A stretch of DNA of 64,000 nt, taken from contig CAKZPV010000032.1 of assembly GCA_937139405.1 (NCBI GenBank), forward strand, positions 124,001 to 188,000. Direction: 5' to 3'. Below the pieces are notes generated by a model that worked only from the letters and a program-made list of their open reading frames with translations, was not told where the DNA came from and ran no database searches. This DNA is from an uncultured Nitrospirota bacterium (lineage in GTDB: Bacteria; Nitrospirota; Nitrospiria; Nitrospirales; UBA8639). Positions 1 to 64,000 of this stretch are shown in pieces; position 1 is the stretch's first letter; every line of letters begins with the position of its first letter. Both the position numbers and the translations under genes were made by a program.

Positions 1-3000
1 GGCCCACTTAAAGTTGGGATTTTTCTGGCGGATGTGCTTTTGGATATCCATCCCCGTAAATTTCTCGGGGGTAGACGCCTTAGTCCACTTATCATGGGCC
101 ACTATCACTCCAACCTCACATTCCTCTTGCGCAAGTCCCCATGCATAGGTAGGGGAAAGTGTGCTGGTAGAATTAACCTGTCTAACCTCCATCTCGTAAT
201 GCGAGGCTTCTTCCACTTTCGTGAAGGCCATCGGAGTTTTGTGGAATTTGTCTATCGCATTGGGGGCCGGAGAAAACACTTCTCCCCCCTGCCATGGAGA
301 AGGCGCATCTAGGCCGCGTGGCATTTCGAGTGTGAGGTCTTTGGCTCTGCCAGCAGGGTCGAAGTTCGTGTAGTTTCTTCGGACCGGCAAACCGTTACTG
401 AATGTTCCGGTTTTAGGATCTGTGTCGGTGGCAAACTGGTTGCCCCAGCTTTCGACTAAGGTCGGTTGAGTTGTAGCCGCGTCATAGTGAATCGTCCGCA
501 AAATCTTTCCAGCCTGCGAACATAAACCTTGAAAGACCTTGCGTGTTTCAGTGATTTGACCAAGGCCGTTGATTTTGTAGCAGAGCCGGTAACCGAGCCC
601 CTCAAAACGAGTCCAGTCTTTAAATCCCCGACCATCGTAGTGGTGCACCACTTTTCCAATTTCCGGTCGGTCCTCACTGACCAAACGGCCTAACAAGTCG
701 AAGGTCTCGTGGATGGTATAAGGGAACCCGTCGGACGAAATTTGGGAATACCAGAGACCACCATCGGAATCCCAATTATAGAGTTGATTGATGCGATCAG
801 ACCCATCCCGTTGATACCCACGCAGGAGAGGCCGTCCGGACCAAGAATCTTCATTAAAAAGGGTGACCCCTTCTTTCTTAATGGTCTCGCTCTGCTTAGC
901 AGCGGAAAAGCTTCGAGTGATTTCAGTGATCAGAGAGTTGTTAGGCCCGACTTCCTTCACCAAACGACCCGCGACGTCATACGATAACGTCAGAGGACCG
1001 CGGATTGGGTCTGTATACTTCTTGGGGCGTCCGGCATAGTCGAATTGGTTCCACTGCTTGGTGCTTGTGACGTTCCCTTCTACCAAATCTTTTTGTTCAA
1101 CTTTCCGACCTAAGCGATCAAAAGTGATTTTTCTCCAACCGTTAGCAGGGGAGCCGGAATCGGTCGCCGTCGGGCTTTCCTCTGGTTCTGGCGAAGAGAA
1201 CTGGTTGCCAAAGGTCCCTCCCCCTCCCCCCGGCGAAGAATCAGCGTTGTCGACTGTGATATCCCCGGAGCCTCTTGATGAGGTGCTTGTACCGCCAGTG
1301 CCAAGTGTTGCGGTGCCACCACTTTCATCAGTACATCTCCCGCCGCGACCTATGCAAATGAAATTTGCCGTACATTCGGATTTAGATAACGAGCAATAGT
1401 TGATGTGTATCGGTTCTTTGGTGCGCGTTTGCAGCTTGGTAAGTCGCCAGTCATTGTCCCACTTGTGAAGAGTCTCGACCGCATGCCGGATTTCCCGACC
1501 ATAAGTTCCATTTGGCTGAATATCGAGACGCTGCATAGTTGAGCCACCAGGATATTGCACCGCTGAAACAATGCCATATTGATAGTCGTAGGTAAGGATA
1601 GCGCCGGCGCGTGTGGCTGTTGCAATCGCACCTTTTTTTCCGACCCCGTTATGGTAAGTAAATGTGAACGCATCATAGGCTGAAGTTGTGTAGTAAAGGT
1701 TCTGCTTATCAACGAGATGACTGGCGTTACCCGACTTGTACAGAAGTTCCATTTTGGAGATGAAACTATCTCCTTCCTTCACCTGACGCAGGATGGGCAA
1801 TCCTAAAGCTAGTAGATTATTAGAGATAACATTCCGAAACGATCGGGTGATGGTAAGCCCGTTACTTTGTTCGATTGTTTTAGGTTGAAGAAAATCATAC
1901 TCCGATAAATTGCTGGTCAGTTTGTAAGCCGAGCCGGAGGATTTGTCCTCTTCGGTCCGCGATAGAACGCGATAAAGGGTTGGCTTAGTACTTGGTTGGC
2001 AATAAAAATTCAAGGCTCGATTTGAAATTGTGAGCGGTTCGCCATACACGGTTGATAGTTCAATATAGTGAGCTGGACTCTGTGTATCTTCAAGACGACT
2101 CTGCTTTTCAAGGCCGACTTTATTGTTATTGGTACAATATGACGTGGCATAGGAGTGAAACGATAACGTGCGGGTGGCTTGCACCTTCCCCCTCACCTTA
2201 TGCGTGATAGTCACGTCGAACTTATCGGGCTTATCGTTATAAAAATAATGCTCGGACACTTCTCGAGAATTGAGATTACCCGTAGAGCTGAAGAAGAGTT
2301 GATCAACTGCCTGAACAAAGGCCTTCCGGGGATAAACATCTCCTGTCTGAAAGATACGTTGAAGATATTCAACGCCGATCCCCCCCCCCAGTGGTGTCTT
2401 GACTCCCGTAACCAGCCCGAATCGGTTAATAACAGGCACCGAGGGTGGCCCTTGAGTCATTTCTTTGTTGTAATAAAATTCTGTCTTCCGACCTGCGGGG
2501 GTAGTCACCGCATCCAAGAAATGATAAGTGTGGGCGATGGTGCTGACGGCGTAAGTCATCACGGGTTGGCTGGCAAATTTGAGAGCCTTTAAGTAGCGGA
2601 ATGCCGGTCCCGATGGCGGGCCGTAGACAAACTCAAGCTTTCGCTGCTCATCATCCTCAATCCATTGAATGATCGGATGCTCAAAATATTCTTGCTTTTC
2701 GAGATCATAGGTGATCTTCCAGGTATTTCCACTGAGATCCTCAATGGTTGTCGCAACGAACCGGTCACAGATATTGATGGCAACGCCACCGATATCGACC
2801 GACCCTAGACACTTCATAGAGGCACCTGAGATGCTGTTGAGCTGTTGGAAAGTGATCTTTAAGCCATTTGGGCGGTGCACAATTATGACGTTTGCAGACC
2901 TATAAAGAACACTAAGTGACTTGGAAACATAGGAATCTCCGCCAGGAGGCGCCACAATCTTTAGCTGCTTCATCTCTTGGGAAGCTTCATCGTTGAGGTA

Positions 3001-3504
3001 GAAGGCTTCCCGGGTTCCATCGCCGTTGACCAGTTCGTAATTTAAGCTTTGGGTTTGAGAATTGAGCTCAGGCCAAATGACGCCGTAATGAAACGTCCAC
3101 CCCAGACCAAGTGGGCTACGCCGACGCTGAAATTCCAGAAGATCTATGGGTTTCTGGGGATTATGGTAGAGGAGTCGGTCGCTATGGTAGGTGCGGGTGA
3201 CTTGCAGCCCAAACCCTCCGATGGAGGGCACCGAGATGTCGGTCGCTTGGATCACCAGATTGCCGCCATAAGGCGTCACACTAATCTGGTCGTTTCCTGC
3301 AAGCTGACTGACATCTGTCGGGGGTTTGGCCTCCTCGTGCATGGGAAGGATACATCCGACGCCATAGGTATTGGTATCGATGTTGGTGTTGCAGGATGCC
3401 CTGGCGTTCAAGGCTGCAGAGACCTCCACCATGAAAAGGATCGGAACCAACAGAAACAAGAAGCGAGACATGGGCGCCTTTAAGAAGGTCAATCCAATTC
3501 GCAT
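1..3504 (-). CDS. RHS/YD-repeat family protein, partial (C-terminus beyond left window edge)
   Basis: Manual translation from ATG at 3504 down to position 1 stays open for 1168 codons. N-terminal signal-like segment (MRIGLTFLKAPMSRFLFLLVPILFMVEVSA), then YD-repeat-like segments such as FDYAGRPKKYTDPIRGPLTLSYDVAGRLVKEVGPNN and ETFDLLGRLVSEDRPEIGKVVHHYDGRGF. Absent from the ORF track, presumably because no stop lies in the window. Confidence 0.88.
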   Translation of the reverse strand, partial: MRIGLTFLKAPMSRFLFLLVPILFMVEVSAALNARASCNTNIDTNTYGVGCILPMHEEAKPPTDVSQLAGNDQISVTPYGGNLVIQATDISVPSIGGFGLQVTRTYHSDRLLYHNPQKPIDLLEFQRRRSPLGLGWTFHYGVIWPELNSQTQSLNYELVNGDGTREAFYLNDEASQEMKQLKIVAPPGGDSYVSKSLSVLYRSANVIIVHRPNGLKITFQQLNSISGASMKCLGSVDIGGVAINICDRFVATTIEDLSGNTWKITYDLEKQEYFEHPIIQWIEDDEQRKLEFVYGPPSGPAFRYLKALKFASQPVMTYAVSTIAHTYHFLDAVTTPAGRKTEFYYNKEMTQGPPSVPVINRFGLVTGVKTPLGGGIGVEYLQRIFQTGDVYPRKAFVQAVDQLFFSSTGNLNSREVSEHYFYNDKPDKFDVTITHKVRGKVQATRTLSFHSYATSYCTNNNKVGLEKQSRLEDTQSPAHYIELSTVYGEPLTISNRALNFYCQPSTKPTLYRVLSRTEEDKSSGSAYKLTSNLSEYDFLQPKTIEQSNGLTITRSFRNVISNNLLALGLPILRQVKEGDSFISKMELLYKSGNASHLVDKQNLYYTTSAYDAFTFTYHNGVGKKGAIATATRAGAILTYDYQYGIVSAVQYPGGSTMQRLDIQPNGTYGREIRHAVETLHKWDNDWRLTKLQTRTKEPIHINYCSLSKSECTANFICIGRGGRCTDESGGTATLGTGGTSTSSRGSGDITVDNADSSPGGGGGTFGNQFSSPEPEESPTATDSGSPANGWRKITFDRLGRKVEQKDLVEGNVTSTKQWNQFDYAGRPKKYTDPIRGPLTLSYDVAGRLVKEVGPNNSLITEITRSFSAAKQSETIKKEGVTLFNEDSWSGRPLLRGYQRDGSDRINQLYNWDSDGGLWYSQISSDGFPYTIHETFDLLGRLVSEDRPEIGKVVHHYDGRGFKDWTRFEGLGYRLCYKINGLGQITETRKVFQGLCSQAGKILRTIHYDAATTQPTLVESWGNQFATDTDPKTGTFSNGLPVRRNYTNFDPAGRAKDLTLEMPRGLDAPSPWQGGEVFSPAPNAIDKFHKTPMAFTKVEEASHYEMEVRQVNSTSTLSPTYAWGLAQEECEVGVIVAHDKWTKASTPEKFTGMDIQKHIRQKNPNFKWA

Positions 3505-3531
3505 GTATTTCCCCTCAAGTATGGCCAACAG

Positions 3532-4968
3532 TTAGGGACAGACATTGGCGGTGAGAAGCTGATTACCTCGTCGCTGCGCGCGGTTCGGGAGTAAATTCAA
3601 AAGGTCGAGCTCTCCACGGCTTTTGGGACCACAATCGACATTTATCTTATACGCCATCGACGAACGGCAGTTACCCAGAACCTGGATAACGCGTAGTTCT
3701 TCTGTAGTGACGAGTGGGCGAGCCAAAGGCACTCGCGGTGCAGAACCATGGGCGATGACTTTGTTCGAAGCATCAAAAATCACAATAGCTGCTCCAGGGG
3801 CATTCTTTACGACCACAACTTCTTCATCCCCGGGAACCGGACGCCGAATCTCTGGTGCCCCAAGCTCACTGCATGGCAGCACCTCCACGAGTGCCCCATC
3901 TTTTGGGGAAGAGAGGTTGCAGGCTTCATAGGTTTGCTGGACCCGAAGATTTTCGCCAGCCACTAGCGCCCGGTTGGCCCTAAGACCACGGGATTCAGAA
4001 ACCGTACCTCCACTAGCGATGAGCTGATCTTGAGTGTCGTACACCAAAACCTTGGCGCCATTCATAAGACCATTGACGTCGATGATGTTCTGGTCCTCGA
4101 AGACTTTGCCTATCTTGGGTTCCGGTGGACCATTGGGCATCTGCGGAAGGTCGATAACTTCATAATTGTGCCCCGCTTGTCGGGAATAGGCGGTTTCGCC
4201 ACAGAACAAGTAATGGCCGACAATTCTGCTCTCAGTTCGAAATGCTTGCCCATCTCCTTCGCTGGCGTGCCCAGCAACTTTTAAGCGCTTGAACAGAGTG
4301 TACTCAGGGTCAGATGGCGGGTGGACTGTGGCCCATACCTCCGACGACCCAGGAATGATGTTCGATACGCCTACCCGAATGCCGCAGTTGAAAAACGATT
4401 CCCAGTACACTCGGGGTACGGGAAGACCGTCAGGAAACGTCGCGGAGACATCGAGCGCGTGGTTGTCGGATGAACTCGATCCGCGGTCCCAGGAACTCTT
4501 GTCTGCCCCGAGGATTTGTCGGGCTCGAGCCGTATCCTGAATGGTCTCGAACGGCCGTGGCAGCTGAAAGGCCGCCTGTGTATCGTGAGGTATGACTTGA
4601 TTTAAGGTGGTAGTCTGCCCATCGATCACAACCTCCAACTCTACTTGCGCTCCTGGCACAATGCCGGATACGGCAATAACATCAGCGCAGATAAAATAAG
4701 GACGACTCAGAATCGGGGGGGATAGATATCCCTCAATCTCACCCAGACCCTTAGATGGTACTTCCGCACCCGGGGGAAGCTCCGCCATCACCGTTGGAAC
4801 AACACAACTAAAAAAGACGGCAACAATCATCATTTTCAAGAAGGTATGGTGATTGGAGCGTTGAAAGTTAACCAACATAATAAGGTTCCAAACTTTGATT
4901 GCTCTCGCAGAGATGATGAATAGAAAATCCTCCCATAATTTGCGAATCAAGGGATTGCGTGATTGCAA
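3532..4968 (-). CDS. secreted protein with tandem Ig-like repeats, likely co-transcribed with the RHS gene
   Basis: Intact 478-aa ORF; internal start gives signal peptide (MMIVAVFFSCVVPTVMA); two clear ~65-aa C-terminal repeats (MNGAKVLVYDTQDQLIASGG...LVAGENLRVQQTYEACNLSS / APGAAIVIFDASNKVIAHGS...LVTTEELRVIQVLGNCRSS) and related N-terminal units; 27-bp gap to RHS gene. Confidence 0.7.
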   Translation of the reverse strand: MQSRNPLIRKLWEDFLFIISARAIKVWNLIMLVNFQRSNHHTFLKMMIVAVFFSCVVPTVMAELPPGAEVPSKGLGEIEGYLSPPILSRPYFICADVIAVSGIVPGAQVELEVVIDGQTTTLNQVIPHDTQAAFQLPRPFETIQDTARARQILGADKSSWDRGSSSSDNHALDVSATFPDGLPVPRVYWESFFNCGIRVGVSNIIPGSSEVWATVHPPSDPEYTLFKRLKVAGHASEGDGQAFRTESRIVGHYLFCGETAYSRQAGHNYEVIDLPQMPNGPPEPKIGKVFEDQNIIDVNGLMNGAKVLVYDTQDQLIASGGTVSESRGLRANRALVAGENLRVQQTYEACNLSSPKDGALVEVLPCSELGAPEIRRPVPGDEEVVVVKNAPGAAIVIFDASNKVIAHGSAPRVPLARPLVTTEELRVIQVLGNCRSSMAYKINVDCGPKSRGELDLLNLLPNRAQRRGNQLLTANVCP

Positions 4969-5103
4969 AACTCAAAATTTCTCATCATCCTAGGAATAGT
5001 GCTTAGGGCGCACGAGAATAAAAAGCGGAGAAAATTTGTGAAGCCGCACGGCCATTCCATCCAACTATCTTCTTAACCAGAACAAGCCCCTACCGCACAC
5101 AAT

Positions 5104-5142
5104 AAAAAAAGGGCATTGGACAGTGTTCTGTCCAATGCCCTT
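5104..5142 (-). terminator. intrinsic terminator
   Basis: Perfect 13-bp stem gggcattggacag-tgtt-ctgtccaatgccc, extended by AA/TT pairs; followed by T7 on the minus strand. Confidence 0.75.
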
Positions 5143-5723
5143 ATCTCATTTCTTTCTTTTAGGTTCGATTAACTGCAACATTGTCCGATGACTCCAATCG
5201 GACCGGCCTCAAACTCGCCCCGTTACTTTATCTATGCTGACTTAAAAGTCAAGTGACAAAAAGGGATGTTCAATTATGAGATTCTGGCTCTTTTTTCATC
5301 ACCACTCCAGATGTCTGTTCCCTTGAATTCCTCTAGCACAACAAATTTGGTGAATAACTTCAACACTTATCCATATTGAGTCCAAAAAATGTTCAATAAC
5401 ATTTCCTTTCCCAAAATTATCCACATCTGCAATGCTGCAATAATGATCTTTTTTGCAACCATTTTCTAACTTGAATGAAATCAACCACTTCTATGTTAAA
5501 AAATTCTGTTGCAAAAGGAAGTCATAAAAAATTGGTTCGTCAGGATTGCAGGGGCAGGTTTTGGGTGGAGAAGTCGGACGCAACACATCACGAACAATGG
5601 AGTTGAACAGACCCACTAATCAACAGTCAGTGGGCGACTACCGAAGAAATACATTGTTTTTAATTGTTTGGGCTCTGAATGACAAGGAAAAACCTGTCAA
5701 GGAACCTGTTTCCTGGTTTTGTG

Positions 5724-7381
5724 CTAGGCAGGATTAATAGTGTCGTCCGTGTTTCTTGATGAGCCTACAGCTGAAATTGTCCATCTTTCACATAATTCCC
5801 AAACCAATGCTTCACGTGGTAATTGCTTTAAAGTGTTAAAGTCTTGCGCGTTTTTACAAAAATCAAGCAATTTCTCCATTGACGTATCTTTATATGATTC
5901 AACCAACCACTCAAAAAATTCCAACGGGTCTCTAAGATTCTTAGAAGCCTGCTGGACTACGCCAAAATACGCATCTGGATGAGCTTTATAGTCGGCAAGT
6001 GCATCGACTGAAATGTCCCCTGTTAAAATTAGACTCTTTTTTTCTTTGGTGAGTACTCCATAGAAAACCTTTCTCTCAGTCTCATTGACGGTAGCGGAGG
6101 TGACCTTACCAACTACACCATTGCCCTCAATGCCTTCAAAGAAATAAGTTTCCCCGATTTTTATTGGTAATGCATCTTTCTTAAGGGTCTCAGACGGTAA
6201 GCTTCCATCAAAAGTCGTAGGTATATTGGGGTAGGTCTTAAAGGATTCAAAAATATTATGAACATCAATATGTTTTTGTTTTCTCTTATATAGTTCAGTA
6301 AGGCGAAACTGCCCTGGCTTACAAAAATCCGGAATCCCTAAGCCATAAACTAAGACATTTCGACGGAGATCCTCATCATCCAAGTTGCTGTGAAAAGGCA
6401 TGTTTGATACAAAGACATAAGCCTGCTGACCTTCCTTAAGATCCATCTCCCGAGCCTCTAATCGCTGAAAAGCCCGTTCTATCCATTGAGGATTTTCAGT
6501 TCCTTTTGTTAAAGGTGCATTGACGTCGATAAAAACAAGACGTTCGTCTGGTGCTGGTTTTTTTAAGGCATCTCCTAAATGTTTAGACATCAACGAAGTT
6601 GGATCCCAGTGGGTCGTACCATCTAAATCGGTTTTTCCGAAAAGGCCGGATACACTTCTCATCTTTGCTTCAATCCAGTATTTTTTCCCAGTCAACATTG
6701 AAATCGCTGAGAACTCGCAGTGCTTGGAGCTCTCATCTGCCTCGTCTTCAAGCGCTAGTTCAAATCCAGCTCTTATGAGGCAATTGGCAACAATAAGTTC
6801 GTAATATGCACCTTGAAAGTTTCCAATATTTTTAAGACGGTGGATAAATCTTTGTTGCAACGCTACATTATGATTGAGGAGATACAGATTGTAAGCCAGG
6901 CCCAAATAACAAATCACGACGCCTACAGAATTAGCACTATACAATTCACCATCTTTATTACAGTTTTTTCTCTGGAATGAACAATAAGAATCGTACCACT
7001 TTAAGATTGGATGACGATCCAGAAACGGTTTGGCAATTTCAATGTTGCCCCATTCTTCCCCTAATATTTTTTTAGGTAATGCGAAAGAAAATCTGGAAAT
7101 GCTTTCCAGGATTTCCCGTAATAAATTGTGTTTCCGACTGCAACTACTTTATGCCCGCTCGCTATGGTTGAAATGATCGGTTTTCCAAAACCTTGTTGTT
7201 CTACCCTAATCCTTTCAGCTGCTTGGTGCCGTTGTTTAAGGATGGGCTCGGTATTGGGGGGAATAGAATTCGAACTTGGTACAGGGCCAGAAGCCCGCTG
7301 GTTCATAGAAAAACCACAGCACTTTTTGTATTTACGGCCACTACCACAAGGGCATGGTGCATTCCGGCCAATCTTTGCCAT
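5724..7381 (-). CDS. SEC-C motif / PD-(D/E)XK-like protein, split by a -1 frameshift at an A7 run (ORFs 7061..7381 and 5724..6944)
   Basis: 5' [26 protein letters not shown] (SEC-C zinc motif) ending ...[12 protein letters not shown]. The -1 frame continues [29 protein letters not shown]... straight into the 406-aa ORF, which carries E...CEF...WIEAK (PD-(D/E)XK-like). 406-aa ORF as called starts at an unlikely TTG with open in-frame sequence upstream. Confidence 0.75.
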
Positions 7382-7636
7382 CTCTACGAATCCGTTTTTG
7401 AATTAAACACGGGCATGGTCTCCAACTGCTAGGGATTCCTGAGCGCAGTATTTCAGCAAAACACTTTAGGAAAATTGGGAACCACACCGTCGATAGGATT
7501 AAAATATTTAAATTTTATCAGATTTTCTGATATGGAGTTGATATCTAGAGGGCAGCCCAATTTCCAGAAACAGGTTTAAAACAGACTTTACGGGAATTGA
7601 GGTGCTGGAGTGAACGACCTAAGTCGTTGATTTAAT

Positions 7637-7693
7637 TGGTGGGCCGTGTAGGGATCGAACCTACGACCCGCTGATTAAGAGTTAGCTGCTCTC
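7637..7693 (-). pseudogene. tRNA-Lys(CTT) 3' fragment, probable attachment-site remnant
   Basis: Reverse complement agagcagctaactcttaatcagcgggtcgtaggttcgatccctacacggcccacca matches a tRNA-Lys from the D arm to CCA, including CUCUUAA anticodon loop and T arm; the expected 5' GGGCCGT acceptor strand is missing. Confidence 0.8.
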
Positions 7694-7900
7694 AAATATC
7701 CTTAGTAAATATCTGCCATCCTGAACATCAAACAGCATGAATTAGCAGTCATTTTTTGATCGAACTTGGAGTAAATCTCTTAACAAATGCTGTTCGCCCC
7801 CTCGGCTGTAGTATATTTCTCCAAACAACCGCCACTCATTATTTAAGAAAGAGCCACGTTACCGTTACCCCCATTTTAAGTTCTGTCACTGTCGATTTAG

Positions 7901-7963
7901 TGCGCGTGCGGGCCCCCGCAGAAGAAAAGTCCAGAAAGGACCCAACATGATTTTTGGGTCCTC
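7901..7963. repeat. GC-rich repeat copy A with hairpin aggaccca...tgggtcct
   Basis: tgcgcgtgcgggcccccgcagaagaaaagtccagaaaggacccaac resembles tgcgcgcctggcaccccgcatgcaaacaattcggataggacccgaac at 8081; 8-bp perfect stem at 7937-7963. Confidence 0.45.
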
Positions 7964-8024
7964 CACTCTTAATACACGGTCTCGTTTCCTTCGCCCTAAT
8001 TTTCAATTTTTCTATGCTCTACGT

Positions 8025-8049
8025 TGTCAACTGTGTCAACTCTGTCAAC
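8025..8049. repeat. three tandem TGTCAAC iteron-like units at 9-bp period
   Basis: TGTCAACtgTGTCAACtcTGTCAAC at 8025, 8034 and 8043; another TGTCAAC near 8206. Confidence 0.55.
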
Positions 8050-8080
8050 CAAATAAAATCGTCACAAACCGTCCATTTTC

Positions 8081-8144
8081 TGCGCGCCTGGCACCCCGCA
8101 TGCAAACAATTCGGATAGGACCCGAACCCTTTGTCCTATGAGGT
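8081..8144. repeat. GC-rich repeat copy B with hairpin ataggac...gtcctat
   Basis: Begins exactly 180 bp after copy A with the same TGCGCG...CCCCGCA...AGGACCC layout. Confidence 0.45.
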
Positions 8145-8340
8145 TGAGAATGCTGATTTAATGAAAGCTTTATCTGGCCCAATCAATCCTTCTATCCCCT
8201 CAAACTGTCAACGTATCTTTTCCAAATTACATACATTTACTGAGCAATTCCCTCTTTTTAGTGTCTTCTTTCTGATCAACCGTTACTGCCACCTTCTGGC
8301 CTGAGTCCAGATGCTTCTTCCTTTGTTGAATTCTTGATTT

Positions 8341-8370
8341 CTTGAAGACTTGAACTCTTGAAGACTTGAA
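8341..8370. repeat. 14-bp direct repeat CTTGAAGACTTGAA x2
   Basis: Identical copies at 8341-8354 and 8357-8370 (16-bp period). Confidence 0.6.
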
Positions 8371-8418
8371 GTGCTGTTCTTCCAACGTTCTTCCTGATTG
8401 TCTTTAGATATTTCCTCT

Positions 8419-9669
8419 TTAATAGTGTGAACAGAAGGCACGAGAGAGATCGTTTTTCCAAGCTGCAGCACGCTCAGCTTCAACCCGAAAACCGACTCCT
8501 GCATCTCGATCATGAGGACAAAAACGCAGGCGGAAGACCGTGAGAACACTAATGGTTTCCATCAGAGCAGCGGCCACATAAAATCCTGATGGCTCGCCAT
8601 GATATTTATATGGAAAAAATGTAGTCTTGCGAAAATCACTGACATGGTGTTCCATTACTCCTGACCGATCCAAGCAGTTATAAGTTTCGGCGTATAATCC
8701 TCCAGTTCCTGTCCTCAATTCCTTAGCCGTGTTTCGATAAAGCTCATCATAGACCCGAAGCGGATACAACGGTTTGGCCGCGAGGCTACCCAAAGGATTA
8801 CGATCAAACACCATTGCCACTTCAAACAAAAATCCAAAATTTTTGATATGCTCCACTGCTTGAAAAAATCTATCTAAATTCCCTTCCGTGACTATCTCAA
8901 TAAACGAGTCCATGGCCATCCTGTGTTTTGCTGGAGCTACGAGCCAAAAATGCCATGTCTCTCGACTCTCTTTTCTCAAACCCTTATATCCCAACGCAAG
9001 ATTACCCTCTAGACGTAATCCTTCATCACACCACGGCCGATAGAATGTTTTCCGGGGATCTAGCCCACCACTTCCAGTAATATCGTGGTAGGGGTAACAG
9101 TGCACAAGCAAACTCAACGCATCAAATCGAGCTGAGGGAGAACGAATGGCGTTCAATCGGCACAGAGGAGAGGGGTTATCGGTCTTTCCTTCGACAAGAC
9201 TATTTGGGAGATACATGCACTCGTCACTAATCCGGGGAAGCCCTTTGACGGAGAATAGCCCTATGGAAGGACGAATCCCAATTTCTGGGTGGTCTTTGAG
9301 CACTTGATGACTTATGATAGCCCGCTCATGGTACTCCTCTCCCCATTGCACTGCCCCCAGAGCCTTTAGCAACTTTTCAGCGGAATACCGCGTTATACTC
9401 AAGCTCTTGGCTATGGCTGGTGCCCCAGCCGTTGTAAAGGGCTGGCCTCGTTGTTGGTGTTTACACAACACCAGATAGGCGGTAACTGGCTCTACCCATT
9501 CCTCTTGGCGAAAGTGAACCAAGAGTTTGGATAGAACAGCCAAATCAACTGAAAAAAATTTACCGGCCATGTCGATTCTTGTGATCGAGTTAATTCCCCG
9601 CTCCAATTTATTTAATCTGTATAAATTGCTTAAATCGGACAAGTGACCATTGTCTAAAGATAAAACCAA
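8419..9669 (-). CDS. hypothetical protein, possible HTH/replication-initiator-like protein of the island
   Basis: Intact 416-aa ORF; no family recognised with certainty; N-terminal segment (TAGAPAIAKSLSITRYSAEKLLKALGAV) looks winged-HTH-like. Confidence 0.55.
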   Translation of the reverse strand: MVLSLDNGHLSDLSNLYRLNKLERGINSITRIDMAGKFFSVDLAVLSKLLVHFRQEEWVEPVTAYLVLCKHQQRGQPFTTAGAPAIAKSLSITRYSAEKLLKALGAVQWGEEYHERAIISHQVLKDHPEIGIRPSIGLFSVKGLPRISDECMYLPNSLVEGKTDNPSPLCRLNAIRSPSARFDALSLLVHCYPYHDITGSGGLDPRKTFYRPWCDEGLRLEGNLALGYKGLRKESRETWHFWLVAPAKHRMAMDSFIEIVTEGNLDRFFQAVEHIKNFGFLFEVAMVFDRNPLGSLAAKPLYPLRVYDELYRNTAKELRTGTGGLYAETYNCLDRSGVMEHHVSDFRKTTFFPYKYHGEPSGFYVAAALMETISVLTVFRLRFCPHDRDAGVGFRVEAERAAAWKNDLSRAFCSHY

Positions 9670-9838
9670 CCATTAACCACGTTAAGAGTTTTTCGAAAAC
9701 TCGGTTTTCTTGGTCTCCAATTTTATTTGAAAGCCCCCCCCCTCACCTAGTTTGAAGCTTCACTAGGTCCTTCTAGTCTTGATGAGAAAATCAATCGCCT
9801 AATCCAAAGCTGTGCGATTGCAACATTGCGCATTCAGA

Positions 9839-10036
9839 TCATCGTTTATTTGATAGTTCTATGTGAGGTCGAAAATCTGCTAAAAGACGCTCCACCTCTT
9901 TTTCCGGGATCAAGATTAGGCGCCCAACTTTGATTGAATCTAATTCACGGCGCCAAACCTTTTTGCGAATGGTACTAACTTTGTACCCAACTCGATCTGC
10001 AAATTCAGCAATTCTGAGATTTTTTCTGCTGTTCAT
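9839..10036 (-). CDS. excisionase/MerR-like helix-turn-helix DNA-binding protein
   Basis: 65 aa, LRIAEFADRVGYKVSTIRKKVWRRELDSIKVGRLILIPEKEVERLL, typical Xis/HTH_17 layout. Confidence 0.75.
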   Translation of the reverse strand: MNSRKNLRIAEFADRVGYKVSTIRKKVWRRELDSIKVGRLILIPEKEVERLLADFRPHIELSNKR

Positions 10037-10203
10037 TTCGCCGCCCTCCTTCTTTGCTAATTGTTACTTGAATCACCTAGCTTTTATTCATTGGGATTTA
10101 TGTTGTATTATAGACATTACTAATTACATCAATAAATACCACATCGAAACGTATTCTTTTGTAATTTGGATATGACAATTACTTACAAAGAAAGGGATTC
10201 GGA

Positions 10204-10899
10204 ATGCTAAAAATGGACTCAAACCTCAAGCGCAAGATTGAGCAAGCAAAAAGGCGAGTCATCACTACACCTCGCCAGGCACTAATTTGGATATTGCGAT
10301 TTATTAACGAAATTGCAATAGATAATCTTCCAGAAAAAGACTGGGAGAAGATTCAGGTAGAGATCACGGTCTTTTCTTTCTACTTTCCTCAATTCCAACG
10401 TGGAGCCTGTTTTTTGTCCATTAATTCAAGAAGTTTTTTTGAATCTATACCAAACGACCAGTATCCCAGACTTCCAAGTAAGAAGGAGGCTACAAAATAC
10501 CAGTCTGATGCACAAAATATATTTTATACATTTCAAAATTCAAAGTTTACAGCTCAATCTTCTCCTTTAACTTTCGATAACGTTTTTGAAGAAAAGATTC
10601 CAATGGTTTTTTCTGCGAAATTTCAAGTCATCCAAGGCAAACAATCTGCAATTTTCACAGCATGGATAAAGGATAGGCGATATTTGTTTCGTATCAATCT
10701 AATATTGGTACTTGGGCAATTCATGCCAAACGTTAAGTCATGCAATGCTTGCAAGCGATTTTTTCTTACCAGGCGAAGCAATCAAATGTTTTGTAGCAAT
10801 CGTTGCGCTACCCGTGTCATGCAACGTCGTAAACGCAATACTCCGCCTAGTCGTTATGGGAAACCTGGGCGTCCCAAGGCAATTAAGAACAACGGATAG
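10204..10899 (+). CDS. CGNR-like zinc finger domain protein
   Basis: C-terminal CNACKRFFLTRRSNQMFCSNRCATRVMQRRKR. Confidence 0.65.
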   Translation: MLKMDSNLKRKIEQAKRRVITTPRQALIWILRFINEIAIDNLPEKDWEKIQVEITVFSFYFPQFQRGACFLSINSRSFFESIPNDQYPRLPSKKEATKYQSDAQNIFYTFQNSKFTAQSSPLTFDNVFEEKIPMVFSAKFQVIQGKQSAIFTAWIKDRRYLFRINLILVLGQFMPNVKSCNACKRFFLTRRSNQMFCSNRCATRVMQRRKRNTPPSRYGKPGRPKAIKNNG

Positions 10900-10938
10900 C
10901 GATACTTCTAGAAACATTCTCAAAAAGGAAAACGAACT

Positions 10939-12036
10939 ATGACCAAAAAAATACAGGGCCTCCTAGAAAAACCCAAAGGTTCTGGGAAATGGTATGTCCG
11001 GATCAAACACCATGGGAAAGAACGGTTGGTTCGTGTAACAGGTAAGGCTCAAGGAAAAGCCGTTTATACTCGACTGCGTGCAGAAATTATCGAAGGCCGG
11101 TATCAACCTGAGCGTGTTCGGCCCATCACTTTAAAAACGTGGATTACTCGCTGTTTAGAAGGTACCACCAACAGGGATAAGCAGCATGAGGAGCAACGGT
11201 CAAAATATTGGTCAACAATCTTTGGAGACCGTTTGCTTTCAGAAATTTCTAGCGAAGAGATTCGACACCATCAAGCGAAAATGATGAATTCTGGGGAATG
11301 GAAACCTTCAACTATCAACCGATATCTGTCTGCCTTGCGCCGAATGCTCTCCTTGGCGGTCAATGATGGCAAGCTGCTTCGTCATCCTATGAAGGGGATC
11401 AAATTTTTCCCGGAAGCCCAACAAGACCGCTTCTTTAGTGAGAAGGAACTCCAAACCATTTATCAACTCATTGAGCCTCAGGCCTGGAGAGAGGTGCACT
11501 TTTCCATTGAAACCTGTTTGCGAGCGAGCGAACAGTTTTTGTTGAGATGGGAACATGTAAACTTTGAATCCAAAGTTCTGACGATACCGTTGAGCAAGAG
11601 TAATCAAACCCGCCGAGTTCCCTTAAGCGATCAAGCTCTGGTTATTTTGCGCTCTTTAGACTCGGCTCTTGAAAGCCCCTGGGTTTTCCCTCAACCTTCT
11701 GATTGCTTGAAACCCAAGAATCCGTATGCAGCTGGCGAACATCTAGAACGAATTCTTCGAAAAGCCGGCTTAACAGGTTCGTGGCATGTGCTCCGGCATA
11801 CGGGTGCTACGCGTCGCTTGTTAGCAGGAGTTGACCTAGTGACCGTGTCAAAAATTCTCGGTCACCGTTCTATTCAAACGACCATGCGATATCTGCATTT
11901 AGTTCAAGATCATATGGCTTCAGCTATCAATCGAGGATCACTGGTTGTGGGGGTGAACGGAGAAAAATTTTCTATCGAAGGTGGGACTAAAAGTGGGACT
12001 AAAGTAGTAAGACCTACGTCAAAAAACGTATTGTAA
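10939..12036 (+). CDS. tyrosine recombinase / phage-type integrase
   Basis: SAM-like N-terminal domain; catalytic region TCLRASEQFLLRW, HVLRHTGATRRLL, LGHRSIQTTMRYLHL. Confidence 0.93.
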   Translation: MTKKIQGLLEKPKGSGKWYVRIKHHGKERLVRVTGKAQGKAVYTRLRAEIIEGRYQPERVRPITLKTWITRCLEGTTNRDKQHEEQRSKYWSTIFGDRLLSEISSEEIRHHQAKMMNSGEWKPSTINRYLSALRRMLSLAVNDGKLLRHPMKGIKFFPEAQQDRFFSEKELQTIYQLIEPQAWREVHFSIETCLRASEQFLLRWEHVNFESKVLTIPLSKSNQTRRVPLSDQALVILRSLDSALESPWVFPQPSDCLKPKNPYAAGEHLERILRKAGLTGSWHVLRHTGATRRLLAGVDLVTVSKILGHRSIQTTMRYLHLVQDHMASAINRGSLVVGVNGEKFSIEGGTKSGTKVVRPTSKNVL

Positions 12037-12071
12037 AATGAAGATAAAAAATCATAAGCATTTGATTTCAT

Positions 12072-12160
12072 TGGTGCCGGAGGCCGGACTTGAACCGGCA
12101 CGGGCCGTTAAGCCCGAGGGATTTTAAGTCCCTTGCGTCTGCCTGTTCCGCCACTCCGGC
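12072..12160 (-). tRNA. tRNA-Leu(TAA)
   Basis: GCCGGAGTGGCGGAACAGGCAGACGCAAGGGACTTAAAATCCCTCGGGCTTAACGGCCCGTGCCGGTTCAAGTCCGGCCTCCGGCACCA: paired 7-bp acceptor stem, long variable arm, TAA anticodon, encoded CCA. Confidence 0.96.
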
Positions 12161-12301
12161 AGCGTTCAGGTGAGTGCGCTGACTGTACCACTCCCTCTAA
12201 ATCGGTGCAAGATTTCTTAAAAAATTTCGGCGCCTTGACTCGATACATTGCTGAATTGCTTAATAAGAATTATTTGCTGCATTGACCGTTTGTCTTTCAA
12301 G

Positions 12302-12340
12302 AAAAAAAAAGGAGGATGCGAATATTTCGCATCCTCCTTT
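12302..12340 (-). terminator. intrinsic terminator downstream of pal-like gene
   Basis: AAAGGAGGATGCGAA-TAT-TTCGCATCCTCCTTT perfect 15-bp stem, T-run on minus strand. Confidence 0.85.
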
Positions 12341-12384
12341 GATCAACTCCAATTCACCCTCGACACCTCGAAGGGGGAAAAAGA

Positions 12385-13485
12385 TTAAGATTGATTCATC
12401 CGAACCACCATATGATTTCGACGGTTTTCCTGGAAACAATTTTCATTATTATTTTGACAGAAAGGCCGTTCCTTCCCATACGATACAATATTGAGACGAT
12501 GAGGTTGGACCCCCAAATTGACTAAATATTCACGGGCCGCTTCTGCTCGTTTTTTCCCAAGAACGAGATTATAATCTTGGGTCCCACGTTGATCACAGTG
12601 TCCCTCAATCGTCAAGGCTTTTTCAGGATGGGCATGCAACCATTTGGCGTCTTCTTCAAGATATTTTGCACCTTCTGAAGAAATACTCCAACTATCAAAG
12701 GCAAAATATATATCCTGAATTCGTACCTCAGAGGCACCACTCGAATTCCCTGTTTCCAAAAATTCTCCACTTGAATTTCTCGTTGCTGTCGAACGAGAAC
12801 TTTTAAACCCATTAGCTTGAGCAATGTCCAGACCGGGTACATACTCAGGCGACACTCCGCCGTTTTCCTTGACATACGCTTGTGCCCACTTTTCAGGGTT
12901 GACCTCTGCTTGCGATGCATTCCCCTGACTAAACCCATCGACAGCCCCATAGTTCGACCCACTCCCGGAAACGCCATCGTAATCATGACCATACTGACCC
13001 ATCGTACCATTGCCTCTGGAACTAGATGAACCGGCTTTTGAAGGATCTCCATAAAATTCTTGACTGCTGCGTTTTTTTCGCAAATAGGCATTTGCCCAGG
13101 CTTCGGGATCAGCATTACTTGCATTTGCTGATCCACTCCCAAATCCTGTTACGCCTCCCTGATTGGGGCCTTTTCCATCCACTCCGCCAAATTGGCGGCC
13201 ATAATCTGACCCACTTCCAATAACAGATGAAGCATCATTCATCCCAGCCATTTCTGAATTTGTAGCCCCACTTTTGTTCGATGCTCTACTGCCATTATTT
13301 CCATGCACGATACCTCCATGCATAGTGGAACCATCAGCAGACGCCTTCAGTCCCTCTTCTAAGCCCATTCCTTCACCTTCAGAATTTGCCCCATATTTCA
13401 CTGAATGCCCACTACACCCAGAAACCAGAAACATCCCCAACACGATCATGAAAAAAAGCTTATTGTTGTTTTGACTCACGCACAT
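12385..13485 (-). CDS. pal: OmpA/Pal family peptidoglycan-associated lipoprotein with repeated linker
   Basis: Lipobox VSGC; C-terminal OmpA domain IYFAFDSWSIS...LTIEGHCDQRGTQDYNLVLGKKRAEAAREYL; linker repeats ADPEAWANAYLRK / VNPEKWAQAYVKE. Confidence 0.88.
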   Translation of the reverse strand: MCVSQNNNKLFFMIVLGMFLVSGCSGHSVKYGANSEGEGMGLEEGLKASADGSTMHGGIVHGNNGSRASNKSGATNSEMAGMNDASSVIGSGSDYGRQFGGVDGKGPNQGGVTGFGSGSANASNADPEAWANAYLRKKRSSQEFYGDPSKAGSSSSRGNGTMGQYGHDYDGVSGSGSNYGAVDGFSQGNASQAEVNPEKWAQAYVKENGGVSPEYVPGLDIAQANGFKSSRSTATRNSSGEFLETGNSSGASEVRIQDIYFAFDSWSISSEGAKYLEEDAKWLHAHPEKALTIEGHCDQRGTQDYNLVLGKKRAEAAREYLVNLGVQPHRLNIVSYGKERPFCQNNNENCFQENRRNHMVVRMNQS

Positions 13486-13945
13486 AAGATCCTCCTGGTA
13501 GTAATGATTACCGGGTTCATTGGTTTCTATTGCAATTTATTCTCTTCACCTTCATTGGCATCCACTCGCTCAGAAGCCAAAAACGGCCTCTTTTATATAG
13601 AACGTAAAAAGCCTACCCAATTAACCTTTTCGGCAGGTTGGCCAGGAACTTAAGGACGCCCAATAAAATTAACGAATATGCTGGTATATCTTTCATCGGG
13701 TAGGAACCAACACACGCGGCTACACAATACCTCGAAAAAACCCTTCTCAACACCACGCAATGAATGTCAGATGTGTTCTAGATGGGAATTTAGGCAGGAC
13801 ATATCTGAGAATCATCACCATTTGCTGGGTGAGGCTACAGAATTAGGGGCAACAGGCAACATGATAAACAAAACCGTTTACCCGTTGAATAGAAGGAAAC
13901 TTTGGGGCAGGAAACATGGCTGAAAAAATCGACGCCAAGGAGAGC

Positions 13946-14968
13946 TTAAGAGCCACTGGGAGATACGGAAGGAAGCACCGCAGCTTGATACCACTTCCAA
14001 AATTCCACGACCCCTTCAGGTACCGATGTTTGAGGATCATACTGAAGATGTTCTCGTGTTTTTGAAATATCTGCAAAGGTATACGCAATATCAGCATCCA
14101 TCATAGGAGTCGAAGTTAATTGCGAAGACAGTCCTGCCAATTGTTCGATTTCTTTGACAAAATCAGATAAGAGCACCGGCTCACCACGACCCAGGTTTAA
14201 AATTTCATACCCCAATGGATGATCTACAGCTGCAACAAGTCCGCTCACAATATCCTTAACATACGTCCAATCTCGATACATGTTCCCATTGTTATAGAGC
14301 GGAACGTCGCATCCTGTAAAAATATTATCCAATACTTTATAGGCCATCATATCTGGTCGCCCACGTGGCCCATAGACTGTAAAAAACCGAAAAACGGTGC
14401 AATCTAATCCATAGAGATGATGATAGGTATGCCCTAACATCTCACTGGCTCGCTTACTTGCTGCGTAGGGTGCTAGTGGGCGATCACAGGTATCATCAGG
14501 GACAAAGGGGACCGTTTGGGTATTACCATAGACGGAAGAAGTTGAAGCAAAAATAAACGTCGGAAATTTCTCAGGCTTGTTCGGCCCAATTCGCCCAACA
14601 GCCGCATCAAGTAACGCTAGCGTTCCCATGACATTCACGTCGTAATATAAGCCTGGATTATCAATAGACACGCGCACCCCTGCCATTGCCGCGAGATGAA
14701 CAATCGCATCAATCTGATGATCAGAAAAAAGATCGGCAACAAGTTGCCGGTCACGGATATCTCCCTTGAGAAACTCAAAGGTCCCAGCCCATTTGTTGGC
14801 CAAGGCCTCCTCCCTCACTTCTCGAAGATTCGCTTCCTTGCGAGATGGATCATAGTAATCATTCAAATTATCCAGCCCAATAACTCGATCCCCACGTTTA
14901 ACCAGTTCTTCGACAGCATGACTCCCAATAAAACCTGCTGCCCCTGTGACTAAGATTGTTTTGGCCAC
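13946..14968 (-). CDS. NAD-dependent epimerase, UDP-glucuronate 4-epimerase-like
   Basis: TGAAGFIGSH, GLDNLNDYYDPSRKEANL, YAASKRASE, FRFFTVYGPRGRPDMM. Confidence 0.88.
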   Translation of the reverse strand: MAKTILVTGAAGFIGSHAVEELVKRGDRVIGLDNLNDYYDPSRKEANLREVREEALANKWAGTFEFLKGDIRDRQLVADLFSDHQIDAIVHLAAMAGVRVSIDNPGLYYDVNVMGTLALLDAAVGRIGPNKPEKFPTFIFASTSSVYGNTQTVPFVPDDTCDRPLAPYAASKRASEMLGHTYHHLYGLDCTVFRFFTVYGPRGRPDMMAYKVLDNIFTGCDVPLYNNGNMYRDWTYVKDIVSGLVAAVDHPLGYEILNLGRGEPVLLSDFVKEIEQLAGLSSQLTSTPMMDADIAYTFADISKTREHLQYDPQTSVPEGVVEFWKWYQAAVLPSVSPSGS

Positions 14969-15122
14969 TCCCTACTCCTTACCTCCTTAAAAAATGAATG
15001 CGCGCACGTATTACTTGCCTCATGTTCCCACGCTCACGTTTCGGTTGTTCCCACTAGAAGCTTAATTCCGAGGACACCCAATCACAACCTTTTGAACCAT
15101 ATGTTGAGAGGCATCAATTCCA

Positions 15123-15443
15123 TTGTTACAATGCATCATGATGAATATGATGGCCGGTAAAACAGCTGACGTTCCGTCTACTCAAGAGACCACAGATTTA
15201 GGAACAGGAAGAGATTTTGAAGCTGAAGTCATTGTGTTCAATTGCGATTGCCATACGTACCAAGAAGTCATCACATTGTTCTGTCACATTATTCCAAGCA
15301 TGACTCCGTCTAAAGCCTTTGAATTGGCTTGGCAGATCGACCACCAAGGCAGTGCTGTGGTCTTTCAAGGCGATATTAAGGAAGCTAATGATATCGGAAA
15401 CAAACTGGCAACAGGAGGCCTACGGATAGAAGTTCGACATTGA
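15123..15443 (+). CDS. divergent ClpS-like adaptor protein
   Basis: AEVIVFNCDCHTYQEVITLFCHIIPSMTPSKAFELAWQIDHQGSAVVFQGDIKEANDIGNKL follows the ClpS fold pattern. Confidence 0.65.
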   Translation: MLQCIMMNMMAGKTADVPSTQETTDLGTGRDFEAEVIVFNCDCHTYQEVITLFCHIIPSMTPSKAFELAWQIDHQGSAVVFQGDIKEANDIGNKLATGGLRIEVRH

Positions 15444-15472
15444 GCTTCCCACCACACTGTTACGCTCTATAT

Positions 15473-15970
15473 TTATTTTTTCTTCGCGACCCGAGGTTTT
15501 TTGACTCCACTAAGTTTTTTCAGCTTAGACGGTTTCCCTGGCGATTTTTTCTTAGGCAACGTTGCCTTCTTGATTCCTTGTTTTTTCTGAAGAGTCGGTT
15601 TTGTAGATTTTTTTGATGAAGGTTGGGCCGTTTCAGTTTTCCCCTTTAACTTTGATAGCCCTTTTGAGGCAGATTTAGGTTTTCTCGCATCTCCTTTTTG
15701 AGATTTAGAATCTGCTAAAGGCCCCTTCACTGCCTTTTCTTTACCCTTAGAAGTCTTTGAACCACTTTTTCCCCCTCCACTGGATGGCTTCAAAATAGGG
15801 AATGATGGCAATTTCTTCTTCTTTAACGCATCTCCGGAAAATACTTTGACTTGATAGAGCTCAAATAAGAGTTCAATAGACTTTTGATCCCCCTTTCGAG
15901 CCTGGGACAGAAGTCGGCGACGTTGATTCATTTCTTCTTCTTCTGTATGGGAAGTCACTCGCCGTTCCAT
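15473..15970 (-). CDS. lysine/serine/proline-rich basic hypothetical protein
   Basis: 165-aa ORF, low-complexity K/S/P-rich C-terminal two thirds. Confidence 0.6.
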   Translation of the reverse strand: MERRVTSHTEEEEMNQRRRLLSQARKGDQKSIELLFELYQVKVFSGDALKKKKLPSFPILKPSSGGGKSGSKTSKGKEKAVKGPLADSKSQKGDARKPKSASKGLSKLKGKTETAQPSSKKSTKPTLQKKQGIKKATLPKKKSPGKPSKLKKLSGVKKPRVAKKK

Positions 15971-16684
15971 ATGGTCAAATCCTTTTTTGGTGAAAAGATC
16001 ACCATTTTCTCTTCAAAATTGATAGCATCGCTATCTTACCTAACAAGATGACTCATTGGCAATATTCCCTAATGAACTTTTCTTGTAAGCAAAACCCATC
16101 AGAGCTCTGGAATAACCAAGGCAGCCTAAACACTCACAAACAAGATCACATTAGTACTATTGAGGGGATGATTAGAATGGAAAGAAAAAGTACACTTACT
16201 GTTGCTAGCAAGATTCTTCTTTTGCAAGCTATCAAAAACTTAGACAATAACTCGTAGCCAAGCTGCTCAACTCATAATACTTGAGGAAAAACATTGGTTA
16301 TGATTACTCAAATTTATCAGTAAAAATAGCAAAGTCAGCTAATAAATAATTCAAGCAACCATATCCAAGCCTTATAGATTTACCCTGTTCATCATAAATT
16401 GATCATTCTCAACCACAAAAACTATCATTTAAAAACCACATACGTTTGACACAAGAGAAGCATCTTCTGGATATTCTTCTGCTCCTAGTCTGTGGAGCAA
16501 AACCATCATGAAGAATGAGAAACTTGAAGACTAATAGAGAATATCATGGCTAAACATATTTAAGAATCAAGAGATTAATTGACAGTTATTAGAATTCACC
16601 GATATAGTCTTCTCACATATTTCTTGAATAAATTCAAATGCTTTCATTGTACAACGTTATTTAAATTTATCAAAAGGTAAGACC

Positions 16685-17503
16685 ATGCCCCAACAAGAAA
16701 CAGCCTATTCCGTTGACCAAATTGGCTATACGCTCGTGAGATTCAATAGTACAGGAATTTTCGAAACCCATAAGGATCGAATGGTCGATCCCTATGCTGA
16801 AACACGAATGCACAAGGTCCCTCAGGTTGAAGGCATACAATATGCGCCGCAGGAAACGACGAAGCTCCTTCCTGCTTTAGTCGTCCTGCATGATCAATGG
16901 GGTCTCACCTCTCACATTCAAGAATTAGCCAAGGGACTGGCTTGCCACGGCTATATCGTGATGATTCCGAATCTCTATGGTCGGCTAGGTGGAATGGTCA
17001 CAGCAAATGCAGAAGTGGCAGAAGCCCTCATGGAACGCCTTAACGAACAACAAGCTCTCCAGGACATCAATGCATGTTTTGAATATCTCAATTGCAACAT
17101 TGCAGAAGATACCCAACTCGAACGAACCGTGCGAAATGGGCATGGTGTCATCGGCATTGGAATGGGTGGGACGCTAGCGATTAAAGCAGCGGCACATCGT
17201 CGCAGGCTACAAGCAGCTGTGGCCATTGGCGGCAATGTATCTCTTGATCCTGAAACAGCTCAAGGTCTATTTTGTCCTCTGCTGATTCAGCAAGCAGGCC
17301 AAACCCCGCAAACCTCCACGGAAGCAGTTGATACCTTCTGCCAAACGGCAAAAGAGGCTGGGAAAACCGTCGATCTACAGACATATGCCGAAGCCTCTCC
17401 TGGATTCTGGTATCCACATTCACCAAACTATCGAGCGACTGATATGGAAAATGCCTTAGAACGCTCACTGGACTTTATAGGCAATCTCATCAAAAAATCT
17501 TAA
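16685..17503 (+). CDS. dienelactone hydrolase-family protein (possible pseudoenzyme)
   Basis: LPALVVLHDQWGLTSHIQELAKGLACHGYIVMIPNLYGR and GVIGIGMGGTLAI, DLH-like alpha/beta hydrolase layout. Confidence 0.75.
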   Translation: MPQQETAYSVDQIGYTLVRFNSTGIFETHKDRMVDPYAETRMHKVPQVEGIQYAPQETTKLLPALVVLHDQWGLTSHIQELAKGLACHGYIVMIPNLYGRLGGMVTANAEVAEALMERLNEQQALQDINACFEYLNCNIAEDTQLERTVRNGHGVIGIGMGGTLAIKAAAHRRRLQAAVAIGGNVSLDPETAQGLFCPLLIQQAGQTPQTSTEAVDTFCQTAKEAGKTVDLQTYAEASPGFWYPHSPNYRATDMENALERSLDFIGNLIKKS

Positions 17504-17592
17504 CGAAGATCCGTATAGGCGAGTCAATAGTCATAAAACGCAATCTGTTTCCATTCATTTTCCCCAACTCAATAATCTATCCGAGCATCATT

Positions 17593-18744
17593 ATGTCACT
17601 TCCAATATCTTGGAAGGGGCTCACCGTGCCTTTGGTATTCATCTGCCTTTTCAATTTTTTGACCCCACCGGCAACTCGTGCTGCGACGAACATACTAGAA
17701 CAGCCATGGAAGCTACTCAGAGAACATCGCCAAACTATCCTTCAACTTTCTTCAGATCGTGAGGCCTTAGGATTACACCAGACCTTTGAAGCCCAACAGA
17801 CGGCGCATTCATCTATACGTCGTAAATCGCCTATGGGCAAAAAAAATTCCCGTGCTATTCCACAAGAAATTGAAACAGATATCACGACATTTTGGGCTGC
17901 TTTGGCCACAATAGGGTTTGTCCAGAAAATTCGCGCCAGACTTGGTGCGCCTCTGGTCCACCCTGCCTCGCCAACAAACTTGCCCTCAGAAGTACAGCTC
18001 CAATGGATTGCCTCCAAAGCTTCTCTCGAGAAATTCAAGCTTCTCATACAATTCCAACAATCATTATCGATATGGCCCAAAGCACGATCCCTAGTGATTC
18101 TCCCTGACAATCATTATTCTCAATTTTCTCATTTCTTTGACCAGCCTAGTTCACATGTTGAGACTCAATCATGGATAACTCTATTTAACAAAGAAGGCTT
18201 CAAAGGAATCCAAAACAAATTAGCGGAATATTGGGAGCAACCCCATCAACACGATTCTCAAGATCTCATCTCCGACTCTCTCAAACAATCCTATATCCAG
18301 TATTTTGTAGAATCTAAGCTATTCCCGCTATTTCACACCTATTTTCTCAGGCAGATGATACACGTCGAAGCTCAAGCCTACGATGTTGCGTCGAAGACAT
18401 GGAATCGCATCCAACTATGGCAGCAAGAAAAACGGACCCATCTTGCCATGAAAAGACTCTGCGGAAACTGGAAATGGATTATTCATAACCACCAAAATCA
18501 TGGCGATCATAAAACAACTATGACATTTTCTTCCCCAGAACAATCTACTCCCTCACAAGTACAACCTTCAACGATTCTGATTCACGGAGATACGGTCTAC
18601 CTAAAATGGATCTTTCCACAAGGGACTCAAGAAGACAGCCTACTGCTCAGCAACAAAGATACGCGTCTCGAAGGGACGTTTAGGAACTCGCTTGGCCCGC
18701 ATGGAAGCATTTCTGGTCAACGACTTTCGTCTTGCCAAGATTAA
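17593..18744 (+). CDS. secreted hypothetical protein
   Basis: 383-aa ORF with N-terminal signal peptide; no recognised domain. Confidence 0.6.
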   Translation: MSLPISWKGLTVPLVFICLFNFLTPPATRAATNILEQPWKLLREHRQTILQLSSDREALGLHQTFEAQQTAHSSIRRKSPMGKKNSRAIPQEIETDITTFWAALATIGFVQKIRARLGAPLVHPASPTNLPSEVQLQWIASKASLEKFKLLIQFQQSLSIWPKARSLVILPDNHYSQFSHFFDQPSSHVETQSWITLFNKEGFKGIQNKLAEYWEQPHQHDSQDLISDSLKQSYIQYFVESKLFPLFHTYFLRQMIHVEAQAYDVASKTWNRIQLWQQEKRTHLAMKRLCGNWKWIIHNHQNHGDHKTTMTFSSPEQSTPSQVQPSTILIHGDTVYLKWIFPQGTQEDSLLLSNKDTRLEGTFRNSLGPHGSISGQRLSSCQD

Positions 18745-18980
18745 CCCTATTCTGATCCACAGGTTTTTTCTGAGGGGTTTAAACAGAAAAAGACGGAAGT
18801 AACTCTCGAGCTCAAAAACACCAAACGAAACAGCAAATTCCTCACCGTGTGATTGAACAAGAATAAAAGGATGATAAGAAAAGCTATTAGGAAATCCGCA
18901 CACACTTGAGGAATTTAACAGATTTTCTGAAAGCTAATGGGGGCGTTTGCCCCCACTCGACCGGCAGGCTTCAAGACAAA

Positions 18981-19811
18981 TCATTCCGAATGCAACAAAG
19001 CCACATCCGTGGCTAAGGTTACCTTCTCCAACACTTCCGTCACTTCAATCGTCCGTTCATTTTGGCTGCGCAATGAGGGGATTGTCTGACGTTCGATATA
19101 CTTTAAGAGACCCACGTCCCTGGCAAACCAAACCGTCATCGTATCAGTCCCCTGAATTGTTTTCCCACTTTCGGACAAATGCACATGCATTGTCATTTTT
19201 GCTTCCAATCGAAGAGCTTGCGGATATGTTCCGGAAGGTACGCTGACTGCCTCTTGGCCAAGGACAGATGAAATGGCCACCATATCCACCTTTTCGGATT
19301 CCCCATCTCGATCAATATCCATCCCAAGCTCTAGCCCCTTTCGATTAAATTGCTCAAAGGAACTTGGAATTTCTAAAGGAAACCGTACAATTTGATATGG
19401 AACTAATTGCCGTTCTAACGACGTGCCAGGTTTTGAACCATAATAACGAATGCCTGCTGCATCACGGTGATAATAGCTATCAGACGGGCCTTGATTGCCA
19501 GGGTTCGTATCGTGAAAAACCTTCACCTCCAAACCATTTTGAGTGTCTACTCCCATGACTTTGGAAACATTGGTAAATTGCGTATTCTTCTCAGCAATCT
19601 GAACCATTCCCCCTTCGATCATTGTGCCTCGATAGACCCATTCATTCCCAACGTGATCAGGAAAATATTCCTGAGCCTGCTCAATCATTGAGGATGCAGA
19701 TTCAGCAGTAGCTGGAGAAAACAGCCTAAGACACAAAAATCCAAAGAGAAATATCTTAGCTATTGGCTGGAAATATGAGAGAGAAATGAAGGAATAAATC
19801 ATAGAAGACAA
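18981..19811 (-). CDS. secreted hypothetical protein
   Basis: 276-aa ORF, N-terminal hydrophobic signal; YFPDHVGNEWVYRG motif. Confidence 0.65.
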   Translation of the reverse strand: MSSMIYSFISLSYFQPIAKIFLFGFLCLRLFSPATAESASSMIEQAQEYFPDHVGNEWVYRGTMIEGGMVQIAEKNTQFTNVSKVMGVDTQNGLEVKVFHDTNPGNQGPSDSYYHRDAAGIRYYGSKPGTSLERQLVPYQIVRFPLEIPSSFEQFNRKGLELGMDIDRDGESEKVDMVAISSVLGQEAVSVPSGTYPQALRLEAKMTMHVHLSESGKTIQGTDTMTVWFARDVGLLKYIERQTIPSLRSQNERTIEVTEVLEKVTLATDVALLHSE

Positions 19812-19860
19812 TGTATAGTGAACCTATCATAGTGGCTTCAACTCCATCAAGGTAGATTCA

Positions 19861-20676
19861 ATGCAAGCAGGTCTGACAAGGACTTGTTTTCCTTTATGTC
19901 ATTTACAGAAAATGGTGAATATGTCTAGGCTAGGAAAGATCAGTCATTCACAAGTTAGCCATTCCAATATGTTGGTCTGGGGAGGATCTGGAGTCCTTGG
20001 GCGTGCTATTGCAAGAAAATTTGCTGAACACGGATGGTCCGTCGGCATTCATTATCATAACAATCGTCTATCTGCAGAAAAAACACGGGCCACCATCCAA
20101 CAGGGAGATAAAAATGTACGTCTTTATCAAGCAAATGTTCATGAACCTTCACAAATAACACAGCTCTTTCAAGAATTTCTGCAAGACTATGGAACCCTTC
20201 ATCTTCTGATCTGGGCCGTGGGGATTGCCCCATCAAAGCTTCTCACCAAAACCACTCCTGAAATATGGCAAAATACTCTACAAACAAATCTTACAGGTGC
20301 ATTTCACGTTTTGAAAACAGCAGGCCTAATTTTTGAACGACAACGGCACGGCACAGTTATTTTGGTAGGGTCACTCTCTGGGGAACAAGGCATGCCAGGC
20401 CAAGCAGCCTATGCGGCTTCAAAAGCAGGACTGATGGGACTGATGCAAACAACCGCACAAGAATGGGGAAATTGGAATATCCAAGTGAATGCGATTTTCC
20501 CTGGTTGGCATTCCTCCCCCTTATCAGAACCAAGGATAGATTCTGCTATTCAACGGCAACCTCATCTGCTTCACCGTACGCCTTCCTTGGATCAAATGAC
20601 TGCAAGTGTTTATCATCTAGCATCCACTCAAGATGTTTCAGGACAAATCTGGAATCTCGATAGCCGTATCTGGTAG
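19861..20676 (+). CDS. SDR family oxidoreductase (FabG-like)
   Basis: GGSGVLGRAIARKFAEHGW, YAASKAGLMGLM; 43 bp upstream of bioD start. Confidence 0.88.
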   Translation: MQAGLTRTCFPLCHLQKMVNMSRLGKISHSQVSHSNMLVWGGSGVLGRAIARKFAEHGWSVGIHYHNNRLSAEKTRATIQQGDKNVRLYQANVHEPSQITQLFQEFLQDYGTLHLLIWAVGIAPSKLLTKTTPEIWQNTLQTNLTGAFHVLKTAGLIFERQRHGTVILVGSLSGEQGMPGQAAYAASKAGLMGLMQTTAQEWGNWNIQVNAIFPGWHSSPLSEPRIDSAIQRQPHLLHRTPSLDQMTASVYHLASTQDVSGQIWNLDSRIW

Positions 20677-20719
20677 TTCTCTTCAACTGCAACTTCCTCC
20701 TAATACAGTAGGCTCTGCC

Positions 20720-21463
20720 ATGAACAACCAATCCATTTTCATCACAGGAACTGACACTGGAATCGGAAAAACAACGATCACTGCAGCATTGCTTCTAGCC
20801 TTACTGCAACAAGGGCAATCTATCGGAGTGCTTAAACCAATTGAAACAGGAGTGGATGATGAATGCCGAGATCATTCCGATACCGAACGTTTACGCCACT
20901 TGCTCTCGCCTCCCCCTTCGTTCGATTCGGTTTGTCTCTATGCTTTTCCTCAGCCTCTTGCCCCATTAGCCGCTGCTCGCAAAACAGACATCACAATCGT
21001 CCCCACTCGAATTTATTCACATGTCGCAACACTCAAAAAACGCTATTCATACCTGCTGATTGAAGGAGCCGGAGGGATCTTCACGCCCATTGCTCCTCAA
21101 TACACCATGCGAGACTTTATCAAGTTATTTCATATCCCATGTCTGATCGTCGGGCACACGGACTTAGGTGGCGTGAATCATTGCCTGCTCACTCTCTATG
21201 CTCTACAGCAAGCCGGAATCAGAGTGCGCGGCATCGTCCTCAATGAATACCATTCACAGAACCACACCCCCATTATTCAAGAGCAACACAAGTCGACAGC
21301 GGAGTTAATTCGGGAAGAGTCTTCAGCCCCGGTCTTCGGACCAATAAAATTTTCTCAGACGATAGATACAAACTGGCATGAAGGCGTTACGAAGATAGCA
21401 GCGGATCCAGAAATACAGCGACTTGCCAAGCATCTTAGCGAAACGGAGCAAGAAACTGAGTAA
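20720..21463 (+). CDS. bioD: dethiobiotin synthase
   Basis: MNNQSIFITGTDTGIGKTTITAALLLALLQQGQSIGVLKPIETGV; LLIEGAGG; start chosen at in-frame ATG 20720 rather than track start 20633. Confidence 0.93.
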   Translation: MNNQSIFITGTDTGIGKTTITAALLLALLQQGQSIGVLKPIETGVDDECRDHSDTERLRHLLSPPPSFDSVCLYAFPQPLAPLAAARKTDITIVPTRIYSHVATLKKRYSYLLIEGAGGIFTPIAPQYTMRDFIKLFHIPCLIVGHTDLGGVNHCLLTLYALQQAGIRVRGIVLNEYHSQNHTPIIQEQHKSTAELIREESSAPVFGPIKFSQTIDTNWHEGVTKIAADPEIQRLAKHLSETEQETE

Positions 21464-22088
21464 ATGCCTGTGGTCGATCTGCAGCATCTAAAATACCCGA
21501 TGCCACTGCGACCCCATTGGCTCCAGCTTGACATAATTCGCTAATCGACTCAGGGGAAACACCTCCAATAGCAAAAACTGGAAGGGTCGTAAATGCACGA
21601 ATGTCCTTCATACCCTGGACGCCGACTACTGGATCATGATTCAACTTCGTGCCGGTAGGAAAGATAGGACCAAACCCCAAATAATCCGCACCTCCAATTG
21701 TTGCAGCTTGAACCTGTTCGAGATTATGCGTGGAAACGCCTATGACCATATCAGGACCGACAAGCTTTCGTGCATACACCAACGGAAGATCCGTTTGCCC
21801 AAGATGAACACCATCAGCTTCTACTGTCACGGCCAAATCACAACGATCATTCACTACAAACACCATTCCCCATTCTTTGGCAATTTCCCGAAGGACGGCG
21901 GCAGCTGAATACGCCTGCTTCATTGACCCGAGTTTATTTCGGTATTGCACGAGCTTAACACCCGCCTGCCCTGCTTCATACAACACATCAGACAAGGAGC
22001 AAATAGAAGTCCAACGTTCATCCAGAATGAGATACAGCCCATTGAAACAAGAATCTGAATGATGGCGAGAACTACGAGGAAAGGTCAT
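21435..22088 (-). CDS. thiE: thiamine phosphate synthase
   Basis: LVQYRNK, VVNDRCDLAVTVEADGVHLGQTDLP, GADYLGFGPIFPTGTK, VFAIGGV. Confidence 0.92.
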   Translation of the reverse strand: MTFPRSSRHHSDSCFNGLYLILDERWTSICSLSDVLYEAGQAGVKLVQYRNKLGSMKQAYSAAAVLREIAKEWGMVFVVNDRCDLAVTVEADGVHLGQTDLPLVYARKLVGPDMVIGVSTHNLEQVQAATIGGADYLGFGPIFPTGTKLNHDPVVGVQGMKDIRAFTTLPVFAIGGVSPESISELCQAGANGVAVASGILDAADRPQAFTQFLAPFR

Positions 22089-23434
22089 ACTGACTGTAGT
22101 GTCAACAATCGATCTAAAAATCTGGTAGAGATCGGACCTTTTTGAAAATCAGGATGATCAAGAATGCGTCGATGAAGCGGAATGTTACAGCGAATACCTT
22201 CAATGACAAACTCATCCAAAGCCCGCCGCATTCGAACTAAGGCTTCTTCCCGATCACGGCCATAGCTAATAAGTTTGGCAATCATAGAGTCATAAAATGG
22301 AGAGACCACACCAGTCGTATCCATGGCCGTATCCACTCGAATTCCTGGTCCTCCTGGCGCGCAAAACTTTGTGACTGTCCCTGGACATGGGGTTAATCGA
22401 TCAGGATCTTCTGCATTAATGCGGCACTCAATTGCATGTCCCAATAGTTGAATATCTTTTTGTCGATAGGATAACGGTTGCCCTGCAGCTATTCGGATTT
22501 GTTCTTTAATCAAGTCAACCCCCGTAACCATTTCTGTCACGGCATGTTCAACTTGGATTCGTGTATTGACTTCCATAAAATAAAATTTTCCGGTTTCATC
22601 CATGAGAAATTCAACGGTCCCTGCGTTCCGATACTTTACTGATTTCATTACCTGCACAGCCACTTGTCCCATTTTTTTCCGCAACGTCTCATCCAAGGCT
22701 GGCGATGGGGACTCTTCAATAACTTTTTGGTAACGGCGTTGGACCGAACAATCACGTTCATGGAAATGAACGACTTGCCCTTCCTGGTCTGCCATGACTT
22801 GAAATTCAATATGACGAGGATCTTCAAAAAATCGTTCGAGGTACACTCCTCCATGCCCGAAGGCTGTGTGCGCTTCTAATTGTGCAGAGTCTATCGCCTG
22901 TGCTAAATCTTCTTCATGCCAGACCACTCGCATGCCGCGTCCGCCCCCACCAGCGGAAGCTTTCACGATAACCGGAAACCCTAATTTCTTCGCAATCGCC
23001 AGACACTTATTAGGATCTTCAATTTCCCCGTCGCTTCCTGGCAAAACAGGAACCCCATGTTTTTTCATATGAGCCCGCGCTTGAGATTTATCGCTCAACA
23101 AAGCAATGTGTTCGGAAGATGGTCCAATGAATGTTATGCCAATTGATTCACAGACTTCAGCAAAGTGAGCGTTTTCTGCGAGAAACCCATAGCCGGGATG
23201 AATGGCATCCACTCCCGTAATTTCCGCCGCACTCAACACATTGGGAATATTACGATAACTGAGACCACCTTCTGCCGGCCCTACACACACATGTTCATCA
23301 GCATAACGAACATGCAAAGACTCTGCATCGACTTCGGAATGAATCGCAACGGTGCGAATCCCTAACTCCCTGCATGCTCGGATTACCCGTAAGGCAATTT
23401 CTCCGCGATTGGCAATCAAAACTTTTTTAAACAT
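22085..23434 (-). CDS. accC: acetyl-CoA carboxylase biotin carboxylase subunit
   Basis: MFKKVLIANRGEIALRVIRACRELGI; KASAGGGGRGMRVV; MEVNTRIQVEHAVTE. Confidence 0.97.
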   Translation of the reverse strand: MFKKVLIANRGEIALRVIRACRELGIRTVAIHSEVDAESLHVRYADEHVCVGPAEGGLSYRNIPNVLSAAEITGVDAIHPGYGFLAENAHFAEVCESIGITFIGPSSEHIALLSDKSQARAHMKKHGVPVLPGSDGEIEDPNKCLAIAKKLGFPVIVKASAGGGGRGMRVVWHEEDLAQAIDSAQLEAHTAFGHGGVYLERFFEDPRHIEFQVMADQEGQVVHFHERDCSVQRRYQKVIEESPSPALDETLRKKMGQVAVQVMKSVKYRNAGTVEFLMDETGKFYFMEVNTRIQVEHAVTEMVTGVDLIKEQIRIAAGQPLSYRQKDIQLLGHAIECRINAEDPDRLTPCPGTVTKFCAPGGPGIRVDTAMDTTGVVSPFYDSMIAKLISYGRDREEALVRMRRALDEFVIEGIRCNIPLHRRILDHPDFQKGPISTRFLDRLLTLQSV

Positions 23435-23545
23435 GCTTCATCCTCGAATAACACAAAATCCTACAGAATTGTGAATTGTGAGAAAATTTCAAGAAGCACA
23501 TGCGGACTTATTCATTCACAGACAAGAAAGCGTCCGCCAAATACG

Positions 23546-24022
23546 TTATAACGGATCAATCAAGAAGAGGGGTTGGCCAAACTCAACAGGCGTAGTGCTC
23601 TCCACCAGAACTTTAACTACTTTCCCATCAGCTTCGGCCTCGATTTCATTCATCAGCTTCATGGCCTCGACAATACACAGGACCTGTCCTTTTTTGACCA
23701 ACGCCCCTTCTTCGACATAAGGATCCGCATCCGGCGAAGAGGCACGATAAAAAGTTCCCACAATTGGAGATGTGATGGTCAGAAATTGTGATGATTCAGA
23801 AGGTTGAGGAGACGATTGTGATAACGAGGAAGAAACCAACTCAGCTGTCTGTCCGATCTCAACAGAGGATGAGGTAAACGTGGGAGCAGCATCTCGTCGC
23901 ACCCGGATCCGCACACCCTTTTTTTCTAATTCCAGTTCAGTGAGATGATAGCGATTAAGAAGTTCGACGAGGTCTTCAATTTCTCGTCTAGATGAATCAG
24001 GCATAATTTTTATGATTCCCAA
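23546..24022 (-). CDS. accB: acetyl-CoA carboxylase biotin carboxyl carrier protein
   Basis: C-terminal biotinylation motif CIVEAMKLMNEIEAEADG. Confidence 0.95.
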   Translation of the reverse strand: MGIIKIMPDSSRREIEDLVELLNRYHLTELELEKKGVRIRVRRDAAPTFTSSSVEIGQTAELVSSSLSQSSPQPSESSQFLTITSPIVGTFYRASSPDADPYVEEGALVKKGQVLCIVEAMKLMNEIEAEADGKVVKVLVESTTPVEFGQPLFLIDPL

Positions 24023-24045
24023 ACCATTGGTATGAGGAAGAACGC

Positions 24046-24606
24046 TTAGCGAATCCGCTCCACATAGGCTCGTGTTCTCGTATCAATCTTGATCATTTCT
24101 CCAGATTCCAGATACAGCGGCACTTTGACCGTGGCCCCAGTTTCCACTTTTGCAGGCTTAGTCCCCCCTGACGCCGTATCGCCGCGAATGCCTGGGTCCG
24201 TCTCCACAACTTTCAATTCCATGAAAATTGGTAAATCTACTGAGATTGGCTCACTTTGATACAGCAGGACTTTGACAACCGTATTTTCTTTTAATAAATC
24301 GACATTTTCGCCTAATTGCATCTTGGAATAGGTGACCTGCTCATAGCTTGAAGTATCCATAAAAGAATACTCATCTCCACCACTATAGAGAAACTGCATT
24401 TCGCATTCATCTAAATTGGGCTCTTCAAATTTTTCTCCAGAGCGAAACGTACGATCAATGACATTTCCAGTTTTATAACCTTTGAGTTTTGTTCGGACAA
24501 AAGCAGGGCCTTTCCCTGGCTTCACATGTTGAAATTCCACAATATGGAAGGGCTGTCCATCCAACTCAAGTCGAGCCCCATTTCGAAAATCGGCTGTTGA
24601 AATCAC
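24046..24606 (-). CDS. efp: elongation factor P
   Basis: FRNGARLELDGQPFHIVEFQHVKPGKGPAFVRTKLK. Confidence 0.97.
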   Translation of the reverse strand: MISTADFRNGARLELDGQPFHIVEFQHVKPGKGPAFVRTKLKGYKTGNVIDRTFRSGEKFEEPNLDECEMQFLYSGGDEYSFMDTSSYEQVTYSKMQLGENVDLLKENTVVKVLLYQSEPISVDLPIFMELKVVETDPGIRGDTASGGTKPAKVETGATVKVPLYLESGEMIKIDTRTRAYVERIR

Positions 24607-24642
24607 AGTTGATACTCCTGGCTCAAAAATGAAAAAGAATTT

Positions 24643-25086
24643 TTATGATTTATGTTGAAGCGCATGGACTATTGCCCGTAAGCCTAATGCATAAGCCTGC
24701 GGACCAAATCCTGAAATTTGTCCTATCGCCACGGAAGCTAGATATGATCGACGGCGAAAAGATTCACGACTATGAATATTCGACAAATGGACTTCAACCA
24801 TTGGCAACCCAACGGCAGCAATCGCATCTCGAAGCGCAATACTGGTATGGGTATAGGCAGCAGGATTAAAGAGTACACCTTGAAATTGAGATGGGGCTTC
24901 TTGAATCCACGTCACCAACTCACCTTCAATATTCGATTGCCGTGCCTCAACAGAAACTCCTAACTCTTTTCCTAATGTCATGAGCGTCGCATTAATCTCG
25001 TCTAAGGTCGTCGCACCATAGACTGTCGGTTCGCGAATTCCCAGCAGATTAAGATTAGGCCCATGCAGAACCAGAATGGTTAACAT
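24643..25086 (-). CDS. aroQ: type II 3-dehydroquinate dehydratase
   Basis: [37 protein letters not shown]. Confidence 0.96.
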
Positions 25087-25234
25087 ATGCTCTTCAAATC
25101 AAAAAAAACAGATCCAGAAAAACCAGAAATTTCTTCACACCGGCATAGGGAAATAAAGTGGAGTCTGAACGCGATAGGATACCACAAATTCTACCAGCGC
25201 CAAAGGAGTGGGTCAACGGAATTGATCTCTTGCC

Positions 25235-26770
25235 CTAAAGGTAGTCCCCCCCTACTCGTTCCATGAGCACTCGGCGCAACTCGACCATGGCCCAAGTATC
25301 TCGGCCACAATAATCTTCCAAGGCCTGTGCTGTCTGTGCCCGTTCCATAAGATCAGTTTCAGAAAAAACCATTTTTTGATACATCACTGCAGCAACTGCC
25401 CCATTTTGAATCGCTAAATCATCATAGGCCAACTCAGGGACCAAAGCCGGCAGAACGTTTTTGATCGAAAACGACCCCGCAAATTTAGGATGATAATAAT
25501 GTTGCTGAATAACAGAAAGAAGATCCCACAGACGTCGCACCACTTTAGTTAAGGCCGGCTTTAAATACGGCAAAAAATCTCCAAGTGCAAATAAGAGAAA
25601 CCGTTCGTATTCCGAATACACACACACGCTCCCAGTCTCCCCCAAGCTGTCTAAGAGTTTTTGTGCCAATTCTTCTCGAGGATCGCGCCCATCCACACAC
25701 AAAAAATGATGATGCACAACAGTCCCATCTTCATATTCAATATGATTGGACCACTGAAAGGGGATCGGTCGATATGGCCGCGTATGGGGGTACACGGGAA
25801 TGGCTGGCATGAAGGTTTCAAAATCTAAATGATGCACGGGGTACCGAACCGACCGTAATCGGGCACGCAACAATGGTGAAACCCATTCGACATTGGCTTT
25901 CACATGTTGTTGTATGTCAGTCAATTGAATATGGGCTGGAATATCATCAATCGTCTCGACCTCTTCCTCGAGCAATATTTTTTGAATCTTTGAGCTGCCT
26001 GGAAGGTAAAACACCCATCGAGGTGGTTTCTCTTTCGTGCAATAATCCCAAAACGGGCATTCATAGGGTTGGAAACAATGCCCATCAGGAACTATTAAAG
26101 GCGGCATGGGATTCTGCAAAATTGCCCTCATATCTTCAAGCTGTGGTTGAACAAGTAGGCGACGTGCTCGGACTTCTTCAGTCATATTATCGAGTGCAAA
26201 CATTTCATCTAAATTAAGATCTCCACCCAAGAACACATACTGTGTGTTGAGATGCATCAGATAGCAGCCATCAACAACAAGACCCGCGCCTTCCAACACT
26301 GCGGACTGTATAGCCAAATCATCCAAGTGCGTGGCTTTGACTTTTGACGTCGCTTTCACTTCAACTAACCGCCAACGGGTAGCATCCAAACGTTCTATGG
26401 CATCAACGCGAACAAGGATCCCTTCCCAGACAAACGCCCCCTCAAAAATAGCTGTCACTGTGGGGTCAGCAACTAATTCGGCTGTTCGGGCCAGGGCCGC
26501 TGGAATTTGGCGATGCGTTTCTTCGACTAACACGCCATTCGTGAAAAATTCTCTGGCCAACACTCCCACATCCGTCCCCATGTCCATAATGGCTCGACGA
26601 TCTGGCGTAGGCGGGGTCGCTAATTCCGGCGAGTGTATCTCCAAATACAACCGCTTATGACATTGCAGGCCAGCTAAAAATCTACTTTTGGATAGACGAT
26701 GCGTGGGCACGACTGGCCCAAGGGAGATATCAGGTGTAGAAATATTGGGTGTGGGACTAAGAGGATCCAC
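25235..26770 (-). CDS. DUF2779-like / RecB-like nuclease domain protein
   Basis: SKSRFLAGLQCHKRLYLE N-terminus; VEVKATSKVK; HHLDFETFMPAIPVYPHTRPYRPIPFQWSNHIE. Confidence 0.8.
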   Translation of the reverse strand: MDPLSPTPNISTPDISLGPVVPTHRLSKSRFLAGLQCHKRLYLEIHSPELATPPTPDRRAIMDMGTDVGVLAREFFTNGVLVEETHRQIPAALARTAELVADPTVTAIFEGAFVWEGILVRVDAIERLDATRWRLVEVKATSKVKATHLDDLAIQSAVLEGAGLVVDGCYLMHLNTQYVFLGGDLNLDEMFALDNMTEEVRARRLLVQPQLEDMRAILQNPMPPLIVPDGHCFQPYECPFWDYCTKEKPPRWVFYLPGSSKIQKILLEEEVETIDDIPAHIQLTDIQQHVKANVEWVSPLLRARLRSVRYPVHHLDFETFMPAIPVYPHTRPYRPIPFQWSNHIEYEDGTVVHHHFLCVDGRDPREELAQKLLDSLGETGSVCVYSEYERFLLFALGDFLPYLKPALTKVVRRLWDLLSVIQQHYYHPKFAGSFSIKNVLPALVPELAYDDLAIQNGAVAAVMYQKMVFSETDLMERAQTAQALEDYCGRDTWAMVELRRVLMERVGGDYL

Positions 26771-26837
26771 TACAAGATATTCGTCTTAATTTGTGATAAT
26801 GATGTCATTAAAAAGAAGCGATGCCCATTAGATACAT

Positions 26838-27443
26838 TTGCTCAAGCAAAAGATCGAGACAACTGATCGCAGTTATCATTTGTTCATCATTACTGTTAAA
26901 ATGAGCATCATGACGGATCGTCCTCATTCAACTCATCATGCTTCAAACCAACAGCATTCTCAACCCAATGCCCACAAAAAAAATATCAGTCAACTAGCCC
27001 AAGCGTTGGCTCAATTTCTTGACGCCTCACTGACCATTCCTGGAACTTCGATTAAAATTGGACTGGATCCCATCATCGGCTTGATTCCAGGGATAGGAGA
27101 TCTTATCAGTAATGGGATTGGATCGTCGCTTCTCTTTTTAGCAACCAAAGCTGGAGTTCCTCGAATTGTTATCTTGAGAATGTCCTTAAACATCGTGATT
27201 AATATGGCGGTCGGCGCTATTCCTATTATTGGCGATCTTTTTTCTATCTGGTTTAAAAGCAATCTGCAAAATGCCCAACTCCTACATCGCCATTCTCAAA
27301 CGACTACTCCCGTCACAACAGTGATCGATTGGATGTATGTCAGCATTATTGTTATAGCCATGATCGTCCTACTCGTCTCAACGTTCAGCTTCGTCTATTG
27401 GGTAGGCTCTTCTCTTCTCGCTCTTCTTGGCCTAACAGAATAA
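26838..27443 (+). CDS. DUF4112 domain membrane protein
   Basis: DASLTIPGTSIKIGLDPIIGLIPGIGDLISNGIG...AVGAIPIIGDLFSIWFKSN. Confidence 0.85.
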   Translation: MLKQKIETTDRSYHLFIITVKMSIMTDRPHSTHHASNQQHSQPNAHKKNISQLAQALAQFLDASLTIPGTSIKIGLDPIIGLIPGIGDLISNGIGSSLLFLATKAGVPRIVILRMSLNIVINMAVGAIPIIGDLFSIWFKSNLQNAQLLHRHSQTTTPVTTVIDWMYVSIIVIAMIVLLVSTFSFVYWVGSSLLALLGLTE

Positions 27444-27483
27444 AATTTTTATACTAGCTCTGCTATTCACGGCTTCAACTTGT

Positions 27484-28674
27484 CTAGAGCAATTGGGAAC
27501 CCAACGCATCGGCAAACTGACGACCTTTGGCCGTCAAGGCAAAACGATCAGAGACTTGGACCACATATTTCTCCTCTAAGAAGGCGGTGAATAATGCAGC
27601 CCAGTCCGGATCACGTGCATTGCTTGCAACCCAATCCTTTGGCACACCATCCAACATCCGAAATCCAAATACCACCCGCTCTTTTTCTTGTTGGCTAATC
27701 GATAAGAATTCTTGCTCCGTCACAGCCGACTGACCATTCTCCAGTCGTCCACAGTATTGCTCAAGGTTCGACACGTTTCCAAAACGACATCCCGCCATAT
27801 AGGATTGCGCACTCGGACCTAAGCCTAGAAAGTCTTGTCCCTTCCAATAGCGCTGATTATGTCGGCATGCTCGACCCGGCTTTGCCCAATTAGAAATTTC
27901 ATAATGCTCATAGCCTCCTGCGGCTAACTGTTCGTTCGCATACACTTGAAATTGTCGTTCTGTTTCAGTTTCGACCGGTTTCAGCTCACCACGTCGAAAC
28001 GCATGTTCAAAGCGTGTCCCCTCTTCAACAGAAAGGGCATAACAGGAAAGATGACTTGGCTCACATTCGCATGCCTGCTCAAGTGTGTGATCCCAAGACA
28101 AGATGGTTTGACCAGGAATTCCATAGATGACATCCAGATTAAAATTGGTAAAACCGGACTGCTTAAGCAAACGAATACCTAATTTGGCTTCCTCAGTTGT
28201 ACTCGACAGTCCTAAACATGTCCGTTCTGTTTGATCGAAGGTTTGGATCCCCATGCTCAGCCGGGTCACCCCTGCCGCATATAGTGCATCCAGATAAGCA
28301 GACGTTAAGGATTCTGGGGTAGCTTCGACAGTCACCTCACAATTTCCCGTCAACGAAAATTTAGAACGAACCGTTGTCAGTATCTGCGACAATTGAACTG
28401 CGGATAGGGCCGTCGGAGTGCCGCCGCCAAGATACACCGTCGAAATACGTTGCCGCGCGCTATCCAGTTGTTTGGCATAGGACGCTAGTTCTATTGCAAG
28501 TGCACGAAGAAATCGCTCGATCCGGCGTTCCTCCTGCATCACCAAATAGAATGCACAAAAATGGCACCGCTTTGCGCAAAACGGAATATGAAGATATAGA
28601 CCAACATCAAAATCACCAATGTTCTCATCTCTTGAACGATTGACAGTATTGGTCATATCCAGATTTTCATCCAT
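27484..28674 (-). CDS. hemW: HemW-like radical SAM coproporphyrinogen III oxidase-family protein
   Basis: GLYLHIPFCAKRCHFCAFY; VYLGGGTPTAL; ISNWAKPGRACRHNQRYWKGQDFLGLGPSA. Confidence 0.92.
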   Translation of the reverse strand: MDENLDMTNTVNRSRDENIGDFDVGLYLHIPFCAKRCHFCAFYLVMQEERRIERFLRALAIELASYAKQLDSARQRISTVYLGGGTPTALSAVQLSQILTTVRSKFSLTGNCEVTVEATPESLTSAYLDALYAAGVTRLSMGIQTFDQTERTCLGLSSTTEEAKLGIRLLKQSGFTNFNLDVIYGIPGQTILSWDHTLEQACECEPSHLSCYALSVEEGTRFEHAFRRGELKPVETETERQFQVYANEQLAAGGYEHYEISNWAKPGRACRHNQRYWKGQDFLGLGPSAQSYMAGCRFGNVSNLEQYCGRLENGQSAVTEQEFLSISQQEKERVVFGFRMLDGVPKDWVASNARDPDWAALFTAFLEEKYVVQVSDRFALTAKGRQFADALGSQLL

Positions 28675-28714
28675 CTCTCAAAAATGTTTTCAAAAATAGG
28701 AGAAACACGACAAA

Positions 28715-29467
28715 CTAGAGGTTCTCAGAATGCCGTTCTCGATAAATTGCACAATCCCCTTTTTCCTTTAACAAGACACTGACTTCTTTTACCATGGCCA
28801 GATTTCCGCAAACATAGGCCGCTAAATGATCAACAGTTGCAAGTTCTTTAAGTAGATCAGTCACTCGTCCCTTCTTCCCTTGCCACGCTGCGCTGGGTTG
28901 CGACAATGCCAGCTCGTAAGAAAAGTTTTTATATTGATCCTCCCAGACTTCCAATTCCTCCAAGTAATATCTATCTGACTCACTCCTGAGTCCCCACAGA
29001 AGCTTCATCGGCGGCGAAGATTCTCCGTCTAAGAGAGTCGCCAGCATCGACCATAATGGGGCAACGCCCGTTCCCGTGCCAACAAATAATAACTCTCTGC
29101 CAGGCTCATGTTGCAGAATGAATGATCCATAGGGACCAGATATCTGAACCTCAGCACCAATATCCTGTTCTAACAAAAACGCTGAGCCTTTCCCCCGATC
29201 TTGACTATTCAACAATAAGACCACATGCCTCGAAGAACGCGGAATGGACGCGAGGGAAAAATATCGGAACAGCGGGGAACTGGAAGCTTCATCAGGAACT
29301 TCCACAGCAATCGATTGCCCAGCTTTAAATGACAACGATGACGGCTCAACCATCTCCAGTGTCAGTTCTCGAATATCTGGAGTCAAATGTCGGATTTGTT
29401 GGATTTTTGTCCGAAAGGGACCAGCCGTCATGCTTAAGAATGTAGAGAATCTCCAGCCATCTGGCAA
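28715..29467 (-). CDS. FAD/NAD-binding oxidoreductase (ferredoxin reductase type)
   Basis: RYFSLASIP, GPYGSFIL, LFVGTGTGVAPLWSML, VCGNLAMVKEV. Confidence 0.88.
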   Translation of the reverse strand: MPDGWRFSTFLSMTAGPFRTKIQQIRHLTPDIRELTLEMVEPSSLSFKAGQSIAVEVPDEASSSPLFRYFSLASIPRSSRHVVLLLNSQDRGKGSAFLLEQDIGAEVQISGPYGSFILQHEPGRELLFVGTGTGVAPLWSMLATLLDGESSPPMKLLWGLRSESDRYYLEELEVWEDQYKNFSYELALSQPSAAWQGKKGRVTDLLKELATVDHLAAYVCGNLAMVKEVSVLLKEKGDCAIYRERHSENL

Positions 29468-29623
29468 GAGTTTTTTTCTCGCTCAAAACGCTGAATGGGC
29501 TCATGTGGCCAACCATATCTTGTGAACATTGAGTGGAAGGACCAGAATTAGAAAAAAGAGTTCTTCGCACCGAACTCCTTACCTCTTGTTTTTTACATCA
29601 TGACTGTTCCCTTTTCACCAATT

Positions 29624-29665
29624 AAAAATGGCAGGCATGACCATCCGAAAGGTCATACCTGCCAT
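29624..29665 (-). terminator. intrinsic terminator downstream of Hsp20 gene
   Basis: GGCAGG-c-ATGACC / GGTCAT-a-CCTGCC stem with one mismatch, T-run on minus strand. Confidence 0.65.
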
Positions 29666-29691
29666 AATCGACAACACATAGAGAACGCGGA

Positions 29692-30183
29692 TTATTTCAC
29701 ATCGATCTGAATCGTACGAGGCTTCGCCTTTTCCTGTTTAGGAATCGTAATCGTCAAGACCCCCTTATCATAGGTCGCTTTAGCCTCATCAGGATTCACA
29801 ATACTCGGTAGCACAAAGCTTCTTGAGAAATTTCCATAACGGGCTTCATGCACATGATACCCATCTTTGGCTTTTTGCGCGTCAGCCTTGCGTTCACCGC
29901 GTAACTCCAGTTTCTGCTCCTTCACCGATAGTTCAATGTCCTTTAGATCAATCCCAGGCAATTGCGCTTCAATCTCGAGGTAGTCTTTGTCTTCATACAC
30001 ATTGACCGGCGGCTGCCAAGCTTGTGCCTCCGCATTTCTGTCATCCCAAATTGGACGCAACCCTAACGGTTGATCAAATAACCCATTCACAGTTCTTTCT
30101 AACTCAGTATAGGGATTCCATTTTACCAACATAGCAGTTCCCTCCTTTTTCATGGTGGTCATCAATACATTACCTTCACACAT
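29692..30183 (-). CDS. Hsp20/alpha-crystallin small heat shock protein
   Basis: MLVKWNPYTELERTVNGLFD; DYLEIEAQLPGIDLKDIELSVKEQKLELRGERK; GVLTITIPKQEKAKPRTIQI. Confidence 0.95.
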   Translation of the reverse strand: MCEGNVLMTTMKKEGTAMLVKWNPYTELERTVNGLFDQPLGLRPIWDDRNAEAQAWQPPVNVYEDKDYLEIEAQLPGIDLKDIELSVKEQKLELRGERKADAQKAKDGYHVHEARYGNFSRSFVLPSIVNPDEAKATYDKGVLTITIPKQEKAKPRTIQIDVK

Positions 30184-31234
30184 CCAGCTGGGAAAGGTGT
30201 TTCGTTGTTGATTTATAGATAATCAGGAAAGAAGAAAAGTCAAGAGTTGGGAAAGGAAAATACAGTGCAGGAAAGAAGGAAATTTGATATAGACAGCAAA
30301 GCTAGAAATGTACACTTTGTCAAAAACTACCTATTTCAAACAACACATTTTCCCCTAACCCATTACAGTTATTTCAGAACCGATTTCCCTGGGTTTATGT
30401 TAAAAGGGAGATCTAACGAAAGGTAACAATACAACCCGCAGTAGAAGAATTGATATAGCTTGGAGCATTGTCCAGTTCACAAAATACAGACTTAACCAAA
30501 CTAGAAAAATTTCAAAATCTTCTGCGCGATGTTAAAAATCCGATCTCCGATAATGAAGCAAGGGCCTTGTTTCTGTCATTTGGTCCAGACGATTGCTTTG
30601 GAATGGTCTGGACTCCACTTCACCTTATTGAACCTTCCCGGGTCGGCCCATTGAAGACTGTCTCCACGAAACGGGAAATGTTTGGGTCGATCAATTGAGG
30701 GAGCGGAAAAGATCTGAAGCCGGTCGTATCAGATTTAGATTTGGGGTCAGATTAGGAAACAGCGGTCACCTATTAGTAGACCAATATTCTAGAATGGAAT
30801 ACGCCAGGATATCCTCATTCAACAGAAGGTGGTGAAAATAAGAAGTCAAGCCTATTGTTGTAAGATTTGTTTCTCTATGCGCTCCAGTCCGGATCCGAAG
30901 GACTACTAGCACTCTCAAAATGCCAAGCCGTGCCGCTAACGGTTGCACGCTAACTGAATACCCTACATCCATTTCCCCTACGTTTACTTTATCGACACTT
31001 GCTGTTCGGCCCCTGGGTCGGACGCTCCTATAATCTTGCCGGCATTATCTGAGTGTCCGCTCTCCCTCCTGCGTCCGCCTCACCCTAATAAGGCCGGACA
31101 GGGCGTCAATGCTTTTGGGCCATTTTGCCGTAACAAAAGAGGTTCGTCTACTGGGACAAAACCCGGCAACACCAAACCTTTCAGGGGCTTCATCCTTAGG
31201 AAACAGAAATAGAACGGTTTAAAATCAGGAACAA

Positions 31235-33316
31235 TCAGATCTGAGGTACTCCAGCTAGGTCCAGAAGAAAGGCATAAATCATTGCGGTCTCTTCATAGCG
31301 TTTAAAGCGCCCGGATGCTCCGCCATGCCCCGCATCCATATTCGTTTTAAGGAGAAGACGGTGATTGTCAGTTTTTAGTTCACGCAGCTTGGCGACCCAT
31401 TTGGCCGGCTCCCAATATTGTACTTGTGAATCATGCAGCCCCGTCGTTACTAACAGATTCGGATAGGCCGAGACGGTCACATTGTCATAAGGGGAATATG
31501 ACAACATGTAGTCATAATAGTCTCGTTGATTCGGATTTCCCCACTCATCATATTCTCCCGTCGTCAGTGGAATACTGGCATCTAACATGGTGGTAACCAC
31601 ATCAACAAATGGAACCTGCGCGACCATCCCATGAAACAGATCTGGCCGCATATTCATCACCGCACCCATTAACAGTCCGCCTGCACTACCGCCCATCGCA
31701 TACAATTTCTTCGAATTGGTATAGCCTTGTTGAATGAGAAATTCCGCACAGGCGATGAAATCAGTAAAAGTATTTTTCTTTTTAAGGAGTTTTCCATTTT
31801 CATACCACTGGCGCCCCAACTCTTCTCCTCCTCGAATATGTGCCAGGGCATAGACAAACCCGCGATCCAATAAACTCAGGCGAGCGGAACTAAAACTGGC
31901 ATCCATACTGGCACCATACGAACCGTAGCCATACAACAGCAGCGGATGTGATCCATTGTTTGAAAATCCCTTTCGGTAAACGATTGAAATAGGGATATGA
32001 GTCCCATCAGCCGCTGATGCTATGAGGCGCTCCGTTTGGTAATCACGACTGTGGAACCCACCCAAGACTTCCTCTTGTTTCAAAAACGTTTTTTCGCGTG
32101 TTTCCATATGATAATCAAAGATCGTCATGGGCGTCGTCATGGAGGTATAGCCAAACCTTAGATAAGGCGTGTCGCTTTCATAATTATCTCCCAATGCCGC
32201 CAGGTAGGCCGGCTCGCCAAAGTCCAACTCATGTTCTTGTCCTGCAGCATGCGGAAGTATTCGTAAGTGAATGAGCCCCTCTTTCCGTTCTTCAAGAACC
32301 AAATACTCACGAAACAACTCAAACCCTTCAAAAAATACGTCGTTACGATGTGGAATGACTTCCTGCCATTGTTTTTTTTGTGTTGCACTCAGATCGGCTT
32401 TCATCAATCGAAAATTTTTGGCCTGATCATTCGTGCGAATAAAAAAATGATCGCCGAGATGATCAATGTCATATTCATGTTCACGCTCTCGAGGGCAAAA
32501 AACTTGGAATTTCTCGTGAGGCTTATCTGCATTTAAGTACCAATACTCGCTGCTTACCGTTTGGTGTAACCCAATCATGAGAAACTTTTTTGACTTGGAT
32601 TTCGTCACAAAAACAGAAAATGTTTCATCAGCTTCCGCAAATACTAATTCATCTATACCAGAATCTTGTCCTAAAACATGTCGATAGATTTGGTATGACC
32701 GTAACGTTTCAGGGTCTTGTCTTGCATAAAACAACGTTCGATTGTCGTTTCCCCATTCCATATTCCCCGTGACGATAGGAATAACATCTGACAGAACTTC
32801 TCCCGTCGTCAGATTCTTAAATCCAATGGAATAAATTCGGCGGCCCTGAGTATCAATGGCATAGGCCAAAATGTCTTGGCCTGAACTGACCATCCAATTT
32901 CCCAAAGAAAAATACTCATGCCCTTCAGCTAATTCATTGCCATCGATCATGATTTCTTCAGCACTATCGATCGATCCTTTTTTCCGACAATAGAGGGCAT
33001 ATTCTTTTCCCTCTTCATAACGAACATAATAGACATAATCCCCTTGTTTAAAAGGAACAGATAAATCGGTTGGCTTGATACGGCCTTTAATTTCTTTAAA
33101 CAACGTGTCTTGCAGGTTGGAGGTATGCTGTTGTAAAGACCTCGCATAATCATTTTCTTTCTGTAAATACGCCAGGACTTCTGGATTCGATCGGTCATTC
33201 AGCCAATAATAATTATCAACTCGAACCTGACCATGCTCTTCTAAGCGATGAGGAATGACCTTCGCGTAAGGAGGATCAGGGAGTATGGAAGGCACAAGTG
33301 GGGAAGGATTGGCCAT
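31235..33316 (-). CDS. S9 prolyl oligopeptidase family protein, oligopeptidase B-like
   Basis: VRVDNYYWLNDRSNPEVLAYLQKEN; GGSAGGLLMGAVMNMRPDLF catalytic Ser; DAGHGGASGRFK. Confidence 0.93.
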   Translation of the reverse strand: MANPSPLVPSILPDPPYAKVIPHRLEEHGQVRVDNYYWLNDRSNPEVLAYLQKENDYARSLQQHTSNLQDTLFKEIKGRIKPTDLSVPFKQGDYVYYVRYEEGKEYALYCRKKGSIDSAEEIMIDGNELAEGHEYFSLGNWMVSSGQDILAYAIDTQGRRIYSIGFKNLTTGEVLSDVIPIVTGNMEWGNDNRTLFYARQDPETLRSYQIYRHVLGQDSGIDELVFAEADETFSVFVTKSKSKKFLMIGLHQTVSSEYWYLNADKPHEKFQVFCPREREHEYDIDHLGDHFFIRTNDQAKNFRLMKADLSATQKKQWQEVIPHRNDVFFEGFELFREYLVLEERKEGLIHLRILPHAAGQEHELDFGEPAYLAALGDNYESDTPYLRFGYTSMTTPMTIFDYHMETREKTFLKQEEVLGGFHSRDYQTERLIASAADGTHIPISIVYRKGFSNNGSHPLLLYGYGSYGASMDASFSSARLSLLDRGFVYALAHIRGGEELGRQWYENGKLLKKKNTFTDFIACAEFLIQQGYTNSKKLYAMGGSAGGLLMGAVMNMRPDLFHGMVAQVPFVDVVTTMLDASIPLTTGEYDEWGNPNQRDYYDYMLSYSPYDNVTVSAYPNLLVTTGLHDSQVQYWEPAKWVAKLRELKTDNHRLLLKTNMDAGHGGASGRFKRYEETAMIYAFLLDLAGVPQI

Positions 33317-33356
33317 AGAATATTCCTTTGGTTCTTTCAGGGATTATCAAGATACA

Positions 33357-33788
33357 TCACGTGTCATCGAAATTTCGTGGGATTTTGCGAATGTGCTTTG
33401 TTTGGGTTCGCTGTTTTTTTTCTTTCAATCGTTTCTCACGGACCCGGGAAGGTACGCGGGTAGGAACACGGTATTTCATAGGCTGTAACCCTTTCTGCAG
33501 TAATTCCACAAATCGCTCAATTAACTCTTCCCGATTCACAACTTGAGACCGATGCCGTTGAGCCTGCATGCGCAATATGCCTTGCTTATTTACTCGTGGC
33601 CCTAGACTGCCGACTAAACGCCTTTTTTGATACGGCGTCAACGCTGAAGAAAGCTGTACATCAAATTCCAAAACCACACGGCTATTCACTTTATTCACAT
33701 TCTGACCCCCCGGGCCGGAGCTTCGCGTAGCCGAAAACCGAATTTCAGCATCTGGAATAGATGTGGAGCCATTTATCACAATGGGCAT
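33357..33788 (-). CDS. arfB: alternative ribosome-rescue peptidyl-tRNA hydrolase (ArfB/YaeJ type)
   Basis: RFSATRSSGPGGQNVNKVNSRVVLEFDV GGQ domain and basic C-terminal tail. Confidence 0.92.
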   Translation of the reverse strand: MPIVINGSTSIPDAEIRFSATRSSGPGGQNVNKVNSRVVLEFDVQLSSALTPYQKRRLVGSLGPRVNKQGILRMQAQRHRSQVVNREELIERFVELLQKGLQPMKYRVPTRVPSRVREKRLKEKKQRTQTKHIRKIPRNFDDT

Positions 33789-34004
33789 CAGCTTACTCTC
33801 CTATAGATCTACCCACTCATCGGCAAGAAGCTACTTGGGCAAAAGACCATAATCAGAAAGAACTTCCAAAAGCCATATGGCCCCCACATAGTAAAAGAAG
33901 ATCCACGGAAGGAACCAATCATGACTACAAGGAATTTTTGCAAAGATAGTAAGCTTCCCTCCAATTTTAGAAAGCTCAAACCGTAAACCTTTACCCATCA
34001 AACG

Positions 34005-34038
34005 ACAAAAGCAGGAGTGACAGCACTCCTGCTTTTGT
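34005..34038. terminator. intrinsic terminator-like hairpin
   Basis: ACAAAAGCAGGAGTG-ACAG-CACTCCTGCTTTTGT perfect 15-bp stem. Confidence 0.65.
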
Positions 34039-34123
34039 AACAACAACCCACTATTTCCAACAAGACGTGACTACATATAATTAGCTCGCACCCACAATTT
34101 ACTTAGGTAGTTAACTTATCGAC

Positions 34124-35443
34124 TTATTTTATTTCAGCCAGCATGGCCTTAACGTGAGAGTCTTTTAGCTTGTTTAACGCAACTACTTCAATTTGGCGAA
34201 TACGTTCGCGCGTCACCGACATTGATCGCCCAACTTGCTCGAGCGTCCACGGCTCGTCCCCTCCAATCCCAAATCTCAATCGAACAACTTGTTCTTCACG
34301 TGGATTGAGTACTTGAAATATTTTCCCCAGCCATTGGGCGTCGGATTTACGTGATATTTCCTCATCTGGAGCAGAACACTCGAGATCAGGGAGCAACTCC
34401 CCTAACTCCGTTTCGCCGTCAACGGACGGAGCATCCAAGGATATGGGTTCTTGAAAAGCTTCTAATGTTTCTTTGACTCGCTCACTACTCATACCCAACA
34501 CTTGTCCAATTTCTTCAAACGTGGGTTCTCGATCATATTGTTGCGAAAGCCGCTGCGCAGTTTTGGCAATTTTCGTCGAGGCTTCATTCGTATGAACCGG
34601 CACCCGAATGGTCCGACTTTGATCCGCAATGGCTCGTGTAATTCCCTGACGAATCCACCACGTGGCATAGGTGCTAAACTTAAACCCACGTGTATGATCA
34701 AATCGTTCAGCGCCTTTCATTAACCCTATATTACCTTCTTGAACCAGGTCCAAAAAATTCAACCCGCGCCCAAGATATCGCTTGGCCACATTCACGACAA
34801 GACGAAGATTTCTTTGAACTAATACGTCCTTTGGCTCTTCAATCTCTAAGCGAGCTTTCTGAATCGAATGATATAACTCTGCAGCTTGTTGACTCATTTT
34901 TCTCCAAGCTTTCCCTTTCGAAGAAGCCACGGATTCTAACGTCTTCACATATTCTAAGCTTTCTTCAATGACCGGAGATGAATAGCCTTTTAAGTCAATT
35001 AATTTTTGTAAGTGCTCATGAATACGCTCCACATCCTGATTTTTTTGTAGCTTCTCAGACAAAACTAGTGCCTGTTTGAGTAATACTCGAAGTTGAGTGG
35101 TGCCCTCATAAAGCCGTATCCCCAATGTACGTTCTTCATCGATCTGCAATAATGGGCGAGAACGAAATCCACGAAAATACATGGATTCTAAATTTACCGA
35201 AGCCGGTTCAAGCGATTGTTTATGCTGTTCATCTTTTTCCCAACTCCCTCGTCTTCGCTTTGAAGATGTTCGAGACAATAGCGCAGATCGCTTTACTACA
35301 CGCCGCTTCTGTAAATATGGCGCATGATCTTTCTCTGTTGGGGAAAGCAAGGGAACAGTCTGAAGTGTGGTCATAACAACCCCCTTTTCAATAGTGGCAT
35401 GTATGTCTTCACCAATACGATCATTCAGGTATACATGTACCAC
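34124..35443 (-). CDS. sigma-70 family RNA polymerase sigma factor (RpoS/RpoD-like group 2)
   Basis: [73 protein letters not shown]; region 4 [10 protein letters not shown]. Confidence 0.93.
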   Translation of the reverse strand: MVHVYLNDRIGEDIHATIEKGVVMTTLQTVPLLSPTEKDHAPYLQKRRVVKRSALLSRTSSKRRRGSWEKDEQHKQSLEPASVNLESMYFRGFRSRPLLQIDEERTLGIRLYEGTTQLRVLLKQALVLSEKLQKNQDVERIHEHLQKLIDLKGYSSPVIEESLEYVKTLESVASSKGKAWRKMSQQAAELYHSIQKARLEIEEPKDVLVQRNLRLVVNVAKRYLGRGLNFLDLVQEGNIGLMKGAERFDHTRGFKFSTYATWWIRQGITRAIADQSRTIRVPVHTNEASTKIAKTAQRLSQQYDREPTFEEIGQVLGMSSERVKETLEAFQEPISLDAPSVDGETELGELLPDLECSAPDEEISRKSDAQWLGKIFQVLNPREEQVVRLRFGIGGDEPWTLEQVGRSMSVTRERIRQIEVVALNKLKDSHVKAMLAEIK

Positions 35444-35514
35444 CCCGATATGAAAGGGAAATTAAGAGAACATTAAAACTTTTTAATGGAAATCAATGCA
35501 GAACAGAAAGAATC

Positions 35515-36930
35515 TTACGCTGTCGCTGAAGACAAAGGCAGGAAAACCGTAAAACACGAACCAACCTGAACGTGACTCTCAAGCTCAATGGTTCCATGAT
35601 GTACCTCAACAATCCACTTACAAATAGCCAAGCCCAACCCTGTCCCTTTGGCCGCATGGGCACGTGCTTCATCTGTCCGATAAAACCGATCAAATACTCG
35701 CATGTGACTCTCTGAACCAATACCAATACCATGATCTTGGACGACAATCTTTGCCTGCTTCCCAACAACAGCTAAAGCAAGCTCGACCTTTTGTCCTTTT
35801 TGAGAATATTTCACTGCGTTATCGACCAAATTCAATAAGAGTTCACGTAATCGCAGATCGTCTCCTTTTACAATGACAGGTTCTATGTTGGTCAAGACTG
35901 TCTCAATCTGACGCTCCTTTCCTAACACCGCTGCCTGTTGGTGAATTTCCCGAAAAAGATCATCTAATTGCACAGGAACCATTTTTAATTTAATTTCTCC
36001 AAGATCGGCACGCGACAAAAATAGTAATTCATCCACAATACGACTCATGCGATCGATTTCTTCCAAATTGCTTTCCAAGACAACACGATAATCTTCTGCT
36101 TCTCGCGGACGGCGCAATGCCAATTCAGTTTCGCCTTTTGTAATGGTAAGTGGCGTTCGTAATTCATGGGAGGCATCGGCACTAAATTGCCGAATTTGCT
36201 TAAATGAGACTTCCAAGCGCCCAATCATATCGTTAAACGTGGAAGCCAATTGTCCAATTTCATCGTTGGAATGTGGTGTCAGAATCCGTTGACTCCAATC
36301 ACCAGCCGTGATACGACGAGCAGCTTGCGTAATGGCATGTACCGGTCGCAACGCTCGCCCAGCCAAGAACCACCCTCCCAGCAATGACACAAGTAGCGCG
36401 ACAGGTGACGCAATATACAGTCCGACTAATAACCGACGGAGCATCAGGTCAATGGGGCGAAGAGACATTCCCACACGCAAAATATTAACGAGCTGCTCGC
36501 CTTGGCGAATCGGGACAGAGAGTAATCGAAGTGAAACACCTTTTTTGAATTGAATGGATTCGAACGTTGACTCCCCGTCAAGCGAAGCACGAAACGCCGT
36601 TTGACTTAGAGGAATTTCCCGACTTTGAATATTTGAAGACTGAATGGTTACTTGTCCTGCTGGACCAAAAATTTGGAAAAATTTATCTAATAAGGCTAAT
36701 TCAGGAAATTCTTGAGAGAGATCTTCAAAAATGAGAAATGGTCCAAATCGATGCTCACCCAATGTCGTAATCGCCACGGCGGCCGCTTCATCAAGAGATG
36801 CATCCACTTGTTCTCGAAGTGCTCGCGACATGACCAAATATAAGGCCACGGCAAAGAGTAGCAAAATAAGAGCTAAGGCTGACCCATACCATAAAGTGAG
36901 TCGAACTCGAATTGATGTCGTATCAGCCAT
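35515..36930 (-). CDS. two-component sensor histidine kinase
   Basis: HAMP region, FSADASHELRTPLTITKGETELALRR, NLVDNAVKYSQKG, GTGLGLAICKWIVEVHHG. Confidence 0.95.
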   Translation of the reverse strand: MADTTSIRVRLTLWYGSALALILLLFAVALYLVMSRALREQVDASLDEAAAVAITTLGEHRFGPFLIFEDLSQEFPELALLDKFFQIFGPAGQVTIQSSNIQSREIPLSQTAFRASLDGESTFESIQFKKGVSLRLLSVPIRQGEQLVNILRVGMSLRPIDLMLRRLLVGLYIASPVALLVSLLGGWFLAGRALRPVHAITQAARRITAGDWSQRILTPHSNDEIGQLASTFNDMIGRLEVSFKQIRQFSADASHELRTPLTITKGETELALRRPREAEDYRVVLESNLEEIDRMSRIVDELLFLSRADLGEIKLKMVPVQLDDLFREIHQQAAVLGKERQIETVLTNIEPVIVKGDDLRLRELLLNLVDNAVKYSQKGQKVELALAVVGKQAKIVVQDHGIGIGSESHMRVFDRFYRTDEARAHAAKGTGLGLAICKWIVEVHHGTIELESHVQVGSCFTVFLPLSSATA

Positions 36931-37597
36931 CAGATCTCATCATATACCCACTCCCGCGGATAGTTTGGATTAAGTTGCGCTCTCGACCCTTATCAATCTT
37001 ATTACGGAGATAGCTAATATAGACATCGATCACATTCGTAAACGTATCAAAATCTAAATCCCATACATGCTCAGCAATCATTGAACGTGTGAGCACCCGT
37101 CCAGCATTTCGCATTAAATATTCTAGAAGGGCATACTCCTTAGTTGTAAACTCCAACCGTTGTTCAGCCCGAGTAACCTCGCGCGTCACAGGATTAAGAA
37201 CCACATCATCGACTTGTAAGATTCCAGATGGCGCACCCCCAGAACGCCGAAGCAAAGCCCGAGCCCTTGCCAACAATTCTTCAATCGCAAACGGCTTGGT
37301 CAAATAATCATCCGCCCCGGCATCAAGACCCTTCACACGTTGATCGACCTCTGAACGGGCTGTCAAAATCATCACCGGAGTTTTCACGCCGGCAGCACGT
37401 GCCCGCTTCAATACCTCAACCCCAGGTAATCCTGGCAGCATTAAATCTAAAACTATCAAATCGTAATTGACCGTTTGCGCCCAATCTAATCCTCCAGCAC
37501 CATCGGGACAGACGTCGACGGCATAGCTTTCTTCCTCTAATGCACGTCGAATAAATGACGCAACTTTTGGTTCATCTTCTACAACTAAAATACGCAT
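36923..37597 (-). CDS. OmpR-family response regulator
   Basis: MRILVVEDEPKVASFIRRALEEESYAVDV; LDLMLPGLPG; YLTKPF; winged-helix C-terminus; overlaps the kinase gene by 8 bp. Confidence 0.96.
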   Translation of the reverse strand: MRILVVEDEPKVASFIRRALEEESYAVDVCPDGAGGLDWAQTVNYDLIVLDLMLPGLPGVEVLKRARAAGVKTPVMILTARSEVDQRVKGLDAGADDYLTKPFAIEELLARARALLRRSGGAPSGILQVDDVVLNPVTREVTRAEQRLEFTTKEYALLEYLMRNAGRVLTRSMIAEHVWDLDFDTFTNVIDVYISYLRNKIDKGRERNLIQTIRGSGYMMRSDG

Positions 37598-37718
37598 ATC
37601 AATAAAATGGTACCATCTTGCGATCAGAATGGAGAAGGGCCAACTTCATCATCAAGCAAGCAACTCAGATATTTCAAGAAGACAATACACTTGAAAGGCC
37701 CGAGAATTGATATATCAT

Positions 37719-37756
37719 AAAAAAAAGCCTCGCCACAGAAATGACGAGGCTTTTTT
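37719..37756 (-). terminator. intrinsic terminator downstream of rpoD
   Basis: AAAAAAGCCTCG ... CGAGGCTTTTTT stem with T-run on minus strand. Confidence 0.85.
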
Positions 37757-37780
37757 AAAAATTTCTAGAATTACTCTAGA

Positions 37781-39601
37781 TTACAGGTGATCAACCAAAC
37801 TCCGAAGCTTATGGCTACAGCTTGGATGCCGGAGTTTTTTCAAGGCTTTTGCTTCAATCTGACGAATTCGTTCACGCGTCACATCAAAGTCTTGTCCAAT
37901 TTCTTCCAAAGTATGATCCGTACTATCGCCAATCCCAAATCTCTTTCGAATAACAGTCTCTTCTCGTGGAGTCAACACTCCTAACGCATTGGCAATTTGA
38001 CGTTGCAAGTCATAGCGATTCGCAGCATCCATCGGAGACACGGCATTTTTATCTTCAATCAAATCCCCTAATTGACTATCTTCCTTTTCGCCAATCGGTG
38101 TTTCTAATGAAATGGTTCCCTTAGAAATATCTAACATCATCCGCACTTTCTCAGGAGTCAATCCCATGCGTTCTGCAATTTCTTCCGGAGTCGGCTCGCG
38201 ACCTAATTGCTGAACCAATTGCCTAGCCGTACGGGCAAGCTTCGTATTCGCTTCAATCATATGAACAGGAATGCGAATAGTCCTCGCTTGATCCGCAATC
38301 GCACGAGTCACACCTTGACGAATCCACCACGTGGCATAGGTACTAAATTTGTACCCACGTTGATATTCAAACTTATCCACGGCACGCATCAACCCAATGT
38401 TGCCCTCTTGAATTAAATCAATAAATTGTAATCCTCGATTCGTATATTTCCGTGCAATACTGACAACCAAGCGCAAATTAGCTTCAATCAATTTTGCCTT
38501 GCCTCGCTTCACCTTATCTTCGGCAGTCGCTAAGATGACTAATGCTGACTTAAACTCTGCCAACGGCATCATGAGTACATCCGTCTCAACATGCATCATG
38601 CCTTCTTTGGCCAATTGAATCTCTTTCTTCAGTCGCTCAATTTCTTCAGGTGATAGTTGAGCCTTACGTCGGCTGCTTGTTTTTGCCACACTCTTTGATT
38701 TCTTCCCAATGACCTGAATCCCATCCTGCCCGGCAAATCCCAGTTTCTTCGTGTTCCTTGCAATTGTGAGGTCAGCTGATCGAATGTCTTGACCTAACTC
38801 TTTCACTCGCATCAACATCGCATCTTTCACACGTTGATGCAGATTTAATGAATCGATTTGATCAACATACTGCTCGGTAACGGTTTTCAGCCGTTTATCA
38901 ATGTGAGTTTGTTTGGCTTTAGCGGTTTCTCCCTCACGATTTTGGGTGTAGAGAGAAAGAAGATTCCGCCCAAGCTTGCGAACGGTACTTAGGCCTTCAA
39001 GCGTCCGAAGCCGAAGTTCTTCATCTTCCTGATCACTCGCCAATGGCTCTTCTTCAACGACATCATCTTCTAAAGTTTCTTGAGATAACACAATATCCCG
39101 CACCCGAATTTCTTCTAATTTCAACTGGTCATAAAGCGATTCAAGGTGTTGAATCGTAACCGGCATGCCATACACTGAACAGGCTAAATCTCGCTTCCCT
39201 TCTTCAATATGCTTGGCAAGTTCAATTTCCCCTTCACGGGTTAAGAGTGGGACGCGCCCCATTTCTTTTAAGTACAGCCGCACGGGATCATCAATACGTG
39301 TAGGCTCTCCTGGCGTTAAATCGATGTCCAAGGAGGAATCAGTTTCCTCATCCCCCTCCTCAGCATCCTCAACGCCTGCGCTTTTTTTCAGAGAAGCCAA
39401 CTGCAACACGGTGCGTTTGACAGGATCAATGATTTGGATGCTTGCCTCATGTAATGCACCCAAGATTGCATGTAATTGTTCAGACGTAATTTGATCGGCT
39501 GGAAGGACTTGCGTCAAATCCTTCAAGGTGACGTGTCCCTTAGGTCGACCAACCACAATCAACCGCTGAATCACCTCTACCAATGGTGTCGTTTTTCCCA
39601 T
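37781..39601 (-). CDS. rpoD: RNA polymerase primary sigma factor RpoD
   Basis: 606 aa; [93 protein letters not shown]. Confidence 0.97.
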
Positions 39602-40212
39602 TCGTGGCTCCTTAAAAAATTAATACCGGCTCTCAATCATATCACTTTTTTGAAGATCTCATGAGCAATAAAGTTGAATGAACTATTCAATACAATCAAA
39701 TTCTTTGAAGTAGATGACACGACTGTTGAGAAATTAAAAATGATACCTAAAAAGTTCAATGAAAACGCAACAAAAAATCACTTCACCATTCTAGAAACAG
39801 GCTACGTGATTCGCAGGAGAAGCGAAATCAGAAAATAGAACTATTGTTCAATAAAATTAAGAGAAAAGTGAGAAGGCGCAATTTGAAAACACTATACGAA
39901 AATTCTAGAAACAAAGTAAAGAGATTGGGCTTCACCTATTATGAAATTTTTAGTCAGGCACAACAACAGTATTTATACGTAATTCAGGACGAGACACTTA
40001 AAGAATCTCTCAATGAAAAGCCAGTTAACTATTTAATTTCATTAAATTTATTAGATAACAAGCCATTCCTATTGTTCCTTCTTCTGTCAGACCCTCTTAC
40101 CAGCAATTATTAAGAATGAGATCAAATAACCGAAAAGATGAGTAAAGCGAAAGATTTGGCGCACATTGTTTACAGACCTTGCTGAACAAGCAAATACGGG
40201 AAAGGCCAATGC

Positions 40213-41892
40213 ATGATTAAGCTCCTTCTAGTAGAAGATGATCAAAAAGAAGCGTTGAGAATTAACACAATGCTGAAGGAAGGACTCCAAAATCAATTCA
40301 CACTGGAACAACGACCCGGAGTGAGTGAAGCTTTAGATCTTGTCCAACAACAATCCTTTCAAGGCATTATCTTGGATTTACATTTACCAGAAGGCCAAAG
40401 CTTCGAATCAATTCCCCAATTTATTCAATACTGCCCTGAGGCTCCTATTTTGGTACTGAGTGGTATCGAAGACGAAGAACAGGCCATTCTTTCTGTGAAA
40501 AGTGGGGCCCAAGACTATTTAATCAAAGGACAAATGAGTAGCTCAACATTGTGTCGCGCCATTCGCTATGCCATAGAACGTCATCGCGCAACTCAAAGGA
40601 TTACACAACTCGCCCATTACGATCATCTCACAGGATTAGCGAATCGCGGGCTTTTCTATGAACGCCTAAACTGTGCAGTTGCTCGCTGCAATCGCAACGA
40701 CATGGCTATGGCTCTGATGTTTTTAGATCTCGATCACTTTAAAGCCATTAATGACACACTCGGACATGAATGCGGTGATTCGTTACTGAAAACTGTTGCC
40801 ACCCGAATCAAAAAATGCATTAGGGAAATCGACACTGGGGTACGTTTAGGCGGAGATGAATTTGCGGTCTTACTCGAACAAATCGTGTCCGTGGAAGATG
40901 TTTCGGCCGTAGCCGAACGTATCCTTCAACTGTTAGCCCAACCTATTATCGTCAATCACCATCAACTTCAAATTACAGGAAGTCTTGGTGTCACCATTTA
41001 CCCGTGGGATAGCGCCAACCCCCAAGAACTCCTCTCTCATGCTGATGCTGCCATGTATCGTGCCAAGGCCCAAGGGGGAAACAATTATCAATTCTATACA
41101 GCCGGCATGAAAACAGCAGGACTGGACGGGTCGACATTGAAAGTAGAGCTGGGCCGTGCATTGGCAAAAAAAGAATTTCTACTCCATTATCAACCACAAA
41201 TGAATCTTCGTACTAAGCAAATTATTGGGATGGAAGCCCTGTTGAGATGGCATCACCCTTACCAAGGACTTATTGGCCCTAATCAATTTATCCCACAAGC
41301 TGAAGAAAATGGCATGATTATTCCCATTGGCGAATGGGTCTTGCGTGCAGCAAGTAAGCAAGCCAAGTATTGGGAGAGACAAGGGTTCGCCACCCCACAT
41401 GTCGCCGTAAATTTGTCAGCCCGACAAATTCATCAGGGAAATTTACCTGCCCTCATTCAAGATATTCTCAAACGCTCTCATCTAGATCCAGAAAATCTCA
41501 AGCTAGAGCTTACTGAAACCTTCCTCATTCACGAAACAGACGACACACTCCAAACCCTACGCGAGCTCAAAGCCATGGGCGTCCATCTCTACATTGATGA
41601 TTTTGGGGCTGGGTATGCTTCTCTACGCTATCTCAAATCCTTTCCAGTTGATGGGATCAAACTGGACCAAAGCCTTATTCACGAACTTCCCCACAACACC
41701 AATGATGCAGCCATTGTCGAAGCTGTCATTTCTCTAGGAAAAGCCTTAGGACTACAAGTCATCGCAGAAGGCGTGGAAACCCAAGAGCAAGTGGATTTCC
41801 TCGAACAGCATGGCTGCGATGCGATGCAAGGCTATTGGATAGCCCCCCCTCTCCCAGCCAATGAAAGCGTCCAACACATGGTACAAGCATAG
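40213..41892 (+). CDS. response regulator with GGDEF and EAL domains
   Basis: REC N-terminus; RLGGDEFAVLLEQ; IGMEALLRWHHP ... ELTETFLIHE ... IDDFGAGYASLRYL ... IAEGVETQEQ. Confidence 0.95.
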   Translation: MIKLLLVEDDQKEALRINTMLKEGLQNQFTLEQRPGVSEALDLVQQQSFQGIILDLHLPEGQSFESIPQFIQYCPEAPILVLSGIEDEEQAILSVKSGAQDYLIKGQMSSSTLCRAIRYAIERHRATQRITQLAHYDHLTGLANRGLFYERLNCAVARCNRNDMAMALMFLDLDHFKAINDTLGHECGDSLLKTVATRIKKCIREIDTGVRLGGDEFAVLLEQIVSVEDVSAVAERILQLLAQPIIVNHHQLQITGSLGVTIYPWDSANPQELLSHADAAMYRAKAQGGNNYQFYTAGMKTAGLDGSTLKVELGRALAKKEFLLHYQPQMNLRTKQIIGMEALLRWHHPYQGLIGPNQFIPQAEENGMIIPIGEWVLRAASKQAKYWERQGFATPHVAVNLSARQIHQGNLPALIQDILKRSHLDPENLKLELTETFLIHETDDTLQTLRELKAMGVHLYIDDFGAGYASLRYLKSFPVDGIKLDQSLIHELPHNTNDAAIVEAVISLGKALGLQVIAEGVETQEQVDFLEQHGCDAMQGYWIAPPLPANESVQHMVQA

Positions 41893-42258
41893 ATTTAAAA
41901 AATGAAATAAGAAAAGGAAAAATTATGCAATTCAATTTTGCCTGATATTTTCCACCTGTGACCTTCTCTTCTCTGTCTCTTGTTTCTATCTTGCTCCTCT
42001 GATTTTATTTTTCACTTTTTGCCTCTTTTACCTTGTTTTATTTAACAGAAATATCGCTTATTGAAACGCAGCCTCTCACAGGTTATGATTAAGACATTCA
42101 TCCTCTCCTGATTCCCTCTCACAAGTAATCATTGAGGGCTTTCTCGCATCGAAAATACCTAGGCAATGCATAGAGAACTGTTTCTAAGTTTTGGAATAAA
42201 AGCCTAGGGTCAGATGTAAAAAAAGATTTCTCTTCTTCACCCGTTTCATAAATCTGAG

Positions 42259-44196
42259 TTGACCATGCCAACTCAAACTTCAACACTTTCAACCAGCAAA
42301 TTCCGACTATTGATCGTTGATGACTGTCCAAGTGACCGATCCACCTATAGTCGGTGGCTTCAGCACACCATCTCTATTCCCCTCGACATCCAAGAAATGG
42401 AGACTGGAGCAGAAGCCCTGAAGGTCTTTGCCAGTACTCCGCCTCATTGCATTCTCCTCGGTGACCAGCTTTCTGATATGACCGGTTTAGATTTTCTTGA
42501 GAAAATCAGATACGCATACACATCAGAACATTCCATTTTTTTCCTCACCGAACAAGGCAAGGAAGAAGTTGCTGTTCAAGCCATCAAGCTAGGCGCTAAA
42601 AATTCCTTCATAAAAAATACCTTATCCGAAGAATTCCTGTGGCAGCATATCCAACAAGAAATTAACCAATTCGAAAATTCAAGACGTATTCAAGCCCTCG
42701 AACGCCAATCCACAACCATCTTGCAATCCTCAGCAGACGGCTTGGTGGTCATTGGCACAGATGGCCTCATCCGCTTTACCAACCCCGCTGCAGAACACCT
42801 TTTTCAGCAATCAGGAACAGAACTGTTAGGGTCACCATTCGGATACCCAATGGTCGAAGGGGAAACCAAGGAAATTAACATTCAACATCAAGAGTCACCA
42901 TCGACACCTGTGGAGATGAGAGTCGTACCAATCGAATGGGAAAACCAACCAGCTTATCTGACCTCATTGCGTGATCTTACCGAACGACGGAAAGCAGAAG
43001 CAGAACGACAGCGGCACGAAACAGAACGACAATATGCACAAAAACTTGAAAGTCTGGGAGTATTGGCAGGAGGCATTGCCCACGATTTTAACAATTTACT
43101 CATGTCCATTGTGGCTCGAGCAGGATTAGCGTTGCGCGCGCTCTCTCCTGACGCACCCGCTCGCGAACATTTGAACGTCATTGAAAAATCTGGCCTCCGT
43201 GGCGGGGAACTGGCTAACCAGATGTTGACCTTCGCAGGTCAAACACAATTAGACTTCCAGGCAATCAATCTTCAACAATTTCTTCAGGACATCAAATCAT
43301 TCCTTCGATCGACTGTATCCAAACGCATTACTCTCACATTCAACGTATCTGCCAATCTTCCCTTCATCCGAGGCGACCGCTCTCAACTCCGCCAATTGCT
43401 CATGAACATCGTCACGAATGCTGCAGAAGCCATTGGCAATCAAGATGGAACGATTCAGATATGCACCAGCACAATGGATACTTCCACACAGGATTTTCGG
43501 CCATACCATATTATTGGTGATCTTCCTTGGGGCCCATGCGTCTCGTTAGCAATTCAAGATACCGGAACCGGCATAAAACCACAGTTGATCCCAAAAATCT
43601 TTGACCCTTTTTTTTCTACAAAATTCCCTGGACGCGGTCTTGGGTTAGCAGCACTCTTAGGAATTGTCCGTGGACACGGAGCTGCCATTGCAGTACAAAG
43701 CCACATCGGACATGGAACAGAATTCTTACTTCTATTCCCAACCACAAAAAAACCCTTAACTCAGAGTTCTGCTTCCCTCACCTTACCAAAGGAATCCGGA
43801 AGTCGCTCCATACCTTCTCAAGTGCTTATTGTCGATGATGAAGAAGAGATCCGAACGACGTGTTCCCTTATTTTGCAAGAAATTGGATTCGAGGCCTTAG
43901 TTGCCCATGATGGAAAAGCAGGAGAACGTATTTTCGAACAACATCAAGACGAAATTGCTCTCGTATTTCTCGATCTCACGATGCCGGGTTTGGATGGAGG
44001 AACCTTAGCTAAAAAGATTCGCATGAGAAATTCAAATATTCCCATTCTTGTCTCTAGCGGATTTACTGAAGATGAAGCCATGAAGCATTTTTCGCAATCA
44101 AACATTGACGCCTTTATCCAAAAACCGTTCCAAGTCGATGTCCTTATTGCCAAAGTCCAGGAACTGACAGAAGCAAAAGTGAACAGTAAAAAATGA
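42259..44196 (+). CDS. hybrid histidine kinase (REC-PAS-HisKA/HATPase-REC)
   Basis: N-terminal receiver; LAGGIAHDFNNLLMSIVARAGLAL; GRGLGLAALLGIVRGHGA; C-terminal receiver LIVDDEEEIRTTC...LVFLDLTMPGLDG. Confidence 0.93.
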   Translation: MTMPTQTSTLSTSKFRLLIVDDCPSDRSTYSRWLQHTISIPLDIQEMETGAEALKVFASTPPHCILLGDQLSDMTGLDFLEKIRYAYTSEHSIFFLTEQGKEEVAVQAIKLGAKNSFIKNTLSEEFLWQHIQQEINQFENSRRIQALERQSTTILQSSADGLVVIGTDGLIRFTNPAAEHLFQQSGTELLGSPFGYPMVEGETKEINIQHQESPSTPVEMRVVPIEWENQPAYLTSLRDLTERRKAEAERQRHETERQYAQKLESLGVLAGGIAHDFNNLLMSIVARAGLALRALSPDAPAREHLNVIEKSGLRGGELANQMLTFAGQTQLDFQAINLQQFLQDIKSFLRSTVSKRITLTFNVSANLPFIRGDRSQLRQLLMNIVTNAAEAIGNQDGTIQICTSTMDTSTQDFRPYHIIGDLPWGPCVSLAIQDTGTGIKPQLIPKIFDPFFSTKFPGRGLGLAALLGIVRGHGAAIAVQSHIGHGTEFLLLFPTTKKPLTQSSASLTLPKESGSRSIPSQVLIVDDEEEIRTTCSLILQEIGFEALVAHDGKAGERIFEQHQDEIALVFLDLTMPGLDGGTLAKKIRMRNSNIPILVSSGFTEDEAMKHFSQSNIDAFIQKPFQVDVLIAKVQELTEAKVNSKK

Positions 44197-44240
44197 GATG
44201 CCAGAAAAATACATTCATCCTGCTTCCACCTTTTTACTCC

Positions 44241-44681
44241 TCACTTTCTCTCTTGATACCGATAGCCACCACTCATATGTCGTTCGAGAGTTGACGACAA
44301 CCCTAAATGATTGCGATACAGAGTAGAAGTCAGAATAGACCGATTTTCGGGGTCTAATTTTCCTGCTCGTTCAAAGTATTTCGTGGCTTCTTCATGGCGG
44401 TCTAATTGATGTAAAGCAAGTGCAGCATTAAAATGGGCTTCAACTAATAAAGGATTCACCTGTATAGCAGAGTCAAATAGCTCAAAAGCCGCTTGCCATT
44501 CGCCGACATGATACTGGTCGATTCCCTTCAAGTTAAGCGCCGCTGCTTCCGGGTTGGCCATTGGCAAAATGGCCAAAGGCACAGACTGGGGAAAACACCC
44601 ACAGATGCTCATCATACACACCATCATGAGTACCCCGAACCACTCGGATATTGTCCGTACTTGAAGTAAGCCGTTCATCAT
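44241..44681 (-). CDS. TPR-repeat lipoprotein/secreted protein
   Basis: Two TPR-like units (GEWQAAFELFDSAIQVNPLLVEAHFNAALALHQLDRHEEATKYFERAGKLDP). Confidence 0.75.
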   Translation of the reverse strand: MMNGLLQVRTISEWFGVLMMVCMMSICGCFPQSVPLAILPMANPEAAALNLKGIDQYHVGEWQAAFELFDSAIQVNPLLVEAHFNAALALHQLDRHEEATKYFERAGKLDPENRSILTSTLYRNHLGLSSTLERHMSGGYRYQERK

Positions 44682-44708
44682 GCTCCCTTCATTTCAAGAG
44701 ATTGCCTT

Positions 44709-46127
44709 ATGACTTCATCCCCCAAATCGCCCGCACACACCATCAACCATGATCTCATCATCGTCGGCGGTGGATCGGCAGGTTATGCCGCAGCCCGTAC
44801 AGCTGAAGCGGAGGGGGCCAATGTTGGAATTATCGACCAGGGCCCGTTGGGCGGTCTCTGTATCTTACGCGGCTGTATGCCCACGAAGGCCATGCTCCGT
44901 TCATCCGATATTGCGGCATTGATTCGCCGAGCATCAGAATTTGGCTTACATTCTACAGATGTTCAAGCCAATCTGAACGCCATTATTGATCGAAAGAATC
45001 GTTTAATCAAGGAATTCACCGACTATCGAGTTGAGGCACTCCAACATCCTCGATTTACTCTCTATCAAGAACACGCACATTTTCTCTCTCCAAGGCTGAT
45101 ACAAGCCGGGCCCTATCACCTTTCAGCCAAGACCATCATTATTGCGACAGGATCGATGGTCTCCCATATTCCCATTCCAGGATTAGAAGAAGCTGGCTAT
45201 CTCACCAGTGATGATGCACTGGAACTTCGCACTTCTCCTCATTCCATGATTGTCCTGGGTGGTGGGGCAGTTGCTATGGAGCTCGCTCAGTTTTTTTCAC
45301 GGATCGGCGTAAAAATAACGGTGATTCAACGAAGTGAGCATATCTTGTCTCAAGTCGACAAAGACTTGGCCAGGCCCGTCGAAGCAAAACTCCAAGAAGA
45401 AGGCATGACCATTTATACTAAAACCTCGATTAAACGAGTAACCGGAATACCAAATCGACAAAAAACCGTACATTTCCTTCATAACGGCCAAACTCAACAG
45501 GTAACAGCCGACATCATCCTTCAAGCGCTAGGACGACGACCTAATATTGACAGCTTAGATTTGGAAGCGGCTCAGATTGTCATTCAGAACAAAACCATAG
45601 TCGTGAATAAAGCCATGCAAACCTCGCAATCACATATATTTGCGGTTGGCGATGTGAATGGGTTGCATGAAATTGTGCATATCGCGATTGAACAGGGAGA
45701 AATTGCTGGATGGAATGCCGTACACTCGGATCTGCCACCAAAGCAATACGATGACCGACTGAAAGCACAAGTCACATTTACAGATCCCCAAGTAGCAAGT
45801 GTGGGATTATCGGAAAGAGAATGTAAAACTCAGAACATTCCTTTTCTTGTCGCCTCATACCCATTTAATGACCATGGAAAATCTCTTTGCCTCGGCGAAA
45901 TACACGGGCATGTAAAAATTCTCTGCCATCCTCAATCTGGAGAAATTCTGGGTGGGCATATCGTCGGCCCAGAAGCCTCGGAACTCATCCACGAACTTAT
46001 CACCATCATGCATTTTCGTGGCACGATAAGGGACCTACTCCGTATCCCACACTACCATCCCACATTGGCTGAAATTCTCACTTACCCCGCCGAAGAACTC
46101 GTTAACCAACTGTCGCCCGCCTCCTAG
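44709..46127 (+). CDS. pyridine nucleotide-disulfide oxidoreductase (dihydrolipoamide dehydrogenase-like)
   Basis: IIVGGGSAGYAAARTAE; GGLCILRGCMPTKAML redox Cys pair; VLGGGAVAMELAQFF; AVGDVNG. Confidence 0.92.
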   Translation: MTSSPKSPAHTINHDLIIVGGGSAGYAAARTAEAEGANVGIIDQGPLGGLCILRGCMPTKAMLRSSDIAALIRRASEFGLHSTDVQANLNAIIDRKNRLIKEFTDYRVEALQHPRFTLYQEHAHFLSPRLIQAGPYHLSAKTIIIATGSMVSHIPIPGLEEAGYLTSDDALELRTSPHSMIVLGGGAVAMELAQFFSRIGVKITVIQRSEHILSQVDKDLARPVEAKLQEEGMTIYTKTSIKRVTGIPNRQKTVHFLHNGQTQQVTADIILQALGRRPNIDSLDLEAAQIVIQNKTIVVNKAMQTSQSHIFAVGDVNGLHEIVHIAIEQGEIAGWNAVHSDLPPKQYDDRLKAQVTFTDPQVASVGLSERECKTQNIPFLVASYPFNDHGKSLCLGEIHGHVKILCHPQSGEILGGHIVGPEASELIHELITIMHFRGTIRDLLRIPHYHPTLAEILTYPAEELVNQLSPAS

Positions 46128-46129
46128 GC

Positions 46130-46894
46130 TTATTTTTTTTCGTTCTCCAGAGACGTTCCACACCACTCACATTGCTCTGAACTCATTGGCTCATCTCGTG
46201 GCAATACCGAAACCATAGGCTTTCCCTGGATCACGCGAACCCACCAAGATGTCCGATGACTCATGATCCACTTAGGCAATAAAAGAAAGACGATCACTAA
46301 TAGTCCACCAGCCAGAATAAGTGGCCATTGAACTGTCACAACTGCACTGCCCAAATAGGTTAAGGCAAATGTGGGAGGCATCATGCCTAAAAAAGTTGCC
46401 ACGGCAAATGCCTTGAGACTCATCCTGGTTAGCCCTGCGCCATAACTCACAATGTCGAAGGAAAAAAGCGGCACGAGCCTAGCAACGATCATTAAACCCA
46501 ACAAATGATGATCCGAACATTGCTCACAGAATGTAATATCTCGTTTGAGCCACCGACTTAACACCTCTCGGCCCAATGCCCTACCAATCAGAAAACTGAT
46601 GATGGCCCCCAACTCCGCACCAATCAACACATACACCGCACCCCAAAACGGCCCATAGGCTGCTCCAGCGGCTAAATCTAATGGCAGACTAGGGATAGGA
46701 CTCACAACAACCGCCAACGTCATGAGACCCATCAACGCGAAGGGACCAGCCAGACCCAAATCACGGAGAATAGATGTTAATTTTTCTGGGCGAAGAATGT
46801 CCTGAAGAGAAGTCTCTTGAACCACTACATACAGACATACAATGGCCAGAAAAATGAGTATCCATTTTCCAACACGCCAAGATATACGTTTCAC
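46130..46894 (-). CDS. TVP38/TMEM64 (SNARE-associated) family membrane protein
   Basis: LDLAAGAAYGPFWGAVYVLIGAELGAIISFLIGRALGREVL; VARLVPLFSFDIVSYGAGLTRMSLKAF. Confidence 0.88.
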   Translation of the reverse strand: MKRISWRVGKWILIFLAIVCLYVVVQETSLQDILRPEKLTSILRDLGLAGPFALMGLMTLAVVVSPIPSLPLDLAAGAAYGPFWGAVYVLIGAELGAIISFLIGRALGREVLSRWLKRDITFCEQCSDHHLLGLMIVARLVPLFSFDIVSYGAGLTRMSLKAFAVATFLGMMPPTFALTYLGSAVVTVQWPLILAGGLLVIVFLLLPKWIMSHRTSWWVRVIQGKPMVSVLPRDEPMSSEQCEWCGTSLENEKK

Positions 46895-47109
46895 CTTGAT
46901 TGTCCTTGTAGAATGCTTTGATGTTGAGAGATAGATAGGCGAATTTGATTAGTCTGACAGGAAAGGGCTGTCATTACACGAATAACGTCATAACATTCCT
47001 GCTATGCGCGTAACAAATTTCCGTAAGCCTGGACTACAGAAAATCGCACGGAAAACGACGGAACGAAAACACCATCAATATCATTCACACATAGCACTGG
47101 AGTATTGTT

Positions 47110-47868
47110 ATGAAAACCCACATAATGGAGTCCAACATGGCTCATCCAAACACCTCAACAACTGATTCAACCAAATCATCAACGGGAAAGATCCTCACGG
47201 GGATGATTTTTCTGTTAGGGATAGGTGCATTTGTATATTTTGATCTAGGCCAATACTTATCGCTCGATGCACTTAAAGCTAATCGCGACCAGCTCCTAAG
47301 CTATACCGAATCCAATTACGCACTTGCGGTTGCAGTTTTCATTCTGGTGTACATTCTCCAAACCACGTTCTCTTTACCAGGGGGAGCCATCCTCACCTTG
47401 ACCGGAGGTTTTCTATTCGGCAGCTTGATGGGAACAGTTTTTGTGAACATCGGAGCAACAGTGGGGGCAACGTTAGCCTTTTTAGCTGCACGATATCTTT
47501 TGCGAGATTGGGTGGAAAATAAATTCGGTCATCGGCTGGGTCCCATTCAGGCAGGGTTTGCCCAAAACGCCTTTAGCTACCTTATGACACTACGCCTCAT
47601 CCCAGCCTTTCCATTTTTTCTAGTGAACCTTGTTTCAGGCCTCACACGTGTCAACCTGGGCACGTATATGCTCGCCACTTCCTTAGGAATTATTCCCGGC
47701 AGCTTTGTTTTTGCGTTTGCCGGACGTCAATTGGGTTCGATCAATTCATTGAGTGAAATCGCCAATCCTTCAGTCCTCTTAGCCTTTTCCTTGTTAGGTC
47801 TTCTAGCTCTCATGCCTATCGCATATCGAAAATGGACAAATAAGAGTCAAGACAACTCGAAATCATAA
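47110..47868 (+). CDS. TVP38/TMEM64 family membrane protein
   Basis: LPGGAILTLTGGFLFGSLMGTVFVNIGATVGATLAFLAARYLLRDWV; RLIPAFPFFLVNLVSGLTRVNLGTY. Confidence 0.92.
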   Translation: MKTHIMESNMAHPNTSTTDSTKSSTGKILTGMIFLLGIGAFVYFDLGQYLSLDALKANRDQLLSYTESNYALAVAVFILVYILQTTFSLPGGAILTLTGGFLFGSLMGTVFVNIGATVGATLAFLAARYLLRDWVENKFGHRLGPIQAGFAQNAFSYLMTLRLIPAFPFFLVNLVSGLTRVNLGTYMLATSLGIIPGSFVFAFAGRQLGSINSLSEIANPSVLLAFSLLGLLALMPIAYRKWTNKSQDNSKS

Positions 47869-47909
47869 GTAAAAATTTCCATCTCTGCTAAAAATCCTGA
47901 GGCACTCTA

Positions 47910-49460
47910 ATGAAGACTGCACAAACGATCATCGATCAAACATTGCTTCTTCCCAATGATCAATTCAATGAAGAACTTATCAATAACGTTCATCCTGCTC
48001 AATGGCAAAACCCTACACCATCGGGACGATATAATTTGGTTATCATTGGAGCAGGGACGGCGGGTTTAGTCACGGCAGCAATTGCCTCAGCCCTTGGAGC
48101 CAAGGTTGCCCTCATTGAACGCCATCTGATGGGCGGCGATTGCCTCAACGTTGGATGTGTTCCTTCAAAAGGGATCATACGGGCCGCAAAAGCCTGGAAG
48201 GCGGTCAAAGAAGCCTCCCAATTTGGCTTGCATGCACCTGAAAATCTAAAAGGAGATTTTGGCCAAGCCATGGCCCGCATGCGAAAACTCCGTGCAAAGA
48301 TCAGCCATGTAGACTCGGCTCACCGCTATTCGAAGCTTGGAGTAGATGTATTTATCGGGAACGGGCAGTTTACCAGTTCCAACACCATTGACGTAGATGG
48401 AACAACACTCGAATTCGCCAAAGCGGTAATTTGCACGGGAGCACGTGCAGCCGCACCACCAATCCCTGGGCTAGATCAAGTCAATTACCTAACCAATGAA
48501 ACCATTTTCTCTCTGACAAATCTTCCTTCACGATTTGGAGTGATCGGTGCGGGGCCCATAGGCTGCGAGATGGCCCAAGCGTTCGCACGCTTCGGCAGTC
48601 AGGTGTTTTTAGTTGAAGCCATGCACGGCATTCTTATTAATGAAGATGGCGACGCGTCAAAAATCGTGGAGCAATCGATCCTCCGTGACGGAGTTCAGTT
48701 GCTTTGCTGCGGGAAAGACTTGAATATCAAACTAGTCAACGGAGTCAAGCACATGTTCGTGGACTCCCATGGTCAACACTATGATATTCCTGTAGACGAA
48801 ATTTTAGTGGGAGTTGGAAGGACCCCTAACACAGATGATTTGGGTCTAGAAACCATTGGAGTGGATTATGACGGCAAGGGCGTAAAGGTCAACCATCGAC
48901 TGCAAACAACTAATCCAAAAATATTCGCGGCCGGTGACATCTGCTCCCCTTTCAAGTTTACTCACACAGCTGATGCTCAAGCACAAATCGTTATTCAAAA
49001 CGCCCTATTCCCCCATCCTTTAGGATTAGGGTATGCCAGTACAGAGGACCTCATCATCCCCTGGGCCACCTATACACAACCTGAAATTGCTCATGTTGGT
49101 CTTTATGAAAAGGATGCGAAAACCAAAGGGATTGAGATAGATACCTTTACTTTTCCTCTCAATGAAGTGGATCGCGCAATTCTGGATGGAGAAGACGAAG
49201 GCTTCGCACGAGTCCATGTCAAAAAAGGGACAGACCAACTCGTCGGTGCCACAATTGTCGCGGCCCATGCTGGAGATATGATTAGCGAGTATACGTTGGC
49301 CATGAAAGGCAAGCTCGGGTTGAATACAATAGCTAGCACCATTCATCCCTATCCAACACAAGCGGAAGTGATAAAAAAGACGGCAAACGCCTGGAGAAAA
49401 ACGACGCTTAGTGAAAGTAAAAAACAGTTTTTGAGTAAACTGTTCTCATGGACCCGCTGA
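47910..49460 (+). CDS. mercuric reductase-like FAD-dependent disulfide oxidoreductase
   Basis: IIGAGTAGLVTAAIAS; GGDCLNVGCVPSKGII; AAGDICSPFKFTH. Confidence 0.9.
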   Translation: MKTAQTIIDQTLLLPNDQFNEELINNVHPAQWQNPTPSGRYNLVIIGAGTAGLVTAAIASALGAKVALIERHLMGGDCLNVGCVPSKGIIRAAKAWKAVKEASQFGLHAPENLKGDFGQAMARMRKLRAKISHVDSAHRYSKLGVDVFIGNGQFTSSNTIDVDGTTLEFAKAVICTGARAAAPPIPGLDQVNYLTNETIFSLTNLPSRFGVIGAGPIGCEMAQAFARFGSQVFLVEAMHGILINEDGDASKIVEQSILRDGVQLLCCGKDLNIKLVNGVKHMFVDSHGQHYDIPVDEILVGVGRTPNTDDLGLETIGVDYDGKGVKVNHRLQTTNPKIFAAGDICSPFKFTHTADAQAQIVIQNALFPHPLGLGYASTEDLIIPWATYTQPEIAHVGLYEKDAKTKGIEIDTFTFPLNEVDRAILDGEDEGFARVHVKKGTDQLVGATIVAAHAGDMISEYTLAMKGKLGLNTIASTIHPYPTQAEVIKKTANAWRKTTLSESKKQFLSKLFSWTR

Positions 49461-49479
49461 GGGTAAGAAGGAAAATATA

Positions 49480-50253
49480 GTGTTAAACATACACGTGCCA
49501 AAGATGTTCACCGCCTTAACAATAGGACTTGCACTAACGTTCGGTTTATTCTCTCTTGCCCAAGCAGAATTGCAAGAGACAGTACCAGTGGGGAAATTTT
49601 CTTTGGCTCAACCAGGGGAAAATTTTCCGCCCTCTTGGAAACCTCTCACCTTTGAAAAAATCCCAACTCACACTCGATATAGCCTGGTTAAAGAGGGAGA
49701 GACTGTCGTGGTTAAGGCCGTGAGTCACCAAGCCTCTTCCGGGATAACTCGAGAAATCCACATTGATCCCAAAAAATATCCCGTCGTGGAATGGCGTTGG
49801 AAAGTTGTCAATGTTCTTAAAAACGGGAATGTCTACGAAAAATCAGGAGACGATTATCCGGCTCGGCTCTATATTACCTTTGAATATGACAGTACAAAGG
49901 TTGGGTTTTTTGAAAAAACTAAATATGAAGCTGCCAAACTCATTTATGGGCAATACCCACCCAGTGGAGCCCTTACGTATATTTGGGAAAGCAGAAGTCC
50001 GATCGGTACAATGGTCCCCAATCCCTACACTGATCGAGTGAATATGATCGTGATTGAAAGTGGAGAGACTCGACTGAACGAATGGATCACAGAAGAGAGG
50101 AATGTTTTCGAAGATTACAGAAAAGCATTTGGAGAAAACCCGCCAAATATATCGGGAGTGGCCATCATGACAGATACGGACAACACTCGAGAACATGCCG
50201 TAGCCTATTTCGGAGATATTATATTTAAAAAATCGGTGAACAGGCAGGAATGA
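49480..50253 (+). CDS. DUF3047 domain secreted protein
   Basis: Signal peptide; YPVVEWRWKVVNVLKNGNVYEKSGDDYPARLYITFEYD; ISGVAIMTDTDNTREHAVAYFGDIIF. Confidence 0.87.
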   Translation: MLNIHVPKMFTALTIGLALTFGLFSLAQAELQETVPVGKFSLAQPGENFPPSWKPLTFEKIPTHTRYSLVKEGETVVVKAVSHQASSGITREIHIDPKKYPVVEWRWKVVNVLKNGNVYEKSGDDYPARLYITFEYDSTKVGFFEKTKYEAAKLIYGQYPPSGALTYIWESRSPIGTMVPNPYTDRVNMIVIESGETRLNEWITEERNVFEDYRKAFGENPPNISGVAIMTDTDNTREHAVAYFGDIIFKKSVNRQE

Positions 50254-50292
50254 CAACGAAGAAAAAAAGTTATCCTTCCCCTTCTAACTCCT

Positions 50293-50877
50293 TCATGCAT
50301 ACTCAGGTTCATTTCCTGGTTTCCATTTAATATTGCATCCAGCACTGGGACGTTGTTGCTTCGTCACAGCTTCCCCGGCCAACAGAGCATTGAGCGCCGC
50401 ACGCAAATCTTCTCCATTCTGAGGCTTCCCATTCCCAGGTCGACTACCATCCAGTTGACCACGATAGACAAGGCGTCTCTGTTCATTAAACACAAAAAAA
50501 TCTGGCGTACAGGCGGCAGTAAATGCTTTGGCCACAGCCTGCGTCTCATCATAGCAATAGGAAAATTTCCATCCCAACTGTTCGGCCATTTCCTTAAGCC
50601 GCAACGGAGCATCAGCGGGGTATCCCGTGGCATCATTACTACTGATTCCTAGAATCCCAAGCCCCTTCCCTTCGTAATCCTTCCAGAGCCGAGTGAGTTC
50701 ATCTTGCACATGAACGACATAGGGACAATGACGACAAATAAACATCACCAGCAACCCCTGTGATATCCGAAAAGATTCAGGAGAAATCATCGCCCCACTA
50801 CGAACATCTGGCAAAATAAAATTCGGCATCTGAGTCCCTAACGCAAGCATCGTGGATTCTTTTAACGCCATCATCAA
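50293..50877 (-). CDS. thioredoxin-like/AhpC-TSA family protein
   Basis: FRISQGLLVMFICRHCPYVVHVQDELTRLWKDYEGKGLGILGISSNDATGYPAD. Confidence 0.9.
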   Translation of the reverse strand: MMMALKESTMLALGTQMPNFILPDVRSGAMISPESFRISQGLLVMFICRHCPYVVHVQDELTRLWKDYEGKGLGILGISSNDATGYPADAPLRLKEMAEQLGWKFSYCYDETQAVAKAFTAACTPDFFVFNEQRRLVYRGQLDGSRPGNGKPQNGEDLRAALNALLAGEAVTKQQRPSAGCNIKWKPGNEPEYA

Positions 50878-50992
50878 CTCCTTTGTTCCTGATTGATAAG
50901 AAATTCGTGAAACGTTTAAACAACGACTCTCCAGCTGTTTGCACTATCCTCCACTCTATCAGTGGCTATCTGTGAAGAAATAAGGGAATTGA

Positions 50993-51307
50993 TTAAAGGT
51001 CTGGCGAAGAACTCTGAGAGGATTGTTCATGTTTCCACGCCTGGAAGCGCTTCATTAATGCCTTCTTGACTTCAGGCGGCACTGGCTCAGTAGGGAGTTG
51101 GCGTAATGTCGCCACGGTATATTTCATTTGACGCAAGTAATTTCGGCAAGCCATACACAGCCCCATATGCATTTGAAACCGAAGTCTCTGGCTCAGCGTA
51201 AACGTTCCTTCTAGATAATCCGTAATCAGTGCAGCCACTTCCCGACAACTGAAATTGCCAGCCATATAAGCCATAAGTTGTTGCTTAAAATTTCTATCCA
51301 TTGCCAT
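50993..51307 (-). CDS. zf-HC2 anti-sigma factor-like protein
   Basis: CREVAALITDYLEGTFTLSQRLRFQMHMGLCMACRNYLRQM; directly downstream of ECF sigma gene. Confidence 0.88.
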   Translation of the reverse strand: MAMDRNFKQQLMAYMAGNFSCREVAALITDYLEGTFTLSQRLRFQMHMGLCMACRNYLRQMKYTVATLRQLPTEPVPPEVKKALMKRFQAWKHEQSSQSSSPDL

Positions 51308-52053
51308 TAGCTCTGTTCTCCACGCACATACGGATCTAACACACGACGGACTTTAGTTCGAGCTCGATGTAATAAGACACGCTGATTCGTCTCACTAATC
51401 GTCAAAATATTACACACCTCTTCGGCACTCACCCCTTCAACGTCACGCAATGTAATAACCTGGCGTTGATTGTCAGGCAATCCACCAATCGCCTGTTCTA
51501 TCGCCAATCGGCATTCTTTACCCAACAACGCACGTTCAGGTGTATCTGGTTCCCAACCTTGAGGAGGATCGGCCCAATGGCCTTTTCCTGAGCCTTCTGT
51601 CACAAATAGAGAATCTTCAAGTGAAGGACCGTCGTCTCCGTCAGAGTCCGAACCAGGCAACCCAAACGGCTCATAGCGACGTTCTCGTGTGCCTCGAGTC
51701 TTGGCCCGATTGGTGAGAATACGGAACAACCATGTTTTAAAAGATGAGCGACCTTCGAACCGACCAATCCCTTCCAATACCCCCATCCAGGTTTCCTGAA
51801 CGACTTCTTCAGCAACTGCTCGGCTAGGGACAAAAGACATGGCTAATCGTAACAAGGAGCCTGAATACGCTTCCATCACAGCAGAAAAGACCGCTTCATC
51901 CCCACGTTGTAGAGCCTCAACCATTCCAGCTTCATCAAGTTGAATAGTTTCTTGAAGAGCAGGAATCCCTAACACAAAGAACAGATTAGACGGCCATGAC
52001 CACAAAGACATGGCGGAGATTATCCACCGAATGTCTCTGACAATCAAGAACAA
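51307..52053 (-). CDS. ECF-type sigma-70 factor
   Basis: EAYSGSLLRLAMSFVPSRAVAEEVVQETWMGVLEGIGRFEGRSSFKTWLFRILTNRAKTRG; LPDNQRQVITLRDVEGVSAEEVCNILTISETNQRVLLHRARTKVR. Confidence 0.93.
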   Translation of the reverse strand: MFLIVRDIRWIISAMSLWSWPSNLFFVLGIPALQETIQLDEAGMVEALQRGDEAVFSAVMEAYSGSLLRLAMSFVPSRAVAEEVVQETWMGVLEGIGRFEGRSSFKTWLFRILTNRAKTRGTRERRYEPFGLPGSDSDGDDGPSLEDSLFVTEGSGKGHWADPPQGWEPDTPERALLGKECRLAIEQAIGGLPDNQRQVITLRDVEGVSAEEVCNILTISETNQRVLLHRARTKVRRVLDPYVRGEQS

Positions 52054-52095
52054 TAAAAAAGTAAGAGAAAAAACCGGAAATGAGAGAAGGGGATT

Positions 52096-52740
52096 TTAGG
52101 TATCTTGGAAAATTTGGGCAAGAATACCCGTTCGAGTCGTGCTTTTGGTTTTCTTTAAGAGATGTCGTACATGCTCTTTGACAGTATGTTCACTGATGTC
52201 TAAATGGCGGGCGATTTCCTTGTTTGTCCACCCTTCGCTGATATATTTCACAATTTCCACTTCCCGATCAGTTAAACGAAACTCATCCTTGGCTTGATCA
52301 GGAACAATCCGCCGTTCACGGCCAATTTTTTCCATGAGAATCAACATGCATGCATCATCATTTGGGGAGTGGGGTGCTAAAGGAAACCCTCGCAACAACA
52401 CCGGGGCCTCTGAATCACCGGTCACGCGCCTGAGTTCATGTTGTCCGTCTGTATCTGCTTGATCGCCATCATCAAGTAGGTTTCGAAGCGACACACACAA
52501 ATCCCTAATTTCTACTGGCAACACTTCTTGAGTGTCAGCACCCTGTTGCGCTCCGATAATTTGACGACTCAGCACTTCAGCCTCGGCATTCATAAAGAGA
52601 ACATCACCTGTTCCCGCAAAGAGCATCACGCCAGGAATTGAACGCCGCTCAGCAATGGCTTCGATACGGGACAATCCACCACCATTGCCATTGCCATTCG
52701 GCAAAGTCGAACAAGGAATGCCAATCGAGCGCCGACTCAA
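52096..52740 (-). CDS. LuxR/GerE-type transcriptional regulator
   Basis: C-terminal HTH RLTDREVEIVKYISEGWTNKEIARHLDISEHTVKEHVRHLLKKTKSTTRTGI. Confidence 0.9.
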   Translation of the reverse strand: MSRRSIGIPCSTLPNGNGNGGGLSRIEAIAERRSIPGVMLFAGTGDVLFMNAEAEVLSRQIIGAQQGADTQEVLPVEIRDLCVSLRNLLDDGDQADTDGQHELRRVTGDSEAPVLLRGFPLAPHSPNDDACMLILMEKIGRERRIVPDQAKDEFRLTDREVEIVKYISEGWTNKEIARHLDISEHTVKEHVRHLLKKTKSTTRTGILAQIFQDT

Positions 52741-53011
52741 GAACGACTCCCCTGAGATAGTTGAAAGATCATTGATTGCTCCACGAAAAAGAAACCTGGG
52801 TCAGATAGTTTAGATCATTACAAAGAAACCCATCTGAGAAGTTATGTCGGATAGGAAGAGTAGGAACTTAAATTAACGAAACGAGGATAGAGAGGAGAGA
52901 CAATGAAAGAGCGTAAAACTCAAAAAGTTCTGGCTATAGGACGACGTTGAGCTTTTGTCTTATTTCAGACCTTTTCTATCGGCAATCAATTAAGGTCTCC
53001 TCAATTCGGTC

Positions 53012-54667
53012 CTAAAACCGTGACCCGGTCAATGTCACATCGGAATCAGCCCATGATTGGGTAAATTCTTGTTGCGCAACCTTCGCCTCCTCAGCTTTCC
53101 CTTGAATCTCCAGACTTTGAACAAGTCCGTACAGAGTCCAGCCATTTTGTGGATGGACCAAGAGATCTTCTCGATACACTTGTTCAGCTTCCGCAGGTTT
53201 CCCAGCTTGCAACATCACTGCTCCTAAGACTTGTCGTGGCGGAAGGTACCAATCTTTGGGTTCCGTATAATGTAAGCCATCTTCTAGCGCAATCGCACGC
53301 TGCAAATGGGTAATGGCAGATGCATAGTCCCCTTCTTGTGCAGAAATTTCTCCCGACAACACGGCTTGAGCAATTTTCAATATAAGAGGAACTGCATTAA
53401 TGTCGAATATGGTTAAGTCAGCAATAGCCGGATCCTTCAAGATATCATTCAGAGCATCCAGTTCCTGAGTTGCCTGTTCCAACTTACCTTGTCGAAGAAA
53501 CGCTAAACCTCGTGCATAATGCCGAATGCCCTCTGGATAAACCAGATCAGCAGGTGGAGTTGGCTCCTGCAGAACGTCGTCCCAATGTCCAAATAACGTC
53601 TTAGTAAAGAGCGGCATTAACCAAAAATGTTGCAGCGTACCAGCAAAGCTAGGATCTCGCATCGCTTCAAGACTCACTTTTGCTGCAGTATCTTTCGCAG
53701 CTTGCATGGCGATGTCTCGTTGTCCTGTTTTGATAGCCGCTGCCCAGAGAAAATGGAAATTGTGCGGCACATACGCGGCAGTATAGAGACTCTCCACATG
53801 AGAATCATGCAAATACTCTTCATCGACTTTCACGGCCCGTTGATTGGCGACTAAGGCATCGCGATACCAGCCAATTCGAATGTAAATATGAGCAGGCATA
53901 TGTACAAGATGACCAGATCCTTGCACTAAAGCCGGCAATCGAGCAGCACTAGACAACGCCTTTTCAGGATGGGGCGACGCTTCCAGTGCATGGATATACA
54001 AATGGTGGGCTAAGGGAAGATTGGGATTGAGGTCTAAGACTCGCTCCAACGTCGAGACAATTTCTGGCGTCCAAGATTGGGCCTTTCCCTCTCTCGTCCA
54101 AAAATCCCACGGGTGCACATCCATCAACGCTTCCGCCAACAAGGCTCCTATCACAGAATCATCAGGAAACTGTACAAAGACCTGCCGCATAGCGTCGGCG
54201 TAGGTCGCATCCAAGACTGATCGATCAGTTGGAACTTCTTTGACATAGCGTTTGGCCACAGCCTGAATGAGTGCGCGTTCCTTTCCAGTCGCCTGTGCAC
54301 GCAATGCCATGGCTTGTTGGACGGCAGCATAAGCCTGAGGAACTGCAGAATCCGCCATCGGAGCATTAATATTCGGACCGAGGACAAGACCCTCACCCCA
54401 AAAACACATCGCACACGTAGGATCCAGTTTTTGGGCATACTGAAAGGACAGAGCAGCTTCGGCATGATTAAAGCCATACATTAAAATCATACCTTGATCA
54501 AAATATCGTTGAGCCATGGGAATATGGGTAGAAATCCGAAAATGATGCTTTCCCAAACCTTCATGCAGACGAACGGCTTCTTCTTTCGCCAATAACAATT
54601 GCGGCATGCCTAGTCCTGACATCACTATAAAGACTAATAGCCATGTAATCTTCGCCATACGTTTCAT
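53012..54667 (-). CDS. secreted TPR-repeat protein
   Basis: Signal peptide; multiple TPR-like segments (HAEAALSFQYAQKLDPTCAMCFWGEGL). Confidence 0.85.
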   Translation of the reverse strand: MKRMAKITWLLVFIVMSGLGMPQLLLAKEEAVRLHEGLGKHHFRISTHIPMAQRYFDQGMILMYGFNHAEAALSFQYAQKLDPTCAMCFWGEGLVLGPNINAPMADSAVPQAYAAVQQAMALRAQATGKERALIQAVAKRYVKEVPTDRSVLDATYADAMRQVFVQFPDDSVIGALLAEALMDVHPWDFWTREGKAQSWTPEIVSTLERVLDLNPNLPLAHHLYIHALEASPHPEKALSSAARLPALVQGSGHLVHMPAHIYIRIGWYRDALVANQRAVKVDEEYLHDSHVESLYTAAYVPHNFHFLWAAAIKTGQRDIAMQAAKDTAAKVSLEAMRDPSFAGTLQHFWLMPLFTKTLFGHWDDVLQEPTPPADLVYPEGIRHYARGLAFLRQGKLEQATQELDALNDILKDPAIADLTIFDINAVPLILKIAQAVLSGEISAQEGDYASAITHLQRAIALEDGLHYTEPKDWYLPPRQVLGAVMLQAGKPAEAEQVYREDLLVHPQNGWTLYGLVQSLEIQGKAEEAKVAQQEFTQSWADSDVTLTGSRF

Positions 54668-54896
54668 CTACTTCCTCCCATCCATAATCGCCACCCTCAA
54701 TTATATTTTTTACTCAAGAAAACTACCCTATGTAGCCTGTCATATCGAAATTTGAATCTTTTGGCAAGTCAAATGAGCAATCAACATATTCATCTTGACA
54801 TCTCTTTCTAGACCAAGAATCTTCATAATCGTTATCCTTATAATCGATTTACTCCATTCTTGAGGAAAAACTTCACTTTTACCTGGAGGAATAGAC

Positions 54897-55697
54897 ATGC
54901 TTGGAACTGATATGAGTATGGATTTAGTCATTCAGTATGGGCTGCAGGCAGCTAGCGGGCTCATAATTTTAGGAATTGGCGTCATGTTGGCTCGATTCGG
55001 AGGCCAGTATACACATAAGTCCTTAGCAAAATTTGAGATGGAACCACCAGTTCGACTCCTGCTCGTTCGTATTGTGAAAGGCATTATTTTCTTGTTTACC
55101 CTGTTGGTGATGCTCCAACAATTCGGCATTCAGATTTTTCCTCTGATTGCCGGCCTCGGCGTCGCCGGAGTGGGAATCGGCCTGGCCCTTCAAGGAGTAT
55201 TTCTCAATCTCTTCGCGGGCCTCAGCATCATCATGACCAAACCCTTTCGTGTAGGCCAATTCATCGATATTCTCGGAGAACATGGGGAAGTCCAAGCCAT
55301 CGATATTTTCACCACCAAACTTCTCCATATCGACCGATCTATCGTGATCATTCCGAATCGGAAAATAATCGGCGAAATCCTGCATAACTATGGAAAGATT
55401 CGCCAACTCAATTTGACCGTTGGTGTCGCCTACGCCACCGATCTCAGCCAAGCTTTGGCCACCATTCAACGAGTCGTCGATGCCAATCCCCGCGTTGTGC
55501 AAGACCCTGCCCCAGTCATTGGGATCGGACAACTTGCAGACTCCTCCATTAATATCTCAGTAAAACCATGGGTCGCCGTTCAGGATTATGTCCCAGCCCA
55601 AGCTGAACTCTACCAAGCTATTGTCGAAGCCTTCGGAAGCGATCGCATTCAGATTCCCTTCCCACAACGAGAGATTCGAATGCTCAACGCAAGCTAG
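54897..55697 (+). CDS. MscS-family small-conductance mechanosensitive channel
   Basis: GLGVAGVGIGLALQGVFLNLFAGLSIIMTKPFRVGQFIDI; IIPNRKIIGEILHNY. Confidence 0.95.
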   Translation: MLGTDMSMDLVIQYGLQAASGLIILGIGVMLARFGGQYTHKSLAKFEMEPPVRLLLVRIVKGIIFLFTLLVMLQQFGIQIFPLIAGLGVAGVGIGLALQGVFLNLFAGLSIIMTKPFRVGQFIDILGEHGEVQAIDIFTTKLLHIDRSIVIIPNRKIIGEILHNYGKIRQLNLTVGVAYATDLSQALATIQRVVDANPRVVQDPAPVIGIGQLADSSINISVKPWVAVQDYVPAQAELYQAIVEAFGSDRIQIPFPQREIRMLNAS

Positions 55698-55805
55698 AAC
55701 CGTTCTCAATGACTACAACACGGGCAACTGATACAGAGGTTTTGACTTCTTTGCGACAATGGTGAACGTTCTAAAACAGTCGAAACTATTTTCAGGACGA
55801 CTCAA

Positions 55806-56465
55806 GTGACTATTCGAAATCTGTCTATTCGGAAATTAATTTCTCTCTGTGGCCTACTGGTCGTATTAGTGGAATTTCATGCGATGTCTTTCGGACAAGA
55901 AGGGGGAAATATTTCGTTTGCTATGGATTTAGTCAAAGCTGCCAAAGAACGCACGAACCATCATGTGACCTATGATGGAAAATATCGCAGTATTCCTTAT
56001 CCCATGGGAGACGTACCGGATGGCATTGGAGTGTGCACCGACGTCGTGATTCGTGCGTATCGTAAACTGGGCATCGATCTGCAACAGCTCGTTCATGAAG
56101 ATATGCAGGCACATTTTGCGGCTTACCCGAACAATTGGGGGCTTCACAAACCGGATGCCAACATTGATCATCGGCGAGTCCAGAACTTACAAACATTCTT
56201 GGCACGTCATGGGACTGTTCTTCCAGTCAGCTTGAAGGCATCGGATTATGTGGCTGGAGATCTGGTCACTTGGACCATCGCCAATCATCTTCCCCATATT
56301 GGCATCGTGACAGACCAATTCGCACTCGGAACGAACCAACCCTTGATTGTGCATAACATCGGAAAAGGCCCTCAACAAGAAGACATACTGTTTGCATTCC
56401 CAATCACCGGCCATTATCGATACGGACAACATTCAGCCACGAGAACAGCAGTTCCCAACTACTAA
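55806..56465 (+). CDS. DUF1287 domain secreted protein
   Basis: YDGKYRSIPYPMGDVPDGIGVCTDVVIRAYRKLGIDLQQLVHEDMQAHFAAYP; HIGIVTD. Confidence 0.9.
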   Translation: MTIRNLSIRKLISLCGLLVVLVEFHAMSFGQEGGNISFAMDLVKAAKERTNHHVTYDGKYRSIPYPMGDVPDGIGVCTDVVIRAYRKLGIDLQQLVHEDMQAHFAAYPNNWGLHKPDANIDHRRVQNLQTFLARHGTVLPVSLKASDYVAGDLVTWTIANHLPHIGIVTDQFALGTNQPLIVHNIGKGPQQEDILFAFPITGHYRYGQHSATRTAVPNY

Positions 56466-56506
56466 CACCATTACGCACGACGGCGAACACGCAAAGGACT
56501 TCACGT

Positions 56507-56836
56507 ATGACATATCTCTATTTGTTCATGGCAATACTAGCTGAAGTCATTGCCACCAGTGCCCTTAAAAGTGCAGAAGGGTTCACAAAACTTGGTCCTA
56601 GCTTGTTAGTGGTATTGGGATATGGAGCTGCGTTCTACCTCCTAAGCTTAGTTTTGCGCCACATGACAGTGGGAGTCACCTATGCGATTTGGTCAGGCGT
56701 TGGAATCGTTCTCGTGGCACTCGTGGGAGTCGTGGTTTTTCGTGAAATCCCGGATACACCGGCCATCATTGGCATGGGACTGATTATCGCTGGAGTCACG
56801 GTCATCCATACCTTTTCTCAGACTGTTCGGCTTTGA
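56507..56836 (+). CDS. SMR-family multidrug/quaternary ammonium transporter
   Basis: YLYLFMAILAEVIATSALKSAEGFTKLGPSLLVVLGYGAAFYLLSLVLRHMTVGVTYAIWSGVGIVL. Confidence 0.95.
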   Translation: MTYLYLFMAILAEVIATSALKSAEGFTKLGPSLLVVLGYGAAFYLLSLVLRHMTVGVTYAIWSGVGIVLVALVGVVVFREIPDTPAIIGMGLIIAGVTVIHTFSQTVRL

Positions 56837-56972
56837 AACTTCTTAACAAGACAGCACCCTACTCTTTGTTGAATGGGAATATACGCCTATCCATGGTACC
56901 GTGTTCGTATGGTTGACCCTAGACTGCAAGGTTTTATCACCACCCTTTTGAATAAAAAGGTTTAACGCTGCC

Positions 56973-57869
56973 ATGCCACCTAAGCGAAAACTCACAATCG
57001 TTCCACAACCCACAAAAGCTTCGACGACGTTACGGCCTGAAGATTTAGCTCAAGTCTCAACTCGAAGAGGTCTGGTTCAACTTCTCCGTTCCAAGAAGGT
57101 GGACGTTAAACGCGCAGCTCGCGCGCTCCACTACGAACACGAACTTCGCCAGCTACAGGTGGAATTGGGCAAGTTGCAACGAGATGTTCAGATCAACGGC
57201 CGACGAGTGGTCATCGTATTTGAAGGACGGGATGCCGCAGGAAAAGGTGGTGCGATTCGCCGATTTGTGGAACATCTCAATCCCCGCTCCACGCGAGTGG
57301 TGGCTCTTCCTATCCCCACGGAAGTGGAAAAGGGACAATGGTATTTTCAACGATACGTCAAAAACCTACCAAACCCTGGAGAACTCGCCTTCTTTGATCG
57401 CAGTTGGTACAACCGAGCAGTCGTAGAACCCGTGAATAAATTTTGTACGAAAAAGCAATATCAGACCTTCATGCAACAGGTGCCTGAATTTGAACATATG
57501 CTCTACGAAGATAATATTGAATTCATCAAATTCTGGTTTTCCATTTCAAAAGAAGAACAAGATCGCCGATTCAAGGCGCGAAAGAAAAACCCGCTCAAAC
57601 ATTGGAAAGTGAGCCCTGTCGACGATAAGGCCCAAGAGCATTGGGACCTCTATACTCAGTATAAGGAAGAAATGTTCAGCAAAACGCATACATCCTATGC
57701 CCCTTGGGTCATCGTGAAGGCTAATAGTAAAATCCGCGCCCGACTTGAAGGCATTCGCCATGTGTTAAATACCGTCTCTTATGCCGGGAAAGAGAAAGCG
57801 ACAGTCAATCTTCACCCTGATCCCAATATCATTCTCCGCTTCCACCGCCGCACCGCGACAATAGATTAA
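56973..57869 (+). CDS. ppk2: polyphosphate kinase 2
   Basis: VIVFEGRDAAGKGGAIRRFVEHLNPRSTRVVALPIPTEVEKGQWYFQRYVKNLPNPGELAFFDRSWYNRAVVEPV. Confidence 0.95.
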   Translation: MPPKRKLTIVPQPTKASTTLRPEDLAQVSTRRGLVQLLRSKKVDVKRAARALHYEHELRQLQVELGKLQRDVQINGRRVVIVFEGRDAAGKGGAIRRFVEHLNPRSTRVVALPIPTEVEKGQWYFQRYVKNLPNPGELAFFDRSWYNRAVVEPVNKFCTKKQYQTFMQQVPEFEHMLYEDNIEFIKFWFSISKEEQDRRFKARKKNPLKHWKVSPVDDKAQEHWDLYTQYKEEMFSKTHTSYAPWVIVKANSKIRARLEGIRHVLNTVSYAGKEKATVNLHPDPNIILRFHRRTATID

Positions 57870-58025
57870 TCGTTCCTCAGGCTATTATCGCTTCTCTCAG
57901 ATTCACTTCTGAAATGAAGCCCTCATCGCCCCATTCTTATACTCCTGAATAAGGCTGTAATGATTGTGAGGATGGAAAGACCATGCTAAATAAACACATG
58001 GCATAAATACCAACGATCATCTCAC

Positions 58026-58832
58026 ATGTATAAATTAATACGATACGACGACATGAAACTTTGGATCATACTTTCTTTCACATTGCTCAACCTTATCGGC
58101 TGTTCATCCATTCCAAAAACGTTTTCTCCTCAACAGCCCATTTCACCCTACACGTTTACTCATCAGAAGTTTCATCAAACACTACAACAACATGTCAAAG
58201 ATGGAGTCGTGAATTATCAGACGTTGGGCTCTGACTCTTCTTTATCTGCTTACATCAATATCCTTAAGCATGTCGCGCCACAACAACTTCCCACACCTAA
58301 CCACCGTCTCACATTCTGGATCAATGCCTATAATGCCTTTGCTATACGAGGAATTCTTGATGGCCACTCCCCTTCAACGTTTTCTGGACGTTACACATAT
58401 TTTATTGCCACAGAGTATATCGTCGGGAATGAACTCATTAATTTGTACGACTTGGAACGCAAGCTCTTAATCCCCGGTTTTCGAGAACCACGTATTCATT
58501 TTGCCATTGTCTGTGCGTCACAATCCTGTCCAAAGCTCCAATCCTGGGTGTATACACCTGAGCTTATTGACGAACAACTCACGCTCAGTGCCGAACAATT
58601 TATCAACGATTCTTCACGTAACCATTTTGACCAACAAAGGAAAATCGCCTATCTTTCCAAAATATTCGATTGGTTTGAGGAAGACTTCACCAATCATTCA
58701 GGCTCTCTCCTTAACTACATCTCACAATTTGTCAAGGATGAAAGACTGGCACAAGATCTGCGCACCACCCCATACACGATTACATTCCTTGATTATGATT
58801 GGGAATTAAACGGTCTTCCTCCACAGCAATAA
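58026..58832 (+). CDS. DUF547 domain lipoprotein
   Basis: Lipobox IGCS; RLTFWINAYNAFAIRGIL; HFAIVCASQSCPKL; SKIFDWFEEDF. Confidence 0.9.
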   Translation: MYKLIRYDDMKLWIILSFTLLNLIGCSSIPKTFSPQQPISPYTFTHQKFHQTLQQHVKDGVVNYQTLGSDSSLSAYINILKHVAPQQLPTPNHRLTFWINAYNAFAIRGILDGHSPSTFSGRYTYFIATEYIVGNELINLYDLERKLLIPGFREPRIHFAIVCASQSCPKLQSWVYTPELIDEQLTLSAEQFINDSSRNHFDQQRKIAYLSKIFDWFEEDFTNHSGSLLNYISQFVKDERLAQDLRTTPYTITFLDYDWELNGLPPQQ

Positions 58833-59044
58833 TATTAATCAACAATCATTACTGACACTTTTTCTCCCTCCGTCACTATTTCCCGACAATCTGTACCATT
58901 TCCCTTTAAAAAAATGAAGAAATTTGTAATGCCTCGTACAAATAAAAGACTGAGCCCAAAGAAACCATTAAGCTGAGAGCTTTTCATACCACCAATTGAA
59001 AATCTCAGACTTTTTCAGATTATTCAACAATGGAGGCATTTAAC

Positions 59045-59311
59045 ATGTCGCAAAAATCACTGTTACTCGGGGCAGCTCTTTCCGGATTACTGGTTGTGAC
59101 GGGCTGCGCTCATTCAGGTAACTCTATGCCAGGCGGAGAGATGGCCAAAGGCCAATGTCATGGCGTCAACGACTGTAAGGGCAAGGGTGAATGTAAAACT
59201 GCAAGCAATTCGTGTGAAGGAAAGAATGATTGTAAGGGTAAAAGCTGGATGAGCATGAGCAAAGCCGATTGCGACACCAAAGGCGGGAACTACGTGGCCA
59301 AAGCCCATTGA
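59045..59311 (+). CDS. BufA2-like bufferin-type Cys-rich RiPP precursor
   Basis: MSQKSLLLGAALSGLLVVTGCAHSG leader; core QCHGVNDCKGKGECKTASNSCEGKNDCKGKSWMSMSKADCDTKGG with six regularly spaced Cys; immediately upstream of MNIO gene; RBS ggagg before ATG 59045. Confidence 0.8.
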   Translation: MSQKSLLLGAALSGLLVVTGCAHSGNSMPGGEMAKGQCHGVNDCKGKGECKTASNSCEGKNDCKGKSWMSMSKADCDTKGGNYVAKAH

Positions 59312-59330
59312 TGAATCATATACTGAGTTG

Positions 59331-60203
59331 ATGCCTACGCAAGCACCGAACATAGGGGTGGGACTTCGTCCCACCCACTATCCACACCTCGAACCTCGTC
59401 CTCAAACCAAGGTGTCGTGGTTTGAAGCCATAAGTGAAAACTATATGGACTCGAAGGGACGTCCCTTGGACATGTTGGAGCTGATACGAACGGATTACCC
59501 GGTCGCCTTACATGGGGTTTCCCTTTCTATTGCATCAACGGAAGGCCTTCGCAAAAATTATTTACACAAACTTCGCAACTTGGTTAAGCGGATTGATCCA
59601 TTTATCGTCTCGGATCATCTGTGCTGGACAGGGTTACAGCAACAAAACTTGCACGATCTTCTCCCCATTCCGTTTACGGACGAAGCGTTAACTCTTATCG
59701 TTGAACATATCGACCAAGTCCAAACATTTTTGCAAAAACCCATTCTGTTAGAGAATGTGTCAACATATCTTCGATTTCCATGCGGTGATTATACAGAATG
59801 GGATTTTTTACAAGCCGTTTCCGATCGTTCAGGGTGTCAAATTTTGTTAGACCTGAATAATTTGTATGTCAATGCCCACAATCATCGCTTTGATTCTTCC
59901 ATGTTTCTAGAAAAAATTCCTACTCAAATTATCGGACAGGTTCATTTAGCAGGGTATACCGACATGGGCACTCATCTCTTTGATACGCATTCCAAACCTG
60001 TGTATCCCGCGGTCTGGGATCTCTTTTCCTCACTCATTGCTCGTGCCCCGGATCTACCCGTATTGATTGAATGGGATGAAGACATCCCTGAATTTTCACA
60101 ACTTGAAGAAGAAGCACTGAAAGCCGCGCATATTTGGAACGACCATCATGGCCAAACTCACACTCAGCGAATTTCAACACCTGTTTTCTCAAGCTTCTCT
60201 TAG
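59331..60203 (+). CDS. MNIO family (DUF692) multinuclear iron enzyme, BufB-like
   Basis: IGVGLRPTHYPHL, WFEAISENYMDSKG, ALHGVSLSIAS, VSDHLCW, DLLPIPFTDEAL, LENVSTYLRF, LLDLNNLYVNAHNH, VHLAGYTDMGTHLFDTHSKPV, LIEWDEDIPEF. ATG 59331 preferred over TTG 59328. Confidence 0.95.
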   Translation: MPTQAPNIGVGLRPTHYPHLEPRPQTKVSWFEAISENYMDSKGRPLDMLELIRTDYPVALHGVSLSIASTEGLRKNYLHKLRNLVKRIDPFIVSDHLCWTGLQQQNLHDLLPIPFTDEALTLIVEHIDQVQTFLQKPILLENVSTYLRFPCGDYTEWDFLQAVSDRSGCQILLDLNNLYVNAHNHRFDSSMFLEKIPTQIIGQVHLAGYTDMGTHLFDTHSKPVYPAVWDLFSSLIARAPDLPVLIEWDEDIPEFSQLEEEALKAAHIWNDHHGQTHTQRISTPVFSSFS

Positions 60204-60972
60204 ACCGGAAAATACAGGTGTTGACCCGAGCCTGCTCAACGGGATCATCCCGGGAGGGACGCTGACTTCAGATGCTGCGATTGAGGTGTATCGTACCGGG
60301 CACATTGTCCGGCTGACAGAGGCCCTGGGTGAAACATTTGAAGCTGTTTGGTGGGTAGCAGGAGATGAACATTATTTTCAGTTAGCCAAGGAATTTTTGC
60401 TGACGCATCCGTCTGCTTCGTATAATCTTTCAGACTTCGGAAAACTTTTCCCAGATTTTCTCGATAAACGACAACCCTTTTCCGATCTTCCGTTTCTCGC
60501 GGACTTAGCACGATTTGAGTGGCTGTTCAAAGAGATCTTTCACCTTCCACAGCACACAAGCCTCACGGCAGATCAATTCCATCAACACCCCTTGTCTGGA
60601 AATCTTCGTCTTTCGTTTGGGCCTTCGATACGCGTATTTCAATCCCCGTATTCCGTCTATGAAATTTGGAAACTTCGAGGAACCATCCAAAATTCACTGC
60701 CAGAAAAAATTTGGGGAACCCCCCAATGGCTGCTATGCTACAAGCACCAACAGCAGGTCTATATCAAACATGTGAGTGAACCTGAATATTTGTTATTAGG
60801 CCATCTCATCGCTGGAGCGAGCATTGAGGAATCGTTGGATCGCACGCTCCAAGAATTTTCTGATATCACGGCCACCACCGTTTCTGATTTATTTACCGTG
60901 ATCAAACACACGGAGATCGTGACGCTACTCACAGAAAACACCGCACCGATAAGCGGCGATGCAGACCTATAA
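60148..60972 (+). CDS. DUF2063 domain protein, BufC-like MNIO partner
   Basis: LSEFQHLFSQASL, DAAIEVYRTGHIVRLTEALGETFEAVWWVAGDEHYFQLAKEFLLTHPSASYNLSDFGKLFPDFL; overlaps MNIO gene by 56 bp. Confidence 0.9.
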   Translation: MAKLTLSEFQHLFSQASLRPENTGVDPSLLNGIIPGGTLTSDAAIEVYRTGHIVRLTEALGETFEAVWWVAGDEHYFQLAKEFLLTHPSASYNLSDFGKLFPDFLDKRQPFSDLPFLADLARFEWLFKEIFHLPQHTSLTADQFHQHPLSGNLRLSFGPSIRVFQSPYSVYEIWKLRGTIQNSLPEKIWGTPQWLLCYKHQQQVYIKHVSEPEYLLLGHLIAGASIEESLDRTLQEFSDITATTVSDLFTVIKHTEIVTLLTENTAPISGDADL

Positions 60973-60991
60973 TCTCACAAGAAACTCAACA

Positions 60992-62002
60992 ATGAAACTT
61001 TCAACCGTCCTTAAGCCCATTAAAAACATCATCCAAAAACGGCCAATCCTAGCTATCTTTGAAGCCACCCTACGGTGCAATTCGGCATGTGGTTATTGCG
61101 ATCTCCCTCTTAATCAGGGCCGGTATGAAATGAGCCGCGAAGAAATCCTCCGTGTCTTTTCTCATCTGTATGAGGAAGGATTACGAGTCGTGTTTGTCCA
61201 AGGAGGCGAACCCCTCTTGAGGAAAGATCTCCCAGATATTCTGGACGATTTATCTTCGCTTGGATTCACCGTCAGTCTTATCTCTAACGGAACAAAATTG
61301 ACCTCTGGCCTTCTGACTCGTTTGGCCCGGCACTCGATCAGCATTTCAATCAGTCTTGATACCTTAAATCGCGAACGGTATCGAACAATAAGAGGAGCCG
61401 ATCAATTAGAACTCGTCCTGAAAGGAATAGAGTTGTTAGACGAATACCCTCATGCGAAATACCTCACCTGCATTGTGAGCGAGGTAAACCGAGATGATGT
61501 GTTGGATGTCATGCGCTTTGCACGTCATCATGGCATGATCCCTGTTCTCGGCGCATATCATTGGGACATCTCCCGGTATGGAAAAGTTGATCTTACGCTT
61601 CAGTATCAAAAAGCTACCGCAAGTGCCGTTTTTCAAAAAATACTGGAGACAAACATCGTGCCAAACGGGTATTTTCGCGACTATCTACACGACAACATCC
61701 GTTGGCTCAATGACCAAGAGCTTCCAACTTGTGATGCAGGACGATACAGCATTGCCATTGATGCCTCAGGCAATGTGGCAGCCTGTCTCGCCCTGCCCCA
61801 TAAGGGAAATCTCTTGACATCCTCATTACCTGAAATTCTTGGCGATCTGGATTATGGCGCCGTCAAACAATGCTCGGACCGTTCATCCTGCAATATGCTC
61901 TGTAGCCGTGTCGTGGGTTCAAATCTACGCCATCCTCTTTCAGCTCTAAGAACGCCAACCGTCCTGTTACCAACAACATCCGAATTCAGCCATGCTCATT
62001 AA
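60992..62002 (+). CDS. radical SAM protein with SPASM-like C-terminal Cys cluster
   Basis: FEATLRCNSACGYCDLPLNQGRYEMS (CxxxCxxC), FVQGGEPLLRKDLPDIL, C-terminal CDAGRYSIAIDASGNVAACLALPHKGN...CSDRSSCNMLCSR. Longer start at 60959 would overlap the upstream gene. Confidence 0.9.
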   Translation: MKLSTVLKPIKNIIQKRPILAIFEATLRCNSACGYCDLPLNQGRYEMSREEILRVFSHLYEEGLRVVFVQGGEPLLRKDLPDILDDLSSLGFTVSLISNGTKLTSGLLTRLARHSISISISLDTLNRERYRTIRGADQLELVLKGIELLDEYPHAKYLTCIVSEVNRDDVLDVMRFARHHGMIPVLGAYHWDISRYGKVDLTLQYQKATASAVFQKILETNIVPNGYFRDYLHDNIRWLNDQELPTCDAGRYSIAIDASGNVAACLALPHKGNLLTSSLPEILGDLDYGAVKQCSDRSSCNMLCSRVVGSNLRHPLSALRTPTVLLPTTSEFSHAH

Positions 62003-62684
62003 ATCAGGGGAACACGTTCATCTTGCCCAATTATTGACCTTTATGGTCCTGGGCGAACAGCTCGCACATGATTGTGCGCACGCCCAAATTTGTTTGGCTC
62101 CTGCACCAGGCATGAAAAAATTCTTGGCAAGCCAGGCACGACAAGAAGGGTATCATGCCCTCGCATTTCAAGGGGCCATTCGTTGGTTGACTCCACAATC
62201 TCGACATCCATCGCCGATGTCCGAACACATGAATGCATACCGAAAGCTCTTGGAAGACGCCATTGATCGTCGAGATTTTGCAGAGACCCTTGTAGCAGAA
62301 CAAATCATTCTCGAGGGGTTAGGAGAAGCCATTCTCAAAAAAATTGAGGCAGGGCTAGCAAAACGTGGTGCACCATTTCATAGACTTAGACGAATGCTCA
62401 TTCATCAAGAAGAAGCTCATCACCAATTTGGCCTCCGCGCGCTCACCGCCATGTTGGAGCGAGACGAGGAATGCGACGAGACGTTACGTGATCGAACACA
62501 GAAATATCTCCCCTTAGCCAAAACACTCCTCTTCTCGGCACAAGACGCGTTCTATTCAATCAACGAAGATCCACAGGAATATTGGAACGAGTTTCAACAA
62601 CACCTGCCTGTCTGGCTTTATACTCATTCATCACAACCGCATCACTCGCGATTTTTTCCGCTTGCAGCCTGTATCCACTCATAA
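61992..62684 (+). CDS. ferritin-like diiron-carboxylate protein
   Basis: Four-helix diiron pattern: GEQLAHDCAHA, ARQEGYHALAFQ (ExxH), AEQIILEGLGEAILKKIE, HQEEAHHQFGLRA (ExxH); overlaps rSAM gene. Confidence 0.72.
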   Translation: MLIKSGEHVHLAQLLTFMVLGEQLAHDCAHAQICLAPAPGMKKFLASQARQEGYHALAFQGAIRWLTPQSRHPSPMSEHMNAYRKLLEDAIDRRDFAETLVAEQIILEGLGEAILKKIEAGLAKRGAPFHRLRRMLIHQEEAHHQFGLRALTAMLERDEECDETLRDRTQKYLPLAKTLLFSAQDAFYSINEDPQEYWNEFQQHLPVWLYTHSSQPHHSRFFPLAACIHS

Positions 62685-62701
62685 GGAAAGAACCAGAAAT
62701 C

Positions 62702-63397
62702 ATGATCTGGGTGGTTATCCCTACATACAACGAAGAACATGCCCTCCCCCACACGCTGACTTCAGTGTTCCAACAACACGGCGAGTTCAACGTGATCGTC
62801 GTTGACGGCGGAAGTCTCGACAACACCCACGATATTGTTCGAACGCACGATCGTATAACCTGGTTGACGGCTCCTAAAGGCCGGGCCTCGCAAATGAATG
62901 TTGGAGCAAACTACGTGCTGGCACAGCAAGCTTCATCGAATGACTGGCTGCTCTTTCTTCATGCTGACACACTTCTTCCAACTCATGCCTTCAAGCAACT
63001 CAGTCATTTAGCAGAAGATAGCACGTGTCAAGCGGGAGGATTTCAGCACCAGTTTTCTGGGAAAGACTGGCGACTCCGAATGATTTCTTGGTTGGACAAC
63101 TTTCGGTGTCAGCGCTCACAAATCATCTATGGCGACCAGGCTCTATTTGTCCGTGCAGGACTCTTTCGTCAGCTGGGAGGATTTCCTCTACTCCCGATGT
63201 TGGAAGATGTCAGATTTTGCGAGCAACTTCTTCTCCATACCACTCCCCGACTTTTAGCTTCTCCGGTTGTCACTGATGCGAGAAAATTTATTCAGATGGG
63301 GATTTGGCGAAGTTTTATCCGCGTTCTAATGATCATTCTTCATGTTGAATTTGGCCTTCCGACCTTCACCCCTTCTTTTTTTGCTGATGTTCGCTAA
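62702..63397 (+). CDS. family 2 glycosyltransferase, TIGR04283-like (rSAM-associated transferase 2)
   Basis: MIWVVIPTYNEEHALPHTLTSVFQQ, VVDGGSLDNT, APKGRASQMNVGA, LLFLHADTLLP, YGDQALFVRAGLFRQLGGFPLLPMLEDVRFCEQL. Confidence 0.88.
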   Translation: MIWVVIPTYNEEHALPHTLTSVFQQHGEFNVIVVDGGSLDNTHDIVRTHDRITWLTAPKGRASQMNVGANYVLAQQASSNDWLLFLHADTLLPTHAFKQLSHLAEDSTCQAGGFQHQFSGKDWRLRMISWLDNFRCQRSQIIYGDQALFVRAGLFRQLGGFPLLPMLEDVRFCEQLLLHTTPRLLASPVVTDARKFIQMGIWRSFIRVLMIILHVEFGLPTFTPSFFADVR

Positions 63398-63555
63398 GAG
63401 CGTATTATTGTGAAGTTCTGTCTTCATGGGCAAAACGAGGCGTTGCTGTTTTCAACACAACATAACGTAAAATAACGAACAACGAACGGCCCACTCCCTC
63501 CGCAGTTTGCTCACCGGCTGCATGAACATTTTCCCACAAACTCTCAAGAATTCCT

Positions 63556-63855
63556 GTGTCACCAACCGATACCATAAACACAGGAGAGAATATGAGCCAC
63601 AACAACGAGCCCCTTACTCACACAGAAGACCTTCCCAGCTTTCTTCAAGATTTCGAAGACACAGACCTTCAGCGCTACACCTGTTTTGCTAGTGAATTTC
63701 GTGATCAACGGATGGAATCAGGATCCATTGCCGAAGCTGGCTTCTGGAATACAGTGGTCAACCTCTGTATTGATGAGCGGATGCGGCGGGATCAAGACAT
63801 TCGGCGATTAGAATATATGTACCGGACGGGTGTGGATCCAGATCAGTATAGTTAA
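63556..63855 (+). CDS. small hypothetical protein
   Basis: 99-aa ORF, internal ATG MSHNNEPLTHTEDLPSFLQDFEDTDLQRYTCFASEFRDQRMESGSIAEAGFWNTVVNLCIDERM, ggaga RBS before that ATG. Confidence 0.6.
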   Translation: MSPTDTINTGENMSHNNEPLTHTEDLPSFLQDFEDTDLQRYTCFASEFRDQRMESGSIAEAGFWNTVVNLCIDERMRRDQDIRRLEYMYRTGVDPDQYS

Positions 63856-63881
63856 GTTATCCTCAAGAACCTCACGAAACT

Positions 63882-63998
63882 TCACGGCTTACCCTTTTGC
63901 AATTCCTTTAAACGTTCTTCTGCCTTTCCCGCTATTGGGCTCTTCGCGTGATCACGAAGAATGCGCTCGTACAGCTCTTTAGCATGCGTTTGATTCTG
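63882..63998 (-). CDS. TPR/tetratricopeptide-like protein, C-terminal part (starts beyond right edge)
   Basis: Manual translation: QNQTHAKELYERILRDHAKSPIAGKAEERLKELQKGKP*; cut by window edge. Confidence 0.65.
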   Translation of the reverse strand, partial: QNQTHAKELYERILRDHAKSPIAGKAEERLKELQKGKP

Positions 63999-64000
63999 TT

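Follow-up and report, generated by a model that had tools for sequence, protein, structure and literature searches.

The 64,000-nucleotide stretch of DNA analysed here (the window), from a relative of Nitrospira, carries a bufferin unit embedded in what appears to be a separate gene cassette, and on balance we consider it probable that together they form a composite stress operon in which bufferin and arsenosugar-type chemistry run in parallel. The arrangement suggests one common metal or arsenic stress response, not extra peptide modification. This reading rests on sequence: the gene identities, the independence of the cassette, a site shared at constant spacing, and matching linkage on two β-proteobacterial plasmids.

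Genes of the locus

The original prediction described six consecutive plus-strand genes at 59045-63397, and their order, strand and overlaps are as it claimed. The bufB and bufC genes overlap by 56 bp, the radical SAM (rSAM) and diiron genes by 11 bp, and bufC and rSAM by 14 when the alternative rSAM start (ATG 60959) is used. Overlooked were a DUF547 gene of the same gene set directly upstream of bufA, two ECF-sigma-like sites (57956 and 58925), and an ECF/anti-sigma gene pair at 51.0-52.1 kb on the minus strand, 7 kb from the cassette. The features are as follows.

50993-51307, minus strand: zf-HC2-type anti-sigma protein (104 aa), overlapping the end of the ECF gene; a relative's counterpart matches PF13490
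51307-52053, minus strand: ECF sigma factor, candidate regulator (PF04542/PF08281)
57956-57982, plus strand: ECF-sigma-like site (TGTAATG-N15-AGACC) with a GACC variant in its -10 part; the DUF547 ATG is 43 nt downstream
58026-58832, plus strand: DUF547 lipoprotein gene (lipobox LIGC; PF04784, 85.2 bits), with which the non-bufferin cassette begins
58925-58951, plus strand: ECF-sigma-like site (TGTAATG-N15-AGACT); the bufA ATG is 93 nt downstream
59045-59311, plus strand: bufA, Buf2-type precursor with a lipoprotein signal (VVTGC) followed by six Cys
59331-60203, plus strand: bufB, MNIO bufferin maturase
60148-60972, plus strand: bufC, DUF2063 partner protein
60992-62002, plus strand: rSAM, radical SAM/SPASM-like protein (PF04055, 86.6; weak SPASM match)
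61992-62684, plus strand: diiron protein, ferritin-like with an ADO-like predicted fold
62702-63397, plus strand: GT, TIGR04283 glycosyltransferase (202 bits, cut-off 182)

The gene identities were also predicted correctly, including the core of Cys-rich precursor, MNIO and DUF2063 protein: BufA, BufB, BufC, rSAM and GT match their families, and the diiron protein is identified by its structural model and ligands. Copper buffering is the role described for bufferins, and a Buf2 bufferin would be expected to form thiooxazoles on Cys and to bind copper. In NCBIfam profile searches, BufA scores 70.8 bits against NF050166 (cut-off 60), and it carries the six Cys residues and lipoprotein signal of a Buf2 precursor; GGAGG lies just 5' of its ATG. 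BufB scores 343.5 bits against NF050167 (cut-off 310) and 329 bits against PF05114, and it matches the structure 3bww (E = 2.5e-35). BufC scores 55.8 bits against PF09836 (cut-off 27.2), and its match to the HvfC-type NF050145 is below cut-off. With a bufferin-class MNIO and a DUF2063 partner adjoining bufA, bufABC is, by its profile matches, an ordinary Buf2 bufferin unit. It shares the six-Cys precursor, MNIO, DUF2063 partner and lipoprotein signal with the Buf2 (BufA2) operon (PMC12452194), where the signal is found in about 16% of Buf2, but it differs in lying inside an rSAM/diiron/GT cassette behind an ECF-like site. The same paper reports sigma genes for Buf1 clusters, not Buf2, and arsenic is absent from its main text.

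The rSAM protein has a CNSACGYC motif, and C247, C265, C294 and C300 are conserved in a 63-row alignment; judged by its neighbourhoods, the gene belongs to the cassette and stands outside the bufferin core. The diiron protein has no Pfam or NCBIfam family match and only weak or chance matches among PDB sequences. In its AlphaFold model (pLDDT 83.8), the fold matches that of aldehyde-deformylating oxygenases (TM 0.75, best E 3.8e-4). Sixteen relatives all keep E22, E52xxH55, E108 and E140xxH143 unchanged, and these residues make up a complete set of diiron ligands. The likeness to these oxygenases lies in predicted fold and ligand pattern; sequence identity is 15-20%, and the protein belongs to a lineage-specific family confined to Nitrospirales.

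The GT is the second TIGR04283 copy in the genome. The other copy adjoins a TIGR04282 gene on contig C31 (L213:7652-9003; G000:C31:177652-178996), in what is this genome's better-scoring arsenosugar GT pair, close to a lysine-2,3-aminomutase-like gene. Downstream of the window GT, a gene at 63592-63855 encodes a conserved 87-aa protein that is kept in most family members, and a second homologue of the same protein lies beyond it.

Distribution of the cassette and its relation to bufferin

For INDEPENDENCE of the cassette, the diiron protein was sought in 60 relatives, of which 28 were positive, and the neighbourhoods were compared. The recurring set is DUF547-(sulfite-oxidase-type molybdoenzyme, methyltransferase)-rSAM-diiron-TIGR04283 GT, often without bufABC; the six-gene arrangement of the window recurs as well. 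When about 85,000 species genomes were scanned for the diiron protein, 80 loci came up, nearly all in Nitrospirota, and in a phylum sample strong matches are confined to the same order. Among the 55 loci with enough flanking DNA (the full-context set), the GT adjoins the diiron gene in 54, DUF547 is present in 53, and no buf gene stands beside the diiron gene in 48. Of these 48 buf-free loci, 38 contain rSAM and nearly all contain DUF547 and the GT. These neighbourhoods indicate that DUF547-(molybdoenzyme/methyltransferase)-rSAM-diiron-GT is an independent Nitrospirales cassette. Because the rSAM/diiron/GT trio is found without bufABC in most relatives, it is not a bufferin add-on.

This result bears directly on the original prediction, which proposed that the trio may further modify, metal-load or glycosylate BufA, and which had itself named independent occurrence of the trio in relatives as one observation that would refute it. 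An alignment of relatives adds to the difficulty. BufA peptides are similar whether cassette-linked, at a separate locus (as in genome G021, where the peptide is of the same kind as cassette BufA) or orphan, and no cassette-specific sequence change was found, so no residue marks BufA as a substrate of the extra enzymes. In genomes G032 and G027, the cassette contains bufBC but no bufA; the bufA pair is at another locus, next to an ECF sigma gene. Further conserved genes are also reported to occur in bufferin clusters only at extremely low proportions (PMC12452194). Tailoring of BufA by the trio nevertheless draws on the overlapping genes, which suggest co-translation, on BufA2-type bufB, which 11 genomes of the 60-genome panel have and 10 of these have at the cassette, and on the pbs cluster, where MNIO and rSAM enzymes cooperate on one peptide (PMC12257519), so that direct action on BufA is possible. 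Taking both sides together, we regard it as quite unlikely; the predicted gene identities and core stand and the arrangement recurs in relatives, and the extra modification of BufA is not supported. A related reading, that bufferins are partly arsenic-response peptides cooperating directly with the cassette, for example by binding periplasmic arsenite or methylarsenicals or by serving as a carrier that rSAM, diiron protein and GT load, also seems unlikely.

Could bufABC simply have been inserted into the cassette by chance and be unrelated to it in function and regulation? The stability of the cassette in the absence of buf genes would fit such an event. On a diiron/GT tree, however, four changes of buf label are needed, at least three of them forced by well-supported branches, and several gene orders are seen: DUF547-bufABC-rSAM-diiron-GT, rSAM-MTase-DUF547-bufABC-diiron-GT and bufABC-MTase-x-DUF547-rSAM-diiron-GT. 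These changes and orders, together with the shared promoter-like site and the parallel β-proteobacterial linkage described below, make chance insertion highly improbable; on the genomic evidence, the association of buf genes with the cassette is not random.

Other arrangements were noted during the survey. Tandem bufA genes without bufBC lie beside a MerA-like FAD oxidoreductase gene and an ECF sigma gene at L236:6751-7425 and L237:7275-7885, and in both cases the sole strong MNIO of the genome is in a distant cassette. At L108:3000-5485, a buf-free cassette is preceded at a distance of 3 kb by a Buf1 operon with DoxX on the other strand, and a run of N in the scaffold separates the two. Three contigs labelled Verrucomicrobiota or Nitrosospira (L127, L083 and L102) carry a Nitrospira-type cassette and are probably misbinned or mislabelled.

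A shared promoter-like site

Alignment of upstream DNA reveals one conserved element before bufA, TGTAAYR-N15-RGACT. The pattern was defined on bufA alone and afterwards tested at other loci. It lies upstream of bufA in 7/7 cassette loci and of three orphan bufA genes. Among 13 buf-free cassettes of the same family, the strict site occurs within 250 bp in eight and within 400 bp in nine; in seven of the nine it stands 92-364 nt before the diiron gene, and in two before rSAM or DUF547, one of these (L120) being cut upstream, where a buf gene is possible. The strict site is absent within 400 bp in 4/13, some of which are cut by contig ends. When GACC is allowed, the site also precedes the molybdoenzyme gene (4/7) and the window DUF547 gene, and 17 of 22 loci have it at this spacing, compared with none at ten other spacings.

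The same element reaches arsenic genes. TGTAA-N18-GACY lies upstream of arsM in 21 of 37 genomes, including this one (other spacings, 0-2; shuffles, 0.06 on average). This genome has seven exact sites. One of them, on contig C45, stands 101 nt upstream of an ArsM-like gene, with ArsS next in line. A further conserved site, C31:182108, is 340 nt from the lysine-2,3-aminomutase-like gene, in an operon with the genome's other TIGR04283 copy. Over whole genomes, the strict motif is rare, with no enrichment (67 sites vs 82 for the control in 21 genomes of the genus); by hand tally, 27 of the 67 are at arsM, bufA or diiron genes. In Nitrospira family f3 the site is found at 1/66 cassettes, and some f3 arsM genes carry it; a de novo motif search upstream of f3 rSAM genes recovered no such site. 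A generic sigma-70 promoter scan performed no better than shuffles. Motif matches inside ECF genes (L316 and L322) were rejected as promoters, as they are coding sequence. The three orphan bufA paralogues at L235:7070-7348, L239:949-1227 and L240:2434-2760 lie beside a glutathione-peroxidase-like gene and have the same ECF-like site.

The site has the form expected of an ECF regulon, a conserved -35/-10-like pair at fixed spacing upstream of the member genes, and an ECF sigma factor, perhaps that encoded at 51307-52053, may read the TGTAA-N18-GACY sites. Homologues of this factor are found near the cassette in buf-free relatives and beside the tandem bufA genes of L236 and L237. In relatives, whether or not they have bufferin, the ECF/anti-sigma pair and an AhpC/TSA-like gene are conserved at a distance of 5-10 kb from the cassette. 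In the window, bufABC-rSAM separates the ECF-type site from diiron-GT, whereas in buf-free relatives the site stands immediately upstream of diiron-GT; joint induction of bufferin, cassette and arsM-arsS is therefore possible. The tie between bufferin, cassette and arsM-arsS is better explained as regulatory, through the shared stress-promoter-like site and the arsenosugar-type families.

Arsenosugar-type families and plasmid islands

Arsenosugar biosynthesis clusters comprise arsS, TIGR04283, TIGR04282, DUF547, rSAM and TVP38/FAD oxidoreductase families. As in the clusters of Burkholderia glumae and Acinetobacter portensis plasmids, the window has a TIGR04283 GT and DUF547 in one cluster. On the annotated Acinetobacter plasmid the two occur together with arsS and TIGR04282, and the window proteins align with their counterparts there at 28% identity (DUF547, E 3e-24) and 35% (GT, E 3e-32). 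The Acinetobacter island contains no bufferin genes, so the bufferin-arsenosugar linkage is not obligatory.

Like the window, the Burkholderia and Cupriavidus islands have an rSAM beside DUF547 and a bufferin operon in the same island. The B. glumae plasmid island has arsS, TIGR04283, TIGR04282, an rSAM-DUF547 pair and a Buf1 operon; the latter, DUF2282-DUF692-DUF2063-DoxX, continues into the TVP38/FAD oxidoreductase gene of the arsenosugar set. Six TGTAA(A/C)-N16-CGTC sites occur in 30 kb of this plasmid, all 53-192 bp before genes (reversed control, 0), and they precede, among others, arsS, rSAM-DUF547, bufA1 and an ECF gene. On the Cupriavidus plasmid, bufABC-DoxX lies about 4 kb before arsS-TVP38/FAD-TIGR04283-TIGR04282-MTAP-rSAM-DUF547. 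The Acinetobacter, Burkholderia and Cupriavidus islands are few independent cases.

There are also differences from these clusters. The window GT qualifies as TIGR04283, but the window rSAM is not ArsS, and ArsS with the ArsM-like gene lies on contig C45, apart from the window. The Nitrospirales rSAM shares only 27% identity over 175 aa with the Burkholderia rSAM. The ADO-like diiron protein is Nitrospirales-specific, with one weak match among plasmids, and the plasmid islands yielded no counterpart of it; the bufferin is Buf2 here and Buf1 there. The putative arsenosugar role of TIGR04283 and DUF547 is drawn from annotation and neighbourhood.

The cassette might instead make an unrelated glycolipid or envelope component, with bufferin and arsM merely in a common ECF envelope/metal stress regulon. 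DUF547 is a lipoprotein here and stands beside ABC transporter genes elsewhere, and the predicted diiron fold resembles that of an aldehyde oxygenase. The set also includes a sulfite-oxidase-type molybdoenzyme (compare MsrPQ), and the Caulobacter SigF/NrsF regulon comprises ECF-controlled bufferin operons and the sulfite-oxidase-type molybdoenzyme MsrP (PMC8224329). That regulon parallels the present association of bufferin with such an enzyme, but its bufferins are Buf1, it belongs to a different phylum, and no arsenosugar genes are reported in it. The co-occurrence of DUF547, TIGR04283 and an rSAM with arsS on plasmids argues against the envelope explanation, which we consider rather doubtful while taking it seriously.

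Proposed mechanism and significance

In the composite stress operon that we favour, stress, presumably arsenic or metal, would release an ECF sigma factor, and transcription from the site at 58925 would cover bufABC-rSAM-diiron-GT. BufB and BufC would oxidise Cys residues of BufA, and the modified peptide would be exported, lipid-anchored and bind metal as a chelator. In parallel to bufferin, DUF547 together with rSAM, diiron protein and GT would make or tailor a separate small molecule or lipid linked to a sugar, most likely an organoarsenic one; this substrate and chemistry are putative.

The bufferin and arsenosugar families are already known. The joint operon, the site in common with arsM-arsS and the parallel β-proteobacterial linkage were not found in the papers that could be searched, and no paper tying bufferin or DUF692 to arsenic or arsenosugars was found in that literature, subscription papers being outside its scope. 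The linkage and common promoter-like site, in Nitrospirales and independently on β-proteobacterial plasmids, give a testable reason to ask whether the signal or ligand of bufferins is arsenic (or a common thiol/metal stress). They also assign to a defined candidate regulon a pathway of rSAM, ADO-like diiron protein and GT that is uncharacterised and widespread in Nitrospira.
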